Below are positions 1 through 42,665 of a stretch of DNA of 42,665 nucleotides, piece after piece. The stretch's first letter is position 1, and each line of letters starts with the position of its first letter. This stretch comes from an uncultured Bacilli bacterium (GTDB taxonomy: Bacteria; Bacillota_I; Bacilli_A; RFN20; CAG-826): positions 1 to 42,665 of the forward strand of contig CALWAS010000014.1 of assembly GCA_944375905.1 (NCBI GenBank). Direction: 5' to 3'. The position numbers and the translations under genes are program-made. The notes under the pieces were generated by a model, which was not told the DNA's origin, did no database searches, and saw only the letters and a program-made list of their open reading frames with translations.

Positions 1-314
1 TTCTTAAACCGGAGGATTTCCAAAAGGTCGTCGACCATGAAAAAGAACGCACAACCAAACTCGATTACATCAAAGACGTCATTGGCAAGGTCATGATGAG
101 TGGTCTTCGCGAACGCTCGAAAAAAACAAAGTCCGATGCAGAGACGAAAGACTTCCACAAGTTCATCAACACCATCATTGCGCACAACAAGAAGGATATG
201 AGCGGATTGTCCGACGATCAGCTCAATTCGGTTTATCGCCTTGCTAAGCGCCTTGAAGGGATGTTGCCTTCCATCGAAGCGAAATGCAAAGCAGCGGAGG
301 AGGGAGATAAATGA
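1..314 (+). CDS. 3' end of an unknown gene (partial)
   Basis: The reading frame is open from base 3 to the TGA at 312-314, so the gene starts outside the window. About 103 residues are visible. They are highly charged, rich in Lys, Glu and Asp, and look largely helical; no signal peptide, membrane segment or known motif is seen. The next start codon (ATG at 311) overlaps its stop by the ATGA arrangement common in this genome, so it was probably translated together with the exonuclease-like fragment that follows. The function is not recognised. Confidence 0.6.
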   Translation, partial: LKPEDFQKVVDHEKERTTKLDYIKDVIGKVMMSGLRERSKKTKSDAETKDFHKFINTIIAHNKKDMSGLSDDQLNSVYRLAKRLEGMLPSIEAKCKAAEEGDK

Positions 315-415
315 ATTATGTCTTCTTCGATACACAGTGCACCTCGGCCCACCATCTTGATTTCATCCGAGCTGCCTATGTTTACTATGGCGGTTTTCGT
401 TTTCAATGGATCTAA
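311..415 (+). pseudogene. remnant of the N-terminus of a 3'-5' exonuclease-like protein
   Basis: A 34-codon frame starts at the ATG overlapping the previous stop and ends at TAA 413-415. It begins MNYVFFDTQC, which resembles the first strand of DEDD-type exonucleases (usually FFDTEC or FFDIEC, with the first catalytic Asp and Glu). Here Glu is Gln, and a motif like YVYYGGF follows, where relatives have a strand after a short loop. The stop comes far before the other catalytic motifs. I read this as a decayed or truncated gene; the family assignment is inference from a short stretch and could be wrong. Confidence 0.35.
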
Positions 416-972
416 GCGACGTCATCAGAAAACAGCAGGATTAAATTTCGACAATTGTTCTATAACGCAGGCGCTCGGTTAGTTAGCAGGACGATACTTC
501 GCAGTCGGCCTGCATTACGCGCTCATGAGCCCAGATTCGATTCCAAATACCGTGTTTCTGCTGTCACATCTATTTTCTTAGCGTTGGATTTCCTTTCGAG
601 CATCCTTTATTTAACCCTGACAAACTTGAACGAAAACCAAAGATTCTTCCTAAAGTGTTGCTTTCCGCTCTTTTGCGTTACTGCTTCGGTTGAATTCCTT
701 GTTTCCGGACCATCGCAACGTTTTGCTCTATCCAGGTTTCAAAGATTGATGTGATTTTGGAATGGGATTCTTCTGGGCAGATTCTCGCCATAACTAGAAA
801 TGGGAAGGCAAAAAGATCTCGATAACCGGGATTTACGCTTCCGATACAATGGCGTTATTGTCCTTTATTCTAGGTGCGGGGTAGCCTTATCAGCAAAACA
901 AAGATTTATTCCGGTGAACGTCATATGACCGTTACTGAGGAGTATGAGGGTGGCTTTCGCTAGCGCTCGCTA
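416..972. other. gene-poor, probably degenerate stretch
   Basis: No convincing gene is seen on either strand. Base composition is more AT-rich than the flanking genes. The longest open frame (455-754, 99 codons) has no Shine-Dalgarno, no recognised motif and composition unlike the real genes here. No tRNA-like or repeat structure is apparent apart from a short palindrome (TAGCGCTCGCTA, 961-972 and just upstream). It lies between a truncated gene and a toxin-antitoxin pair, so decayed accessory DNA is the likely origin. Confidence 0.5.
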
Positions 973-1015
973 AAGAGAAAAACAAAACTGCATCTTCAAG
1001 ATGTACATGAAGTGC
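973..1015 (-). terminator. probable terminator of the AbiE operon
   Basis: Read on the minus strand just after the toxin stop, GCACTTCA and TGAAG-A-TGC form an 8-bp stem with one bulged A and a 9-base loop. A T-rich run (AGTTTTGTTTTTCTCTTT) follows. The position 10 bases after the stop codon fits an intrinsic terminator. Confidence 0.5.
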
Positions 1016-1025
1016 TGCGTTTTTC

Positions 1026-1961
1026 TTATTCGAAGAGACCAAGATTGATGATTTTTTCGAGAATCCCGGAAGCCTCCTCATAGGATGGTGGGTCCTTTTC
1101 AAAGACGATGCCGAGCGTGACGGTATTGTAATCGTCCTCGTAGAAGTGGTTGTGCAGCATTGCCTGGTAAAGGGCATTCATGGAGACCCCGTCGTTCGCC
1201 GAATAGGCGCGGTCCATCTTCTTCCGTTCCTGAAAGACGGTCTTGGCGAGTTCACGGAAATCTGAGTTGTTGTAATCAACCTGTTTCGATATCTGATAAA
1301 CATCGTAGATGTGTCTTGAGTTCCGTCTGGCTTTCTTCTCGAGGTAGTAGTCGCAAAGGGCGCACATCTTGTCGACGGCGGTCCGCTCTATGTTTTGGGT
1401 CAAGACGGGGAAGGGGAGCAGCCCATATCGCTCCGCCAACTCTTGGAACCCAGTGTCGAGCAAGTATTCCCCGATGTAGGAGACGACGGTCCTCTCCTCG
1501 ACCGGGAAGGGTTTAGAAATCAACGTGGACTCGACCTTGATCTGCCGGTTGAGGCGGCCGTCTTTGAAGAGGACAGCGTCGAGGCTTTGGCTGTAGCAGT
1601 AGTATTTTGGGGATGAGGTTTCGCGTAGCTCTGGCTCTTTTTCGAACCCCATCTTCTTCAGCGCCCTCTTCACCGGCAAGGATAGGAGGGAGCGGTAATC
1701 GTCGCGGGTGAAAGAGGAGTCACTGATGTCCTTCGACACCACGCTCAGGTCGAGGTCTTCCGAGAAGCGGCTTATCGTCTGGTAGGCCTTCGAGAGGGAA
1801 GTTCCTCCCTTGAAGATGATGCTCGGGTTCTCCTCCTTGATCCTCCGCAACGCCTCGATGACGTAGAGGTCCTTCTCAACAGCGGCCTCGGGCACCCCGC
1901 AGTGTTTCGCGGCGTTGACGACCAGGCCACGGAAGATTTCCTTATCCTTCCATAGCTCCAT
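1026..1961 (-). CDS. AbiEii-type nucleotidyltransferase toxin
   Basis: Toxin half of a type IV (AbiE-like) toxin-antitoxin pair; family members are nucleotidyltransferases, and the studied relatives act on tRNA ends. The 311-residue product shows the family landmarks: EKD near residues 29-31, KGGTSLSK at 51-58 (nucleotide-binding loop), the metal-binding pair D69/D71 in SEDLDLSV, a conserved K198 in the TAVDKM stretch, and RHIYD at 216-220. The ATG at 1961 lies inside the end of the antitoxin gene (20-base overlap) and has a good ribosome site, GGAGGA, 8 bases upstream. Length is normal for the family and no key residue is missing, so it is likely active. Transcription comes from the antitoxin promoter. 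Confidence 0.9.
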   Translation of the reverse strand: MELWKDKEIFRGLVVNAAKHCGVPEAAVEKDLYVIEALRRIKEENPSIIFKGGTSLSKAYQTISRFSEDLDLSVVSKDISDSSFTRDDYRSLLSLPVKRALKKMGFEKEPELRETSSPKYYCYSQSLDAVLFKDGRLNRQIKVESTLISKPFPVEERTVVSYIGEYLLDTGFQELAERYGLLPFPVLTQNIERTAVDKMCALCDYYLEKKARRNSRHIYDVYQISKQVDYNNSDFRELAKTVFQERKKMDRAYSANDGVSMNALYQAMLHNHFYEDDYNTVTLGIVFEKDPPSYEEASGILEKIINLGLFE

Positions 1962-2589
1962 AGAGCAGTTCCTCCAATCCGACTTTCCTCTTCACCCCTC
2001 GCGGGAGCGAATCGTATGTTTTTCTTATCTGCGTTTCAGTGACCGAGTTTTTCTTAAACCATGCCTCGATGGCAGGCTTCACGTCCATGATTTCTTTTAT
2101 TTTGGACCGAGCGAGCATGTCGACGACGGGGAGAACGAAGGCATTTTCTTTTGTGACTTTGACGTAAGGCTTCCGCAGGTAGTAGCGCGACGACCCAATT
2201 TCAATGATTCTTCCCCGGCTTTTTTCAATGCTGCTGACGATTTCGACCGTTCCCGGGATGTCGTCGGATAGCCCCAAGCCGTTTAGGAAGGAAAGCCCCG
2301 AGATGTAACCAATCGGCTTTTTCTCCGTCCCGATGTAACGGCTCCTGACGTATTCCGAGGTCGGGGTGCCGTAGCGGATCCCCGTCCCCTTGATCTCCTT
2401 TAGGAAGCAGTAGGATCCCTGGGCGATCCTCCCTATCATTGGGTTTTTCTTTTTGCATTCGCGCGTGAGAAACATCACGATCCTCGGGCTCCCCCAAGAG
2501 GAGAAGAAGGGATCCTTCGACAGGGACGCCACCGTGAAGTAGGGGGTCTTACTGTAGTTTTGTTCCAGCACTCTCATCGTTCCGTTCAT
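1942..2589 (-). CDS. AbiEi-like antitoxin (DUF6088-type)
   Basis: First gene of the toxin-antitoxin operon. The 215-residue protein matches the AbiEi/DUF6088 pattern in context and layout: an N-terminal winged-helix-like segment (roughly residues 10-75, containing GSPRIVMFLTRECKK and KGTGIRYGTPTS), then a domain of mixed strands and a C-terminal helical part. Family members neutralise the toxin and repress their own promoter by binding inverted repeats, and such a repeat lies just upstream (2632-2658). ATG 2589 lies 9 bases from the -10 box and has no Shine-Dalgarno, implying a nearly leaderless start; the ATG at 2577 is an alternative. The sequence is divergent, so the call rests heavily on position beside AbiEii. 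Confidence 0.75.
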   Translation of the reverse strand: MNGTMRVLEQNYSKTPYFTVASLSKDPFFSSWGSPRIVMFLTRECKKKNPMIGRIAQGSYCFLKEIKGTGIRYGTPTSEYVRSRYIGTEKKPIGYISGLSFLNGLGLSDDIPGTVEIVSSIEKSRGRIIEIGSSRYYLRKPYVKVTKENAFVLPVVDMLARSKIKEIMDVKPAIEAWFKKNSVTETQIRKTYDSLPRGVKRKVGLEELLYGAMEG

Positions 2590-2598
2590 GGCGGATAC

Positions 2599-2626
2599 AT
2601 TATTGCATGACTGATTTTGCTGTCAA
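2599..2626 (-). promoter_or_regulatory. promoter of the AbiE operon
   Basis: On the minus strand a perfect -35 TTGACA (2621-2626) is followed after 16 bases by AATAAT (2599-2604), a 5/6 match to the -10 box. The predicted transcript would start about 3 bases before the antitoxin ATG at 2589. Confidence 0.75.
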
Positions 2627-2631
2627 TAGAA

Positions 2632-2658
2632 TTAACATTTACGTGTAAATGAAATTAA
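2632..2658. promoter_or_regulatory. inverted repeat, probable AbiEi operator
   Basis: TTAA-CATTTA-CGTG-TAAATG-(AAA)-TTAA: the 6-bp inner arms are perfect with a 4-base centre, and TTAA flanks both sides. It lies immediately upstream of the -35 box. AbiEi antitoxins are known to autoregulate through inverted repeats at their promoter, so an operator is the natural reading. Confidence 0.6.
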
Positions 2659-2686
2659 CAATAATAAATAAAAACTAGCGATGAGC

Positions 2687-2789
2687 TGAAGTGGACCCCA
2701 AGTCAAGTAGTTGACATGGGGTCCGCTTCACGTGGATGTGAGCCTTTTTGTTTTCCCCTTATCGACTACTTGACATGGGGTCCGCTTCA
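2687..2789. repeat. palindromic debris resembling IS3-family ends
   Basis: TGAAGTGGACCCC (2687-2699) faces GGGGTCCGCTTCA (2718-2730) with one mismatch, and an inner GTCAA/TTGAC stem lies between them. A second right-hand copy follows: 21 bases at 2711-2731 recur exactly at 2770-2790. The 25 bases at 2687-2711 are also an inverted copy, with 2 mismatches, of 2765-2789. TG...CA tips and a GGACCCC(A) core followed by a TTGACA-like stretch resemble IS3 (IS150-group) terminal repeats. No transposase is present and I see no target duplication. Confidence 0.6.
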
Positions 2790-2807
2790 CTTTGAGGCTT
2801 CCTTCTT

Positions 2808-3989
2808 TTATTTGAGAAGGGTAACGATTTCGCGTTGGCGTCCGGCGACGACGATCGGCTTCCTGTTTCTTATTAGGACATCGGTTTCGCTCCTCATCCC
2901 GAATTCGGGAAGGTAGATGCCGGGCTCAAGAGAGAAGGAATTGCCGTCGATGATGGCCCTCGTGTCGTGCGATTCGTAATCGTCCATGTTCACGCCCGGG
3001 CCATGGGGCGAGGCATCGTCTTTGATCGAATGGCCGGTTCGGTGGGTGAAATAGGGGAGGAAGCCCGATTTCCCGATCCGTTCCCTTACCAGGCGATCTA
3101 CTTCATAGCCCTTGACTTCGCGCCTTGGAAGCTCCGTTTCGAGAAAGGCGAGCGCCCCGTCGATGGCATCGACGAGGACGGCGAAGGGAACCTTCATTTT
3201 ATCCGGGACTTCCTTGCCGGCGTAAGCCATCCACGTTATGTCGCCATAGACGGATCCAGGCTTCTTTTCCTTGGCCCACATGTCGATGAGTATGAGATCT
3301 CCTTCGACTATCGGGGAGTGGCGTTCCTTGGTCGGCTGGTAATGCGGATTCGAAGCGTTGGCGTTGACGGCGACGATCGGGAGATCGTCATAGACGAGCC
3401 CCTCTTCGGCAAAGCGCTTGCCGATGAACGACTGGATGGCGTATTCGTCGCATTCTTTTCCGTTTCCAAGCGATTCGGCAATTTTCATGAAGGCCTCGTC
3501 TTTGATTGATAGCAGTTTCTCGGCCGCCCTTTTTTGGCTGGCTTCCCCCCTTTCGTCGATGGTGGCGATGAGGGCGTTGAGCAGATTGGCGGATGAAACG
3601 ATTTCCTTTCCTAGTCCCTTGACGAAGTCGACGGATCCGTAGTCGGCAAGCGATACCCGCGGCAGAAGTCCGGCTTCGGAAACGTCCATGAGGACAGTCG
3701 ACACATCCGAAAGGGAACTCGAAAGAAGGGAAAGGTAGCCTTTCCAATCGGGATAGGAAACGATCTTGAAGGAAGAAAGCCGCGGATCGGCTCTCAAGAA
3801 GGGATAGTCCAAGGTCTGGGCGATGATGGTCGATCCCTTCGGCTTGAAGAGGAAGGCGACCTTTCTCGTGAGCATGAGCCCGGCGGTAAACGATTTGAGG
3901 AGCGGGTTGGCGTTTTCGTAATCGAGCGATAGATAGGCGCCAACGTGGTGTTCGGCTAGAAATGATTCGATGAATAGTTGGGTTTCCAT
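2808..3989 (-). CDS. M24-family metallopeptidase (Xaa-Pro aminopeptidase-like)
   Basis: Cytoplasmic dinuclear-metal peptidase expected to release N-terminal residues, typically before proline. The 393-residue protein has a creatinase-like N-terminal domain (about 1-150) and a pita-bread catalytic domain with all five metal ligands visible: D236 (LILIDMW), D250 (YGDITW), H320 (RTGHS), E355 (SLEPG) and E368 (MRSETD). The frame stays open far upstream, across the divergent glycosidase gene. I chose ATG 3989 because the product then begins like its family and a TAAAAT box sits 7 bases before it (3997-4002). It is transcribed away from the GH2 gene with only 39 bases between the two start codons. 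No signal peptide is present. Confidence 0.9.
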   Translation of the reverse strand: METQLFIESFLAEHHVGAYLSLDYENANPLLKSFTAGLMLTRKVAFLFKPKGSTIIAQTLDYPFLRADPRLSSFKIVSYPDWKGYLSLLSSSLSDVSTVLMDVSEAGLLPRVSLADYGSVDFVKGLGKEIVSSANLLNALIATIDERGEASQKRAAEKLLSIKDEAFMKIAESLGNGKECDEYAIQSFIGKRFAEEGLVYDDLPIVAVNANASNPHYQPTKERHSPIVEGDLILIDMWAKEKKPGSVYGDITWMAYAGKEVPDKMKVPFAVLVDAIDGALAFLETELPRREVKGYEVDRLVRERIGKSGFLPYFTHRTGHSIKDDASPHGPGVNMDDYESHDTRAIIDGNSFSLEPGIYLPEFGMRSETDVLIRNRKPIVVAGRQREIVTLLK

Positions 3990-3996
3990 GGCTTTT

Positions 3997-4022
3997 ATTT
4001 TATACCTATCGATGGGTAGAAT
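3997..4022. promoter_or_regulatory. back-to-back -10 boxes of the M24 and GH2 genes
   Basis: Minus strand: TAAAAT at 3997-4002, 7 bases before ATG 3989. Plus strand: TAGAAT at 4017-4022, 6 bases before GTG 4029. Clear -35 boxes are not visible for either. Both spacings would put the transcript start at or next to the start codon. Confidence 0.55.
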
Positions 4023-4028
4023 ATTTTC

Positions 4029-5789
4029 GTGGATAGCGAAAGAAAAGAACGAAAGCCTGAACTTCCGGAAATCCCTCTTTCCGAGCACCCGGATCCTTAT
4101 TTCGAGCGGCCCGGGTATTTCTCGCTCAACGGCGATTGGTCGTTCCAAATGGGGAAGGATCCGTCCTTTCCAAAGGAACTCAAGGAAACTATAACGGTTC
4201 CCTTTGCCGTCGAATCTCGGCTTTCGGGAATCGGACGCAAGGTCATGCCCGACGATTGGCTCTTTTACAAGAAGGAGATCCATTTTCCTTCCGAGTTCGT
4301 AGGCAGGGCAGGGCGAATCGTCTTCACGGCCGTGGACCAAGTGGCCGACGTTTTCATCGACGGAAAGAAGGCGGCTCACCATGCCGGCGGCTATCTTCCT
4401 TTCGAGGCGATGATTAGCGAGGTCAAGCCGACGATGGAGCTCTCGCTCATCGTCCACGATGATACGAGGAGCGAAGTCTACCCGCGCGGAAAGCAATCGC
4501 TAAAGCCGGGCGGCATATGGTATACCGCCACGAGCGGCATCTACGGACCGGTTTACTTCGAGTCCTTTCCACGCGCCGGGCATATAAAAAACATTTTCCT
4601 CTTTCCGGACTTTGATAGGAAAATGCTTCAAATCAAGGCCGAAATTGCAGGCGTTTTTTCGCCGATTGTCCTTGAATGCTACATAAAGGACCACAAGGTC
4701 GGCGAGGCGACGATCGGCCCTTCGCTCCGGGCCGAGATCGATCATTCCGGCGACTTCTTTCCATGGTCGGCCGAAAACCCTTCGCTCTATCGCTACGTGG
4801 CCAAGATGGGCAGAGACGAAGTCAGGGGCGTCTATTCCTTCCGAAAGGTCGAGCGAAGAAAAATCGGGCGCTTTGAACGCATCTTGCTAAACGGCAACCC
4901 CATCTTTCTCAACGGGCTTCTCGATCAGGGCTATAACCAAGAAGGCGGTCTTACCTATCCATCCTATCAGGCGATGGAAGACGACATCCGCTTTGCGAAG
5001 AGCCTTGGCTACAACTACCTTCGCAAACACATAAAAATCGAGCCCCGGCGCTTTTACTATCTTTGTGACAAAATCGGAATCTACGTCGGCCAGGATTTCG
5101 TCAACGGCGGCTCGAAGTACTCTTTTGCCTACATGGCGCTCCGCCCCTTCCTGAACTTCGACGTCGATGATCTCACCCATTCCCATTTGGGCAGGAAGAA
5201 CCCCGAAAGCCGGGCGTTCTTCGAAAACTCGATGGAGCCGACGGTTGCCTATCTTTTCCCGTCTTCCTCCATTCTCGTTTGGACGCTATTCAACGAGGGG
5301 TGGGGCCAATTCGACAGCGATCGGCTTGCCGCTTATTTGAAAAGCCTCGATCCGACCCGGCTCATCGATGCCACTTCGGGGTGGTATGACAAGGGGTCGG
5401 GCGACTTTTCCAGCCACCATGTCTATTTTAGGAAGGTGCGGATCAGGAACGACGGGCGTCGCATCCTTGCCTTAAGCGAGTTCGGCGGCTATTCCTGCCG
5501 CGAGAAAGGCCATTGCTTTTCAAAAAAGAGCTTTGGCTATCGTTTCTTCAAAAACGACGAGCGGCTTTCCGAGGCCATCGAAAAACTATACCTTCGCGAA
5601 ATCGAGCCCCTGGTTAGGGAAGAAGGGCTGTCGGTCCTCGTCTATACGGAGCTAAGCGACGTTGAGGAAGAGGTCAACGGCCTTGTTACCTTCGACCGAG
5701 AAAAGGCAAAGGTCGACCCTTCTAAAATGAAAGCAATCATGCAGCGCCTCGAGCACTCGTTCGAACAATCGGTCAAGGAGAGACGTTGA
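4029..5789 (+). CDS. glycoside hydrolase family 2 protein (beta-galactosidase/glucuronidase type)
   Basis: Retaining beta-glycosidase of 586 residues, shorter than LacZ and closer to the compact GH2 enzymes. An N-terminal jelly-roll sugar-binding domain (about 20-190) contains YFSLNGDWSF and the DQVADVFIDGK stretch, an Ig-like domain follows (about 195-275), and the TIM barrel carries the acid/base E423 in LFNEGWGQ and the nucleophile E484 in ALSEFGGYS. No signal peptide is present, so it acts inside the cell on imported glycosides; which sugar cannot be told. GTG 4029 is the chosen start, 6 bases after a TAGAAT box and without a Shine-Dalgarno sequence. The next gene starts within its stop codon (TGATG), so the two are co-translated. 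Confidence 0.88.
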   Translation: MDSERKERKPELPEIPLSEHPDPYFERPGYFSLNGDWSFQMGKDPSFPKELKETITVPFAVESRLSGIGRKVMPDDWLFYKKEIHFPSEFVGRAGRIVFTAVDQVADVFIDGKKAAHHAGGYLPFEAMISEVKPTMELSLIVHDDTRSEVYPRGKQSLKPGGIWYTATSGIYGPVYFESFPRAGHIKNIFLFPDFDRKMLQIKAEIAGVFSPIVLECYIKDHKVGEATIGPSLRAEIDHSGDFFPWSAENPSLYRYVAKMGRDEVRGVYSFRKVERRKIGRFERILLNGNPIFLNGLLDQGYNQEGGLTYPSYQAMEDDIRFAKSLGYNYLRKHIKIEPRRFYYLCDKIGIYVGQDFVNGGSKYSFAYMALRPFLNFDVDDLTHSHLGRKNPESRAFFENSMEPTVAYLFPSSSILVWTLFNEGWGQFDSDRLAAYLKSLDPTRLIDATSGWYDKGSGDFSSHHVYFRKVRIRNDGRRILALSEFGGYSCREKGHCFSKKSFGYRFFKNDERLSEAIEKLYLREIEPLVREEGLSVLVYTELSDVEEEVNGLVTFDREKAKVDPSKMKAIMQRLEHSFEQSVKERR

Positions 5790-6574
5790 TGCCCATCAAA
5801 GCTGCCTTTTTCGACATCGATTGGACCATCTTCGACCACGATAGACAAGACTGGGATTGGCCATCCATCAAGGCAATCGCGGAACTTAAGAAGAAAGGAG
5901 TCGATTCTTTCCTCGCGACCGCGAGGCCCCTTGATTCCATCACTGAGTTAGGCGCCTTCGACCTCGGGATCGAATGGCGAGGGTATGTATCGTCGGCCGG
6001 CGCCTACTCCGTGGTCGACGGAAAGACGGTGAAGGAGTTCCTCATCGATGAGGAAAGTGCCGTCTCGTTTCTGCGCTTCATTCGCTTCCTTGGCATCGGT
6101 TGCGAGATCGTCTATGAGAGGGAGTGCCATTTCTTCGGCATCGATACGCCTTTTTCCAATTCGTACTACAAAGAGTTCCATGAAACCAAGCGTCTTTCGA
6201 GCGCAGGCAGGCCCCGCGCCCAGAATGTCGTCGGATTCAATCTTTTCGCCGGCCCGGAGTACGATGCTCTCTTCGCTAGGAAATTCCCGAATCTCCATTT
6301 CAAGAGATACGCCCCGTTCGGCGTCGACGTGATGAGCTGCCTTCGCGAGAAAAGCGACGGCATCAAGGCAGTGCTCGACTATTGCGGCTATTCAAAAGAA
6401 GAAGCGATTGCCTTCGGGGACGGCGTCCAGGACATCCCGATGGCCTCTTCCGCCCGCTTTGTTGCCATGGGAAACGCCAGCGACGAAGTCAAGGCGGCAG
6501 CCGACGAAATAGCCCCTCCGGTCGCCGAGAGCGGCGTCTATCGCCATCTAAAGCAAATCGGGTTGGCCGATTAG
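5789..6574 (+). CDS. HAD-superfamily phosphatase (Cof-type)
   Basis: Cytoplasmic phosphohydrolase of 261 residues, probably acting on a sugar phosphate or similar small metabolite. Motif I is DIDWT (D9, D11), motif II lies near FLATARP, and motif III/IV is FGDGVQDIPM near the C-terminus; the cap between them is of the Cof/type II kind. The usual glycine of DxDGT is tryptophan here, which leaves the catalytic aspartates intact. ATG 5789 shares its first base with the GH2 stop and has AAGGAG 8 bases upstream, a clear internal ribosome site in a two-gene unit. The pairing suggests dephosphorylation linked to glycoside use, but that is inference. Confidence 0.85.
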   Translation: MPIKAAFFDIDWTIFDHDRQDWDWPSIKAIAELKKKGVDSFLATARPLDSITELGAFDLGIEWRGYVSSAGAYSVVDGKTVKEFLIDEESAVSFLRFIRFLGIGCEIVYERECHFFGIDTPFSNSYYKEFHETKRLSSAGRPRAQNVVGFNLFAGPEYDALFARKFPNLHFKRYAPFGVDVMSCLREKSDGIKAVLDYCGYSKEEAIAFGDGVQDIPMASSARFVAMGNASDEVKAAADEIAPPVAESGVYRHLKQIGLAD

Positions 6575-6600
6575 TTCTACCAACCGCGCGCATACGTGAG

Positions 6601-6606
6601 TAAAAT
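6601..6606 (+). promoter_or_regulatory. -10 box of the polyamine operon
   Basis: TAAAAT lies 9 bases before ATG 6616. No good -35 box and no Shine-Dalgarno are seen. A GGTTGG/CCAACC inverted repeat (6561-6585) lies upstream, spanning the end of the preceding gene; it lacks a T-run, so it is not a normal terminator. Confidence 0.5.
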
Positions 6607-6615
6607 GACCCGGCA

Positions 6616-9234
6616 ATGAGCCATTTAGATCAAAGCGAAACGCCGTTCCTGACCGCGCTCGATCAAGCGTCAAAGGAAATTAAATCGCCTTTTGACGTTC
6701 CAGGGCACCATCTTGGAAACATTTCGACGAAGGCGGTGGACGTCATCGGCCACCGCGTTTACGAGTGCGACGTCAACGCTCCTCTTGGCATGGACAATCT
6801 AGCCCAGCCGCGCGGAGTGATCCTTCAATCGGAACGCCTGCTTGCCGATGCCTGCGGAGCCGACGATGCTTTCTTCCTCGTCAATGGGACGACCGGCGGG
6901 ATCCTAGCTATGTTCCTGGCGGCATTGAAGGCAAACGACAAGGTAATCTTGCCTCGAAATGTTCACAAATCCGTCATCAATTCTTTGATTTTGTGCGGGG
7001 CCATACCGGTTTACGTGATGCCGGAGATCGACGACGAACTCAACATCGCCAACCAGCCTTCGCTCAAGGATTGGGAAAAGGCCATGCGCCAGCATCCGTC
7101 GGCCAAAGCCATTTTCGTCATCAACCCGACTTATTTCGGGGCCGTCGGCCCTTTGAAGGAACTCGTTTCCTTGGCCCACGCCCGCGGCATGGCCGTCCTC
7201 GTCGATGAGGCCCATGGCGCTCATTATTACTTTCACGGGTCGAGGGGCCTCTGCTCGGCCATGGATGCGGGGGCGGACCTTTCGAGCGCCTCGTTCCACA
7301 AGACGGCCGGCTCCCTTACCCAAAGCTCCGTTCTATTGATGCACTATGGGTTCTTTACCCGCGAAGACATCCAGAAATCGCTCAACGTCCTAACGACGAC
7401 GTCGCCTTCCTCGATTCTCATGGCTTCCATCGACGGGGCCAGGAGCTACATGGCTTCCGAAAAGGGAAGGGAAGATATCGAGCACGTCTATCTCTTGAGC
7501 GACTATGCCCGTTCGGAAATCGCCAAGATCGACGGCTTCTATGACGTTTCCCGCGAGCATTTCATCCGTCATGGCGCCTACGATTACGATGTCACGAAAC
7601 TCGTAATAGGCCTCGATAGGCTCGATATTTCCGGTTTTGACCTTTACCGCATTCTCCGAGAGAAATACGAAATCCAGATGGAGCTTGCCGAAAGCCACGC
7701 GGTGCTCGGCATTTTGGCCATCGGAACCAAGAAAGAGCATGTCGACCGTTTGATTGCCGCCCTGAGGGAAATCGGATCCGAGCACTTCCGCCCGGACATG
7801 AAGAAGGCCGATCCCAATATCGACCTTTCCTTCCCTTTCATGCTTATCAGGCCACGGACGGCTTTCCATGCCCCGGGCAAGGTACTCCCCCTCGATGAGC
7901 TCGACGGGGAAATCTCGAAGGAACAGGTCATGATCTACCCGCCGGGAATCCCCCTCATTTGCCCGGGCGAAGTCTGGACCAAGGATCTAATCAGGCGCGT
8001 CAAGGGCTATGAAGCCTGCGGCGTCAAGACGATGTCGTCCTACACGGACGGCTTCGAGGTCGTGGACACGAGGAACTGGAAGCGTTTCCGCGTTTACGAG
8101 AAGAAGCTCGGCGATTATCTCGAAAGCAAGATCACGACCCCGCGAGAGGATGGCTACCGCCTTCCTTTCGAGGGCAAGCGCCACGATTGCGTTTTCGTGC
8201 TCGCCCCCTACCGGGCCGACACTTGGCGCGAAGGCGCCGAGCCTGCCGTTAACGAGATTAAGCGCCTGGTCGAGGAAATAGCGCGCTTCGAGCCGGTCGT
8301 GGTGGGTATCCATCCGAGCCACTACAAGCGCTTGGCTCCGCGTTTTCAGGGAATTGAGAACGTCAAGACGATATCCATCCGCTACAACGATTCCTGGGCC
8401 CGTGACATTTTCCCGTTCTTCCTCAACAACGGAAAGAAAATGCGGACGCTGGATTTCCGCTTCAACGCTTGGGGAGGCGACGTCGACGGGCTCTACAAGA
8501 ACTACCGCGACGACGACCGGATTTCCGAAATCATCTCCAAGAGGATGAAGTTAAGGAGCTACTACCTGAATGATTTCGTCCTCGAAGGCGGCTCGGTTGT
8601 CCTCGATGGCGAGGGGACGCTCATAACGACCGAGGCGTGCCTTCTTTCGAAAGGGCGCAACCCGACGCTTTCAAAAGCCGAAATCGAAGACCGCCTGATG
8701 GAATATTTCAACGTCGAAAAGGTCATTTGGCTGCCTCATGGCATCTATCAGGACGAGACCAACGAGCATGCCGACAACATGGTGGCGTTCGCCCGTCCTG
8801 GCGAGGTCTTCCTCGCTTGGAGCGACGATCTCGAGGATCCCCAGTATGAGTATTCCCACGATGCGCTTGCGATTTTGAAAAACGAACGCGACGCGAAGGG
8901 GAGGAACTTCAAGATCCACTTCCTGCGCACTCCGTCTCCGGCCCTCAGGATGAGCGAGGCGGAAGCCCGCGGGCTCAAAAAGGAGAGAACGACCCTCGAC
9001 GTAAGGGAAGGCGGGCGGAGGCTGGCCGCGAGCTACGTCAATTTCATCCAAGGCGAAGACTACGCCATCATCCCGGGATTCGGGGTGAAGGAAGACCGCT
9101 TGGCCCATGAGGAGTTCAAGCGCGTTTTCCCAGAGAAGGAAATCATTCAGATTCCGACCCGTGAGATTCTTCTCGGAGGCGGGAACATCCATTGCCTTAC
9201 CATGGGCGTCGCATCTATCGAGGAAAAGAAATGA
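6616..9234 (+). CDS. fused arginine decarboxylase - agmatine deiminase
   Basis: An 872-residue bifunctional protein. Residues 1 to about 510 are a fold-I PLP decarboxylase of the Orn/Lys/Arg (SpeA/YaaO-like) family: DVPGHHLGNI near the start, VNGTTGG, VDEAHGAH, and the PLP lysine K229 in SFHKTAGSLTQ. From about 520 to the end is a full agmatine deiminase: VLAPYRADTW, NDSWARDIFP, FNAWGG, LEGGS, DETNEHADN and the catalytic C860 in GGGNIHC. Together they would turn arginine into agmatine and then N-carbamoylputrescine. The deiminase half and the amidase next door make arginine the likely decarboxylase substrate. The family form DETNGHVDN has two changes here, but the histidine remains. One continuous frame without a stop or frameshift joins the halves, so this is a true fusion. 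Confidence 0.9.
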   Translation: MSHLDQSETPFLTALDQASKEIKSPFDVPGHHLGNISTKAVDVIGHRVYECDVNAPLGMDNLAQPRGVILQSERLLADACGADDAFFLVNGTTGGILAMFLAALKANDKVILPRNVHKSVINSLILCGAIPVYVMPEIDDELNIANQPSLKDWEKAMRQHPSAKAIFVINPTYFGAVGPLKELVSLAHARGMAVLVDEAHGAHYYFHGSRGLCSAMDAGADLSSASFHKTAGSLTQSSVLLMHYGFFTREDIQKSLNVLTTTSPSSILMASIDGARSYMASEKGREDIEHVYLLSDYARSEIAKIDGFYDVSREHFIRHGAYDYDVTKLVIGLDRLDISGFDLYRILREKYEIQMELAESHAVLGILAIGTKKEHVDRLIAALREIGSEHFRPDMKKADPNIDLSFPFMLIRPRTAFHAPGKVLPLDELDGEISKEQVMIYPPGIPLICPGEVWTKDLIRRVKGYEACGVKTMSSYTDGFEVVDTRNWKRFRVYEKKLGDYLESKITTPREDGYRLPFEGKRHDCVFVLAPYRADTWREGAEPAVNEIKRLVEEIARFEPVVVGIHPSHYKRLAPRFQGIENVKTISIRYNDSWARDIFPFFLNNGKKMRTLDFRFNAWGGDVDGLYKNYRDDDRISEIISKRMKLRSYYLNDFVLEGGSVVLDGEGTLITTEACLLSKGRNPTLSKAEIEDRLMEYFNVEKVIWLPHGIYQDETNEHADNMVAFARPGEVFLAWSDDLEDPQYEYSHDALAILKNERDAKGRNFKIHFLRTPSPALRMSEAEARGLKKERTTLDVREGGRRLAASYVNFIQGEDYAIIPGFGVKEDRLAHEEFKRVFPEKEIIQIPTREILLGGGNIHCLTMGVASIEEKK

Positions 9235-10133
9235 AAGTAGCCGCTTTGCAGTATGCCGTCCCGTCATCTTATGAGGAAGCCACCGCAAAAGCGGCTTCCT
9301 TTGTCGAAAAAGCCGCTTCGATGGGGGCGAAATTGATTCTTCTCCCCGAGCTTTTCGAAGGCCATTATTTCTGTCAGGTCGAGGACTATGAGAACTTCAA
9401 GTTGGCCGAGGAAAGGGCCTCTTCGAAGACCCTTGCCCGATTCAGGGAGCTCGCCAAGCGCCTTGGGGTCGTCCTCCCGATTTCCTTTTTCGAGCGGTCG
9501 GGGAATGTCTTCTACAACTCGCTTGTGGTAATCGACGCAGACGGCAGGGAAACCGGTCTTTATCGGAAAAGCCACATACCGACCGGGGAGTGCTATGAGG
9601 AAAAGTTCTATTTCACCCCCGGCGACACTGGTTTCAGGACATTCGATACGGCGGTGGGAAGAATCGGCTGCGGTATTTGTTGGGACCAATGGTTCCCTGA
9701 GACTAGCAGGATCCTCGCCCTCAAGGGAGCCGAGATCATCCTCTTCCCGACGGCCATCGGAAGTGAACCCGTTCTCGACAAGGACTCGATGCCCCATTGG
9801 CGCAACGCCATGGCAGGCCAAGCCGCAAGCAACTTGGTTCCCATTGTCGCGGCCAACCGCATCGGCATTGAAAAGGCCGGTAGTTCCTCGATGAGCTTCG
9901 GAGGCTATTCCTTCATTGCCGATCAGCATGGCGAGATCGTTTCCTCACTTTCGAGAAGCGAGGAAGGAATCGCCATCTTCGATTTCGATTTTGGGAAGAT
10001 CGCCGAAGAGCGTTATTCATGGGGCGTCTTCCGCGACCGCCGCACCGATCTTTACCGCGGCATTCTCGAAAAGGACCTATCCTCCGAAATAGGAGAGAAG
10101 GATGATGGACACAAGGACGGCGACGGCCGTTAG
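9231..10133 (+). CDS. aguB: N-carbamoylputrescine amidase
   Basis: Nitrilase-superfamily amidase of 300 residues that hydrolyses N-carbamoylputrescine to putrescine, ammonia and CO2, the last step of the agmatine route. The catalytic triad is visible: E40 in LLPELFEGHYF, K113 in LYRKSHIP and C150 in CGICWDQWFPE, the last being typical of the plant and bacterial AguB group. ATG 9231 overlaps the stop of the fusion gene (ATGA) with GAGGAAA upstream, giving tight coupling. With the preceding fusion it completes arginine to putrescine in two polypeptides. The charged C-terminal tail overlaps, on the other strand, the end of a small membrane-protein gene. Confidence 0.93.
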   Translation: MKVAALQYAVPSSYEEATAKAASFVEKAASMGAKLILLPELFEGHYFCQVEDYENFKLAEERASSKTLARFRELAKRLGVVLPISFFERSGNVFYNSLVVIDADGRETGLYRKSHIPTGECYEEKFYFTPGDTGFRTFDTAVGRIGCGICWDQWFPETSRILALKGAEIILFPTAIGSEPVLDKDSMPHWRNAMAGQAASNLVPIVAANRIGIEKAGSSSMSFGGYSFIADQHGEIVSSLSRSEEGIAIFDFDFGKIAEERYSWGVFRDRRTDLYRGILEKDLSSEIGEKDDGHKDGDGR

Positions 10134-10178
10134 CCCAATGACAATCGGAAATAGATAACGGGGGTCGAAACGTTTCAC
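10077..10178 (-). CDS. 33-residue single-span membrane protein
   Basis: A short frame from GTG 10178 to TAG 10077-10079 encodes a basic N-terminus (KRFDPRY) followed by about 23 hydrophobic residues (LFPIVIGLTAVAVLVSIILL) and a short SYFGG tail, a typical small inner-membrane protein with its N-terminus inside. A TAAAAT box (10186-10191) lies 7 bases before the GTG, matching the leaderless start architecture of other first genes here. The 3' half overlaps the end of aguB in antisense. It is divergent from the MntP-like gene. No family is recognised. The hydrophobic run is hard to explain as chance, since the opposite strand encodes an ordinary charged tail. Confidence 0.55.
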   Translation of the reverse strand: MKRFDPRYLFPIVIGLTAVAVLVSIILLSYFGG

Positions 10179-10185
10179 ATGGTCA

Positions 10186-10191
10186 ATTTTA
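10186..10191 (-). promoter_or_regulatory. -10 box for the small membrane protein
   Basis: TAAAAT on the minus strand, 7 bases before GTG 10178. No clear -35 box is seen. Confidence 0.4.
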
Positions 10192-10204
10192 GAGGCCAAA
10201 GTCA

Positions 10205-10807
10205 ATGGAATGGCTAGGTTTTTCCATTATTTTCGCCTTGGCCCTCTCTCTTGATTGCTTCGCCCTCAGCGTAAGCGACGGCCTTGTCTATCCCGACATG
10301 GGAAGAAAGAAGTCCTTTTTCGCCGCCGGGACATTCGGCCTTTTCCAAGGGCTCTTCCCGCTCGTAGGCTTCCTTATCGGAATCGCCTTCAGCGAATGGA
10401 TCGACCTTTATGACCATTGGATCGGGTTCGCCCTTCTTTCGGCCATCGGCCTCAAGATGATTGGGGAAAGCGTCGTTGAGTTGATCAAGAAAGAAGAGGA
10501 CAAGCCGCACCGGGAGCTGACCTATCCGTCCATTCTCCTGCAGGGGGTTGCCGATTCGATCGACGCCTTGGCCGTAGGGGTGACCATCAGAACCAACATC
10601 AAGGCGACGGCCGATTACCAAATCTATGTCTGTTTCGCCATCATCGCGATCGTAAGCTTCCTCATTTCGCTGCTCGGGCTATACGGGGGGAGGTTCTTCA
10701 ACCGCCTATTCCGCGGCAAGGTGCAGATCACCGAAATCGTGGGCGGCACGGTGCTTGTTTTCCTCGGGCTTTTCATCCTTCTCGAAGGACTAGGCTATAT
10801 CGGTTAA
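10205..10807 (+). CDS. MntP-like putative manganese efflux protein
   Basis: Integral membrane protein of 200 residues with six hydrophobic segments arranged as two related halves, as in the MntP (DUF204) family of Mn(II) exporters. Signature acidic positions are present in the first segment (LSLDCFALSVSDG) and in the fourth (VADSIDALAVGV), where relatives have MDAFAVS and IDALAVG. A short cytoplasmic loop, KKEEDKPHREL, separates the halves. ATG 10205 has a GAGG about 10 bases upstream. I see no manganese riboswitch in the 71-base gap after aguB, so it may be read through from the polyamine operon or from a weak promoter. Confidence 0.8.
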   Translation: MEWLGFSIIFALALSLDCFALSVSDGLVYPDMGRKKSFFAAGTFGLFQGLFPLVGFLIGIAFSEWIDLYDHWIGFALLSAIGLKMIGESVVELIKKEEDKPHRELTYPSILLQGVADSIDALAVGVTIRTNIKATADYQIYVCFAIIAIVSFLISLLGLYGGRFFNRLFRGKVQITEIVGGTVLVFLGLFILLEGLGYIG

Positions 10808-10810
10808 AAT
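10805..10810 (+). promoter_or_regulatory. -10 box of the nucleotidase gene
   Basis: TAAAAT overlaps the TAA stop of the MntP-like gene and ends 6 bases before GTG 10817, which places the expected transcription start on the G of the start codon. Confidence 0.5.
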
Positions 10811-10816
10811 CTTAGG

Positions 10817-12682
10817 GTGAAAAAACATTTGCCCTTTTTGCTCTCACTATCCGCCCTTGTCCTGCTTTCGTGCACGCCTAGCAATATAAGCAGCGATTCC
10901 TCTTCTTCTCTGTCCTCTTCGTCCTCCAATTCGATTGTTCTCGATTCAAGCGATTGGTCGAGTTACGAGGAAACGAGCGAGGAAGTCTTCGAAGGGGAAA
11001 TAGGTAGCGAGGTCGTTCTCGACGGAAGCGACGCGGTAGCGTTGGAAGGCGGCCTTTCCTTTTCCATTGGCGGCGGGCTTGGCATCAACTCAAGCCTTTC
11101 GTCGGCCGAAGGCGGGAAAATCTTCCTTCTAGACGGGGCTTTCATGAGCAACGAAGAAGCCTACTCTTCCTTTACCGGGATCGAGGTCGATTTCTCTTCG
11201 AGCGACGAAACGTCGTTCCTACTTGCCAAGGGATCGTACTTTTCAATCGACAATGGAGCGATTGGCGCCAAGCCCCTCGCATCGGGAATGAGACTCGATT
11301 TCGAAGATGGATGCCGTTATTTCTCCCTTTACGCGGCCGTCGGCTCCTTTGAGATCGACGCCATACGCCTTTATAGCGAAAAGGACATGGATAGAGAGGC
11401 TCGCGAAATCGGTGCGATCGACATCTATACGATCAACGATACCCACGGCGGCATGACCTACAACGGGGAAGACGGACAATACCAACTCGGGATTTCCAAG
11501 CTCTCGGCCGTTTACGAAGACGCGTATTCGAAAAATGTCGACGGTACGGTCATCCTCTCCTCGGGCGACATGTGGCAGGGAAGCGCGATCAGCAACCTGA
11601 CCTATGGAGAGGCAATGATACGGTGGATGAACCTCGTTGGCTTTGACGCGATGGCCGTTGGCAACCACGAGTTCGACTGGGGAAGCGAAAGAATCGCCAC
11701 CAATAGCGAAATCGCCCATTTCCCGTTTCTCGGGATCAACGTCCGCGACGATGAGGGCGAAATGCCTCCCTTCATGAGCCCAAGCAAGGTCGTAACCCGC
11801 GGCGGCGTGAGAATTGGCATCGTCGGCGGCATCGGCCGTCTCGAGGGTTCGATTTTGGCCTCGAGCCTCGGAGGCTATTATTTTGCCGATTATTCATCGC
11901 TCATCGACCTCGAGGCGAAGCGTCTCCGTTACGAAGAAGGATGCGATATCGTCGTTGCCTCCCTCCATAATGGCGATCTCGATACAAGGTACTGCCACGA
12001 CATCGATGCCGTTTTCCTCGGACACGACCACGTAAGCGACTATTTTCTCGATAACTATGGAATTCCGCATGTGAAATGCTGGGCCAACGGCTCGGACATC
12101 CGCTCCGTCCGCTTCGTTAGGGACGAGAACGGCAATTGGGTTTTCGATGGCAAGGAGCGCGATTACGGATTCGCGGAAGGCAGCGAGCTAGCCGATGAGA
12201 CGAAAGCCGCCGCCCTCCTTTCCTATTACGAAGGCGAATTCGAAGCGGTCCTCAATGAAGAAGTCGGCTATGCGGAAGAAACGATCTCGACGCGCGAACT
12301 CGTTTCCATCGCGACGGAAAGTCTTTACAGATTCTACAAGAGGGATTCCTGGTATCCGGAAATCGCCATGTCGATTGTAAACACGGGGTGCGCCCGCCAG
12401 GACATCGTCGACGGGACCATTACCTATGGCGATGTTTACGCTTCCTTCCCCTTCGACAACGATCACATATTCGCCTATGTCGACGGCAGCGACATGTCCT
12501 ATGTTTCGCGCAACAACGCGACTTACTACGAGGACAGCAATTGGGTAAAAGGCGAAAAATACTTAGTCGTTGTCATTTCCTATGTCTATGAGAAGGCAAC
12601 CTACATCTACGAGGAAGTGGGACGCGACAGCGTCAACCGGCTCCGCGATGTCGTAAGCAGCTATTTCCTAGGGGAATTATGA
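10817..12682 (+). CDS. 5'-nucleotidase / metallophosphoesterase lipoprotein
   Basis: Surface lipoprotein of 621 residues: signal peptide with lipobox LLSC (lipidated C19), then a serine-rich linker. Residues about 45-200 form a region of unknown type, rich in acidic residues and predicted strands. From about 200 comes a calcineurin-like phosphoesterase: N207-D208-x-H210 (INDTHGG), GD in SSGDMWQG, N283-H284 (GNHEFDWG), a histidine in ASLHNGD, and H403-D404-H405 (LGHDH). The C-terminal part (about 480-615) is a 5'-nucleotidase substrate domain (NTGCARQDIVDG, YGDVYASFPFDN). It likely releases phosphate and nucleosides from extracellular nucleotides. GTG start, no Shine-Dalgarno. It overlaps the patatin gene by ATGA. 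Confidence 0.88.
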   Translation: MKKHLPFLLSLSALVLLSCTPSNISSDSSSSLSSSSSNSIVLDSSDWSSYEETSEEVFEGEIGSEVVLDGSDAVALEGGLSFSIGGGLGINSSLSSAEGGKIFLLDGAFMSNEEAYSSFTGIEVDFSSSDETSFLLAKGSYFSIDNGAIGAKPLASGMRLDFEDGCRYFSLYAAVGSFEIDAIRLYSEKDMDREAREIGAIDIYTINDTHGGMTYNGEDGQYQLGISKLSAVYEDAYSKNVDGTVILSSGDMWQGSAISNLTYGEAMIRWMNLVGFDAMAVGNHEFDWGSERIATNSEIAHFPFLGINVRDDEGEMPPFMSPSKVVTRGGVRIGIVGGIGRLEGSILASSLGGYYFADYSSLIDLEAKRLRYEEGCDIVVASLHNGDLDTRYCHDIDAVFLGHDHVSDYFLDNYGIPHVKCWANGSDIRSVRFVRDENGNWVFDGKERDYGFAEGSELADETKAAALLSYYEGEFEAVLNEEVGYAEETISTRELVSIATESLYRFYKRDSWYPEIAMSIVNTGCARQDIVDGTITYGDVYASFPFDNDHIFAYVDGSDMSYVSRNNATYYEDSNWVKGEKYLVVVISYVYEKATYIYEEVGRDSVNRLRDVVSSYFLGEL

Positions 12683-13551
12683 AAAAGCGTCCTTTTACCC
12701 TGGTCGTCCAGGGCGGATCGATGCGCGGCATCTACGCGGCAGGGGTTCTCGATGCCTTCATGGAAGAAGGATTGGAGCCAAGTCTTGCCTTCGGGACTTC
12801 GGCCGGATCGCTCATGCTTGCCAACTTCCTCTCGGGCGATTACCTGCGAGCCAAAAAGACGGTCCTCCTAATGGCTAGCGACCGCCGCTTCATGTCGCCC
12901 GTGAATCTTGTAAGGAAGGGCAGCTTCTTCGATTTCGACTACCTATTCGATGAGGTTCCCTCCTTCCTTCCATACGACAAGGAAAAACTTTTGAGCGCCC
13001 CAATCCGCTTTTATGCGGTGGCGACCGAGCTTGAGAGCTGCACTTCGACGCTATTTGAAAAAGGCGAATCCGATTTCTTCACGGGGCTGGCCGCTTCTTG
13101 CTCGCTTCCCCTTTTAAGCGTTCCGGTCAAGGCCCGCGGGAAGCATTATCTCGACGGGGGGATCGTCGCCCCGATTGCCCTTCATGAGGCTCTTCGGATG
13201 AAGGAAGGCCCCCTCATCGTGATTTCCACCCAGGCGAGGGGCTATCGAAAGAAGGCGCGGGTCGATCACCCCAATCCCCTCTTTCGGAAGGTGTTTGAGC
13301 AATTCCCGCTCATCGAGGATCTCGTCCGCCATCCGGAAAAGGTTTACAACCCCTTGTTCGATGAACTGGATTCGATGAACGACAAAGGGGATTTGCTGGC
13401 GATTTATCCATCAAAGGACATTAACATAAAGGCGACCGAACGCGAGCCGGAGGTTCTTTCCGAAATCTATTCCCTTGGCCATGCGGATGCAAAAAGGGAA
13501 ATGCGATCCATTCTTTCCTTCTTGTCCATGACAAGAACCGCTAAAATCTAG
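12679..13551 (+). CDS. patatin-like phospholipase
   Basis: Serine acyl hydrolase of 290 residues with the Ser-Asp dyad of the patatin family: the nucleophile S41 in FGTSAGS and D159 in YLDGGI. The oxyanion loop is QGGSMRGIYAAG, where most relatives have GGGxRG. The overall layout resembles the YjjU/RssA group of bacterial patatins. No signal peptide is present, so it acts in the cytoplasm or at the inner membrane face, probably on lipids. It starts inside the stop of the nucleotidase gene (ATGA), suggesting translational coupling. The end of the gene contains the -10 box and a palindrome belonging to the next gene. Confidence 0.87.
   Translation: MKKRPFTLVVQGGSMRGIYAAGVLDAFMEEGLEPSLAFGTSAGSLMLANFLSGDYLRAKKTVLLMASDRRFMSPVNLVRKGSFFDFDYLFDEVPSFLPYDKEKLLSAPIRFYAVATELESCTSTLFEKGESDFFTGLAASCSLPLLSVPVKARGKHYLDGGIVAPIALHEALRMKEGPLIVISTQARGYRKKARVDHPNPLFRKVFEQFPLIEDLVRHPEKVYNPLFDELDSMNDKGDLLAIYPSKDINIKATEREPEVLSEIYSLGHADAKREMRSILSFLSMTRTAKI
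13519..13547 (+). promoter_or_regulatory. promoter with perfect palindrome before the RluA gene
   Basis: TTCTTGTC-CAT-GACAAGAA (13519-13537) is a perfect 8-bp inverted repeat with a 3-base centre, located in the -35 region of a TAAAAT -10 box (13542-13547), 9 bases before ATG 13557. It lies within the last codons of the patatin gene. It has no following T-run, so an operator is more likely than a terminator. Confidence 0.45.
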
Positions 13552-13556
13552 GGGTC

Positions 13557-14507
13557 ATGCGTAACCCCACTTTCAGACACCGCGAACGCCGAGGAGAAGA
13601 CAAGACCTTCGTCGTGAAAAAGGAAACGACTTTGCTCGCTTTCGTCATGGAAAAGCTGCCAAAGCAAAGCGAGCGGAACTGCCGACGCATCATCGCCAAC
13701 CATCAGGTTGCCGTCGGCGGCGCGCCGATTTCCCTCTTTTCGGCCGAACTGTATCCGGAAGACGAGGTTACGATTGCCTGGGAGCCAATCCGCAAGAAAA
13801 AGCGGCGCGATCTCCCGATCATCTACGAGGACGATCATCTTCTCGCGATCGACAAGCCGAGCGGGCTTCTTTCGGTGGCCTCCGACAAGGAAAAGAAGGC
13901 AACCGCTTATCGGATGATGAGCGATTATGTTTCGATGAAGGACCGATCAAAGCGGCTTTTCGTCGTCCACCGGCTTGACGAGGACACTTCTGGAGTGCTG
14001 CTATTTGCCAAGGACCGCGCGACCCAGGAAAAGCTTCAGAAGCATTGGAACGACGTCGTCACCAAGCGCGGATATTACGCCATCGTCGAAGGGGAGATGG
14101 AAAAGAAAGAGGACACCCTCAGGAACTACCTATTCGAAGACAAGACGAATCTCATGCGGGTCGCCCATGGAAAAAGCGGGAAGCTTGCCGTCACTTCCTA
14201 TAAAGTCATCGCCGAAAAGGGAGGCTATTCCCTCCTCGACGTGGACATCAAAACCGGACGCAAAAACCAGATACGCGTCCAGCTCGGCCACATCGGGCAC
14301 TACATAGTGGGGGACGATAAATACGGCGAACCGGCCAATCCCCTCAAAAGGCTTGGCCTGCATGCTTACGAGCTTATGATCGTCTCGCCGATCGATGGAC
14401 GGAGCATCGAGTTGAAGTCCCCCATGCCCACGGCATTCAAGTCGATGTTCTTCAAAGCAAGGAAGAAGGAAGAGAGCCATGTCAGCGACCGCCGCGAGGA
14501 AAAATAG
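13557..14507 (+). CDS. RluA/RluD-family pseudouridine synthase
   Basis: Isomerises uridine to pseudouridine in rRNA (RluD-like members act in 23S rRNA, others also on tRNA). The 316-residue protein has an N-terminal S4-like RNA-binding region (about 15-80, with SERNCRRIIANHQVAVGG), then the catalytic domain with IDKPSGLLS, the catalytic D141 in HRLDEDTSGVLLFAK, and the C-terminal TGRKNQIRVQLGHIGH motif. Length and motif order are normal. Which uridine it modifies cannot be told. The start is supported by the -10 box 9 bases upstream. The next gene begins 29 bases before its stop. Confidence 0.92.
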   Translation: MRNPTFRHRERRGEDKTFVVKKETTLLAFVMEKLPKQSERNCRRIIANHQVAVGGAPISLFSAELYPEDEVTIAWEPIRKKKRRDLPIIYEDDHLLAIDKPSGLLSVASDKEKKATAYRMMSDYVSMKDRSKRLFVVHRLDEDTSGVLLFAKDRATQEKLQKHWNDVVTKRGYYAIVEGEMEKKEDTLRNYLFEDKTNLMRVAHGKSGKLAVTSYKVIAEKGGYSLLDVDIKTGRKNQIRVQLGHIGHYIVGDDKYGEPANPLKRLGLHAYELMIVSPIDGRSIELKSPMPTAFKSMFFKARKKEESHVSDRREEK

Positions 14508-16080
14508 GAAAAGCTTCCTTTCCAACCTCGATTTTTCCTGGCTTTCGAAGGTCGGCGAATCCTTTCTTTCGGTTGTCCCGATTCTCCTTGTCGTGACCAT
14601 CGTTTACCTCACGGGAATCGTTCCCTCCTTCCATCTTCCGGCCTTCGTCGTTTTCCTCGTTTCGGCCTTTTTCATCGGGCTCGGCCTGACTCTTTTCCAA
14701 ATCGGATGCGAGCGCTCGATGTCGAAGATCGGTTCCGTCATCGGCGAGACCCTTTTCAAGCAGAAGAAGCTTTGGATCATCGTGGTGATGACTTTCGTGC
14801 TTGGCTTCCTCATCACGGTAGCCGAACCCGATCTCTCGGTCATGGCCTCCCAAATCGGCTTCGACGAGGCGACCCTCATCTCGATGATTGGACTTGGGGT
14901 AGGGCTTTTCCTTGTCGTCGGCGTCCTTCGCATCATCTTCCAGAAGCCGCTCAATGTCATGTTCCTGGCTTTCTATGGCTTGGTCTTCGCCCTCGCTGGC
15001 ATCGTGGACCCTAAGTTCCTGCCGATTGCCTTCGATTCGGGAGGCGTCACGACCGGTCCGGTAACCGTGCCCTTCATACTTGCCTTCGGGGCCGGCCTCG
15101 CGAATAGCCGCAGCCATGGCGGAAAGTCGAGCGAGGATTCCTTCGGCCTCACGGCCCTCGCATCGGTTGGCCCGATAATCACGGTAATGGTGCTTTCGCT
15201 TTTCACCGATACATCGGCGATGGTCTATGTCTTCGAGCCGGCTACCTACATTCTTTCTCCCGATTTCGCCTCTTGCTGGAACGAGCTCCAGGGCCACTTG
15301 GTCGCCGACTTCCTTTCGCAGCTCGGGTCCGTAGCGCTGGCCATCGTTCCTGTTGCCGCCTTCTTCCTGGTTTACAACTTCCTTTTCACGAAGCTTTCGG
15401 CCAAACGCGTGGCCAAAATCCTTATCGGCCTTCTTTATGCCTATATTGGATTGGTCATCTTCATGACGACCGTTGAGCTTTCCTTCCTCCCGATTGCCCA
15501 GATGATCGGGAGCTCGCTTGGTTCAAACGGCGATCTCGTCTGGCTCGCCATCCTGCTCGGCGGCCTTTTCGGACTCTTCGGGGTCTTTGCGGAACCGGCC
15601 GTCCATGTCCTCGTCCATCAAATCGAATACGTTTCGGAAGGCACGATCAAATCGTACAAAGTCCTTGTCATCATGGCGCTGGCCATCGGCGGTGGCGTTG
15701 CCTTGGCAGCCTTGAGGGCCTACCTTGGCTTCTCGATTCTCTATTACACGATTCCGGGCTACATCGTGGCTTTGGCCCTTGCCTTCGTCGTGCCGCGCAT
15801 CTACACGTCCATGGCCTTCGATTCGGGCGGCGTTGCCTCGGGACCGATGGCCTCGACTTTCGTCATGCCGTTCGTCATCGGCTTCACGGTAGGGACGAGC
15901 GGGACCGACAAGGTGTTCGAAAATGCCTTTGGATGCGTCGCGATGATCGCAATGATGCCGCTCATTGTCATTCAGCTCATGGGGCTCTACGCTGTTCTCA
16001 AGCGCCGGGCCATCGATAGAAAGGTCCGCGAGCGCTTCATCGAGGCCGACGACTGCCAGATCATCGAGCTGGCAAGGTAA
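14479..16080 (+). CDS. DUF1538-family membrane transporter
   Basis: Polytopic membrane protein of 533 residues made of two homologous DUF1538 halves. Each half contains the same signature near its centre: FDSGGVTTGPVTVPF around residue 187 and FDSGGVASGPMASTF around 447. About a dozen hydrophobic segments are visible. DUF1538 proteins in other bacteria (UmpAB-type) have been reported as cation/proton antiporters; the substrate here is unknown. The ATG has AAGGAAGA just upstream and lies within the end of the RluA gene. The PII-like regulator follows at once (TAATG overlap), so control by a nucleotide- or metabolite-sensing PII protein is likely. Confidence 0.88.
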   Translation: MSATAARKNRKSFLSNLDFSWLSKVGESFLSVVPILLVVTIVYLTGIVPSFHLPAFVVFLVSAFFIGLGLTLFQIGCERSMSKIGSVIGETLFKQKKLWIIVVMTFVLGFLITVAEPDLSVMASQIGFDEATLISMIGLGVGLFLVVGVLRIIFQKPLNVMFLAFYGLVFALAGIVDPKFLPIAFDSGGVTTGPVTVPFILAFGAGLANSRSHGGKSSEDSFGLTALASVGPIITVMVLSLFTDTSAMVYVFEPATYILSPDFASCWNELQGHLVADFLSQLGSVALAIVPVAAFFLVYNFLFTKLSAKRVAKILIGLLYAYIGLVIFMTTVELSFLPIAQMIGSSLGSNGDLVWLAILLGGLFGLFGVFAEPAVHVLVHQIEYVSEGTIKSYKVLVIMALAIGGGVALAALRAYLGFSILYYTIPGYIVALALAFVVPRIYTSMAFDSGGVASGPMASTFVMPFVIGFTVGTSGTDKVFENAFGCVAMIAMMPLIVIQLMGLYAVLKRRAIDRKVRERFIEADDCQIIELAR

Positions 16081-16862
16081 TGCATATGGCAAAGAAAAAG
16101 GAAAAGAAAGAGGAAAGGGCAAACGCCTTCGGGGAATCCCACGCCTTGGCTCCCCTTCTTTTCGTGGCGGTAATAGTTAACGACGGGCAGGCCTCGAGCA
16201 TCGGCAAGATGATTCTTCAATCGGGGGCAAGTCTCTTCGCATCGATGCATGGCAAGGGAACGGCCTCGAGCGATTTCTATGAGGTCTTCGGCTTCGGCAA
16301 CCAAGACAAGCGGGCTTTCTTTGCCCCGATGAAAGAAGCCGATTATAAAAAGCTCAAGGAAATGCTCGCGAAGCGATTTGCGGTTTCCAACTATGCCAAG
16401 GGAATCGCCTTCGCGACACGAATCGACAGCTTCGTCGGCGTAAGCGCCTATCGCTTCGTTTCCGACATGCGTTATCTCACTGCGAAAAGGGAGGATGAAG
16501 TCATGGAAAAGGAAAAAACGGGAAGCGGACACGTCTGCGTGTGCGCCATTGTCAACGACGGGTATACCGACATCGTGATGGAAGCGGCCAAGAAGGCCGG
16601 GGCCCGAGGCGGCACGATCCTTACGGCCCACGGAACCGGCAACAAGGAAATGGAGCGCTTCTTCGGCATCGCGATTACCCCGGAAAAGGAAATGGTCATC
16701 GTCCTCGTCAAAGAAGAGATCAAAAACGCGGTGATGGAAGCGATATATCGGGATGCCGGGATATCGACCAAGGGCCAGGGAATCATTTTCTCGATGCCGA
16801 TCGAAGACGCGTTGGGGCTCAGCGGAGAAGAGGGAGCAAACGAGGCGCAAAATGGAAAATGA
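16080..16862 (+). CDS. tandem PII-like regulatory protein
   Basis: A 260-residue protein with two PII-like (ferredoxin-fold) units in one chain. Unit one (about 27-120) runs from LLFVAVIVNDGQA through HGKGT to FATRIDSFVG; unit two (about 148-245) runs from HVCVCAIVNDGYTD through HGTGN to GIIFSMPI. The repeated IVNDG and HGxG elements show internal duplication. A lysine- and glutamate-rich head and tail flank them. PII-family proteins trimerise and control transporters or enzymes in response to nucleotides; a tandem chain would need a different assembly. It overlaps the DUF1538 gene by one base and the next gene by 11 bases, so its partner is probably the DUF1538 transporter. Confidence 0.8.
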   Translation: MHMAKKKEKKEERANAFGESHALAPLLFVAVIVNDGQASSIGKMILQSGASLFASMHGKGTASSDFYEVFGFGNQDKRAFFAPMKEADYKKLKEMLAKRFAVSNYAKGIAFATRIDSFVGVSAYRFVSDMRYLTAKREDEVMEKEKTGSGHVCVCAIVNDGYTDIVMEAAKKAGARGGTILTAHGTGNKEMERFFGIAITPEKEMVIVLVKEEIKNAVMEAIYRDAGISTKGQGIIFSMPIEDALGLSGEEGANEAQNGK

Positions 16863-19800
16863 AGAAACGGTAAAGCTTAGCGAGCTATCTTCGCAAAAGA
16901 GATCTTTCAAGGCGTTTTTGCGGGCGAAATGCCCTTATCTTTTCGATCCGAGATCGACATTCTACTTTGCCATCGGATTGGCCCTCATCGGATTCCTTTG
17001 GATGGCCTACTCCCTTGTCTACAATTCGTTTACGCAGCTTTATGGCTGGGATTACTCGAGCCAGTTCGTAACCATGGCGTATGGCTTTCATGACACCTGG
17101 CAGAATTTCTTCAAGACCGGCTATTTCGAGCTTTATTCGACCAACACCTACATTGGCGTCGATCAAATCGGGGCAAACGCCTATTATGGCCTTTTCGACC
17201 CGTTCCTTCTTTTCGCCTACATCGTGACGCCTCGAAGTTGGATTCCCCAGATGTTTGCCATTCTCACGGTGGCCAAGGGCGTGGTCGGCGGACTATCGAT
17301 GAGATGGTATTGCCGCTATCTCGGGATGAAAGAGGCTTCCTCTAGGGTTGCCGGGCTCGCCTTCGCCTTCAACGGCTACATCAATTTCATGGTCGGTTTC
17401 CCATCGACCGTGTCGGCTGCCGTTCTCATTCCCCTCGTGCTTCTAGGCATCGAGAAGGTACTCAAGGAAAGAAGGCCCTATCTTTTGGCCATCTCCCTTT
17501 TCCTCATGGGAATGACCAGCTTCTTCTTCCTTGTCGTCATTTGCATCTTCGGCGCTTTTTACGCGATGGTACGCTTCTTCATGACTTTCAATGATCGGGA
17601 CCGCCTCTCCGAGCATTTCTCGACGATCGGTCTTGGCGTCCTCGGCTTTGCCGCCGGCATCATGCTCGGAAGCTGGGTTCTTTTTCCCTCGCTAAGGGAA
17701 AGCGTTCTATCGGGAAGGACCACCTCTATCGGGGCCCTCTACCTCGATGAGCTTCTTTCATCGATCAAGAATTTCGACGTCGGATCTTTCTTTGCGTCGA
17801 TGTTCCAAATGGTCGGGAACCATCCCATCAGGGAAATGCAGGGCATAACTTCCTTCCTTTTCCCGACATGCAACTACCTTTGGCTTCCGCTTGCTCGCCC
17901 GACGAATGGGCAAAGCTACGATGCCTGGACGGCTTCCCTTTTCTCCTATACCCCGATCGTCATCCTTTTCTTCATTGCCCTCGTTTCGGCGATCAGGCGA
18001 AAGAAAATAGGCGAATTGCTGCTCTTCGCCCTTTTCTCCTACCTCGTCTTCACCAACTTTGCCTACTATGCCTTCTATGCTTTCGCCGGGGACGGCTACG
18101 GCCGCTGGTACATCGCCCTCGTGCCGATAATCATCTACTACGGGGCTCGAGAGTTGGATCGGATAAGGGAAGAGCCGCATTGGGTCGTCGCGACGGGATG
18201 CGTCGTTACTCTGGCCCTTTCAGTCCTCGTGTGGTGCCTTTACGCGCTCTATTTCAACGGAATGTACTTCGAGATTCCGGAAGGAGAGAAAGTGACCTAT
18301 TGGGTCTATCGATATGCATACCCAGGATACGGGGAAAGGGATGGCATCATCCATAGCCTTTCCTGGATGGTTTACTACCAGTTCTTCCTTTACGGGACGG
18401 GCAGCGTCCTCTTCTTGCTATTTAGAAACCGCAAGTGGCTAAGCAAGGCCCTCATGGGGATGATCGCCGTGGAAACGATCGTTTCCGGCAACTGCTCTTT
18501 CATTTACGGGTCTTCGTGGTCTTACGAGCGCAATTACAATGGCGGTGCCGCATTTGCCAATGCCATGACCGAGCGGATGGAAAAGCTCGACGAGATCGGC
18601 GACGGGTACTATTACCGCGTCAACATCGAGGGGCTTCCCGACAAGAACTCCCAGATTGCCTTCGGGGTCAACGGCACGAGCCATTTCGACTCCCTTTTCA
18701 ACTATGAGACGGCGGCGCTCAATTCCTATTCGCGCCTCGATACGGGCGGCTGGAGCGCCTTCTACAACAACAAGCGAATCGGCCTCGACACGGCCTTCGG
18801 GCTTCGCTACTACGCCGTCAAGTCGGAAGGCTACGGCGGCGGATACGATTTTGCCGCCCCCAACATTCCGTTCGATTCCTCCCTCGTCTATGAAGACGAC
18901 GCCTATCAGATTTACGAAAGCGGCCTCTCCGACGATCTATACCTATCGTGGATGAGCGGTGCCCTCTACAAGGAAAACGCCAATCCCGGCACGAGCGGGA
19001 CCTCGATTCACAACTGCGATTTCTACCATTCGAGCTACGGCTCCGGCAATAGCACCAATGAGGAAATCATGCGGAACGAGGAAGTCTACCTCACCGGTTC
19101 CATCATAAAAGACGAAGACGTCGAACGGGCCGAAAAGCTGGGACTCGCTTTCGAAAGCGCGCCTTCCTACGACGATACGGTCATGGGCCGGCTCGGCAAG
19201 GCCTTTTCGTATACCGGCCTTCAGAAGACCGTTTACAAGACGGTTGGCGGATATTCCTATTACGGAACAGTCGACGGCAAGAGCTATGGCCCGAGCGATT
19301 TCCTGAACCCGGAATACGAGTCGGTTCTCGTTTCGGAGAAGCGTTCATATAACCTCAACGAGCAAGTTCAGAGCGACTACGAAAAAATCGTACTCACTCC
19401 AAGAAGCGGGGAGTTCTTTAACGATGACAAGCTCGGCGCCTATTTCGCCCTCTACATCAACGAGTCGGCCGCATCGGGCATGGGAAACGTCCGCGTCTAT
19501 ATGATCGGCGACCGCTATGACGAGGACGGGAATCTCGTTAAGGCTTACGATCTCCTTTCCTACGAGTACAAGACCATTGCCGACTACAATTCGATGAAAG
19601 TCAACTCGAACGGCTCGCTCTTCGGCTTCTATCCGGAAGGCAAGGTCCGGGCCATCGTCTTCCTTGGCAAGCCTTCCGAGCGGGCCAAGTATCTCCTCTC
19701 CTCGACCTTCTACGCCTACATGCTCGAAAGAAGCGACGTCGAAAGCATGCTCGGCCTTGCCGGAACCTCGAAGCTTGAGAACGTCGTGTACACGACCGAT

Positions 19801-20121
19801 CGTTTCGACGGCGACCTTGAGGCCGATCGGGACGGAATCATGAACACCGTCCTTGCTTACGATGCCGGCTGGCACGTTTATCTCCAAGGCGAGGAAGAGA
19901 CGCTCGAAGCCGAGACGTTCAACGTGAACGGCGGCTTCCTCGGATACTTCGTTCCGAAAGGCAACTGGCACGTCGTCATTTCCTATCAAACGCCCTATCT
20001 CGAACTCGCGAGCGTTTTCTACAGCGTTGGCTTCTTCTCGCTCGTCGCCGTTTTCCTCGGCAAAACGTATCTATCCTATCGAAAAATTAAAAAAGGACGG
20101 GAAGGACAAGCCTCCGCTTGA
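16852..20121 (+). CDS. YfhO-family membrane protein (GT-C-like)
   Basis: Large membrane protein of 1089 residues. A cytoplasmic head (1-36) is followed by about a dozen membrane segments across residues 37-580 with the YfhO-like GWDYSSQF and FAFNGYINFMVGFP elements, then a long extracytoplasmic domain (about 590-1060) and a final membrane segment near 1060-1080 with a basic tail. YfhO proteins resemble GT-C lipid-linked glycosyltransferases and are linked to polymer or lipid glycosylation in Firmicutes; the donor and acceptor here are unknown. I set the start at ATG 16852, because the open frame upstream only shadows the PII gene. GAGG lies 8 bases before it. Confidence 0.82.
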   Translation: MENEETVKLSELSSQKRSFKAFLRAKCPYLFDPRSTFYFAIGLALIGFLWMAYSLVYNSFTQLYGWDYSSQFVTMAYGFHDTWQNFFKTGYFELYSTNTYIGVDQIGANAYYGLFDPFLLFAYIVTPRSWIPQMFAILTVAKGVVGGLSMRWYCRYLGMKEASSRVAGLAFAFNGYINFMVGFPSTVSAAVLIPLVLLGIEKVLKERRPYLLAISLFLMGMTSFFFLVVICIFGAFYAMVRFFMTFNDRDRLSEHFSTIGLGVLGFAAGIMLGSWVLFPSLRESVLSGRTTSIGALYLDELLSSIKNFDVGSFFASMFQMVGNHPIREMQGITSFLFPTCNYLWLPLARPTNGQSYDAWTASLFSYTPIVILFFIALVSAIRRKKIGELLLFALFSYLVFTNFAYYAFYAFAGDGYGRWYIALVPIIIYYGARELDRIREEPHWVVATGCVVTLALSVLVWCLYALYFNGMYFEIPEGEKVTYWVYRYAYPGYGERDGIIHSLSWMVYYQFFLYGTGSVLFLLFRNRKWLSKALMGMIAVETIVSGNCSFIYGSSWSYERNYNGGAAFANAMTERMEKLDEIGDGYYYRVNIEGLPDKNSQIAFGVNGTSHFDSLFNYETAALNSYSRLDTGGWSAFYNNKRIGLDTAFGLRYYAVKSEGYGGGYDFAAPNIPFDSSLVYEDDAYQIYESGLSDDLYLSWMSGALYKENANPGTSGTSIHNCDFYHSSYGSGNSTNEEIMRNEEVYLTGSIIKDEDVERAEKLGLAFESAPSYDDTVMGRLGKAFSYTGLQKTVYKTVGGYSYYGTVDGKSYGPSDFLNPEYESVLVSEKRSYNLNEQVQSDYEKIVLTPRSGEFFNDDKLGAYFALYINESAASGMGNVRVYMIGDRYDEDGNLVKAYDLLSYEYKTIADYNSMKVNSNGSLFGFYPEGKVRAIVFLGKPSERAKYLLSSTFYAYMLERSDVESMLGLAGTSKLENVVYTTDRFDGDLEADRDGIMNTVLAYDAGWHVYLQGEEETLEAETFNVNGGFLGYFVPKGNWHVVISYQTPYLELASVFYSVGFFSLVAVFLGKTYLSYRKIKKGREGQASA

Positions 20122-20140
20122 AAAAGGGGAGGCTAGTTTT
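20109..20140 (+). terminator. terminator after the YfhO gene
   Basis: AGCCTCC (20109-20115) pairs with GGAGGCT (20128-20134) around a 12-base loop, followed by AGTTTT. It spans the YfhO stop and the end of the convergent rsmI gene. Confidence 0.6.
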
Positions 20141-20987
20141 CCCGGGCCCTGAGATAGGCTGAGTAGGCTTCTTTCCTGGCGACGCCGAGTTCATCTACGG
20201 CTTTCTTGACGGCGGCCTTTCCGAGTTCGAGGTTGTCCCTCATGAAGGCGTCGAGGTCGATTTCGCGTTTCTTGCCATCATTTGGGTTTCCGGCTACGAC
20301 GAAGGCTATCTCCCCGCGGATTTCCCCTTCCTCGAGGAGAAGGAAATCCCCGACGGTCCCGTGGATCGTCTCTTCGTGAAGCTTGCTTATTTCCCGGCTC
20401 AGGGATATTTCCCTATCGGGTCCTACTTGCTCGGCAATGTCTTGCATCGTTTTCAGAACGCGGTTGGCGGCTTCGTAGACGATTGTCGCCTCTTTACGGT
20501 CCTTCATGGCGGCAATCGATGATGCCCTTTCCTTTCCCTTGAGCGGGAGGAAACCCTGGAAATAGAAGCGGGGACTCTCAATCCCGGAAAGGCAATAGGC
20601 CGATAGGGCTGCCGAAGTGGCCGGGACGATGCTTACCGCGACGTCGTTCACGATGGCTTCTCTTACGAGGGCGAGACCCGGATCGCTAAGGCAGGGATGA
20701 CCGGCATCGGACATATAGGAGATGACTCCGCCTTCCTGAAGGAGCCTCGCGATGGCTTTCGGCGCTTCTTCCCGCTCGTTCTGGCTTCTGATCGAATATA
20801 GTTTCTTCCCCTTGATCGAGAGGTGGGAGAGGAGCTTGGCCGCGTTTCTCGTGTCTTCCGAATATATGGCCGTCGACGAGGAAAGCACCTCCCTCGTCCT
20901 CTCGGGGATGTCGGAAAGATTGCCGAGGGGAGTCACCACGAGATAGAGAAGCGGCTTCCCCGAGAACGACGGCAGGCGCTTAAGCAC
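20133..20987 (-). CDS. rsmI: 16S rRNA cytidine-1402 2'-O-methyltransferase
   Basis: Methylates the ribose of C1402 in 16S rRNA using S-adenosylmethionine. The 284-residue protein shows the family run LYLVVTPLGNLSDIPERTRE near the N-terminus, YSEDTRN, SDAGHPCLSDPG, and VPATSAALSAYCLSG. The frame is open further upstream, but GTG 20987 gives the normal length and N-terminus, is preceded by AAGGGAAGGG, and overlaps the ricT stop by 8 bases. It is the last gene of the replication/repair operon, as in other Firmicutes. Confidence 0.93.
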   Translation of the reverse strand: MLKRLPSFSGKPLLYLVVTPLGNLSDIPERTREVLSSSTAIYSEDTRNAAKLLSHLSIKGKKLYSIRSQNEREEAPKAIARLLQEGGVISYMSDAGHPCLSDPGLALVREAIVNDVAVSIVPATSAALSAYCLSGIESPRFYFQGFLPLKGKERASSIAAMKDRKEATIVYEAANRVLKTMQDIAEQVGPDREISLSREISKLHEETIHGTVGDFLLLEEGEIRGEIAFVVAGNPNDGKKREIDLDAFMRDNLELGKAAVKKAVDELGVARKEAYSAYLRAREN

Positions 20988-21987
20988 GGCCCTTCCCTTC
21001 TTTTGCCTCGCGCGAGAAGCGGGCGTTTCCCTTCGATGGGCGCCTCGCCTGATTTTCCTTTTGGGCGGGGCGTTCTGGCGAATCGTGGGCACGGGACCCG
21101 TTGGTTGCCCTCGGCCCGGCCGAACCGCCGGAGGCGGGCTTGGCCTCGGCTTTTCTTTCGTAGCCGCGGATGGCGCTTCGGGAAATCTTTTCGTATTCTT
21201 CGAGGCTGACGTTCTTGATTTCCGTTGGGCAAACCAGCTTCACAGTGCGCGAAAGGACGTTGAAGCCGTCGACTTTGTAGGAAGTCCCGTCAATGCTCAC
21301 CATGGTTCCTATGCGCGGGAAATCCTTTTTGGCTTCGGTGTAGAGCCCGTCCTCATAGGCCAAGCAGCAAATCAATTTGCCGCAATGCCCGGAAAGTTTG
21401 GGGATGTTGATGGTTAGCATCTGATTCTTCGCGAGGGCGAGCCCGATTCCCCCGAACTGCTGCAAGAAAGTCGAGCAGCAAAGGGGAAGGCCGCAAACGC
21501 CAACGCCGCCGATCATCTTGGCCCGATCGCGACTCGCGACTTGGTGCAACTCGATTCGACAATCTAGTTCTTTGGCCAGCACTTTGACCAATTCCCGGAA
21601 ATCGACGCGGGTTTCGCTGGCGAAATTGATGGTGCATTTTCCGCCATCGAGATCGAAATGAGCACTCATCGGCCGCATGGGAAGGCCAAGCTCCTTGATG
21701 TGTTTTTCGGCTACGTAGAGGGCGGCCTTTTCGCCGTCGCGATTGAGCTTCTCGGCTTCGTAATCGTCTTCCGTCGGCCGCCTTATGATCGGCTTTAGGG
21801 GAATCTCGCTCGAGTAGGATGCGAGCTTAACCGGCAAAGAAGCGACTTTCGCCATTCCCCGGCCTTCGCTCGTTTCCACGATGACGTCGTCTCCGGGCTT
21901 CAAATCGGCCATTGAGGTCGAGAAGAAGTACTTCTTGTTCGTTCCGGGAAGGAGAACGGCTACGTAATGGGTAAGGGCATCAAGCAT
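20980..21987 (-). CDS. ricT: PSP1-domain protein RicT (YaaT)
   Basis: Cytoplasmic 335-residue protein of the RicT/YaaT family. In Bacillus it forms the RicAFT iron-sulfur complex that affects RNase Y-dependent mRNA maturation. The PSP1 core carries the conserved cysteine clusters GVCGLPLCC and GHCGKLICCLAYE. A basic, low-complexity C-terminal tail (about 275-335) is longer than usual. Its partners RicA and RicF are not in the window. ATG 21987 lies 3 bases after the holB stop with a GAGGA upstream. Confidence 0.92.
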   Translation of the reverse strand: MLDALTHYVAVLLPGTNKKYFFSTSMADLKPGDDVIVETSEGRGMAKVASLPVKLASYSSEIPLKPIIRRPTEDDYEAEKLNRDGEKAALYVAEKHIKELGLPMRPMSAHFDLDGGKCTINFASETRVDFRELVKVLAKELDCRIELHQVASRDRAKMIGGVGVCGLPLCCSTFLQQFGGIGLALAKNQMLTINIPKLSGHCGKLICCLAYEDGLYTEAKKDFPRIGTMVSIDGTSYKVDGFNVLSRTVKLVCPTEIKNVSLEEYEKISRSAIRGYERKAEAKPASGGSAGPRATNGSRAHDSPERPAQKENQARRPSKGNARFSREAKEGKGRA

Positions 21988-21990
21988 GGA

Positions 21991-22968
21991 TCAATCCTCG
22001 TAAACGGCGCGGGCAAGGCAAGAAAGGACAAGGGCCGGGGCCATGTTCAGATCTAGTTCGCTCCGGGCTTCCAAGGCTTTCTGAAGGGAAGCGGAAAGAT
22101 GATTTCTCTCCCTTCCGATCGCGTCGATCATTGTAGCATAGGCGCTAAGGCGGGGCGCGACGCCCTCCTTCGCTAGCAGGGCATCCCTCAATAGCGAGGA
22201 GAGAACGAGGAGCAGGGCGCGCGCGTCTTCTTTCTTCGCGAAGGCCGGGACGACGATTTTCTCAAAGCGGTAAAGCCCCTCGTCTTTTTCCCTGGCAAAA
22301 TCGCCCATCGCCTCTTCGTAAAGCTTCTTGCGTTCGGGCCAAGCCTCGCTTTCGGCTTCCTCTTTGACTAGTTCGCCGCTATTGATGGAGAGGGCAAGCA
22401 GGCAGGCGTCCTTCGCTTCGACTCCGAGGCTAACCGCTTCGTGGACGACTTCCTCGTAGGGGGCCTTGATGAAACGGATGGTTTCGCTTCTCGAGACGAT
22501 GGTCGGAAGGACGCGTCCGACGTTTTCGCTCGTAAGGATCGCGTAGCACCCGCTCGGCGGTTCCTCGAGGAACTTAAGGAGACTATTGACTGCCTCGGGC
22601 GTCATGTTCTCGACGAGATGTATGACGTAGACCATCACGCCGCGGGCCTCGACTGGAGTGCGGGAGAAATCGCCGAGGACGGCTTGCACGTCTTCTTTCT
22701 TGATGCTTGAAACGGAACCGTCGAGAAAAAGGAAATCGGCATAGTTGCCCTTCCTTATCCTTTCGCAGTTGCGGCACGACTCGTCGGCGAGGGGAGATGG
22801 ATGCTCGCAAACGAGGCTCTCGGCGATGAAGTAGGCGGCTTCCTTGAGCGGAAGTCCCGGTTCCCCGGCCAAGAGGAAGGCGTGGGGGACCCTTCCGCCG
22901 GAAAAGGCCCCGGAAAGGACTTTCAGGGCAATCGGCTCGTTCTTCGAAAGATAATCGATGAATCTCAT
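21991..22968 (-). CDS. holB: DNA polymerase III delta' subunit
   Basis: Clamp-loader subunit of 325 residues. The N-terminal RecA/AAA-like domain has a degenerate P-loop (AGEPGLPLKEAA, no catalytic lysine), as expected for delta', and a cysteine cluster with CRNCERI. The sensor region includes NSLLKFLEEPPSG and TIVSRSETI, closely parallel to the DnaX sequence encoded upstream. The C-terminal collar domain is helical. It overlaps tmk by ATGA. Together with DnaX from the same operon it would load the sliding clamp. Confidence 0.92.
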   Translation of the reverse strand: MRFIDYLSKNEPIALKVLSGAFSGGRVPHAFLLAGEPGLPLKEAAYFIAESLVCEHPSPLADESCRNCERIRKGNYADFLFLDGSVSSIKKEDVQAVLGDFSRTPVEARGVMVYVIHLVENMTPEAVNSLLKFLEEPPSGCYAILTSENVGRVLPTIVSRSETIRFIKAPYEEVVHEAVSLGVEAKDACLLALSINSGELVKEEAESEAWPERKKLYEEAMGDFAREKDEGLYRFEKIVVPAFAKKEDARALLLVLSSLLRDALLAKEGVAPRLSAYATMIDAIGRERNHLSASLQKALEARSELDLNMAPALVLSCLARAVYED

Positions 22969-23588
22969 CGCCAGTTCAAACGCTTCTCCACGTGTCCCCA
23001 GACATCCTCAATGACTTCGTCGAGATGCCTCGAAGCATCGATGCGAACCATGCGGTGGGGGTTTTCCTTTAGCAGTTTCTCGAAGCCTTCCCTTACCTTT
23101 CGATGGAAGGAAAGCTTTTCGAGGTCGAGGCGGTTGACCTCCCTATCGGGATTTGCCTCGATGCGCTCGATCCCGGTTTCGGGTTCAAGGTCGAAAAAGA
23201 GGGTTAGGTCGGGCTCGAGGCCCTCAGTCGCGAAAAGATTCATGTTGAAGACGGAAGCCATCCCGAGTCCGCGGGCGTTTCCCTGATAGGCGAGCGAGGA
23301 ATCGAGGTAGCGGTCGGATATGACGACTTTCCCTTCCTTCAAGGCAGGGATGATTTTCTGAACGACGTGCTGGCGCCGACTCGCGGCGTAAAGCAAGGCT
23401 TCGGTCCTCGGGTCCATGTCCGTGTTCCGCTTGTCGAGGATGACGTTCCTGATCTCCTCGCTGATCGGGGTTCCTCCCGGTTCGCGGGTCAAAACGACTT
23501 CCCGTCCTCTTTCCTCGATGCGCCGGGCAATTTCCCTTATGACCGTGCTCTTTCCCGATCCTTCCCCGCCTTCGAAAGTTATGAACAT
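22965..23588 (-). CDS. tmk: thymidylate kinase
   Basis: Phosphorylates dTMP to dTDP with ATP. The 207-residue protein begins with the P-loop GGEGSGKST (7-15), followed by TREPGGTPISEEIR (substrate/LID region), the DR motif in SDRYLDSSLAYQG, and a TLFFDLEPETGIERI stretch. Length is normal. Its ATG shares a base with the recR stop (TGATG) and holB starts at its own stop. Placement between recR and holB is the common Firmicutes order. Confidence 0.95.
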   Translation of the reverse strand: MFITFEGGEGSGKSTVIREIARRIEERGREVVLTREPGGTPISEEIRNVILDKRNTDMDPRTEALLYAASRRQHVVQKIIPALKEGKVVISDRYLDSSLAYQGNARGLGMASVFNMNLFATEGLEPDLTLFFDLEPETGIERIEANPDREVNRLDLEKLSFHRKVREGFEKLLKENPHRMVRIDASRHLDEVIEDVWGHVEKRLNWR

Positions 23589-24184
23589 CAGATTTTCCTT
23601 CTTCCTTCGAATGCCTTCTCGATCGTAAGGCCATCCGCGTAATCCAGCGAGGCGCCCATGGGAAGCCCATAGCCGAGCCGCGTTACCTTGACGCCGGTCG
23701 ATGCAAGCAGTTTCGAGATGTAGAGCGAAGTCGTTTCCCCTTCGAGGGTCGGGCTGAGCGCCAATATGACTTCCTCGAACCCCCCGGCTTTGACCCTATT
23801 CACGAGCGAGTCGATGCTAAGCCCTTCGGGCAATAGGCCCTTGCTCGGGGAAATGAGCCCGCCGAGAACATGGTAAAGGCCATGGTAGCCACCGGCCTTC
23901 TCGATGCTTCTCGCGTCGCGGTCCTCGCTTACCACGCATAGGAGCGAACGCTCTCGCGTTTCGTCATCGCACGAGGGACACTCGCCATTCTCTTCGTAAA
24001 GGCCGCAAGTCGGGCACTTCGAAATCTTCTCGCCGACCTCGGCGATGGATTTCGCGAATTCCTCGCGGTCCTCCCTTTCCATTCTCAAGACGGCATAGGC
24101 CATCCGCTCGGCGGTTTTGGCCCCGACGCCCGGGAGTTTCGAAAAAGAAAGGGAAAGATTTTCCAAGCTGGGCAGCCCTTTCAT
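23588..24184 (-). CDS. recR: recombination mediator RecR
   Basis: DNA repair protein of the RecFOR pathway, 198 residues. A helix-hairpin-helix (about 12-30, LPGVGAKTAERMAY), a four-cysteine zinc finger (C57, C60, C69, C72) and a Toprim domain (SLLCVVSEDRDARSIEK onward, with GVKVTRLGYGLPMG near the C-terminus) are all present and in the usual order. Start and stop overlap neighbours by single bases (TAATG upstream, TGATG downstream). Confidence 0.95.
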   Translation of the reverse strand: MKGLPSLENLSLSFSKLPGVGAKTAERMAYAVLRMEREDREEFAKSIAEVGEKISKCPTCGLYEENGECPSCDDETRERSLLCVVSEDRDARSIEKAGGYHGLYHVLGGLISPSKGLLPEGLSIDSLVNRVKAGGFEEVILALSPTLEGETTSLYISKLLASTGVKVTRLGYGLPMGASLDYADGLTIEKAFEGRRKI

Positions 24185-24489
24185 TAGAAGGGAAGGGCTC
24201 CTTTTTGACCGGTTATGCGCTCGTCGATGGCTTCGCCTTCGGCCTTGATTTGCTCAAGGCCGTCGTTGATGGCCATGGCGATCGTTTCCTCGAGCATGTC
24301 CTTGTTGTCGGGATCGATCGCATCCTTGTCGATATCGATTTTCACGATGGAACGGTCGCCTTTCATCGTGACGGTCACCATCCCCGCTTTCGAGATGGTG
24401 AACTCTTTGTTGTTCAGCTCTTCATGGGCTCTCTGAAGCTCGCGTTGCATGCGTTGGGCTTGCATGAGCATCTGCTGCATTTGATTCAT
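24184..24489 (-). CDS. ebfC: YbaB/EbfC nucleoid-associated protein
   Basis: Small DNA-binding protein of 101 residues, with a methionine- and glutamine-rich N-terminal helix (MNQMQQMLMQAQRMQRELQ) and the family core VTVTMKGDRSIVKIDID followed by a C-terminal helix. It is usually cotranscribed with dnaX and recR, as here. AAGGAG lies in the 13-base gap before its ATG. Confidence 0.94.
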   Translation of the reverse strand: MNQMQQMLMQAQRMQRELQRAHEELNNKEFTISKAGMVTVTMKGDRSIVKIDIDKDAIDPDNKDMLEETIAMAINDGLEQIKAEGEAIDERITGQKGALPF

Positions 24490-24502
24490 TTTTCTTTCTC
24501 CT

Positions 24503-26305
24503 TCATTCCACGGTGGGTATGTTTGGCTTAGCTTCGCCTTTGGCGGGCAGGGTCTGCGAGCGGAGGCGCGAATAGTAGACCTTCATGATGTTGCTCCGGT
24601 CGTTCGGGCCGAGCGAATAGACGAAGACCTTGCGTCCGAGCAGCACCTGAACGACTTCCTCGATTCCCTTTTGGTTGGCCTTCAGGTTGGCTTTGTCCTT
24701 TAGCCGCTCGAAGTCGTAGGTCAGAATGAGGGCCTCCGAGGAAAGGCAGAACGGATTCGCCTGGATGAGCAGGTCGGCCATCCCGGATAGATCGGGATCG
24801 TCCCGTATCGAATCGAGCCTTCTCCAGACGTCGCAGAGATCCTTTCGCTCGCGTTTGTTGCCATTCACGATGATGGCTATGAGATCGTCGTCGCTAAGAA
24901 GGTAGGATTCGCCAGTAAGGGCAAGATGTGGGTGCGGGATCTTGCTCGGGTCTATTTTGGGAAGCGGCTTGGCCTCGACCTTGGGTTCCTTTTTGGGCTC
25001 GGGCACCGGCTCGGGTTTTTCTTCTTCCTCGTCAGGCTCGAAGAGGAATGGGGGCGGCTCGGAAATGGACTTCTCTTCCTTTTTCGGTTGCGGTTCCGTC
25101 TTGGCCGGCGCCTCGAGCGGAGCAGCTTCCTTTTCGGCTTGAGCGGTCTCCGCCTTCTCTATTTTCTTAGCAGTGACCTTTTGAGCGGTGGACGGGCTCG
25201 GGATCTCGGCTCCAAGCAACATGTATGTGTCGTCGATTGCCGCGAGCTTAAGAAGCGTAAGCTCGAAAAGGGACCGCACATCCGTGATGAATTTGTAGGA
25301 ATTCTGAGCGGCGAGCAATTCGTCTATTGCCTTGAGAAGATGGGTAACGTCGATTTTTCCAGCCAAGGACAAAGCTTCGCTTTCATCGAGCATTCTAAGC
25401 AAAGACGCCTCGTGGCTTTTCTCATAGACGAGAACGTCGCGGAAGATGGCGATTAGGTCGCTCGTCAGGCGGCGGAAATCGATTCCCTTCAAGGCGTAGG
25501 CATCGATTTTTCCCATGACCCTTGGCAAATCGTTGGCAAGGAGGGATTCAATGAGATCGACTTTCTCTTCTTTGGAGGCAAGGCCGTATATGGTGAGGAC
25601 GTCATCCTCGGAAAGGGTCGTGCCGCTATAGGCTAGCGTTTGATCGAGGATAGAGTAGGCGTCGCGCATGCCACCATCGGCTAGTGAGGTTATCGCGCCG
25701 ATTGCTTCTTGGGAGTAGGTAACCCCTTCCTTTTTGAGCACCTCGACGAGCTTCGATTCGATTTCCTCGTCGGTCAACTTGGCGAAATCGAAGCGTTGGC
25801 AACGGCTCAGGATGGTTGGAAGAACCTTATGCGGCTCGGTGGTGCAAAGGATGAACACCACGTTGGCCGGCGGCTCCTCAAGAGTCTTCAATAGGGCGTT
25901 GAAAGCGCCGGTGGACATCATGTGGACTTCGTCGATGATGTAGACCTTGTACCTTCCTTTGATCGGTGCGTACTTGATTTTGTCTATCAGCTCCCGAACT
26001 TGGTCGACGCCGTTATTGGAGGCCGCGTCGATTTCTATCACGTCAGGGTGCGAGCCTTCGGAAATCGAGGTGCAGTTCGAGCACTTGTTGCATTGGCATC
26101 CGATTCCTTCTTCGCAGTCGAGGGCCTTGGCAAAAAGGCGGGCCATCGAAGTTTTTCCGGTTCCTCGCGGGCCGGCGAAGAGATAGGCATGGGCGATCTT
26201 TCCGCTTCGAAGGGCGTTTTGGAGGGTGCCGACGACTGGCTTTTGGCCAGCCACTTCCCCGAAAGTCTGGGGTCTGTACTTTAGATAAAGGGCTTTGTAG
26301 GACAT
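24503..26305 (-). CDS. dnaX: DNA polymerase III subunit tau/gamma
   Basis: Clamp-loader ATPase of 600 residues. Walker A lies at 45-52 (GPRGTGKT), a zinc-binding cysteine set at C64, C72, C75 and C78, Walker B in YIIDEVHMM, and the SRC motif in ILSRCQRFDF. An Ala/Glu/Pro/Lys-rich linker (about 385-465) leads to a C-terminal tau-specific domain. It begins the seven-gene minus-strand operon dnaX-ebfC-recR-tmk-holB-ricT-rsmI. The ATG lies only 8 bases after a perfect TATAAT and has no Shine-Dalgarno, suggesting a leaderless message. Confidence 0.95.
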   Translation of the reverse strand: MSYKALYLKYRPQTFGEVAGQKPVVGTLQNALRSGKIAHAYLFAGPRGTGKTSMARLFAKALDCEEGIGCQCNKCSNCTSISEGSHPDVIEIDAASNNGVDQVRELIDKIKYAPIKGRYKVYIIDEVHMMSTGAFNALLKTLEEPPANVVFILCTTEPHKVLPTILSRCQRFDFAKLTDEEIESKLVEVLKKEGVTYSQEAIGAITSLADGGMRDAYSILDQTLAYSGTTLSEDDVLTIYGLASKEEKVDLIESLLANDLPRVMGKIDAYALKGIDFRRLTSDLIAIFRDVLVYEKSHEASLLRMLDESEALSLAGKIDVTHLLKAIDELLAAQNSYKFITDVRSLFELTLLKLAAIDDTYMLLGAEIPSPSTAQKVTAKKIEKAETAQAEKEAAPLEAPAKTEPQPKKEEKSISEPPPFLFEPDEEEEKPEPVPEPKKEPKVEAKPLPKIDPSKIPHPHLALTGESYLLSDDDLIAIIVNGNKRERKDLCDVWRRLDSIRDDPDLSGMADLLIQANPFCLSSEALILTYDFERLKDKANLKANQKGIEEVVQVLLGRKVFVYSLGPNDRSNIMKVYYSRLRSQTLPAKGEAKPNIPTVE

Positions 26306-26313
26306 TCGTTAGG

Positions 26314-26369
26314 ATTATATCCGCCATGGCCACCTCCTTCCATAAAGGAAGGGGCGCGGGTGTTATAAT
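26314..26369. promoter_or_regulatory. divergent promoters of dnaX and prfA
   Basis: Minus strand: TATAAT at 26314-26319, 8 bases before the dnaX ATG. Plus strand: extended -10 TGTTATAAT at 26361-26369, 11 bases before the prfA ATG. Both are perfect hexamers that point away from each other, with a small CCTTC/GAAGG inverted repeat between them. No -35 boxes stand out. Confidence 0.7.
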
Positions 26370-26380
26370 GCCCGGGCTTT

Positions 26381-27451
26381 ATGATGGAAGAAACGATGAG
26401 GAACCGCCTTGAGGCGGTAAAGAAGAGATTCAAGGAAATCGAGGACGAGCTTTCGGATGTCGACATCGGAAACGACATCAAGCGGCTAACCGAGCTTTCG
26501 AAGGAAAGGGCGAGCCTCGAGAAGACGAACGAGGAGTACGCCGAGTATTTGAAACTCGAAAGCGACCTCAAGGACATCGACGAATCGAGCGACCCGGAAC
26601 TGGCCGAGCTCATGAAGGAAGAGAGGAAGCGCATTGTCTCCGAAATGGATAGGATGGAGAAAAGCTTCGAAACGGAACTCATTCCTGAGGATCCGAACGA
26701 CAAGAAGAACATCATCGTCGAAATCAGAGGCGCGGTCGGAGGCGACGAGGCCAACCTTTTCGCCGGCGATCTCGAAAGGATGTACGTCCGTTACGCGGAA
26801 AGCCAGGGCTGGAAAGTCAAATACATCGATAGCGAAGAGGGGGCTGCGGGCGGCTATTCCTATGTGTCGTTCATGATCAAGGGAGAAAACGTCTACTCCA
26901 AATTGAAGTTCGAAAGCGGTGCCCATCGCGTCCAACGCGTGCCGAAGACCGAGGCTTCGGGCCGCATCCACACCTCGACGGCGACGGTTCTCGTGATGCC
27001 GGAGGCCGAGGAAGTCGATGTCAAGATCGCGCCAAGCGACCTCAAAATAGATACCTACCGTTCCCAAGGCGCCGGCGGGCAGAACGTCAACAAGACCGAA
27101 TCGGCCGTCCGCATTACCCACATCCCGACTGGCATCGTCGTTTCCTGCCAGACCGAGAAGGCCCAGCTCCAGAACAAGGAAATCTGCATGCAGATGATCA
27201 GGGCCAAAGTCCATGATTATTACCAATCGAAAATCGACGAAGCCCGTTCGAGCGAGCGAAAGCTCAAGGTCGGGACCGGGGAGCGGTCGGAGAAGATCAG
27301 GACCTACAACTATCCCCAGAACCGGGTTACCGACCATCGAATCGGCTTTACCGTGAACACCCTCGATCGGGTGATGGAAGGGGAGCTCGAGCCGATCATC
27401 GACGCCCTAATCCACTTTGATCAGGAGCAAAAGCTCCTCGAAATGAAATGA
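26381..27451 (+). CDS. prfA: peptide chain release factor 1
   Basis: Terminates translation at UAA and UAG. The 356-residue protein has an N-terminal coiled domain, the codon-recognition region RVQRVPKTEASGRIHTS (PxT-type tripeptide, here PKT, typical of RF1 rather than the SPF of RF2), and the GGQ catalytic loop near residue 232 ([15 protein letters not shown]). ATG 26381 or the adjacent ATG 26384 may serve as start; neither has a Shine-Dalgarno and both follow an extended -10 closely. It overlaps prmC by ATGA, the enzyme that methylates its GGQ glutamine. Confidence 0.96.
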   Translation: MMEETMRNRLEAVKKRFKEIEDELSDVDIGNDIKRLTELSKERASLEKTNEEYAEYLKLESDLKDIDESSDPELAELMKEERKRIVSEMDRMEKSFETELIPEDPNDKKNIIVEIRGAVGGDEANLFAGDLERMYVRYAESQGWKVKYIDSEEGAAGGYSYVSFMIKGENVYSKLKFESGAHRVQRVPKTEASGRIHTSTATVLVMPEAEEVDVKIAPSDLKIDTYRSQGAGGQNVNKTESAVRITHIPTGIVVSCQTEKAQLQNKEICMQMIRAKVHDYYQSKIDEARSSERKLKVGTGERSEKIRTYNYPQNRVTDHRIGFTVNTLDRVMEGELEPIIDALIHFDQEQKLLEMK

Positions 27452-28290
27452 CAATCGGCGAGGCTTACCACAAATACGCTTTGGCGGCCAAGGAAAAAGG
27501 AATCTTCTCCCAGGACGTGAGGCTCATTTTCGTCCATTTCGAGGGACTTGTTTCCCAGCTTGACGTCATTACGGAGAAAGACCGCCCGGTCAAAGACGAG
27601 GCAGCCCTCGAAAAAGCGATGGAACGCCTACTTGCGGGAGAGCCGGTCGAATACATAACGGGAAGGGCCTCCTTTCTTACGCGGACCCTGAAAGTCGATC
27701 CGCGGGTGCTTATACCAAGAATCGAAACCGAAGAGCTAGTGGCCATCTTCAGCGAGAGAATAGCCGACTATTTCAACCCGAAGAACATGCTGGCCGTTGC
27801 CGACATCGGGACCGGATCCGGATGCATAGCGATGGCGGTCAAGGACAGCTTTCCGAATTTCCTCGTCTATGCCTCGGACATTTCGCGGGGGGCTCTTGAG
27901 GTCGCAAGGGAAAACTTCGCCGATGCTAATGAGCAAATCACTCTTCTAGAAGGGGACTCGCTCGAGCCTTACGTCAGAAGCGGGCGAAAGCTCGACGTGA
28001 TAATTTCAAATCCTCCTTACATTACCGAAGGGGAGTATGTCCAGCCATCCGTTAGGAACTTCGAGCCGGATTCCTCTTTGTTTTTTCATGAGGACAGCAA
28101 TGTCTACAAATCGATAATCGAGAACCTCGATAGCGTGAGAAAAGGGCCGATCGTCCTCTTCTTCGAGATATCCCCCGAGCTCGTCGGCTACCTGGGGAAG
28201 CTCATGTCGGACAACCTCCGCAATTATTCCTATGAGTTCATCGAGGACAGCAACGGATTCACCAGGTTCCTATTGGTGGATGTAGACTAA
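27448..28290 (+). CDS. prmC: release factor glutamine methyltransferase
   Basis: Methylates the glutamine of the GGQ loop in RF1 and RF2 with S-adenosylmethionine. The 280-residue protein has an N-terminal helical substrate domain, motif I ADIGTGSGCIAMAV, and the glutamine-binding NPPYI motif (ISNPPYITEGEY). Length and order are typical. It starts inside the prfA stop codon, so enzyme and substrate are translationally coupled. Confidence 0.95.
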   Translation: MTIGEAYHKYALAAKEKGIFSQDVRLIFVHFEGLVSQLDVITEKDRPVKDEAALEKAMERLLAGEPVEYITGRASFLTRTLKVDPRVLIPRIETEELVAIFSERIADYFNPKNMLAVADIGTGSGCIAMAVKDSFPNFLVYASDISRGALEVARENFADANEQITLLEGDSLEPYVRSGRKLDVIISNPPYITEGEYVQPSVRNFEPDSSLFFHEDSNVYKSIIENLDSVRKGPIVLFFEISPELVGYLGKLMSDNLRNYSYEFIEDSNGFTRFLLVDVD

Positions 28291-28294
28291 GCAC

Positions 28295-28900
28295 ATGCTT
28301 TTGCAAGAAGAAATCAACTTGGCCGGCAAAGCCATGCGCGACGGCAAGATTGCCGTTTTCCCGACAGAGACCGTTTATGGAATTGGAGTGGTCTTTGATA
28401 GCGAAATCGCCTACAAAAACCTCGTAAAAATTAAGAAAAGATCGCCAGATAAGCCGTTTTCTATGATGTTTGAGTCCGTTTCCCAAGCCGAGCGCTTCAT
28501 TGTGGCGGACCCGAGACGCATCGCTCTAATGGAAGCTTTCTTGCCTGGACAGGTCACCTTTTTGGCCAAGGCCAGACTCCCGATCCCGCACTCTTGCGAT
28601 CTCGGAACCGGCGTCATCGGAATCAGGGTCCCCGCTAGCGAAACGGCAGCCGGCGTCATTATGAGCTGCGGAAAGCCGTGCCTCGTGACTAGCGCGAACA
28701 TCGCCGGCAAGCCATCGGCTCTGAGCTTGGAGGAGGCCAAGGCGTATTTCCCGGAAGGAGTCGCGGCCTTTGTGCACGGCGAATGCTCTTCCAAGCTGGC
28801 GACGACGATCATCGACATCACCGGCGACGAGCCAAGACTCGTTCGCCAAGGGGCGGTCAGCCTCGAGACGGTTAACGAAGAGTGGAGGAAACTCGGATGA
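28295..28900 (+). CDS. L-threonylcarbamoyladenylate synthase (TsaC-type)
   Basis: YrdC/Sua5 domain protein of 201 residues that makes threonylcarbamoyl-AMP for the t6A37 modification of ANN-decoding tRNAs. The N-terminal stretch FPTETVYGIG, the KKRSPDKPF loop and LVTSANIAGKPSAL are conserved family landmarks. The C-terminal Sua5 domain is absent, so it is the short TsaC form. It follows prmC by 4 bases. The prfA-prmC-ywlC(tsaC)-rpiB order is shared with many Firmicutes. Confidence 0.93.
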   Translation: MLLQEEINLAGKAMRDGKIAVFPTETVYGIGVVFDSEIAYKNLVKIKKRSPDKPFSMMFESVSQAERFIVADPRRIALMEAFLPGQVTFLAKARLPIPHSCDLGTGVIGIRVPASETAAGVIMSCGKPCLVTSANIAGKPSALSLEEAKAYFPEGVAAFVHGECSSKLATTIIDITGDEPRLVRQGAVSLETVNEEWRKLG

Positions 28901-29334
28901 AAATTGCCATCGGAAGCGACCACGCTGGGTTCAGGCTCAAAGAGTTGCTCAAGAACCATCTTTTGGCCAAGGGATACGAAGTGGTCGATTGCGGAACCGA
29001 CAACGGCGACATATCGGTCGATTACCCCATTTACGGGGAAAAAGTCGGACGCGCGGTGAGCGGCGGGGAAGCTTCCTATGGCGTTGTTTGCTGCGGGTCG
29101 GCCATCGGGATTTCGATTGCCGCCAACAAGGTCGGCGGAATCCGTTGCGGAATCGCCTATAACGATGACGTGGCAAGGCTCATGAGAGAACACAACAACG
29201 CCAATGTCATTGCCTTTGGCGAGCGGGAAATGGACGAATCGGATTGCGTTAGGCGGCTCGACATTTTCCTATCGACGCCGTTTGCAGGCGGAAGACATGA
29301 GCGCCGGGTCAAGGAGCTCGATGATATTTCCTGA
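28897..29334 (+). CDS. rpiB: ribose-5-phosphate isomerase B
   Basis: Interconverts ribose 5-phosphate and ribulose 5-phosphate. The 145-residue protein begins KIAIGSDHAGFRLKE, carries DYP after the second strand, a catalytic cysteine in VVCCGSAIGISIAANK (relatives usually have CGTGIG or CGSGIG), and HNNANVIAFGER. ATG 28897 was preferred over an upstream GTG because it overlaps the TsaC stop (ATGA) with GGAGG 8 bases before it. A weak GC hairpin with T-run lies about 35 bases after its stop. Confidence 0.93.
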   Translation: MKIAIGSDHAGFRLKELLKNHLLAKGYEVVDCGTDNGDISVDYPIYGEKVGRAVSGGEASYGVVCCGSAIGISIAANKVGGIRCGIAYNDDVARLMREHNNANVIAFGEREMDESDCVRRLDIFLSTPFAGGRHERRVKELDDIS

Positions 29335-29363
29335 TATTTCGTCGCTTTCTTTCCTTTGGTGAG

Positions 29364-29369
29364 TATATA
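29364..29369 (+). promoter_or_regulatory. -10-like box of comFA
   Basis: TATATA lies 5 bases before GTG 29375. No convincing -35 is visible. The match to the consensus is modest. Confidence 0.35.
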
Positions 29370-29393
29370 GGGGCGTGGTAGCCCCTTTTCTTT
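29370..29393 (+). terminator. terminator-like hairpin overlapping the comFA start
   Basis: GGGGC (29370-29374) pairs with GCCCC (29381-29385) around GTGGTA, followed by TTTTCTTT. It could end the prfA-prmC-tsaC-rpiB transcript. The comFA GTG is in the loop, so a transcript beginning at that GTG would lack the 5' arm. Confidence 0.5.
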
Positions 29394-30535
29394 GCCCGCG
29401 CTGCGGAAATGACGATCCGCGTTCTTTTGGCGTGAGAAACGGGAAGCCCTATTGTCGGAAATGCCTTCCCTTTTCCGGCGACCCCGCCCCGCCTAGGGAA
29501 GTTCCGCCGGCCGAGCCCCGCTTGGATCTTTCCTATTCGCTTTCAAGCGAGCAGAAAAGGATTTCAAATCGCCTGATTTCGAATTTCGTAGTCGGAAAAG
29601 ACACACTGGTCCATGCCGTTTGCGGGGCTGGGAAGACGGAACTGTCCTATGGGGTCATAGCCTCCGCCCTTTCGAGGGGAGGACAGGTTGGCTTCGCCCT
29701 CCCGCGCCGCGATGTCGTGATCGAGCTCTTCTCGCGGATAAAGGAGGCATTTCCGAACAACGAATGCATTGCCGTCTATGGCGGGCACCATGAAAAACTG
29801 ACTGGCGACATCGTCGTTCTTACTACCCATCAGCTCTTCCGCTACGAGCGTTATTTCGACCTTCTCGTCATGGACGAGATCGATGCTTTCCCTTTTAGGG
29901 GAAACCAGACGCTTCATTCCTTCTTCGAAAAAAGCGCCCGCGGGAGAATCGTCTTGCTGACGGCAACCCCTTCCGATGAACTAATCAAAGAATTTTCCAT
30001 GGGAAACAGGGAGGTCCTGGAACTCCGGACAAGGTTCCATCGCCACCCGATGCCGGTTCCCGAGGTGGTCTATTTTCCATCGGCTCTTGTTTCGGCCTAC
30101 CTTGTCCCCAAGCTCAGGGCCTTCCAGAAAGAAGGAAAGCCGTGCCTTGTCTTCGTTTCATCCAAGGCTGGGGCCGAAAGGCTATACGGACAGCTGCGCT
30201 TTTTCGTTCCGAACGGGTCCTTCGTCCATAGCGAAGATCCGCTTAGGGAAAAGAAGATATCTCTTTTCAAAAGCGGTCGCTTGTCATATCTCGTCACGAC
30301 ATCGGTCCTCGAACGGGGAGTGACCGTCGCGAACTTGCAAGTCATCGTCGTCGATAGCGACCACGAGCGGATTTACGACAAGGCCGCTCTCGTCCAGATT
30401 GCCGGTAGGGCTGGAAGAAAGAAGAAGTTCCCGGGCGGAGAGGTCATCTTCGTCGCGGAAAAGGCGACCAAATCGATGGTCGAAGCGATCAAGGAGATAA
30501 AGAAAAGCAATGAGTTTTTGCTTAAATTGCCTTAA
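29375..30535 (+). CDS. comFA: ComFA-like DNA helicase/translocase
   Basis: Late-competence ATPase thought to drive single-stranded DNA uptake during transformation. The 386-residue protein has an N-terminal zinc finger (C7, C10, C27, C30), Walker A in CGAGKTEL, the DEAD-box variant MDEIDAFP, motif III LLTATPS and the C-terminal helicase motifs TSVLERGVTV and QIAGRAGRK. It is somewhat shorter than Bacillus ComFA. GTG 29375 is the start, with no Shine-Dalgarno. comFC follows with a 26-base overlap. No other competence genes are seen, so uptake ability is not established here. Confidence 0.9.
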   Translation: MVAPFLCPRCGNDDPRSFGVRNGKPYCRKCLPFSGDPAPPREVPPAEPRLDLSYSLSSEQKRISNRLISNFVVGKDTLVHAVCGAGKTELSYGVIASALSRGGQVGFALPRRDVVIELFSRIKEAFPNNECIAVYGGHHEKLTGDIVVLTTHQLFRYERYFDLLVMDEIDAFPFRGNQTLHSFFEKSARGRIVLLTATPSDELIKEFSMGNREVLELRTRFHRHPMPVPEVVYFPSALVSAYLVPKLRAFQKEGKPCLVFVSSKAGAERLYGQLRFFVPNGSFVHSEDPLREKKISLFKSGRLSYLVTTSVLERGVTVANLQVIVVDSDHERIYDKAALVQIAGRAGRKKKFPGGEVIFVAEKATKSMVEAIKEIKKSNEFLLKLP

Positions 30536-31148
30536 CGAGTTTACTGAGGCCAGCTGGAGCGATCTCTTCCTTCCGCCGATTCTGTGCCCCTCTTGTTATA
30601 GAAGCCTCAAGCCGCGGTTCAGCGCTTTTCGCCTCGATGGCAAAAAAGCTTACTCTCTCTATCCCTATAGCGAGGCTTTCCGCAACCTCCTCTATCGCTT
30701 CAAGGGGTGCTACGATTTAGCCTTAGCGCCCGTTTTCCTATGCAAAACGCGTATTTTCCTTCGATTTTTCTTCTCGTCGTACGTTTTGGTTCCGGCCCCC
30801 AGCAACGAAGAAGACGACATTAAGCGCGGCTTTAACCATGTCCATGAAATATTCAAGGAACTCGGCCTTCCGATGTCGAAGGCCATCGCCAAGACGACGC
30901 GCTTCAAGCAAGCCGGCAGCAGCCGGGAGGAGCGCTTGAAGGTCGCCGAAAGGCTAGCCCTGGTCGATGCCTCCGGGCTTAAGGGGAGGAAGGTCTTGTT
31001 CGTCGATGACGTGATCACGACCGGCTCGACGGCCAGGGCCTGCCGGGCCCTAATCGAGGAAGCGGGGGCCAAGGAAGTCTCGTTTTTCTTTCTTTCCATG
31101 GTTCAAAAGGACCGGGAAAATAGCATTCATCGGCCTTTTTCGCCATAA
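30510..31148 (+). CDS. comFC: ComFC-like phosphoribosyltransferase-fold protein
   Basis: Late-competence protein of 212 residues with an N-terminal cysteine cluster (CLNC near 5-8 and CPSC near 27-30, a probable zinc site) and a C-terminal phosphoribosyltransferase domain with the PRPP-binding motif VLFVDDVITTGSTA. ComFC works with ComFA in DNA uptake in Bacillus and relatives. It is translated from inside the comFA 3' end, a strong sign of one operon. Confidence 0.9.
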   Translation: MSFCLNCLNEFTEASWSDLFLPPILCPSCYRSLKPRFSAFRLDGKKAYSLYPYSEAFRNLLYRFKGCYDLALAPVFLCKTRIFLRFFFSSYVLVPAPSNEEDDIKRGFNHVHEIFKELGLPMSKAIAKTTRFKQAGSSREERLKVAERLALVDASGLKGRKVLFVDDVITTGSTARACRALIEEAGAKEVSFFFLSMVQKDRENSIHRPFSP

Positions 31149-31156
31149 GCGTTCGG

Positions 31157-31185
31157 TTGGCATCGTGCGCGCATGATGGTATTAT
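31157..31185 (+). promoter_or_regulatory. secA promoter with palindromic spacer
   Basis: TTGGCA (31157-31162), 17-base spacer, TATTAT (31180-31185) with an upstream TG (extended -10). The 18 bases at 31161-31178 form a palindrome with 8 of 9 pairs matching around TGCGCGCA. Unlike most first genes here, secA has a leader of about 23 bases with a GAGGT ribosome site. Confidence 0.7.
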
Positions 31186-31214
31186 CTAACGCGGTTTTTT
31201 ATCGAGGTAGTTAA

Positions 31215-33686
31215 GTGGGCAATTTCATTGAAAAAATCTTCCAGCTGGAAAAGCGTGAGCTGAACCGCTACATGCGCGAAGCCGACCGCGTCATGTCCTA
31301 TGACGAGGAAATGGGAAAGAAGAGCGACGAAGAACTCGTCGCAAAGACCCATGAGTTCCAAGAGAGGCTAAAAAAAGGCGAAACGCTCGAATCGATTAAG
31401 TACGAAGCTTTCGCCGTGGCTAGGGAAGCCGCGTGGCGCGTCCTTCGCCAAAAGCCGTTCAAGGTGCAAATCGTCGGGGCTTTGGTCCTCAATAACGGCG
31501 ACGTTGCCGAAATGAAGACTGGCGAAGGCAAGACCTTGACCGCAACCATGGCCGTTTACCTCAACGCTCTCGAAGGCAAGGGCGTGCATGTCGTTACAGT
31601 CAACGAGTACCTTGCTTCCCGTGACGCCGAATGGATGGGACAGATTTATCGTTTCCTCGGGCTCACCGTCGGCGTTAACCTCGCTTCGAAAACGACGGCC
31701 GAGAAACGGGAGGCCTACGCTTGCGACATCACCTATACGACCAATAGCGAGCTCGGCTTCGACTACCTTCGCGACAACATGGCTCCTTCGCTTGCGGGAC
31801 GTGTCCTCCGGGGCCTCAATTTCACCGTCGTCGACGAAGCCGACTCGATTCTCATCGACGAATCGCGGACGCCTCTTATCATCTCCGGCGGCTCAAGGGC
31901 CCCGGCGAGCCAGTACCAAGTCGCCGACCGCTTCGTCAAGCGCCTCAGAAAGGACGTCGACTTCACTATCGACGTCAAGGACAAGACCTGCTCCCTTACC
32001 GATTCCGGAAACGACAAGGCCGAGAAGATGTTCGGCATCCATTCTCTTTACGATCCGGAGAACAGCGATCTCGTCCACCGGATCCATCAGGCCTTGAAGG
32101 CCAACTACATAATGGCCCGCGACGTCGAGTACATGGTCGACAAGGAACATAAGATCCAGCTGATCGACCAGTTCACCGGCCGCATCATGCCGGGCCGCGA
32201 GTACAACGACGGCCTGCAGCAAGCCATCCAAGCCAAAGAAGGCGTGGAAATCAAGCAGGAGACCGTGGTCCTCGCCACCATTACATACCAGAACTTCTTC
32301 CGTCTTTACAAAAAGCTGTCCGGCATGACCGGTACCGCCAAGACCGAGGAAGAGGAATTCCAGACCATTTACAACATGAAGGTCGTCTGCATCCCGACGA
32401 ACCGCCCGGTTCAGCGAATCGACGACACGGACCTTATCTTTGCCACCCACGACGCCAAGCTGAAGGCTCTCGTGAAGGCCGTCAAGGAACGCCACGAGAA
32501 AGGGCAGCCGATCCTAATCGGCACCGTTTCCGTGGAAAGCAACCTCGAAATCAGCCATCTCCTCGACCAGGCCGGGATTCCCCATGAGGTTTTGAATGCC
32601 AAGAATCAGGCTCGCGAGGCCGAAATCATATCCCATGCCGGCGAGAAAGGCGCGGTCACGCTAGCTACTAACATGGCCGGCCGTGGTACTGACATCAAGT
32701 TGGCTCCTGGCGTTGCCGAGCTCGGCGGCCTCTGCGTCTTCGGAACCGAACGCCACGAATCGAGGCGTATCGACAACCAGCTCCGCGGCCGTAGCGGCCG
32801 TCAGGGCGACCCCGGCTACAGCCGCTTCTTCGTGAGCTTCGACGACGAACTCATGCGCCGGTTCGCCCCGGAGAACATCCGCAAGCTTTTCGCCGAGAAC
32901 CTGAAGGACGACAGCTACGAAAACAAGATGCTCACCAATGCCGTAACCAATGCCCAGAAGCAGATCGAGGGCAAGAACTTCGACATCCGCAAGAACCTAA
33001 AGGATTACGACGACGTCCTCGCCAAGCAACGCGATATCGTCTACAAAAAGCGCGACTCGATCCTCATGGCCGACGACATCGTCGACCTCATCCACGATTT
33101 CTTCAAGACGACCGGCCAGGAGCTTGCCAAGAAATCGGTCGACAAGGATGCCAATGACGAAGTTGTCGTCGGGACGAAGCTGAAGGCCCTCGTCGAGCCT
33201 CGCTTCCTCCCGGAGGGAAGCATTTACGTCCAGGCCTACGACGGCGCCCCTTACGAGGAAGCCGGGGAAGACCTTGGCGACATGCTTTATAGCGCTTACC
33301 TCGATAAGCGCAAGCAGTGGCCGGCCAAGGACGCCGACATGGTAGAACGCCAGCTTTCGCTCCGCGTCATCGACAAGAACTGGCAAACCCACATCGACAC
33401 CATGGCCCACCTCCGCGAAGGCATCGGGCTTCGCAGCTATGCCCAGACCAACCCGCTACAGGATTACGTAAACGAAGGCTATGACCTCTTCAAGGAGATG
33501 AATGAGCGAATTGCCGTCGACACGAGTTTAAACCTGCTCAACGTTCGCCTCGTCAGACGCCCTGAACCCCAAAAGCCAGAGGAAGCAAAGCCAGCTCCGG
33601 CCCCGACCGAAGTCGAGTCCAGGGAGAAGGCTCCTGAGGCCAAGGCGGCTCCCGCAGCGGCTGACGGAAACGGCCAAAAACAATAG
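31215..33686 (+). CDS. secA: preprotein translocase ATPase SecA
   Basis: Motor of the Sec export pathway, 823 residues. Walker A is MKTGEGKTL (about residues 100-107), the DEAD variant is VVDEADSILIDESRTPL, and NMAGRGTDIKLAPGV and QLRGRSGRQGDPG give the C-terminal motor motifs. The tail is Ala/Pro/Glu-rich and lacks the usual C-terminal zinc-binding cysteine motif. GTG start with GAGGT upstream. It heads the secA-prfB-uvrB-HAD run; secG, a component of the same translocase, follows after that run. Confidence 0.96.
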   Translation: MGNFIEKIFQLEKRELNRYMREADRVMSYDEEMGKKSDEELVAKTHEFQERLKKGETLESIKYEAFAVAREAAWRVLRQKPFKVQIVGALVLNNGDVAEMKTGEGKTLTATMAVYLNALEGKGVHVVTVNEYLASRDAEWMGQIYRFLGLTVGVNLASKTTAEKREAYACDITYTTNSELGFDYLRDNMAPSLAGRVLRGLNFTVVDEADSILIDESRTPLIISGGSRAPASQYQVADRFVKRLRKDVDFTIDVKDKTCSLTDSGNDKAEKMFGIHSLYDPENSDLVHRIHQALKANYIMARDVEYMVDKEHKIQLIDQFTGRIMPGREYNDGLQQAIQAKEGVEIKQETVVLATITYQNFFRLYKKLSGMTGTAKTEEEEFQTIYNMKVVCIPTNRPVQRIDDTDLIFATHDAKLKALVKAVKERHEKGQPILIGTVSVESNLEISHLLDQAGIPHEVLNAKNQAREAEIISHAGEKGAVTLATNMAGRGTDIKLAPGVAELGGLCVFGTERHESRRIDNQLRGRSGRQGDPGYSRFFVSFDDELMRRFAPENIRKLFAENLKDDSYENKMLTNAVTNAQKQIEGKNFDIRKNLKDYDDVLAKQRDIVYKKRDSILMADDIVDLIHDFFKTTGQELAKKSVDKDANDEVVVGTKLKALVEPRFLPEGSIYVQAYDGAPYEEAGEDLGDMLYSAYLDKRKQWPAKDADMVERQLSLRVIDKNWQTHIDTMAHLREGIGLRSYAQTNPLQDYVNEGYDLFKEMNERIAVDTSLNLLNVRLVRRPEPQKPEEAKPAPAPTEVESREKAPEAKAAPAAADGNGQKQ

Positions 33687-33704
33687 GAAGTCAGGAAGGA
33701 ATAG

Positions 33705-34821
33705 ATGAAAGAGCTAGTCGAGTTACGCCAAGAAGCCCAGAAAATCGGGCTTTTGGTTTCGCAGCTCGGTGATTCTCTTTGACCTCGGAAAGCTAGAGGA
33801 AAGAATCGCCGAACTGGAACGCGAGGAAAACGCCCCTGGTTTTTGGGACGACCGAAAGAAGGCCGTCGCCGTCGTCGACGAATTGAATGACGCCAAGGGC
33901 AAGGTTTCCTCCTTGAAGAAAATTCAGGGCGATTATGCCGATTTCGCCGGCATCCTCTCCTCTGACGAGGCTTCCGATCCCGAGATGCAGGAGCTCATGA
34001 GCGAACTCTCGGACACCCTCGGCAAGGAAATTAAGGAGCTCAGGAACATCCTGCTTTTCGCCGGCGAGTACGATAGCCGCAACGCCACGCTCGAAATCCA
34101 CCCCGGAGCCGGCGGCACCGAGGCCCAAGACTGGGCCGACATGCTTTTGCGCATGTATCAGCGGTGGGGCGAGAAGCACCATTTCAAAGTCATTCCCCTG
34201 GCCATAGAAGCCGGCGATGAGGCCGGGCTGAAGTCGGCAACCGTCAAGATCGAGGGCCACAACGCCTATGGGCTATTGAAGAGCGAAAAGGGCGTGCATC
34301 GTCTCGTTCGCATTTCGCCTTTCGATGCCAACGCGAGGAGGCATACCTCCTTCGCTTCGGTTAATGTCATTCCCGAATTCGGGGAAGTGTCGGATGTAGT
34401 GATCGATCCAAAGGATCTCCGGGTCGATACTTTCCGTTCGGGCGGTGCCGGCGGGCAAAACGTCAACAAAGTGTCGTCGGCCGTGCGCATTACCCACATC
34501 CCTACCGGCATCGTCGTTCAGTGCGAAATCGAGCGGTCCCAGCTCATGAACAAGGCAACGTGCATGCAGATGCTTACCGACCGTCTAATGGCCCTTAAGC
34601 TCGAGGCGAGGGAAAAGGAACTCAAATCGATCGTCGGCGAGCAGAAGAACATCGAGTGGGGCAGCCAAATCAGGAGCTACGTCTTCTGCCCGTATACGCT
34701 CGTTAAGGACAACAGGACCGGTGAAGAGACAAGCGACGTGAACGGAGTGATGGACGGCAACGTCGACCGCTTCATGTATGCCTATCTCGAGATGCTCTCG
34801 AGGGAAGGAAGGAAAGGCTAG
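33705..34821 (+). CDS. prfB: peptide chain release factor 2 (programmed +1 frameshift)
   Basis: Terminates translation at UGA and UAA. The zero frame starts at ATG 33705 (AGGAAGGA upstream) and encodes 25 residues up to an in-frame TGA at 33780-33782. A +1 shift on CTT (33777-33779) continues as GAC CTC and gives a 371-residue product, the normal RF2 length. The rest shows the SPF codon-recognition tripeptide ([15 protein letters not shown]) and the GGQ loop near residue 248. The shift site CTTTGAC is the classical autoregulatory RF2 site: low RF2 favours shifting. The Shine-Dalgarno-like stimulator that usually precedes it is weak here. It lies 18 bases after secA and 2 before uvrB. Confidence 0.95.
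33777..33783 (+). other. programmed +1 ribosomal frameshift site
   Basis: CTT TGA C: peptidyl-tRNA on CTT slips to TTT, bypassing the TGA and reading GAC next. The preceding bases CAGCTCGGTGATTCT contain only a poor match to the AGGGGG-type stimulator usual at this site. Confidence 0.92.
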
Positions 34822-34823
34822 GG

Positions 34824-36812
34824 ATGGAAGCACCCCGCCTTCCGGGAACATTCAAGCTCGTTTCCCCCTATAAGCCGACCGGGGACCAGCCGCAAGCCAT
34901 CGCCAAGGTGATGGACGGCTTTGGCAAAGGGAAGAAGTTTCAAGTCATACTCGGGGCGACCGGGACGGGCAAGACCTTCACGGACGCCAACATCGTCGAG
35001 AGGCTCAACAAGCCGACGCTCGTTTTGGTTCATAACAAGACCTTGGCGTCTCAGCTATACGGCGAGTTCAAGGAGCTTTTCCCGGAAAACAGGGTCGAGT
35101 ACTTCGTTTCGAACTTCGACTTTTATCAGCCGGAGGCCTATATCCCCAAATCCGATACCTACATCGAGAAGAACGCGGTCATGAACGAAGACATCGAGAT
35201 GCTTCGGACTTCGGCCGTGAATTCGATCCTCGAAAGAAACGACACCATCGTCGTCGCTTCCGTGGCGGCCATTTACGGGCTTAGCGATCCGGAGGAATAC
35301 CGGGGCCTCGTCTTCGAAATCAGGGTTGGCGAGACATTGGACCGGAAGCGGCTTTTTTCGCGGCTTGTCGAGTCGCAGTTCTCCCGCGACAACGGAGATC
35401 TCCCCCCGGGTTCTTTCCGCGTGCGCGGCGACGTCATCGACATCGCTCCCATGGTTTCGAGGGATTATTTCATCAGGATATCGACGTTTGGCGACGAAAT
35501 CGAATCAATAAGGGAAATCGACCGCCTCAACGGAACCGTCCTGAAGTCGATGAAGACATGCCCGATATACCCGGCTTACGACCACGCCTCGACGAGAGCG
35601 AGGATCTTGAGGGCCTGCGACGGGATCGAGGAGGAGCTCAAGGACCGCCTTGCCTATTTCCGAAGCGAAGGGAAGCTCCTTGAGGCCGAGCGGCTCGAAA
35701 TGAGGACGAAGCAGGACGTCGAAAGCCTCAAGGAATTCGGCATCTGCCCCGGCATCGAGAATTATTCCCGTCACATCGACGGCCGTCTTCCCGGCCAGAG
35801 GCCATGGACTCTCATGGACTATTTCCCGAAGGACTATCTCCTTCTCGTCGACGAAAGCCACGTGACTTTCCCGCAGGTCAGGGGAATGTACAACGGCGAC
35901 CGCAGCAGGAAGACCACTCTCGTCGAGTACGGTTTCCGCCTGCCCTCGGCCCTCGATAACAGGCCCCTTAATTTCGACGAGTTCGAGTCGCTTTATCCAG
36001 AGCACGTCGTTTGCACTTCGGCGACCCCGGGCGACTACGAAGTCGAAAAGGCCGGGGGCGAAGTGGTCGAACAGATCATCCGTCCGACTGGCCTGCTCGA
36101 CCCGAAGATCAGCGTTCGGCCGACGATGGGCCAGATCGACGATCTCCTCCGCGAGATAAAGGAACGCATTGCGAAAAACGAACGGGTCATGGTCGTTACC
36201 CTGACCATCAGGATGGCCGAAGATCTTACCAACTTCCTCAAGGGCAGGGGAATCAAGGTCACCTACCTCCACAACGAGACGAAGACGCTTGAAAGAACGT
36301 CGATCATCTATCAACTTCGCAAAGGGAAATTCGATGTCCTTGTCGGCATCAACCTCCTCAGGGAAGGTCTCGATATACCAGAGGTCTCCCTAATAGCGAT
36401 TCTCGACGCCGACAAGGAAGGGTTCCTTCGCTCGACCACCTCGCTCATCCAGATCATCGGGCGGGCGGCCCGCAACGCCCACGGAGAAGTCATCATGTAC
36501 GGAGACGAGATGACCGATTCCATGAAAGAGGCCATCGCTGAAACGAACCGCCGCCGGTCCATCCAGGAAGCCTATAACGAGGAAAACGGCATCGTGCCGA
36601 CGACCATCGTGAAGGAAATACGCCCGCCCCTTACCAACGACGAATCCGATGTCGAGATCATCGCCAAGATATCGACGAAAGCCTCGCGAAGCGAAATTGA
36701 GAAATACGTCAAGAAAATGGAGCGCGAGATGAAGGAAGCCGCTAAGAATTACGATTTCGAGCGGGCTGCCGAAATCCGCGATGCCATCTTGGAGCTGAAA
36801 GGAAGCTTATGA
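34824..36812 (+). CDS. uvrB: excinuclease ABC subunit B
   Basis: Damage-verification helicase of nucleotide excision repair, 662 residues. Walker A GATGTGKT (44-51), the beta-hairpin region [26 protein letters not shown], and the helicase motifs [15 protein letters not shown] and QIIGRAARN are present. A UVR motif (about 625-660) that contacts UvrC closes the protein. Starts 2 bases after prfB and overlaps the HAD gene by ATGA. uvrA and uvrC are not in the window. Confidence 0.96.
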
Positions 36813-37453
36813 AGGAATATCGTCTTTATCTATTCGACTTCGACGGCACCCTTGCCGATTCCGCCCGCTCGCTAGTTTCGGTCTACCGGGCCGGTTTTGA
36901 AGAAATCGGGCGGACTTTTGCGGATGAAATGGCCTATGTCTATATGCATATGTCGCTTTCGGAAACGGCGAGACAAGCCGGCATCATAGACAAGGACGAG
37001 TACATTAGGTTCGCCCTCAAGATCAACGATGCCCTCGATTATCCCGAGAACCTGGCGGCTATCGATTTCTTCCCGGAAAGCAAGGCGGTCGTTTCTTCTC
37101 TTCACAAAGCTGGAAAAAAGCTTTCGGTCGTTTCCGGCAACACGGAAAAGCACATTCGCCTCATCCTTCAATCCCAGGGCATCGAGGGGCTTTTCGACGG
37201 TGTCGTCGGCGCCGTGGCCGAGCGTCGCCCCAAGCCGTATCCTGACCCCCTTCTTGCCGGCCTCGCCCTTTATCCCGACATCAAGAAGGAAGACGCCGTT
37301 TACATCGGCGATTCCGAGCAGGACATGGTAGCGGCCAAGGCGGCCGGAATCGACGGAATCCTGATCGACCGCTCACGCCGGGGAAAGGAATGCCCCGATG
37401 GCGTCATTTCCTCCTTGGAGGAACTTCTTGGGCCGATCCAAAAAGGCCGTTGA
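36809..37453 (+). CDS. HAD-superfamily phosphatase (PGP/PpaX-like)
   Basis: Cytoplasmic phosphatase of 214 residues. Motif I DFDGT (D10, D12), a helical cap (about 15-85), motif [11 protein letters not shown], the lysine region [11 protein letters not shown] and motif [18 protein letters not shown] are all present. This layout is shared by phosphoglycolate phosphatase and the pyrophosphatase PpaX, and the sequence does not separate these. It starts inside the uvrB stop with AAAGGAAG before it; phosphoglycolate arises in DNA repair, which would suit the context, but this is inference. Confidence 0.85.
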
Positions 37454-37478
37454 TAAGCACGAGCCTTTAATCTAAGAT
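37450..37478 (+). promoter_or_regulatory. secG promoter
   Basis: TTGATA (37450-37455), 17-base spacer, TAAGAT (37473-37478). It overlaps the stop of the HAD gene. A leader of about 30 bases follows, containing a direct repeat AAGGCGC-TTC-AAGGCGC. Confidence 0.6.
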
Positions 37479-37515
37479 TACAAGGCGCTTCAAGGCGCGA
37501 GATTTTTAAGTAAGT

Positions 37516-37833
37516 ATGCTTCAGTGGTACGACTACATATTCGTCATCGTGGCTCTCGTGGTCATCGTGCTCAGCCTTCTTCAAGGCGGTAAGAGCGAAG
37601 GCGCTTCCGGTGCCATCACCGGCGGCGGCCTCAACGTCTTCGCCAAGACGAAGGAGCGCGGTTCCGAGAAGATCATCTCCTGGCTCACGTTTGGCTTCGC
37701 GGTCGTCTTCCTCTTCATGGCCCTCCTCATCATGGTGCTCAATTCGGTTGCCGCTTCCCAAAGCGCGGCCGAGAGTTCGTCCTCCTCTGAAGCGGCTGCT
37801 GCTGCGATCAGGTTGCTGACCGCTTCCTTCTAG
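37516..37833 (+). CDS. secG: preprotein translocase subunit SecG
   Basis: Small membrane subunit of the SecYEG channel, 105 residues. Two membrane segments (about 6-24 and 57-77) flank the conserved cytoplasmic loop LLQGGKSEGASGAITGGG. A Ser/Ala-rich tail (about 80-100) extends beyond the usual length. It has its own promoter and a strong terminator after it, so it is monocistronic. Confidence 0.95.
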   Translation: MLQWYDYIFVIVALVVIVLSLLQGGKSEGASGAITGGGLNVFAKTKERGSEKIISWLTFGFAVVFLFMALLIMVLNSVAASQSAAESSSSSEAAAAAIRLLTASF

Positions 37834-37855
37834 GAAGGAAACAAACGACGATCAT

Positions 37856-37877
37856 ATGGGCTCCGGCCCATTTTTTT
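37856..37877 (+). terminator. secG terminator
   Basis: ATGGGC-TCCG-GCCCAT, a perfect 6-bp stem with a 4-base loop, followed by six T. The ATG in the 5' arm lies in frame with folD but cannot be its start. Confidence 0.9.
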
Positions 37878-37893
37878 GTCCCCCGGGGGGTGC

Positions 37894-37899
37894 TATTCT
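37894..37899 (+). promoter_or_regulatory. extended -10 of folD
   Basis: TGC-TATTCT (37891-37899), 7 bases before ATG 37907, preceded by a GC-rich CCCCCGGGGGG stretch. No Shine-Dalgarno lies between. Confidence 0.5.
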
Positions 37900-37906
37900 C
37901 TTTGTC

Positions 37907-38710
37907 ATGGAAACGATGAAGGAATATGCCGCCAGGCGAAAGAAAGAGCTCTCTGCCCTTGCTTCGCCATGTCTTAGGAAACCGACGCTTTCGATCTTCC
38001 AAGTCGGGCACGACGCCGGAAGCGACGCCTACATCAAGGGCAAGATCAAGGATGCCGCCGAAATCGGCTTCCTGGCCATTCATCGCTGGTTCGACGAAAC
38101 GACGAGCGAGGGTGAATTGCTCGCGGCCGTCGAAAAGGACGCCATCGACGAGGGCATCGACGGAATCATCGTTCAGCTTCCGCTCCCCAAGACGATTGAC
38201 GAGAGCCGGATCAGCAAATCGATTCCGCTCGAAAAAGACGTAGACGGCTTCATTTTCGACTCTCCGTATTGGCCGTGCACGCCCAAGGGCATCGTCGATT
38301 ACCTAGCCGCAGCCGGCTTTGATTTCAGGGGAAAAAACGCGACCGTCCTCGGGCGGAGCAACATCGTCGGCAAGCCGATGGCCAGGATACTCCTTTCCAA
38401 GGACATGAACGTTACCGTTCTCCATTCGAAGACGAGCGAGGACGACAAGAGGTTCTATTTGGCCCATGCCGATCTCGTCGTTTCGGCCATTGGCCGCCTA
38501 GGCTATCTCGACGGCCGCTTCGATTTCAAGAAAAGCGCCTATCTCATCGATGTCGGAATCAACAGGGGCGAAGACGGAAAGCTCCATGGGGACATTCTTC
38601 CGGGTAGGGATGTGGCCTATCAATCGCCGGTTCCGGGCGGCGTCGGGCTTCTTACGCGCCTGGCCCTCATGGAAAACGTATACGAAGCCTATTCAAGGAG
38701 AAACAAATGA
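37907..38710 (+). CDS. folD: methylenetetrahydrofolate dehydrogenase/cyclohydrolase
   Basis: Bifunctional enzyme interconverting 5,10-methylene- and 10-formyl-tetrahydrofolate with NADP. The 267-residue protein has the catalytic YIKGKIKDAAEIG (Tyr/Lys pair), VQLPLP, KDVDGF, CTPKGI, the nucleotide-binding GRSNIVGKP and PVPGGVGLLT. It is a little shorter than usual because of a trimmed N-terminus; ATG 37907 was chosen since the upstream frame runs through the secG terminator. It overlaps the ThyX-like gene by ATGA, suggesting a shared role in methylene-folate use. Confidence 0.94.
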   Translation: METMKEYAARRKKELSALASPCLRKPTLSIFQVGHDAGSDAYIKGKIKDAAEIGFLAIHRWFDETTSEGELLAAVEKDAIDEGIDGIIVQLPLPKTIDESRISKSIPLEKDVDGFIFDSPYWPCTPKGIVDYLAAAGFDFRGKNATVLGRSNIVGKPMARILLSKDMNVTVLHSKTSEDDKRFYLAHADLVVSAIGRLGYLDGRFDFKKSAYLIDVGINRGEDGKLHGDILPGRDVAYQSPVPGGVGLLTRLALMENVYEAYSRRNK

Positions 38711-39303
38711 ATTACTACGTTGGCAATGCCTCGGTTTACGGGCTCGAGCGGGCCATCAAGGCCTCCGGGAATCCGATGCGCACGAAAATCGATACCTCCG
38801 ACGTCACCGACAAGGACGTTATGAGGGCCGAGAGGCTCGGCTCGACCCGCGGAGGGGAAGGGCATGACAACTTCCTCAAGGGCATCACCGTCCAAATGGA
38901 CGTCGTCGCTCCCCTTTTCTGGTGGAAGGAGGCCCAGCGTTACCATTGGTTCGAATTCGTTTCTAGCCAGTCGACGATGCACTGCCTCCTCAAATTCGAC
39001 GTCTCGGAGCAATGCGTGCCCGATACCGATCCTTTTGTCATCTCCCGCATCAAGGAGCTCATCGCGGCCTACAACGCCATCGACGAGGAAAAAAAGGATG
39101 AAAAGAAAGCCGCTTGGCGCGTGATCGTCGCCTCGTTGCCGTCGGGCTTTTGCCTTGGGGCGACCATGGTTACCAACTATCAGCAGTTGAAGACGATGTA
39201 CTTTCAGCGAAAGGACCACAAGCTCCAGGAATGGCACGTTTTCTGCGATTACATCCTGGGCTTGCCGCTATTTGCGAAGCTTATCGGCGTCGAGAAAGAC
39301 TAA
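38707..39303 (+). CDS. divergent ThyX-like protein
   Basis: 198-residue protein that I align with flavin-dependent thymidylate synthase (ThyX). H53 begins a GHDNFLKGITVQM stretch that lines up without gaps with the ThyX segment HExxLEHxxFTF, and the signature RHR-X7-S corresponds in position to YHW(79-81)-X7-S89. Near the C-terminus LKTMYFQR and the following Gln-Glu-Trp resemble the ThyX dUMP/FAD helix (LRHFxxLR...QWE). Both signature arginines are replaced by Tyr and Trp, so normal dUMP methylation is doubtful. AAGGAG precedes the ATG, which overlaps the folD stop. The folate context supports the relation. It may be an inactive, altered or repurposed ThyX. Confidence 0.55.
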   Translation: MNYYVGNASVYGLERAIKASGNPMRTKIDTSDVTDKDVMRAERLGSTRGGEGHDNFLKGITVQMDVVAPLFWWKEAQRYHWFEFVSSQSTMHCLLKFDVSEQCVPDTDPFVISRIKELIAAYNAIDEEKKDEKKAAWRVIVASLPSGFCLGATMVTNYQQLKTMYFQRKDHKLQEWHVFCDYILGLPLFAKLIGVEKD

Positions 39304-39318
39304 GAAACTATTAAAGTC

Positions 39319-39353
39319 GTTGTAATAAAAAGGCTCCCTCAGCCGTTTGGTAG
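39319..39353 (+). promoter_or_regulatory. ECF-type promoter of the sigma operon
   Basis: GTTGTAATAAAAA (39319-39331), 11 bases, CCGTTTGGTAG (39343-39353). The same two blocks at the same spacing recur before the lipoprotein gene. TGTAAT and CGT are 17 bases apart, like the TGtAAC-N16/17-CGT promoters of Bacillus ECF factors. An imperfect inverted repeat (GGCTCCCTC 39332-39340 with GAGGGTGCC 39358-39366) surrounds the -10 block. Confidence 0.75.
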
Positions 39354-39384
39354 ATGGGAGGGTGCCTAGGAATGGGATTGGACC

Positions 39385-39906
39385 GTGGAACGGGAACTAA
39401 ACGATTACATCGAAGAATTCCGACGGGGAGAGTATGCCTCGTTCCCTCTTTTTTACGAGGCCACGCACCGCAAAGTCTATTACATTGCATACGGGCTTCT
39501 TGGCTCGGAATTCGACGCGAAGGACGTAAGCCAGGACACCTACGTACGTTTCATCTCGTCCCTCTCCTCTTACCGAAGCGGTTCGAATCCCTATGCCCTC
39601 CTGGCCACGATCGCCCGCAACCTAGCCTATGACTTGCTGGAAAAGAAAAACCGTCTGACTTCCTTCGAGGAAGAAATAGGCAATGAGGAGGAAATATCCC
39701 GAAAAGAGGAACTCTCCGATTCGGGCGAGGTCAAGCGGCTCCTCCAAGCCCTTTCCCCGGGAGAAAGGGAAATCGTCGTCCTTCATGTCCTAGACGGGCT
39801 TAAGTTCCGGGAGATTGCTCCGATTGTCGGGAAAAAGCTATCGACCGTTCTTGTCACTTATAACCGCGCAATAAAGAAGATGCGGGGAAAGGAGGAAGGC
39901 AAATGA
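39385..39906 (+). CDS. ECF-family RNA polymerase sigma factor
   Basis: Sigma factor of 173 residues. Region 2 spans about residues 15-90 (YYIAYGLLGSEFDAKDVSQDTYVRF, then ARNLAYDLLEKKN). Region 4 spans about 115-170 (LSPGEREIVVLHVLDGLKFREIAPIVG, a helix-turn-helix, then YNRAIKKMRGK). Region 3 is absent, as in ECF factors. The start is GTG 39385. The next gene overlaps its stop by ATGA and encodes a membrane protein of anti-sigma layout. Its own promoter matches that of the lipoprotein at 41182, implying autoregulation. Confidence 0.92.
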   Translation: MERELNDYIEEFRRGEYASFPLFYEATHRKVYYIAYGLLGSEFDAKDVSQDTYVRFISSLSSYRSGSNPYALLATIARNLAYDLLEKKNRLTSFEEEIGNEEEISRKEELSDSGEVKRLLQALSPGEREIVVLHVLDGLKFREIAPIVGKKLSTVLVTYNRAIKKMRGKEEGK

Positions 39907-41012
39907 AGAGAAAAGATGCGGAAGAAGCGCTCATCAAGGCCGCCAATTCGATGAAGATCGAAGACGACCTCGAGGATACTTTTCGCTTGGTCAAGGCCAA
40001 CTCCCCCCTGACTTCTCCCGTTCCCGAGCCCGAAACTCGGAAAAGAAAGGGAAGGGCATACCGCGGGATTCTCGTTTTCGGAGCGGCCGCTTCGGTTGCC
40101 TGCGTCGGCCTTTTCGTCGGCCTTTCTTTCATCCCGCCGGCGAACGTTCCCTCCGTTTCCGTTTCCGGAAGCCAGCCGACGGAAATCCCCGCGACATCGG
40201 TGCCGACGCCGTCGACCCTTTCGAGCGAGGAAGCCAATGCCTTCGCCAAACAAGCCGTTTCCCTGCTTTCGCTTGCTTCCTCCTTTTCTGGCGATGCCGC
40301 GCCTATCTCCAGAGGAAACCGCCTGAATGCGCGTTTCGATAGGGGAGACAATGCCGACTTCTCGCTAAGCGACGCCCAAAAGAACGAAATCGCCGCCGAC
40401 ATCGATTCCTTCATTTACATGGTCGAAGAGTTCAGCCGGAGCGATTCCTTCGTCATTGATCTCGTGAGCGACGATACGTCGATCAGAGTCGAAGACGGGA
40501 GCGACGTCTATCTCATCGACTACCAGGAAACCCAGATAAGCGCTGCCGTTTCCCTCTTCGAAGGCACCATTTCCTTCGATGGCTCTAGCGTCTATCGCTT
40601 TGAGGGGGCAATCGAGGAAAAGGGAGCGGAAAAGGAAGTTGAGATGCGTCTCGACCTCGAAGGAATAACCATCAAGGTCGAACAGGAAATCGAACAAGGG
40701 GAAAACGAGTATTCCTATTCGTTTATAAAAGACGGGGAAAGCAAACCTTATCGCAGCGTCGAGTTCGAGCGCGAAATCGCGGGGCGGGAAAACGAGAGCA
40801 GCATCGAAATCGAGGAGGAAGGACTCAAGCGCAGCTGCGAGTTCGAGCATCTCGATGGCGATGGGCTAGGCGACCATTTCCGGGCCGAATACGAAAAGGA
40901 GGAGATGGGCGGCGCCGAGATAGAGGCCGAAGTCTACGTCAGGAAAACGGGCGAAGGCTCCCATTCCTATACGTTTGGCGACGGCTACGTTACGAACATC
41001 GATCGCCGCTGA
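39903..41012 (+). CDS. single-span membrane protein, probable anti-sigma factor
   Basis: 369 residues: a charged cytoplasmic head (1-53), one membrane segment (about 54-77, GILVFGAAASVACVGLFVGLSF), a proline/serine-rich spacer and an extracytoplasmic domain rich in Glu and beta-strand pattern (about 140-365). This is the layout of membrane anti-sigma factors, and it is translationally coupled to the sigma gene, but no known anti-sigma domain is recognisable in the short head. The outer domain resembles the body of the co-regulated lipoprotein: compare VEQEIEQGENEYSYSFI with ISQEMEFLENEYEYKLV, each followed by a similar strand series. A terminator follows. Confidence 0.65.
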   Translation: MKRKDAEEALIKAANSMKIEDDLEDTFRLVKANSPLTSPVPEPETRKRKGRAYRGILVFGAAASVACVGLFVGLSFIPPANVPSVSVSGSQPTEIPATSVPTPSTLSSEEANAFAKQAVSLLSLASSFSGDAAPISRGNRLNARFDRGDNADFSLSDAQKNEIAADIDSFIYMVEEFSRSDSFVIDLVSDDTSIRVEDGSDVYLIDYQETQISAAVSLFEGTISFDGSSVYRFEGAIEEKGAEKEVEMRLDLEGITIKVEQEIEQGENEYSYSFIKDGESKPYRSVEFEREIAGRENESSIEIEEEGLKRSCEFEHLDGDGLGDHFRAEYEKEEMGGAEIEAEVYVRKTGEGSHSYTFGDGYVTNIDRR

Positions 41013-41033
41013 AGACAATCGGCTTAAGCGGCT

Positions 41034-41060
41034 GCCGCCTCATAGGCGGCTTTTCTTTTC
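41034..41060 (+). terminator. terminator after the sigma operon
   Basis: GCCGCC-TCATA-GGCGGC, perfect 6-bp stem, then TTTTCTTTTC. It lies 21 bases after the stop of the anti-sigma-like gene. Confidence 0.85.
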
Positions 41061-41101
41061 TTTGAAAAGAATTTAATCGATGGCGAAAAAATGTGATTTT
41101 C

Positions 41102-41136
41102 GTTGTAATAAAAACGGCATCTTGTCCGTTTGGTAG
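41102..41136 (+). promoter_or_regulatory. ECF-type promoter of the lipoprotein gene
   Basis: GTTGTAATAAAAA (41102-41114), 11 bases, CCGTTTGGTAG (41126-41136): both blocks are identical to those of the sigma operon with the same spacing, while the 11 bases between differ. A GGGGC-TCGA-GCCCC hairpin (41143-41156) sits in the leader. Confidence 0.75.
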
Positions 41137-41181
41137 GCGTAAGGGGCTCGAGCCCCGGAAAGTGAGTAAAGAAAACTGAAT

Positions 41182-42138
41182 ATGAAAAAGAACGGACTTC
41201 TACTTGCCCTCGGAGCGGGCCTCATCCTTGCCTCCTGCACTGGAGGAAAGGTCGTCGGAACGACCTCGGAGTCGGTTGGGGACACGACGCTCCCGATCGA
41301 TACCTCCGTGCCGGGTACGGGCAGCGTCCAAGACGACGACACGACCTACCTCGCCCAGTCGATTATGTCGATCAACCTTCTTGGCGGCAGCTCGGCAAGC
41401 CCTCTGGGCCTAAGGAAGACTTCCCCCAGCATCAGCCCGACGATTTACGACGAAGCGGCCGAGGAAATACTATCCGGAATCGAAGGCGTCGCCTCCATCG
41501 TAAATTTCAATCCCCAGTCGATCCAGGAATCGGCCTCCGACCGCGAGGGGTATGCGAAGCTATACACCATCACCCTTTCCTCAATCGAGGGAGATAGCGA
41601 AACCTATTCCCTCTATTTCAACGAGACGACGAGGACCAATAACGAAGGTCGCGACGAGGTCGAGACCATCACGACCCTCAAGGGACTGGCGATCAAGGAC
41701 GGGGTCGAATATACCCTCTCCGGAAAAAGGACCGTCGAGATCGAGGGACGCGAGGAAGAAACCGAACTCGAGCTCCGGATTTCCGTCGATAGCCTTAACT
41801 ACGTCGACATCTCGCAGGAAATGGAATTCCTCGAAAACGAGTATGAGTACAAGCTCGTCGAGGGCGGAAGGACTATCAAGGAAGAGGAATTCGAAATCGA
41901 GCAGGGTCGCAACGGGATGCTAGCCGTTACCTTGGAACGCGAAATCCAAGGCCAGGAATTCGAGATGACCGTGCTATCCAACGAAGGCACGATCATCGGA
42001 GCCATGGTCGAGGTCGAAATCCGGGGACTGGGCGAAATCACCGGGGAAATAACCCTCTCGAAAAACGAGCAGGGAGCGGATGTCTACACGTTGAAATTCC
42101 GCGGCTACGACAAGGTCTATACGAAAGTCGTGGCTTAA
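41182..42138 (+). CDS. lipoprotein of the sigma-factor module
   Basis: 318 residues with a lipoprotein signal peptide (MKKNGLLLALGAGLILASC, lipidated C19) and a Thr/Ser/Gly-rich spacer. The remainder (about 95-318) is strand-rich and acidic, with repeated short amphipathic strands. The region about 165-300 resembles the outer domain of the anti-sigma-like protein encoded just before it, suggesting a gene duplication. Its promoter is the twin of the sigma operon's. No enzyme motif is seen. A sensing, buffering or envelope-binding role as partner or target of the sigma system is inference. It ends at a terminator that carries an IS-like insertion. Confidence 0.75.
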   Translation: MKKNGLLLALGAGLILASCTGGKVVGTTSESVGDTTLPIDTSVPGTGSVQDDDTTYLAQSIMSINLLGGSSASPLGLRKTSPSISPTIYDEAAEEILSGIEGVASIVNFNPQSIQESASDREGYAKLYTITLSSIEGDSETYSLYFNETTRTNNEGRDEVETITTLKGLAIKDGVEYTLSGKRTVEIEGREEETELELRISVDSLNYVDISQEMEFLENEYEYKLVEGGRTIKEEEFEIEQGRNGMLAVTLEREIQGQEFEMTVLSNEGTIIGAMVEVEIRGLGEITGEITLSKNEQGADVYTLKFRGYDKVYTKVVA

Positions 42139-42152
42139 GCCGAAGAACAAAA

Positions 42153-42240
42153 AAAGAAACCCCTGTTCTGAAGTGAGCCCCAAATGTTGGACAAACCAAC
42201 AGGAGGGGCTCACTTCATTCTGCAGGGGGTTTTTCTTGTT
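42153..42240. terminator. bidirectional terminator interrupted by an IS-like palindrome
   Basis: AAACCCCTG (42157-42165) would pair with CAGGGGG-TTTTTCTT (42223-42237). The two arms are separated by the 49-base palindrome at 42169-42217. Removing that insert and one TTC copy leaves a compact hairpin with a 5-base loop between convergent genes, with T-runs on both strands. Confidence 0.7.
42169..42217. mobile_element. 49-base IS3-like miniature palindrome
   Basis: TGAAGTGAGCCCC (42169-42181) and GGGGCTCACTTCA (42205-42217) are perfect 13-bp inverted repeats. Inside, TGTTGG/CCAACA form a second stem around ACAAA. TTC flanks both sides (42166-42168 and 42218-42220), a 3-bp duplication as IS3-family elements make. 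The tips TG...CA and the CCCCAAATGTTGGACA string resemble IS150-group ends. I read it as an element deleted down to its two ends, or a MITE. Confidence 0.65.
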
Positions 42241-42247
42241 TTGGTTC

Positions 42248-42665
42248 CTATTGGTCCTTTTCGTCGTGGTCGATGGCCTTCGGGCCGTCGATGGGTTCTT
42301 TCTCCTTTGCCTCGACGTCTATGGCATCGTGCTTCTCGTCGACGACGTCGGAAGCGGCGGGTTCTTCTGCGCTTTCCGTCTCCGCGGTTGCCGCTTTCGC
42401 TGCCTTCTTTGCGGCGATTCGCTCCTTGGCGAGGACGATTGTCCGAACAAGCAAGGCTATTCCGATGAGAGCAAGAAGGATGCCGACGATGATGAGGACG
42501 ACTCGAACGAAGTTATTGGCATCGCCCATGTAGACGAGAACGACGATCCCAAGCCCCAAGGCAACAAGGCCGAGCAGGATTTGGACCACCGGAAGGGTGG
42601 CATTGTAGAGCTTGCGGACGAGGAAGCCGATGGCAAAGGCGACGAGGCTTGTCCCGCCGACGATG
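42248..42665 (-). CDS. membrane protein with acidic tail (partial, N-terminus outside window)
   Basis: The minus-strand frame stays open from the window edge to TAG 42248, so the gene begins outside the window. A GTG at 42589 is only an internal codon: hydrophobic sequence (VALVAF-like segment and FLVRKLYNATLP) continues upstream. At least three membrane segments are visible, followed by a Lys/Ala-rich then Glu/Asp-rich cytoplasmic tail of about 60 residues. No family is recognised. It converges on the lipoprotein gene at a shared terminator. Confidence 0.7.
   Translation of the reverse strand, partial: IVGGTSLVAFAIGFLVRKLYNATLPVVQILLGLVALGLGIVVLVYMGDANNFVRVVLIIVGILLALIGIALLVRTIVLAKERIAAKKAAKAATAETESAEEPAASDVVDEKHDAIDVEAKEKEPIDGPKAIDHDEKDQ

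Follow-up and report, generated by a model that had tools for sequence, protein, structure and literature searches.

A candidate self-contained ECF σ/anti-σ switch in uncultured Bacilli whose apparent target lipoprotein is paralogous to the sensor

Here we describe a three-gene module that may function as a self-contained ECF σ/anti-σ switch, in which the σ factor would induce a lipoprotein paralogous to the sensor domain of its own anti-σ factor, and in which that lipoprotein would take the ligand of the sensor and so close a feedback loop; we put the probability of this reading at roughly one half. The stretch of DNA analysed (hereafter the window; 42,665 nucleotides) makes up the whole of contig C14 in a 1.22-Mb genome. 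The nearest named relatives that we found are Candidatus Alloenteromonas pullicola and Candidatus Alloenteromonas pullistercoris, of a genus that NCBI lists under Bacillota incertae sedis. Comparisons were made with samples of 37 genomes from the genus, 279 genomes (56 genera) from the order, and a draw of 395 genomes (193 genera) from the class.

All features of the module lie on the forward strand of the window. The first gene (39385–39906), which has a GTG start, encodes a σ factor of 173 amino acids that contains σ2 and σ4 domains only, with matches above cut-off to Pfam Sigma70_r2 (2.4e-14) and Sigma70_r4_2 (4.4e-11) as well as to TIGR02937 (1e-22). An earlier sequence-only reading had noted that this gene is coupled to one for a membrane protein with a single span, and the two genes indeed overlap at an ATGA. 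The second gene (39903–41012) encodes a short cytoplasmic head (residues 1–54; 39903–40064), a membrane span recognised as a hydrophobic stretch behind a basic segment (residues ~55–77; 40065–40133), and an outer domain that we take to be the sensor (residues ~105–369; 40215–41009). A coupled gene with this same anatomy is kept in the σ–membrane protein–lipoprotein triads examined, and the membrane protein is almost certainly an anti-σ factor. The third gene (41182–42138) encodes the putative target, a lipoprotein of 318 amino acids with the lipobox LASC and its cysteine at position 19, the body of which spans residues 52–318 (41335–42135). A hairpin predicted to act as an intrinsic terminator (41034–41050) lies between the anti-σ and lipoprotein genes, so that the module probably forms two transcription units. 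Directly 3' of the lipoprotein gene is a near-perfect inverted repeat (42171–42216; GTGAGCCCCAAATGTTGG...CCAACAGGAGGGGCTCAC), the left arm of which occurs in the genome five times exactly and once almost exactly; it resembles a small repeat of a mobile or structured kind. Three more ECF σ genes are present in genome G000 (C13:3392–3862, C6:9003–9479 and C6:32027–32521), and behind each of them comes a gene for a larger membrane protein that does not carry a paralogous outer domain.

The head of the membrane protein had been said to show no known anti-σ fold, and this holds in part. The HxxxCxxC motif of the zinc-binding class I (ZAS) heads is absent, residues 1–54 containing neither histidine nor cysteine. 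However, short heads have precedents: RsiV has 36 residues before its membrane span at residues 37–59 (PMC4183432), and CnrY binds its σ factor through a class II head of two helices (PMC7406223), so that a head of 54 residues is not unusual in size. Moreover, the model of the window protein shows two short helices in the head (residues 3–16 and 23–32, pLDDT about 63–70). No match to a known family was detected for the membrane protein in Pfam or NCBIfam. In particular, the window protein and 20 relatives gave no Pfam match to DUF4163/DUF3298 (the RsiV family), no RsgI-type head domain was matched in either Pfam or NCBIfam, and searches with 21 anti-σ factors (Pfam and NCBIfam) and 23 lipoproteins (Pfam) returned only scattered single weak matches.

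The same bipartite motif stands before both putative transcription units. Specifically, the twin promoters proposed from the window sequence were recovered as mismatch-free copies of GTTGTAATAAAAA-N11-CCGTTTGGTAG at 39319–39353, before the σ gene, and at 41102–41136, before the lipoprotein gene, with 0 copies expected from 100 dinucleotide shuffles. The first of these has TGTAATAAAA as its putative −35 element and CCGTTTGGTAG as its −10 element and can be written TGTAAT-N17-CGTTTG; the second has the same motif and spacing, and each is kept upstream of its gene in relatives. No σ70-type promoter was found in the module region. When the whole 1.22-Mb genome was scanned, TGTAAT-N17-CGTTTG occurred exactly at only these two places. 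Other matches carry one or two mismatches and are about as numerous as those to a reversed-pattern control, and the related pattern GTAATAA-N15-CGTTT, with one mismatch allowed, added a single further site. We thus rejected the idea that the motif is a genome-wide repeat.

An orthologue of the σ factor, 50–70% identical to that of the window, was found in 10 of the 37 genus genomes (the window genome counted), and the lipoprotein orthologue was found in the same 10. In these ten genomes the pattern GTAATAAA-N14-CGTTT matched exactly 18 times, always before the σ gene or the lipoprotein gene: it precedes both genes in eight of the ten, and occurs once in each of G011 and G018, the second copy there being a variant form. 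The motif marks both genes even in G032 and G017, although the lipoprotein gene lies ~5–8 kb from the σ gene, and in G025, although it lies on another contig. By comparison, the 27 other genus genomes held six scattered matches, and the reversed pattern matched seven times in all 37.

More distant modules have other motifs, which are likewise common to the σ and lipoprotein genes of any one genome. These promoters share a −35 core of CCAAT or CCAAC together with AAA, whereas the −10 element is clade-specific (TGTATTAA, CGTATTTAT or GTTA-type), and the motif class of the window, defined by TGTAATAAA and CGTTT, coincides with exactly one σ clade (support 100/100). In other clades the twin motif reached z values of up to 13 against shuffles at single loci, with a minority of loci near background. 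Among 25 σ/lipoprotein pairs compared with shuffles over whole 35-mers, most exceeded all shuffles; G057a, G029, G028, G007, G055 and G041 did not, although in most of them the −35 core can be made out by eye. In a second set, the 30 complete triads among 40 further loci picked by matches to the lipoprotein profile, the core preceded both genes in 25 triads where 0.6 would be expected. The shared putative promoter has CGT in its −10 element, and the −35 core reads AAT (within TGTAAT) in the clade of the window and CCAAC or CCAAT elsewhere, the reference pattern for ECF autoregulation being an AAC-type −35 element with a CGT-type −10 element. Conservation here means a match to a consensus sequence; so understood, it supports the earlier proposal that the ECF module is autoregulated and has twin promoters, and it speaks for a private regulon. 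Apparently the σ factor turns on only its own operon and one lipoprotein gene, as judged by pattern scans that allowed mismatches and that weaker third targets could escape.

The outer domain of the anti-σ factor and the body of the lipoprotein had been described as alike, and several comparisons indicate that they are homologous. BLASTP aligned the two window proteins with an E value of 1e-6 over 102 residues, and a profile of the lipoprotein family detected the window membrane protein with an E value of 1.1e-11. In profile comparisons the figure was 97.4% within the clade (E 1.1e-11), 99.0% across and, for other families, 99.7% (E 3.9e-25), and the alignments stay collinear, starting at the membrane span or the signal peptide and ending at the C-terminus. 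Profile scores were 88–176, as compared with 30–37 for reversed profiles and at most 23 for column-shuffled ones. Reversed and shuffled profiles keep composition, and convergent composition was accordingly ruled out as the cause of the likeness. In many genomes across the class the lipoprotein profile also picks up the membrane protein next door; in the window genome it revealed no convincing further carrier of the domain. In AlphaFold models built from 10 sequences (anti-σ factor) and 13 sequences (lipoprotein), with mean pLDDT values of 67.7 and 71.5 and of mostly 70–90 in the outer parts, both domains show the same succession of elements: two helices, then 15 antiparallel strands. Profile and model comparison thus support paralogy between the target lipoprotein and the sensor domain. 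The two tests by which the earlier reading could have failed, the motif as a genome-wide repeat and unrelated outer domains, therefore both turned out in its favour.

Neither model had a confident match in the PDB. The best VIA Z values (8.6–8.9) were to porin-type meanders with an r.m.s.d. above 5 Å, OspA scored a Z of ~7, and Foldseek gave E values of at least 0.1 for both models, which we treated as no match; nor did a sequence search of solved structures return anything significant. The half barrel of LolA and RseB and lipid-binding folds were not among the best structural matches, in model-based searches that could miss a true relationship. Both outer domains proved strongly acidic in all the species that were checked. 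We did not take this acidity to point to a cationic ligand, because a lipoprotein of 621 amino acids encoded elsewhere in the window (10817–12682) is equally acidic.

The lipoprotein family is widespread. At an E value of 1e-3 its profile matched 174 of the order's 279 genomes, spread over 37 of 56 genera, with weak scores in many cases, and at 1e-10 it matched 97 of the 395 genomes drawn from the class (44 of 193 genera). The full triad stands on one strand at 30 of the 40 further loci. Two genomes of one family (G037 and G049) have the σ factor and a shorter membrane protein with no lipoprotein gene next door. Other variants also occur. The locus L134 of Candidatus Alloenteromonas pullicola (4411–6729) has a gene for a secreted protein of 772 amino acids between the anti-σ and lipoprotein genes, and in three relatives (L160, L161 and L162) there is a gap of ~900 bases at this place; L164 (333–2665) has two family lipoprotein genes in tandem and no σ gene on the stretch examined; and at L092 (6062–9000, G055) a gene that by eye is Cas9-like at its start lies just downstream of the module. 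Lipoproteins of 445–515 amino acids at L165 and L186 and among the matches in G271, G275 and G276 match the profile twice per reading frame, and the domain seems to be duplicated within these single proteins.

The two sets of domains appear to be old paralogous families. In a joint tree, to which long-branch caveats apply, most membrane-protein domains stand apart from the lipoprotein domains, which suggests that the domain was duplicated before the module spread. The lipoprotein and the anti-σ outer domain are only ~25% alike in most species. In G045, however, the outer domain of the membrane protein groups with the lipoproteins, and two blocks of it are 57% and 50% identical to the lipoprotein of its own genome. 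The head and span of this protein still resemble those of the anti-σ factor of a sister genome, whereas its outer domain is only ~24% like the sister's. From these comparisons we read G045 as a case in which the sensor domain was replaced by the domain of the lipoprotein, which argues that sensor and lipoprotein must recognise either the same thing or each other. The replacement is clear in this one genome only. A membrane-anchored protein at L096 (239–1528, G012), the outer part of which scores 127 bits as a lipoprotein and 58 bits as an anti-σ factor, is possibly a second case; its σ gene would lie past the end of the contig.

We propose that the switch may work as follows. At rest, the inner head of the anti-σ factor would hold the σ factor, as gene order and anatomy suggest. 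Binding of an outside ligand to the 15-strand outer domain would lead to cleavage of the anti-σ factor and release of the σ factor; the genome carries one M50 site-2 protease, and no site-1 protease was identified. The freed σ factor would transcribe its own operon along with the lipoprotein gene, a step that promoter conservation supports, and the lipoprotein would be lipidated (LspA is present) and anchored outside. There it would bind the same ligand, both removing it as an effector and competing with the sensor, resulting in negative feedback. That the lipoprotein would capture the same ligand is suggested by the paralogy and by the one natural replacement of a sensor domain. Competition for one ligand, as the sequence-only reading had suggested, is plausible; the two domains, being only ~25% alike and members of two old families, could nevertheless have diverged in what they bind.

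The main rival is direct contact between the two proteins. In this scheme, which we consider rather unlikely, the induced lipoprotein would bind the outer domain of the anti-σ factor in an RseB-like way, two copies of one domain pairing with each other, and would shield it from the first protease or present it to that protease, so that feedback would stem from contact between the proteins instead of from rivalry for a ligand. Pairing between homologous domains is common, the replacement in G045 would be in keeping with a self-pairing domain, the lipoprotein mostly comes under the same σ factor where a σ gene adjoins, and RseB binds RseA and contributes to sensing (PMC4183432). Against it, lipoproteins also exist that have no adjoining σ gene and are under other promoters: of the seven such genes examined, none has the core of the motif, and some have σA-like promoters by eye, which suggests that the lipoprotein has a job of its own. 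These orphans would also suit a second rival, to which we give a clearly smaller chance, namely that the lipoprotein deals with an envelope stress (for example a toxic peptide, a lipid or an enzyme) and that the sensor inherited the same recognition without any meaningful feedback. Such sensor–effector paralogy has precedent in BlaR1 with its β-lactamase and in RsgI, but the strict pairing of one σ factor with one lipoprotein gene, with no further target found, is unlike most envelope-stress regulons. That the membrane protein is some other signalling partner, or that the likeness of the outer domains reflects a shared acidic, strand-rich composition, is highly improbable and already largely refuted: the head matches no known anti-σ family and both domains are very acidic, as is another lipoprotein of the window, but composition-keeping controls fall far below the true profile scores, the lipoprotein profile recovers the neighbouring membrane proteins across the class, and the operon overlap and gene position are typical of anti-σ genes.

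The proposed decoy circuit resembles several known systems in part. Like σV/RsiV of Bacillus subtilis, it places an ECF σ factor beside an anti-σ factor with one span and a very short inner head, and in RsiV the outer domain is itself the receptor and a site-2 protease acts (PMC4183432); unlike RsiV, the window protein has no match to DUF4163/DUF3298. The RsiV target set includes lysozyme-resistance genes, and a paralogue of the RsiV outer domain is not described in the literature covered. An outer module of RsgI can be of the same type as modules in the proteins under RsgI control. In Clostridium thermocellum, where RsgI acts with σI, these outer domains can be carbohydrate-binding modules or hydrolase domains, for example CBM3 and GH10 (PMC12203970). 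However, σI/RsgI differs from the window system in σ family and anti-σ head, and its sensor modules derive from a range of enzymes; in the window system, by contrast, one target gene encodes the paralogue and the regulon is seemingly limited to two promoters. As in the module, the sensor domain of BlaR1 and the β-lactamase that is induced are paralogues. Yet BlaR1, on the sensor domain of which there is published work (PMC5957439, PMC9834060), is a metalloprotease receptor that acts on a repressor, and the module would be a σ/anti-σ switch. RpoE/RseA/RseB likewise combines a σ factor, a one-span anti-σ factor and a third, extracytoplasmic protein; RseB binds RseA but is not described as its paralogue, and the window lipoprotein, unlike RseB, has its own σ-type promoter in a unit set off by a terminator. 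CnrH/CnrY likewise has a short head with no zinc motif, the two helices of which would correspond to the pair predicted for the window protein, a likeness of anatomy for which we found no sequence link, and CnrY is not known to have a large outer domain of the window type. Among the titles and abstracts listed in searches of the open literature, we found no ECF module with a paralogous lipoprotein as its target.

The anti-σ factor and the lipoprotein form a pair of families with no curated description and a fold with no confident PDB match, and the circuit, with its two promoters and three genes, recurs in minimal form across a class of uncultured gut Bacilli with reduced genomes, in which envelope sensing has been little studied. 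We tentatively suggest that such modules constitute a widespread and so far undescribed class of one-target σ circuits, in which a lipid-anchored paralogue of the sensor acts as a ligand decoy and in which the decoy domain can overwrite the sensor, as in G045, keeping both matched. The promoter pairs offer ready-made candidates for orthogonal σ–promoter sets, and the paralogy of sensor and target inside a σ circuit makes decoy feedback directly testable. If the decoy reading is true, the cell makes a decoy of its own sensor.
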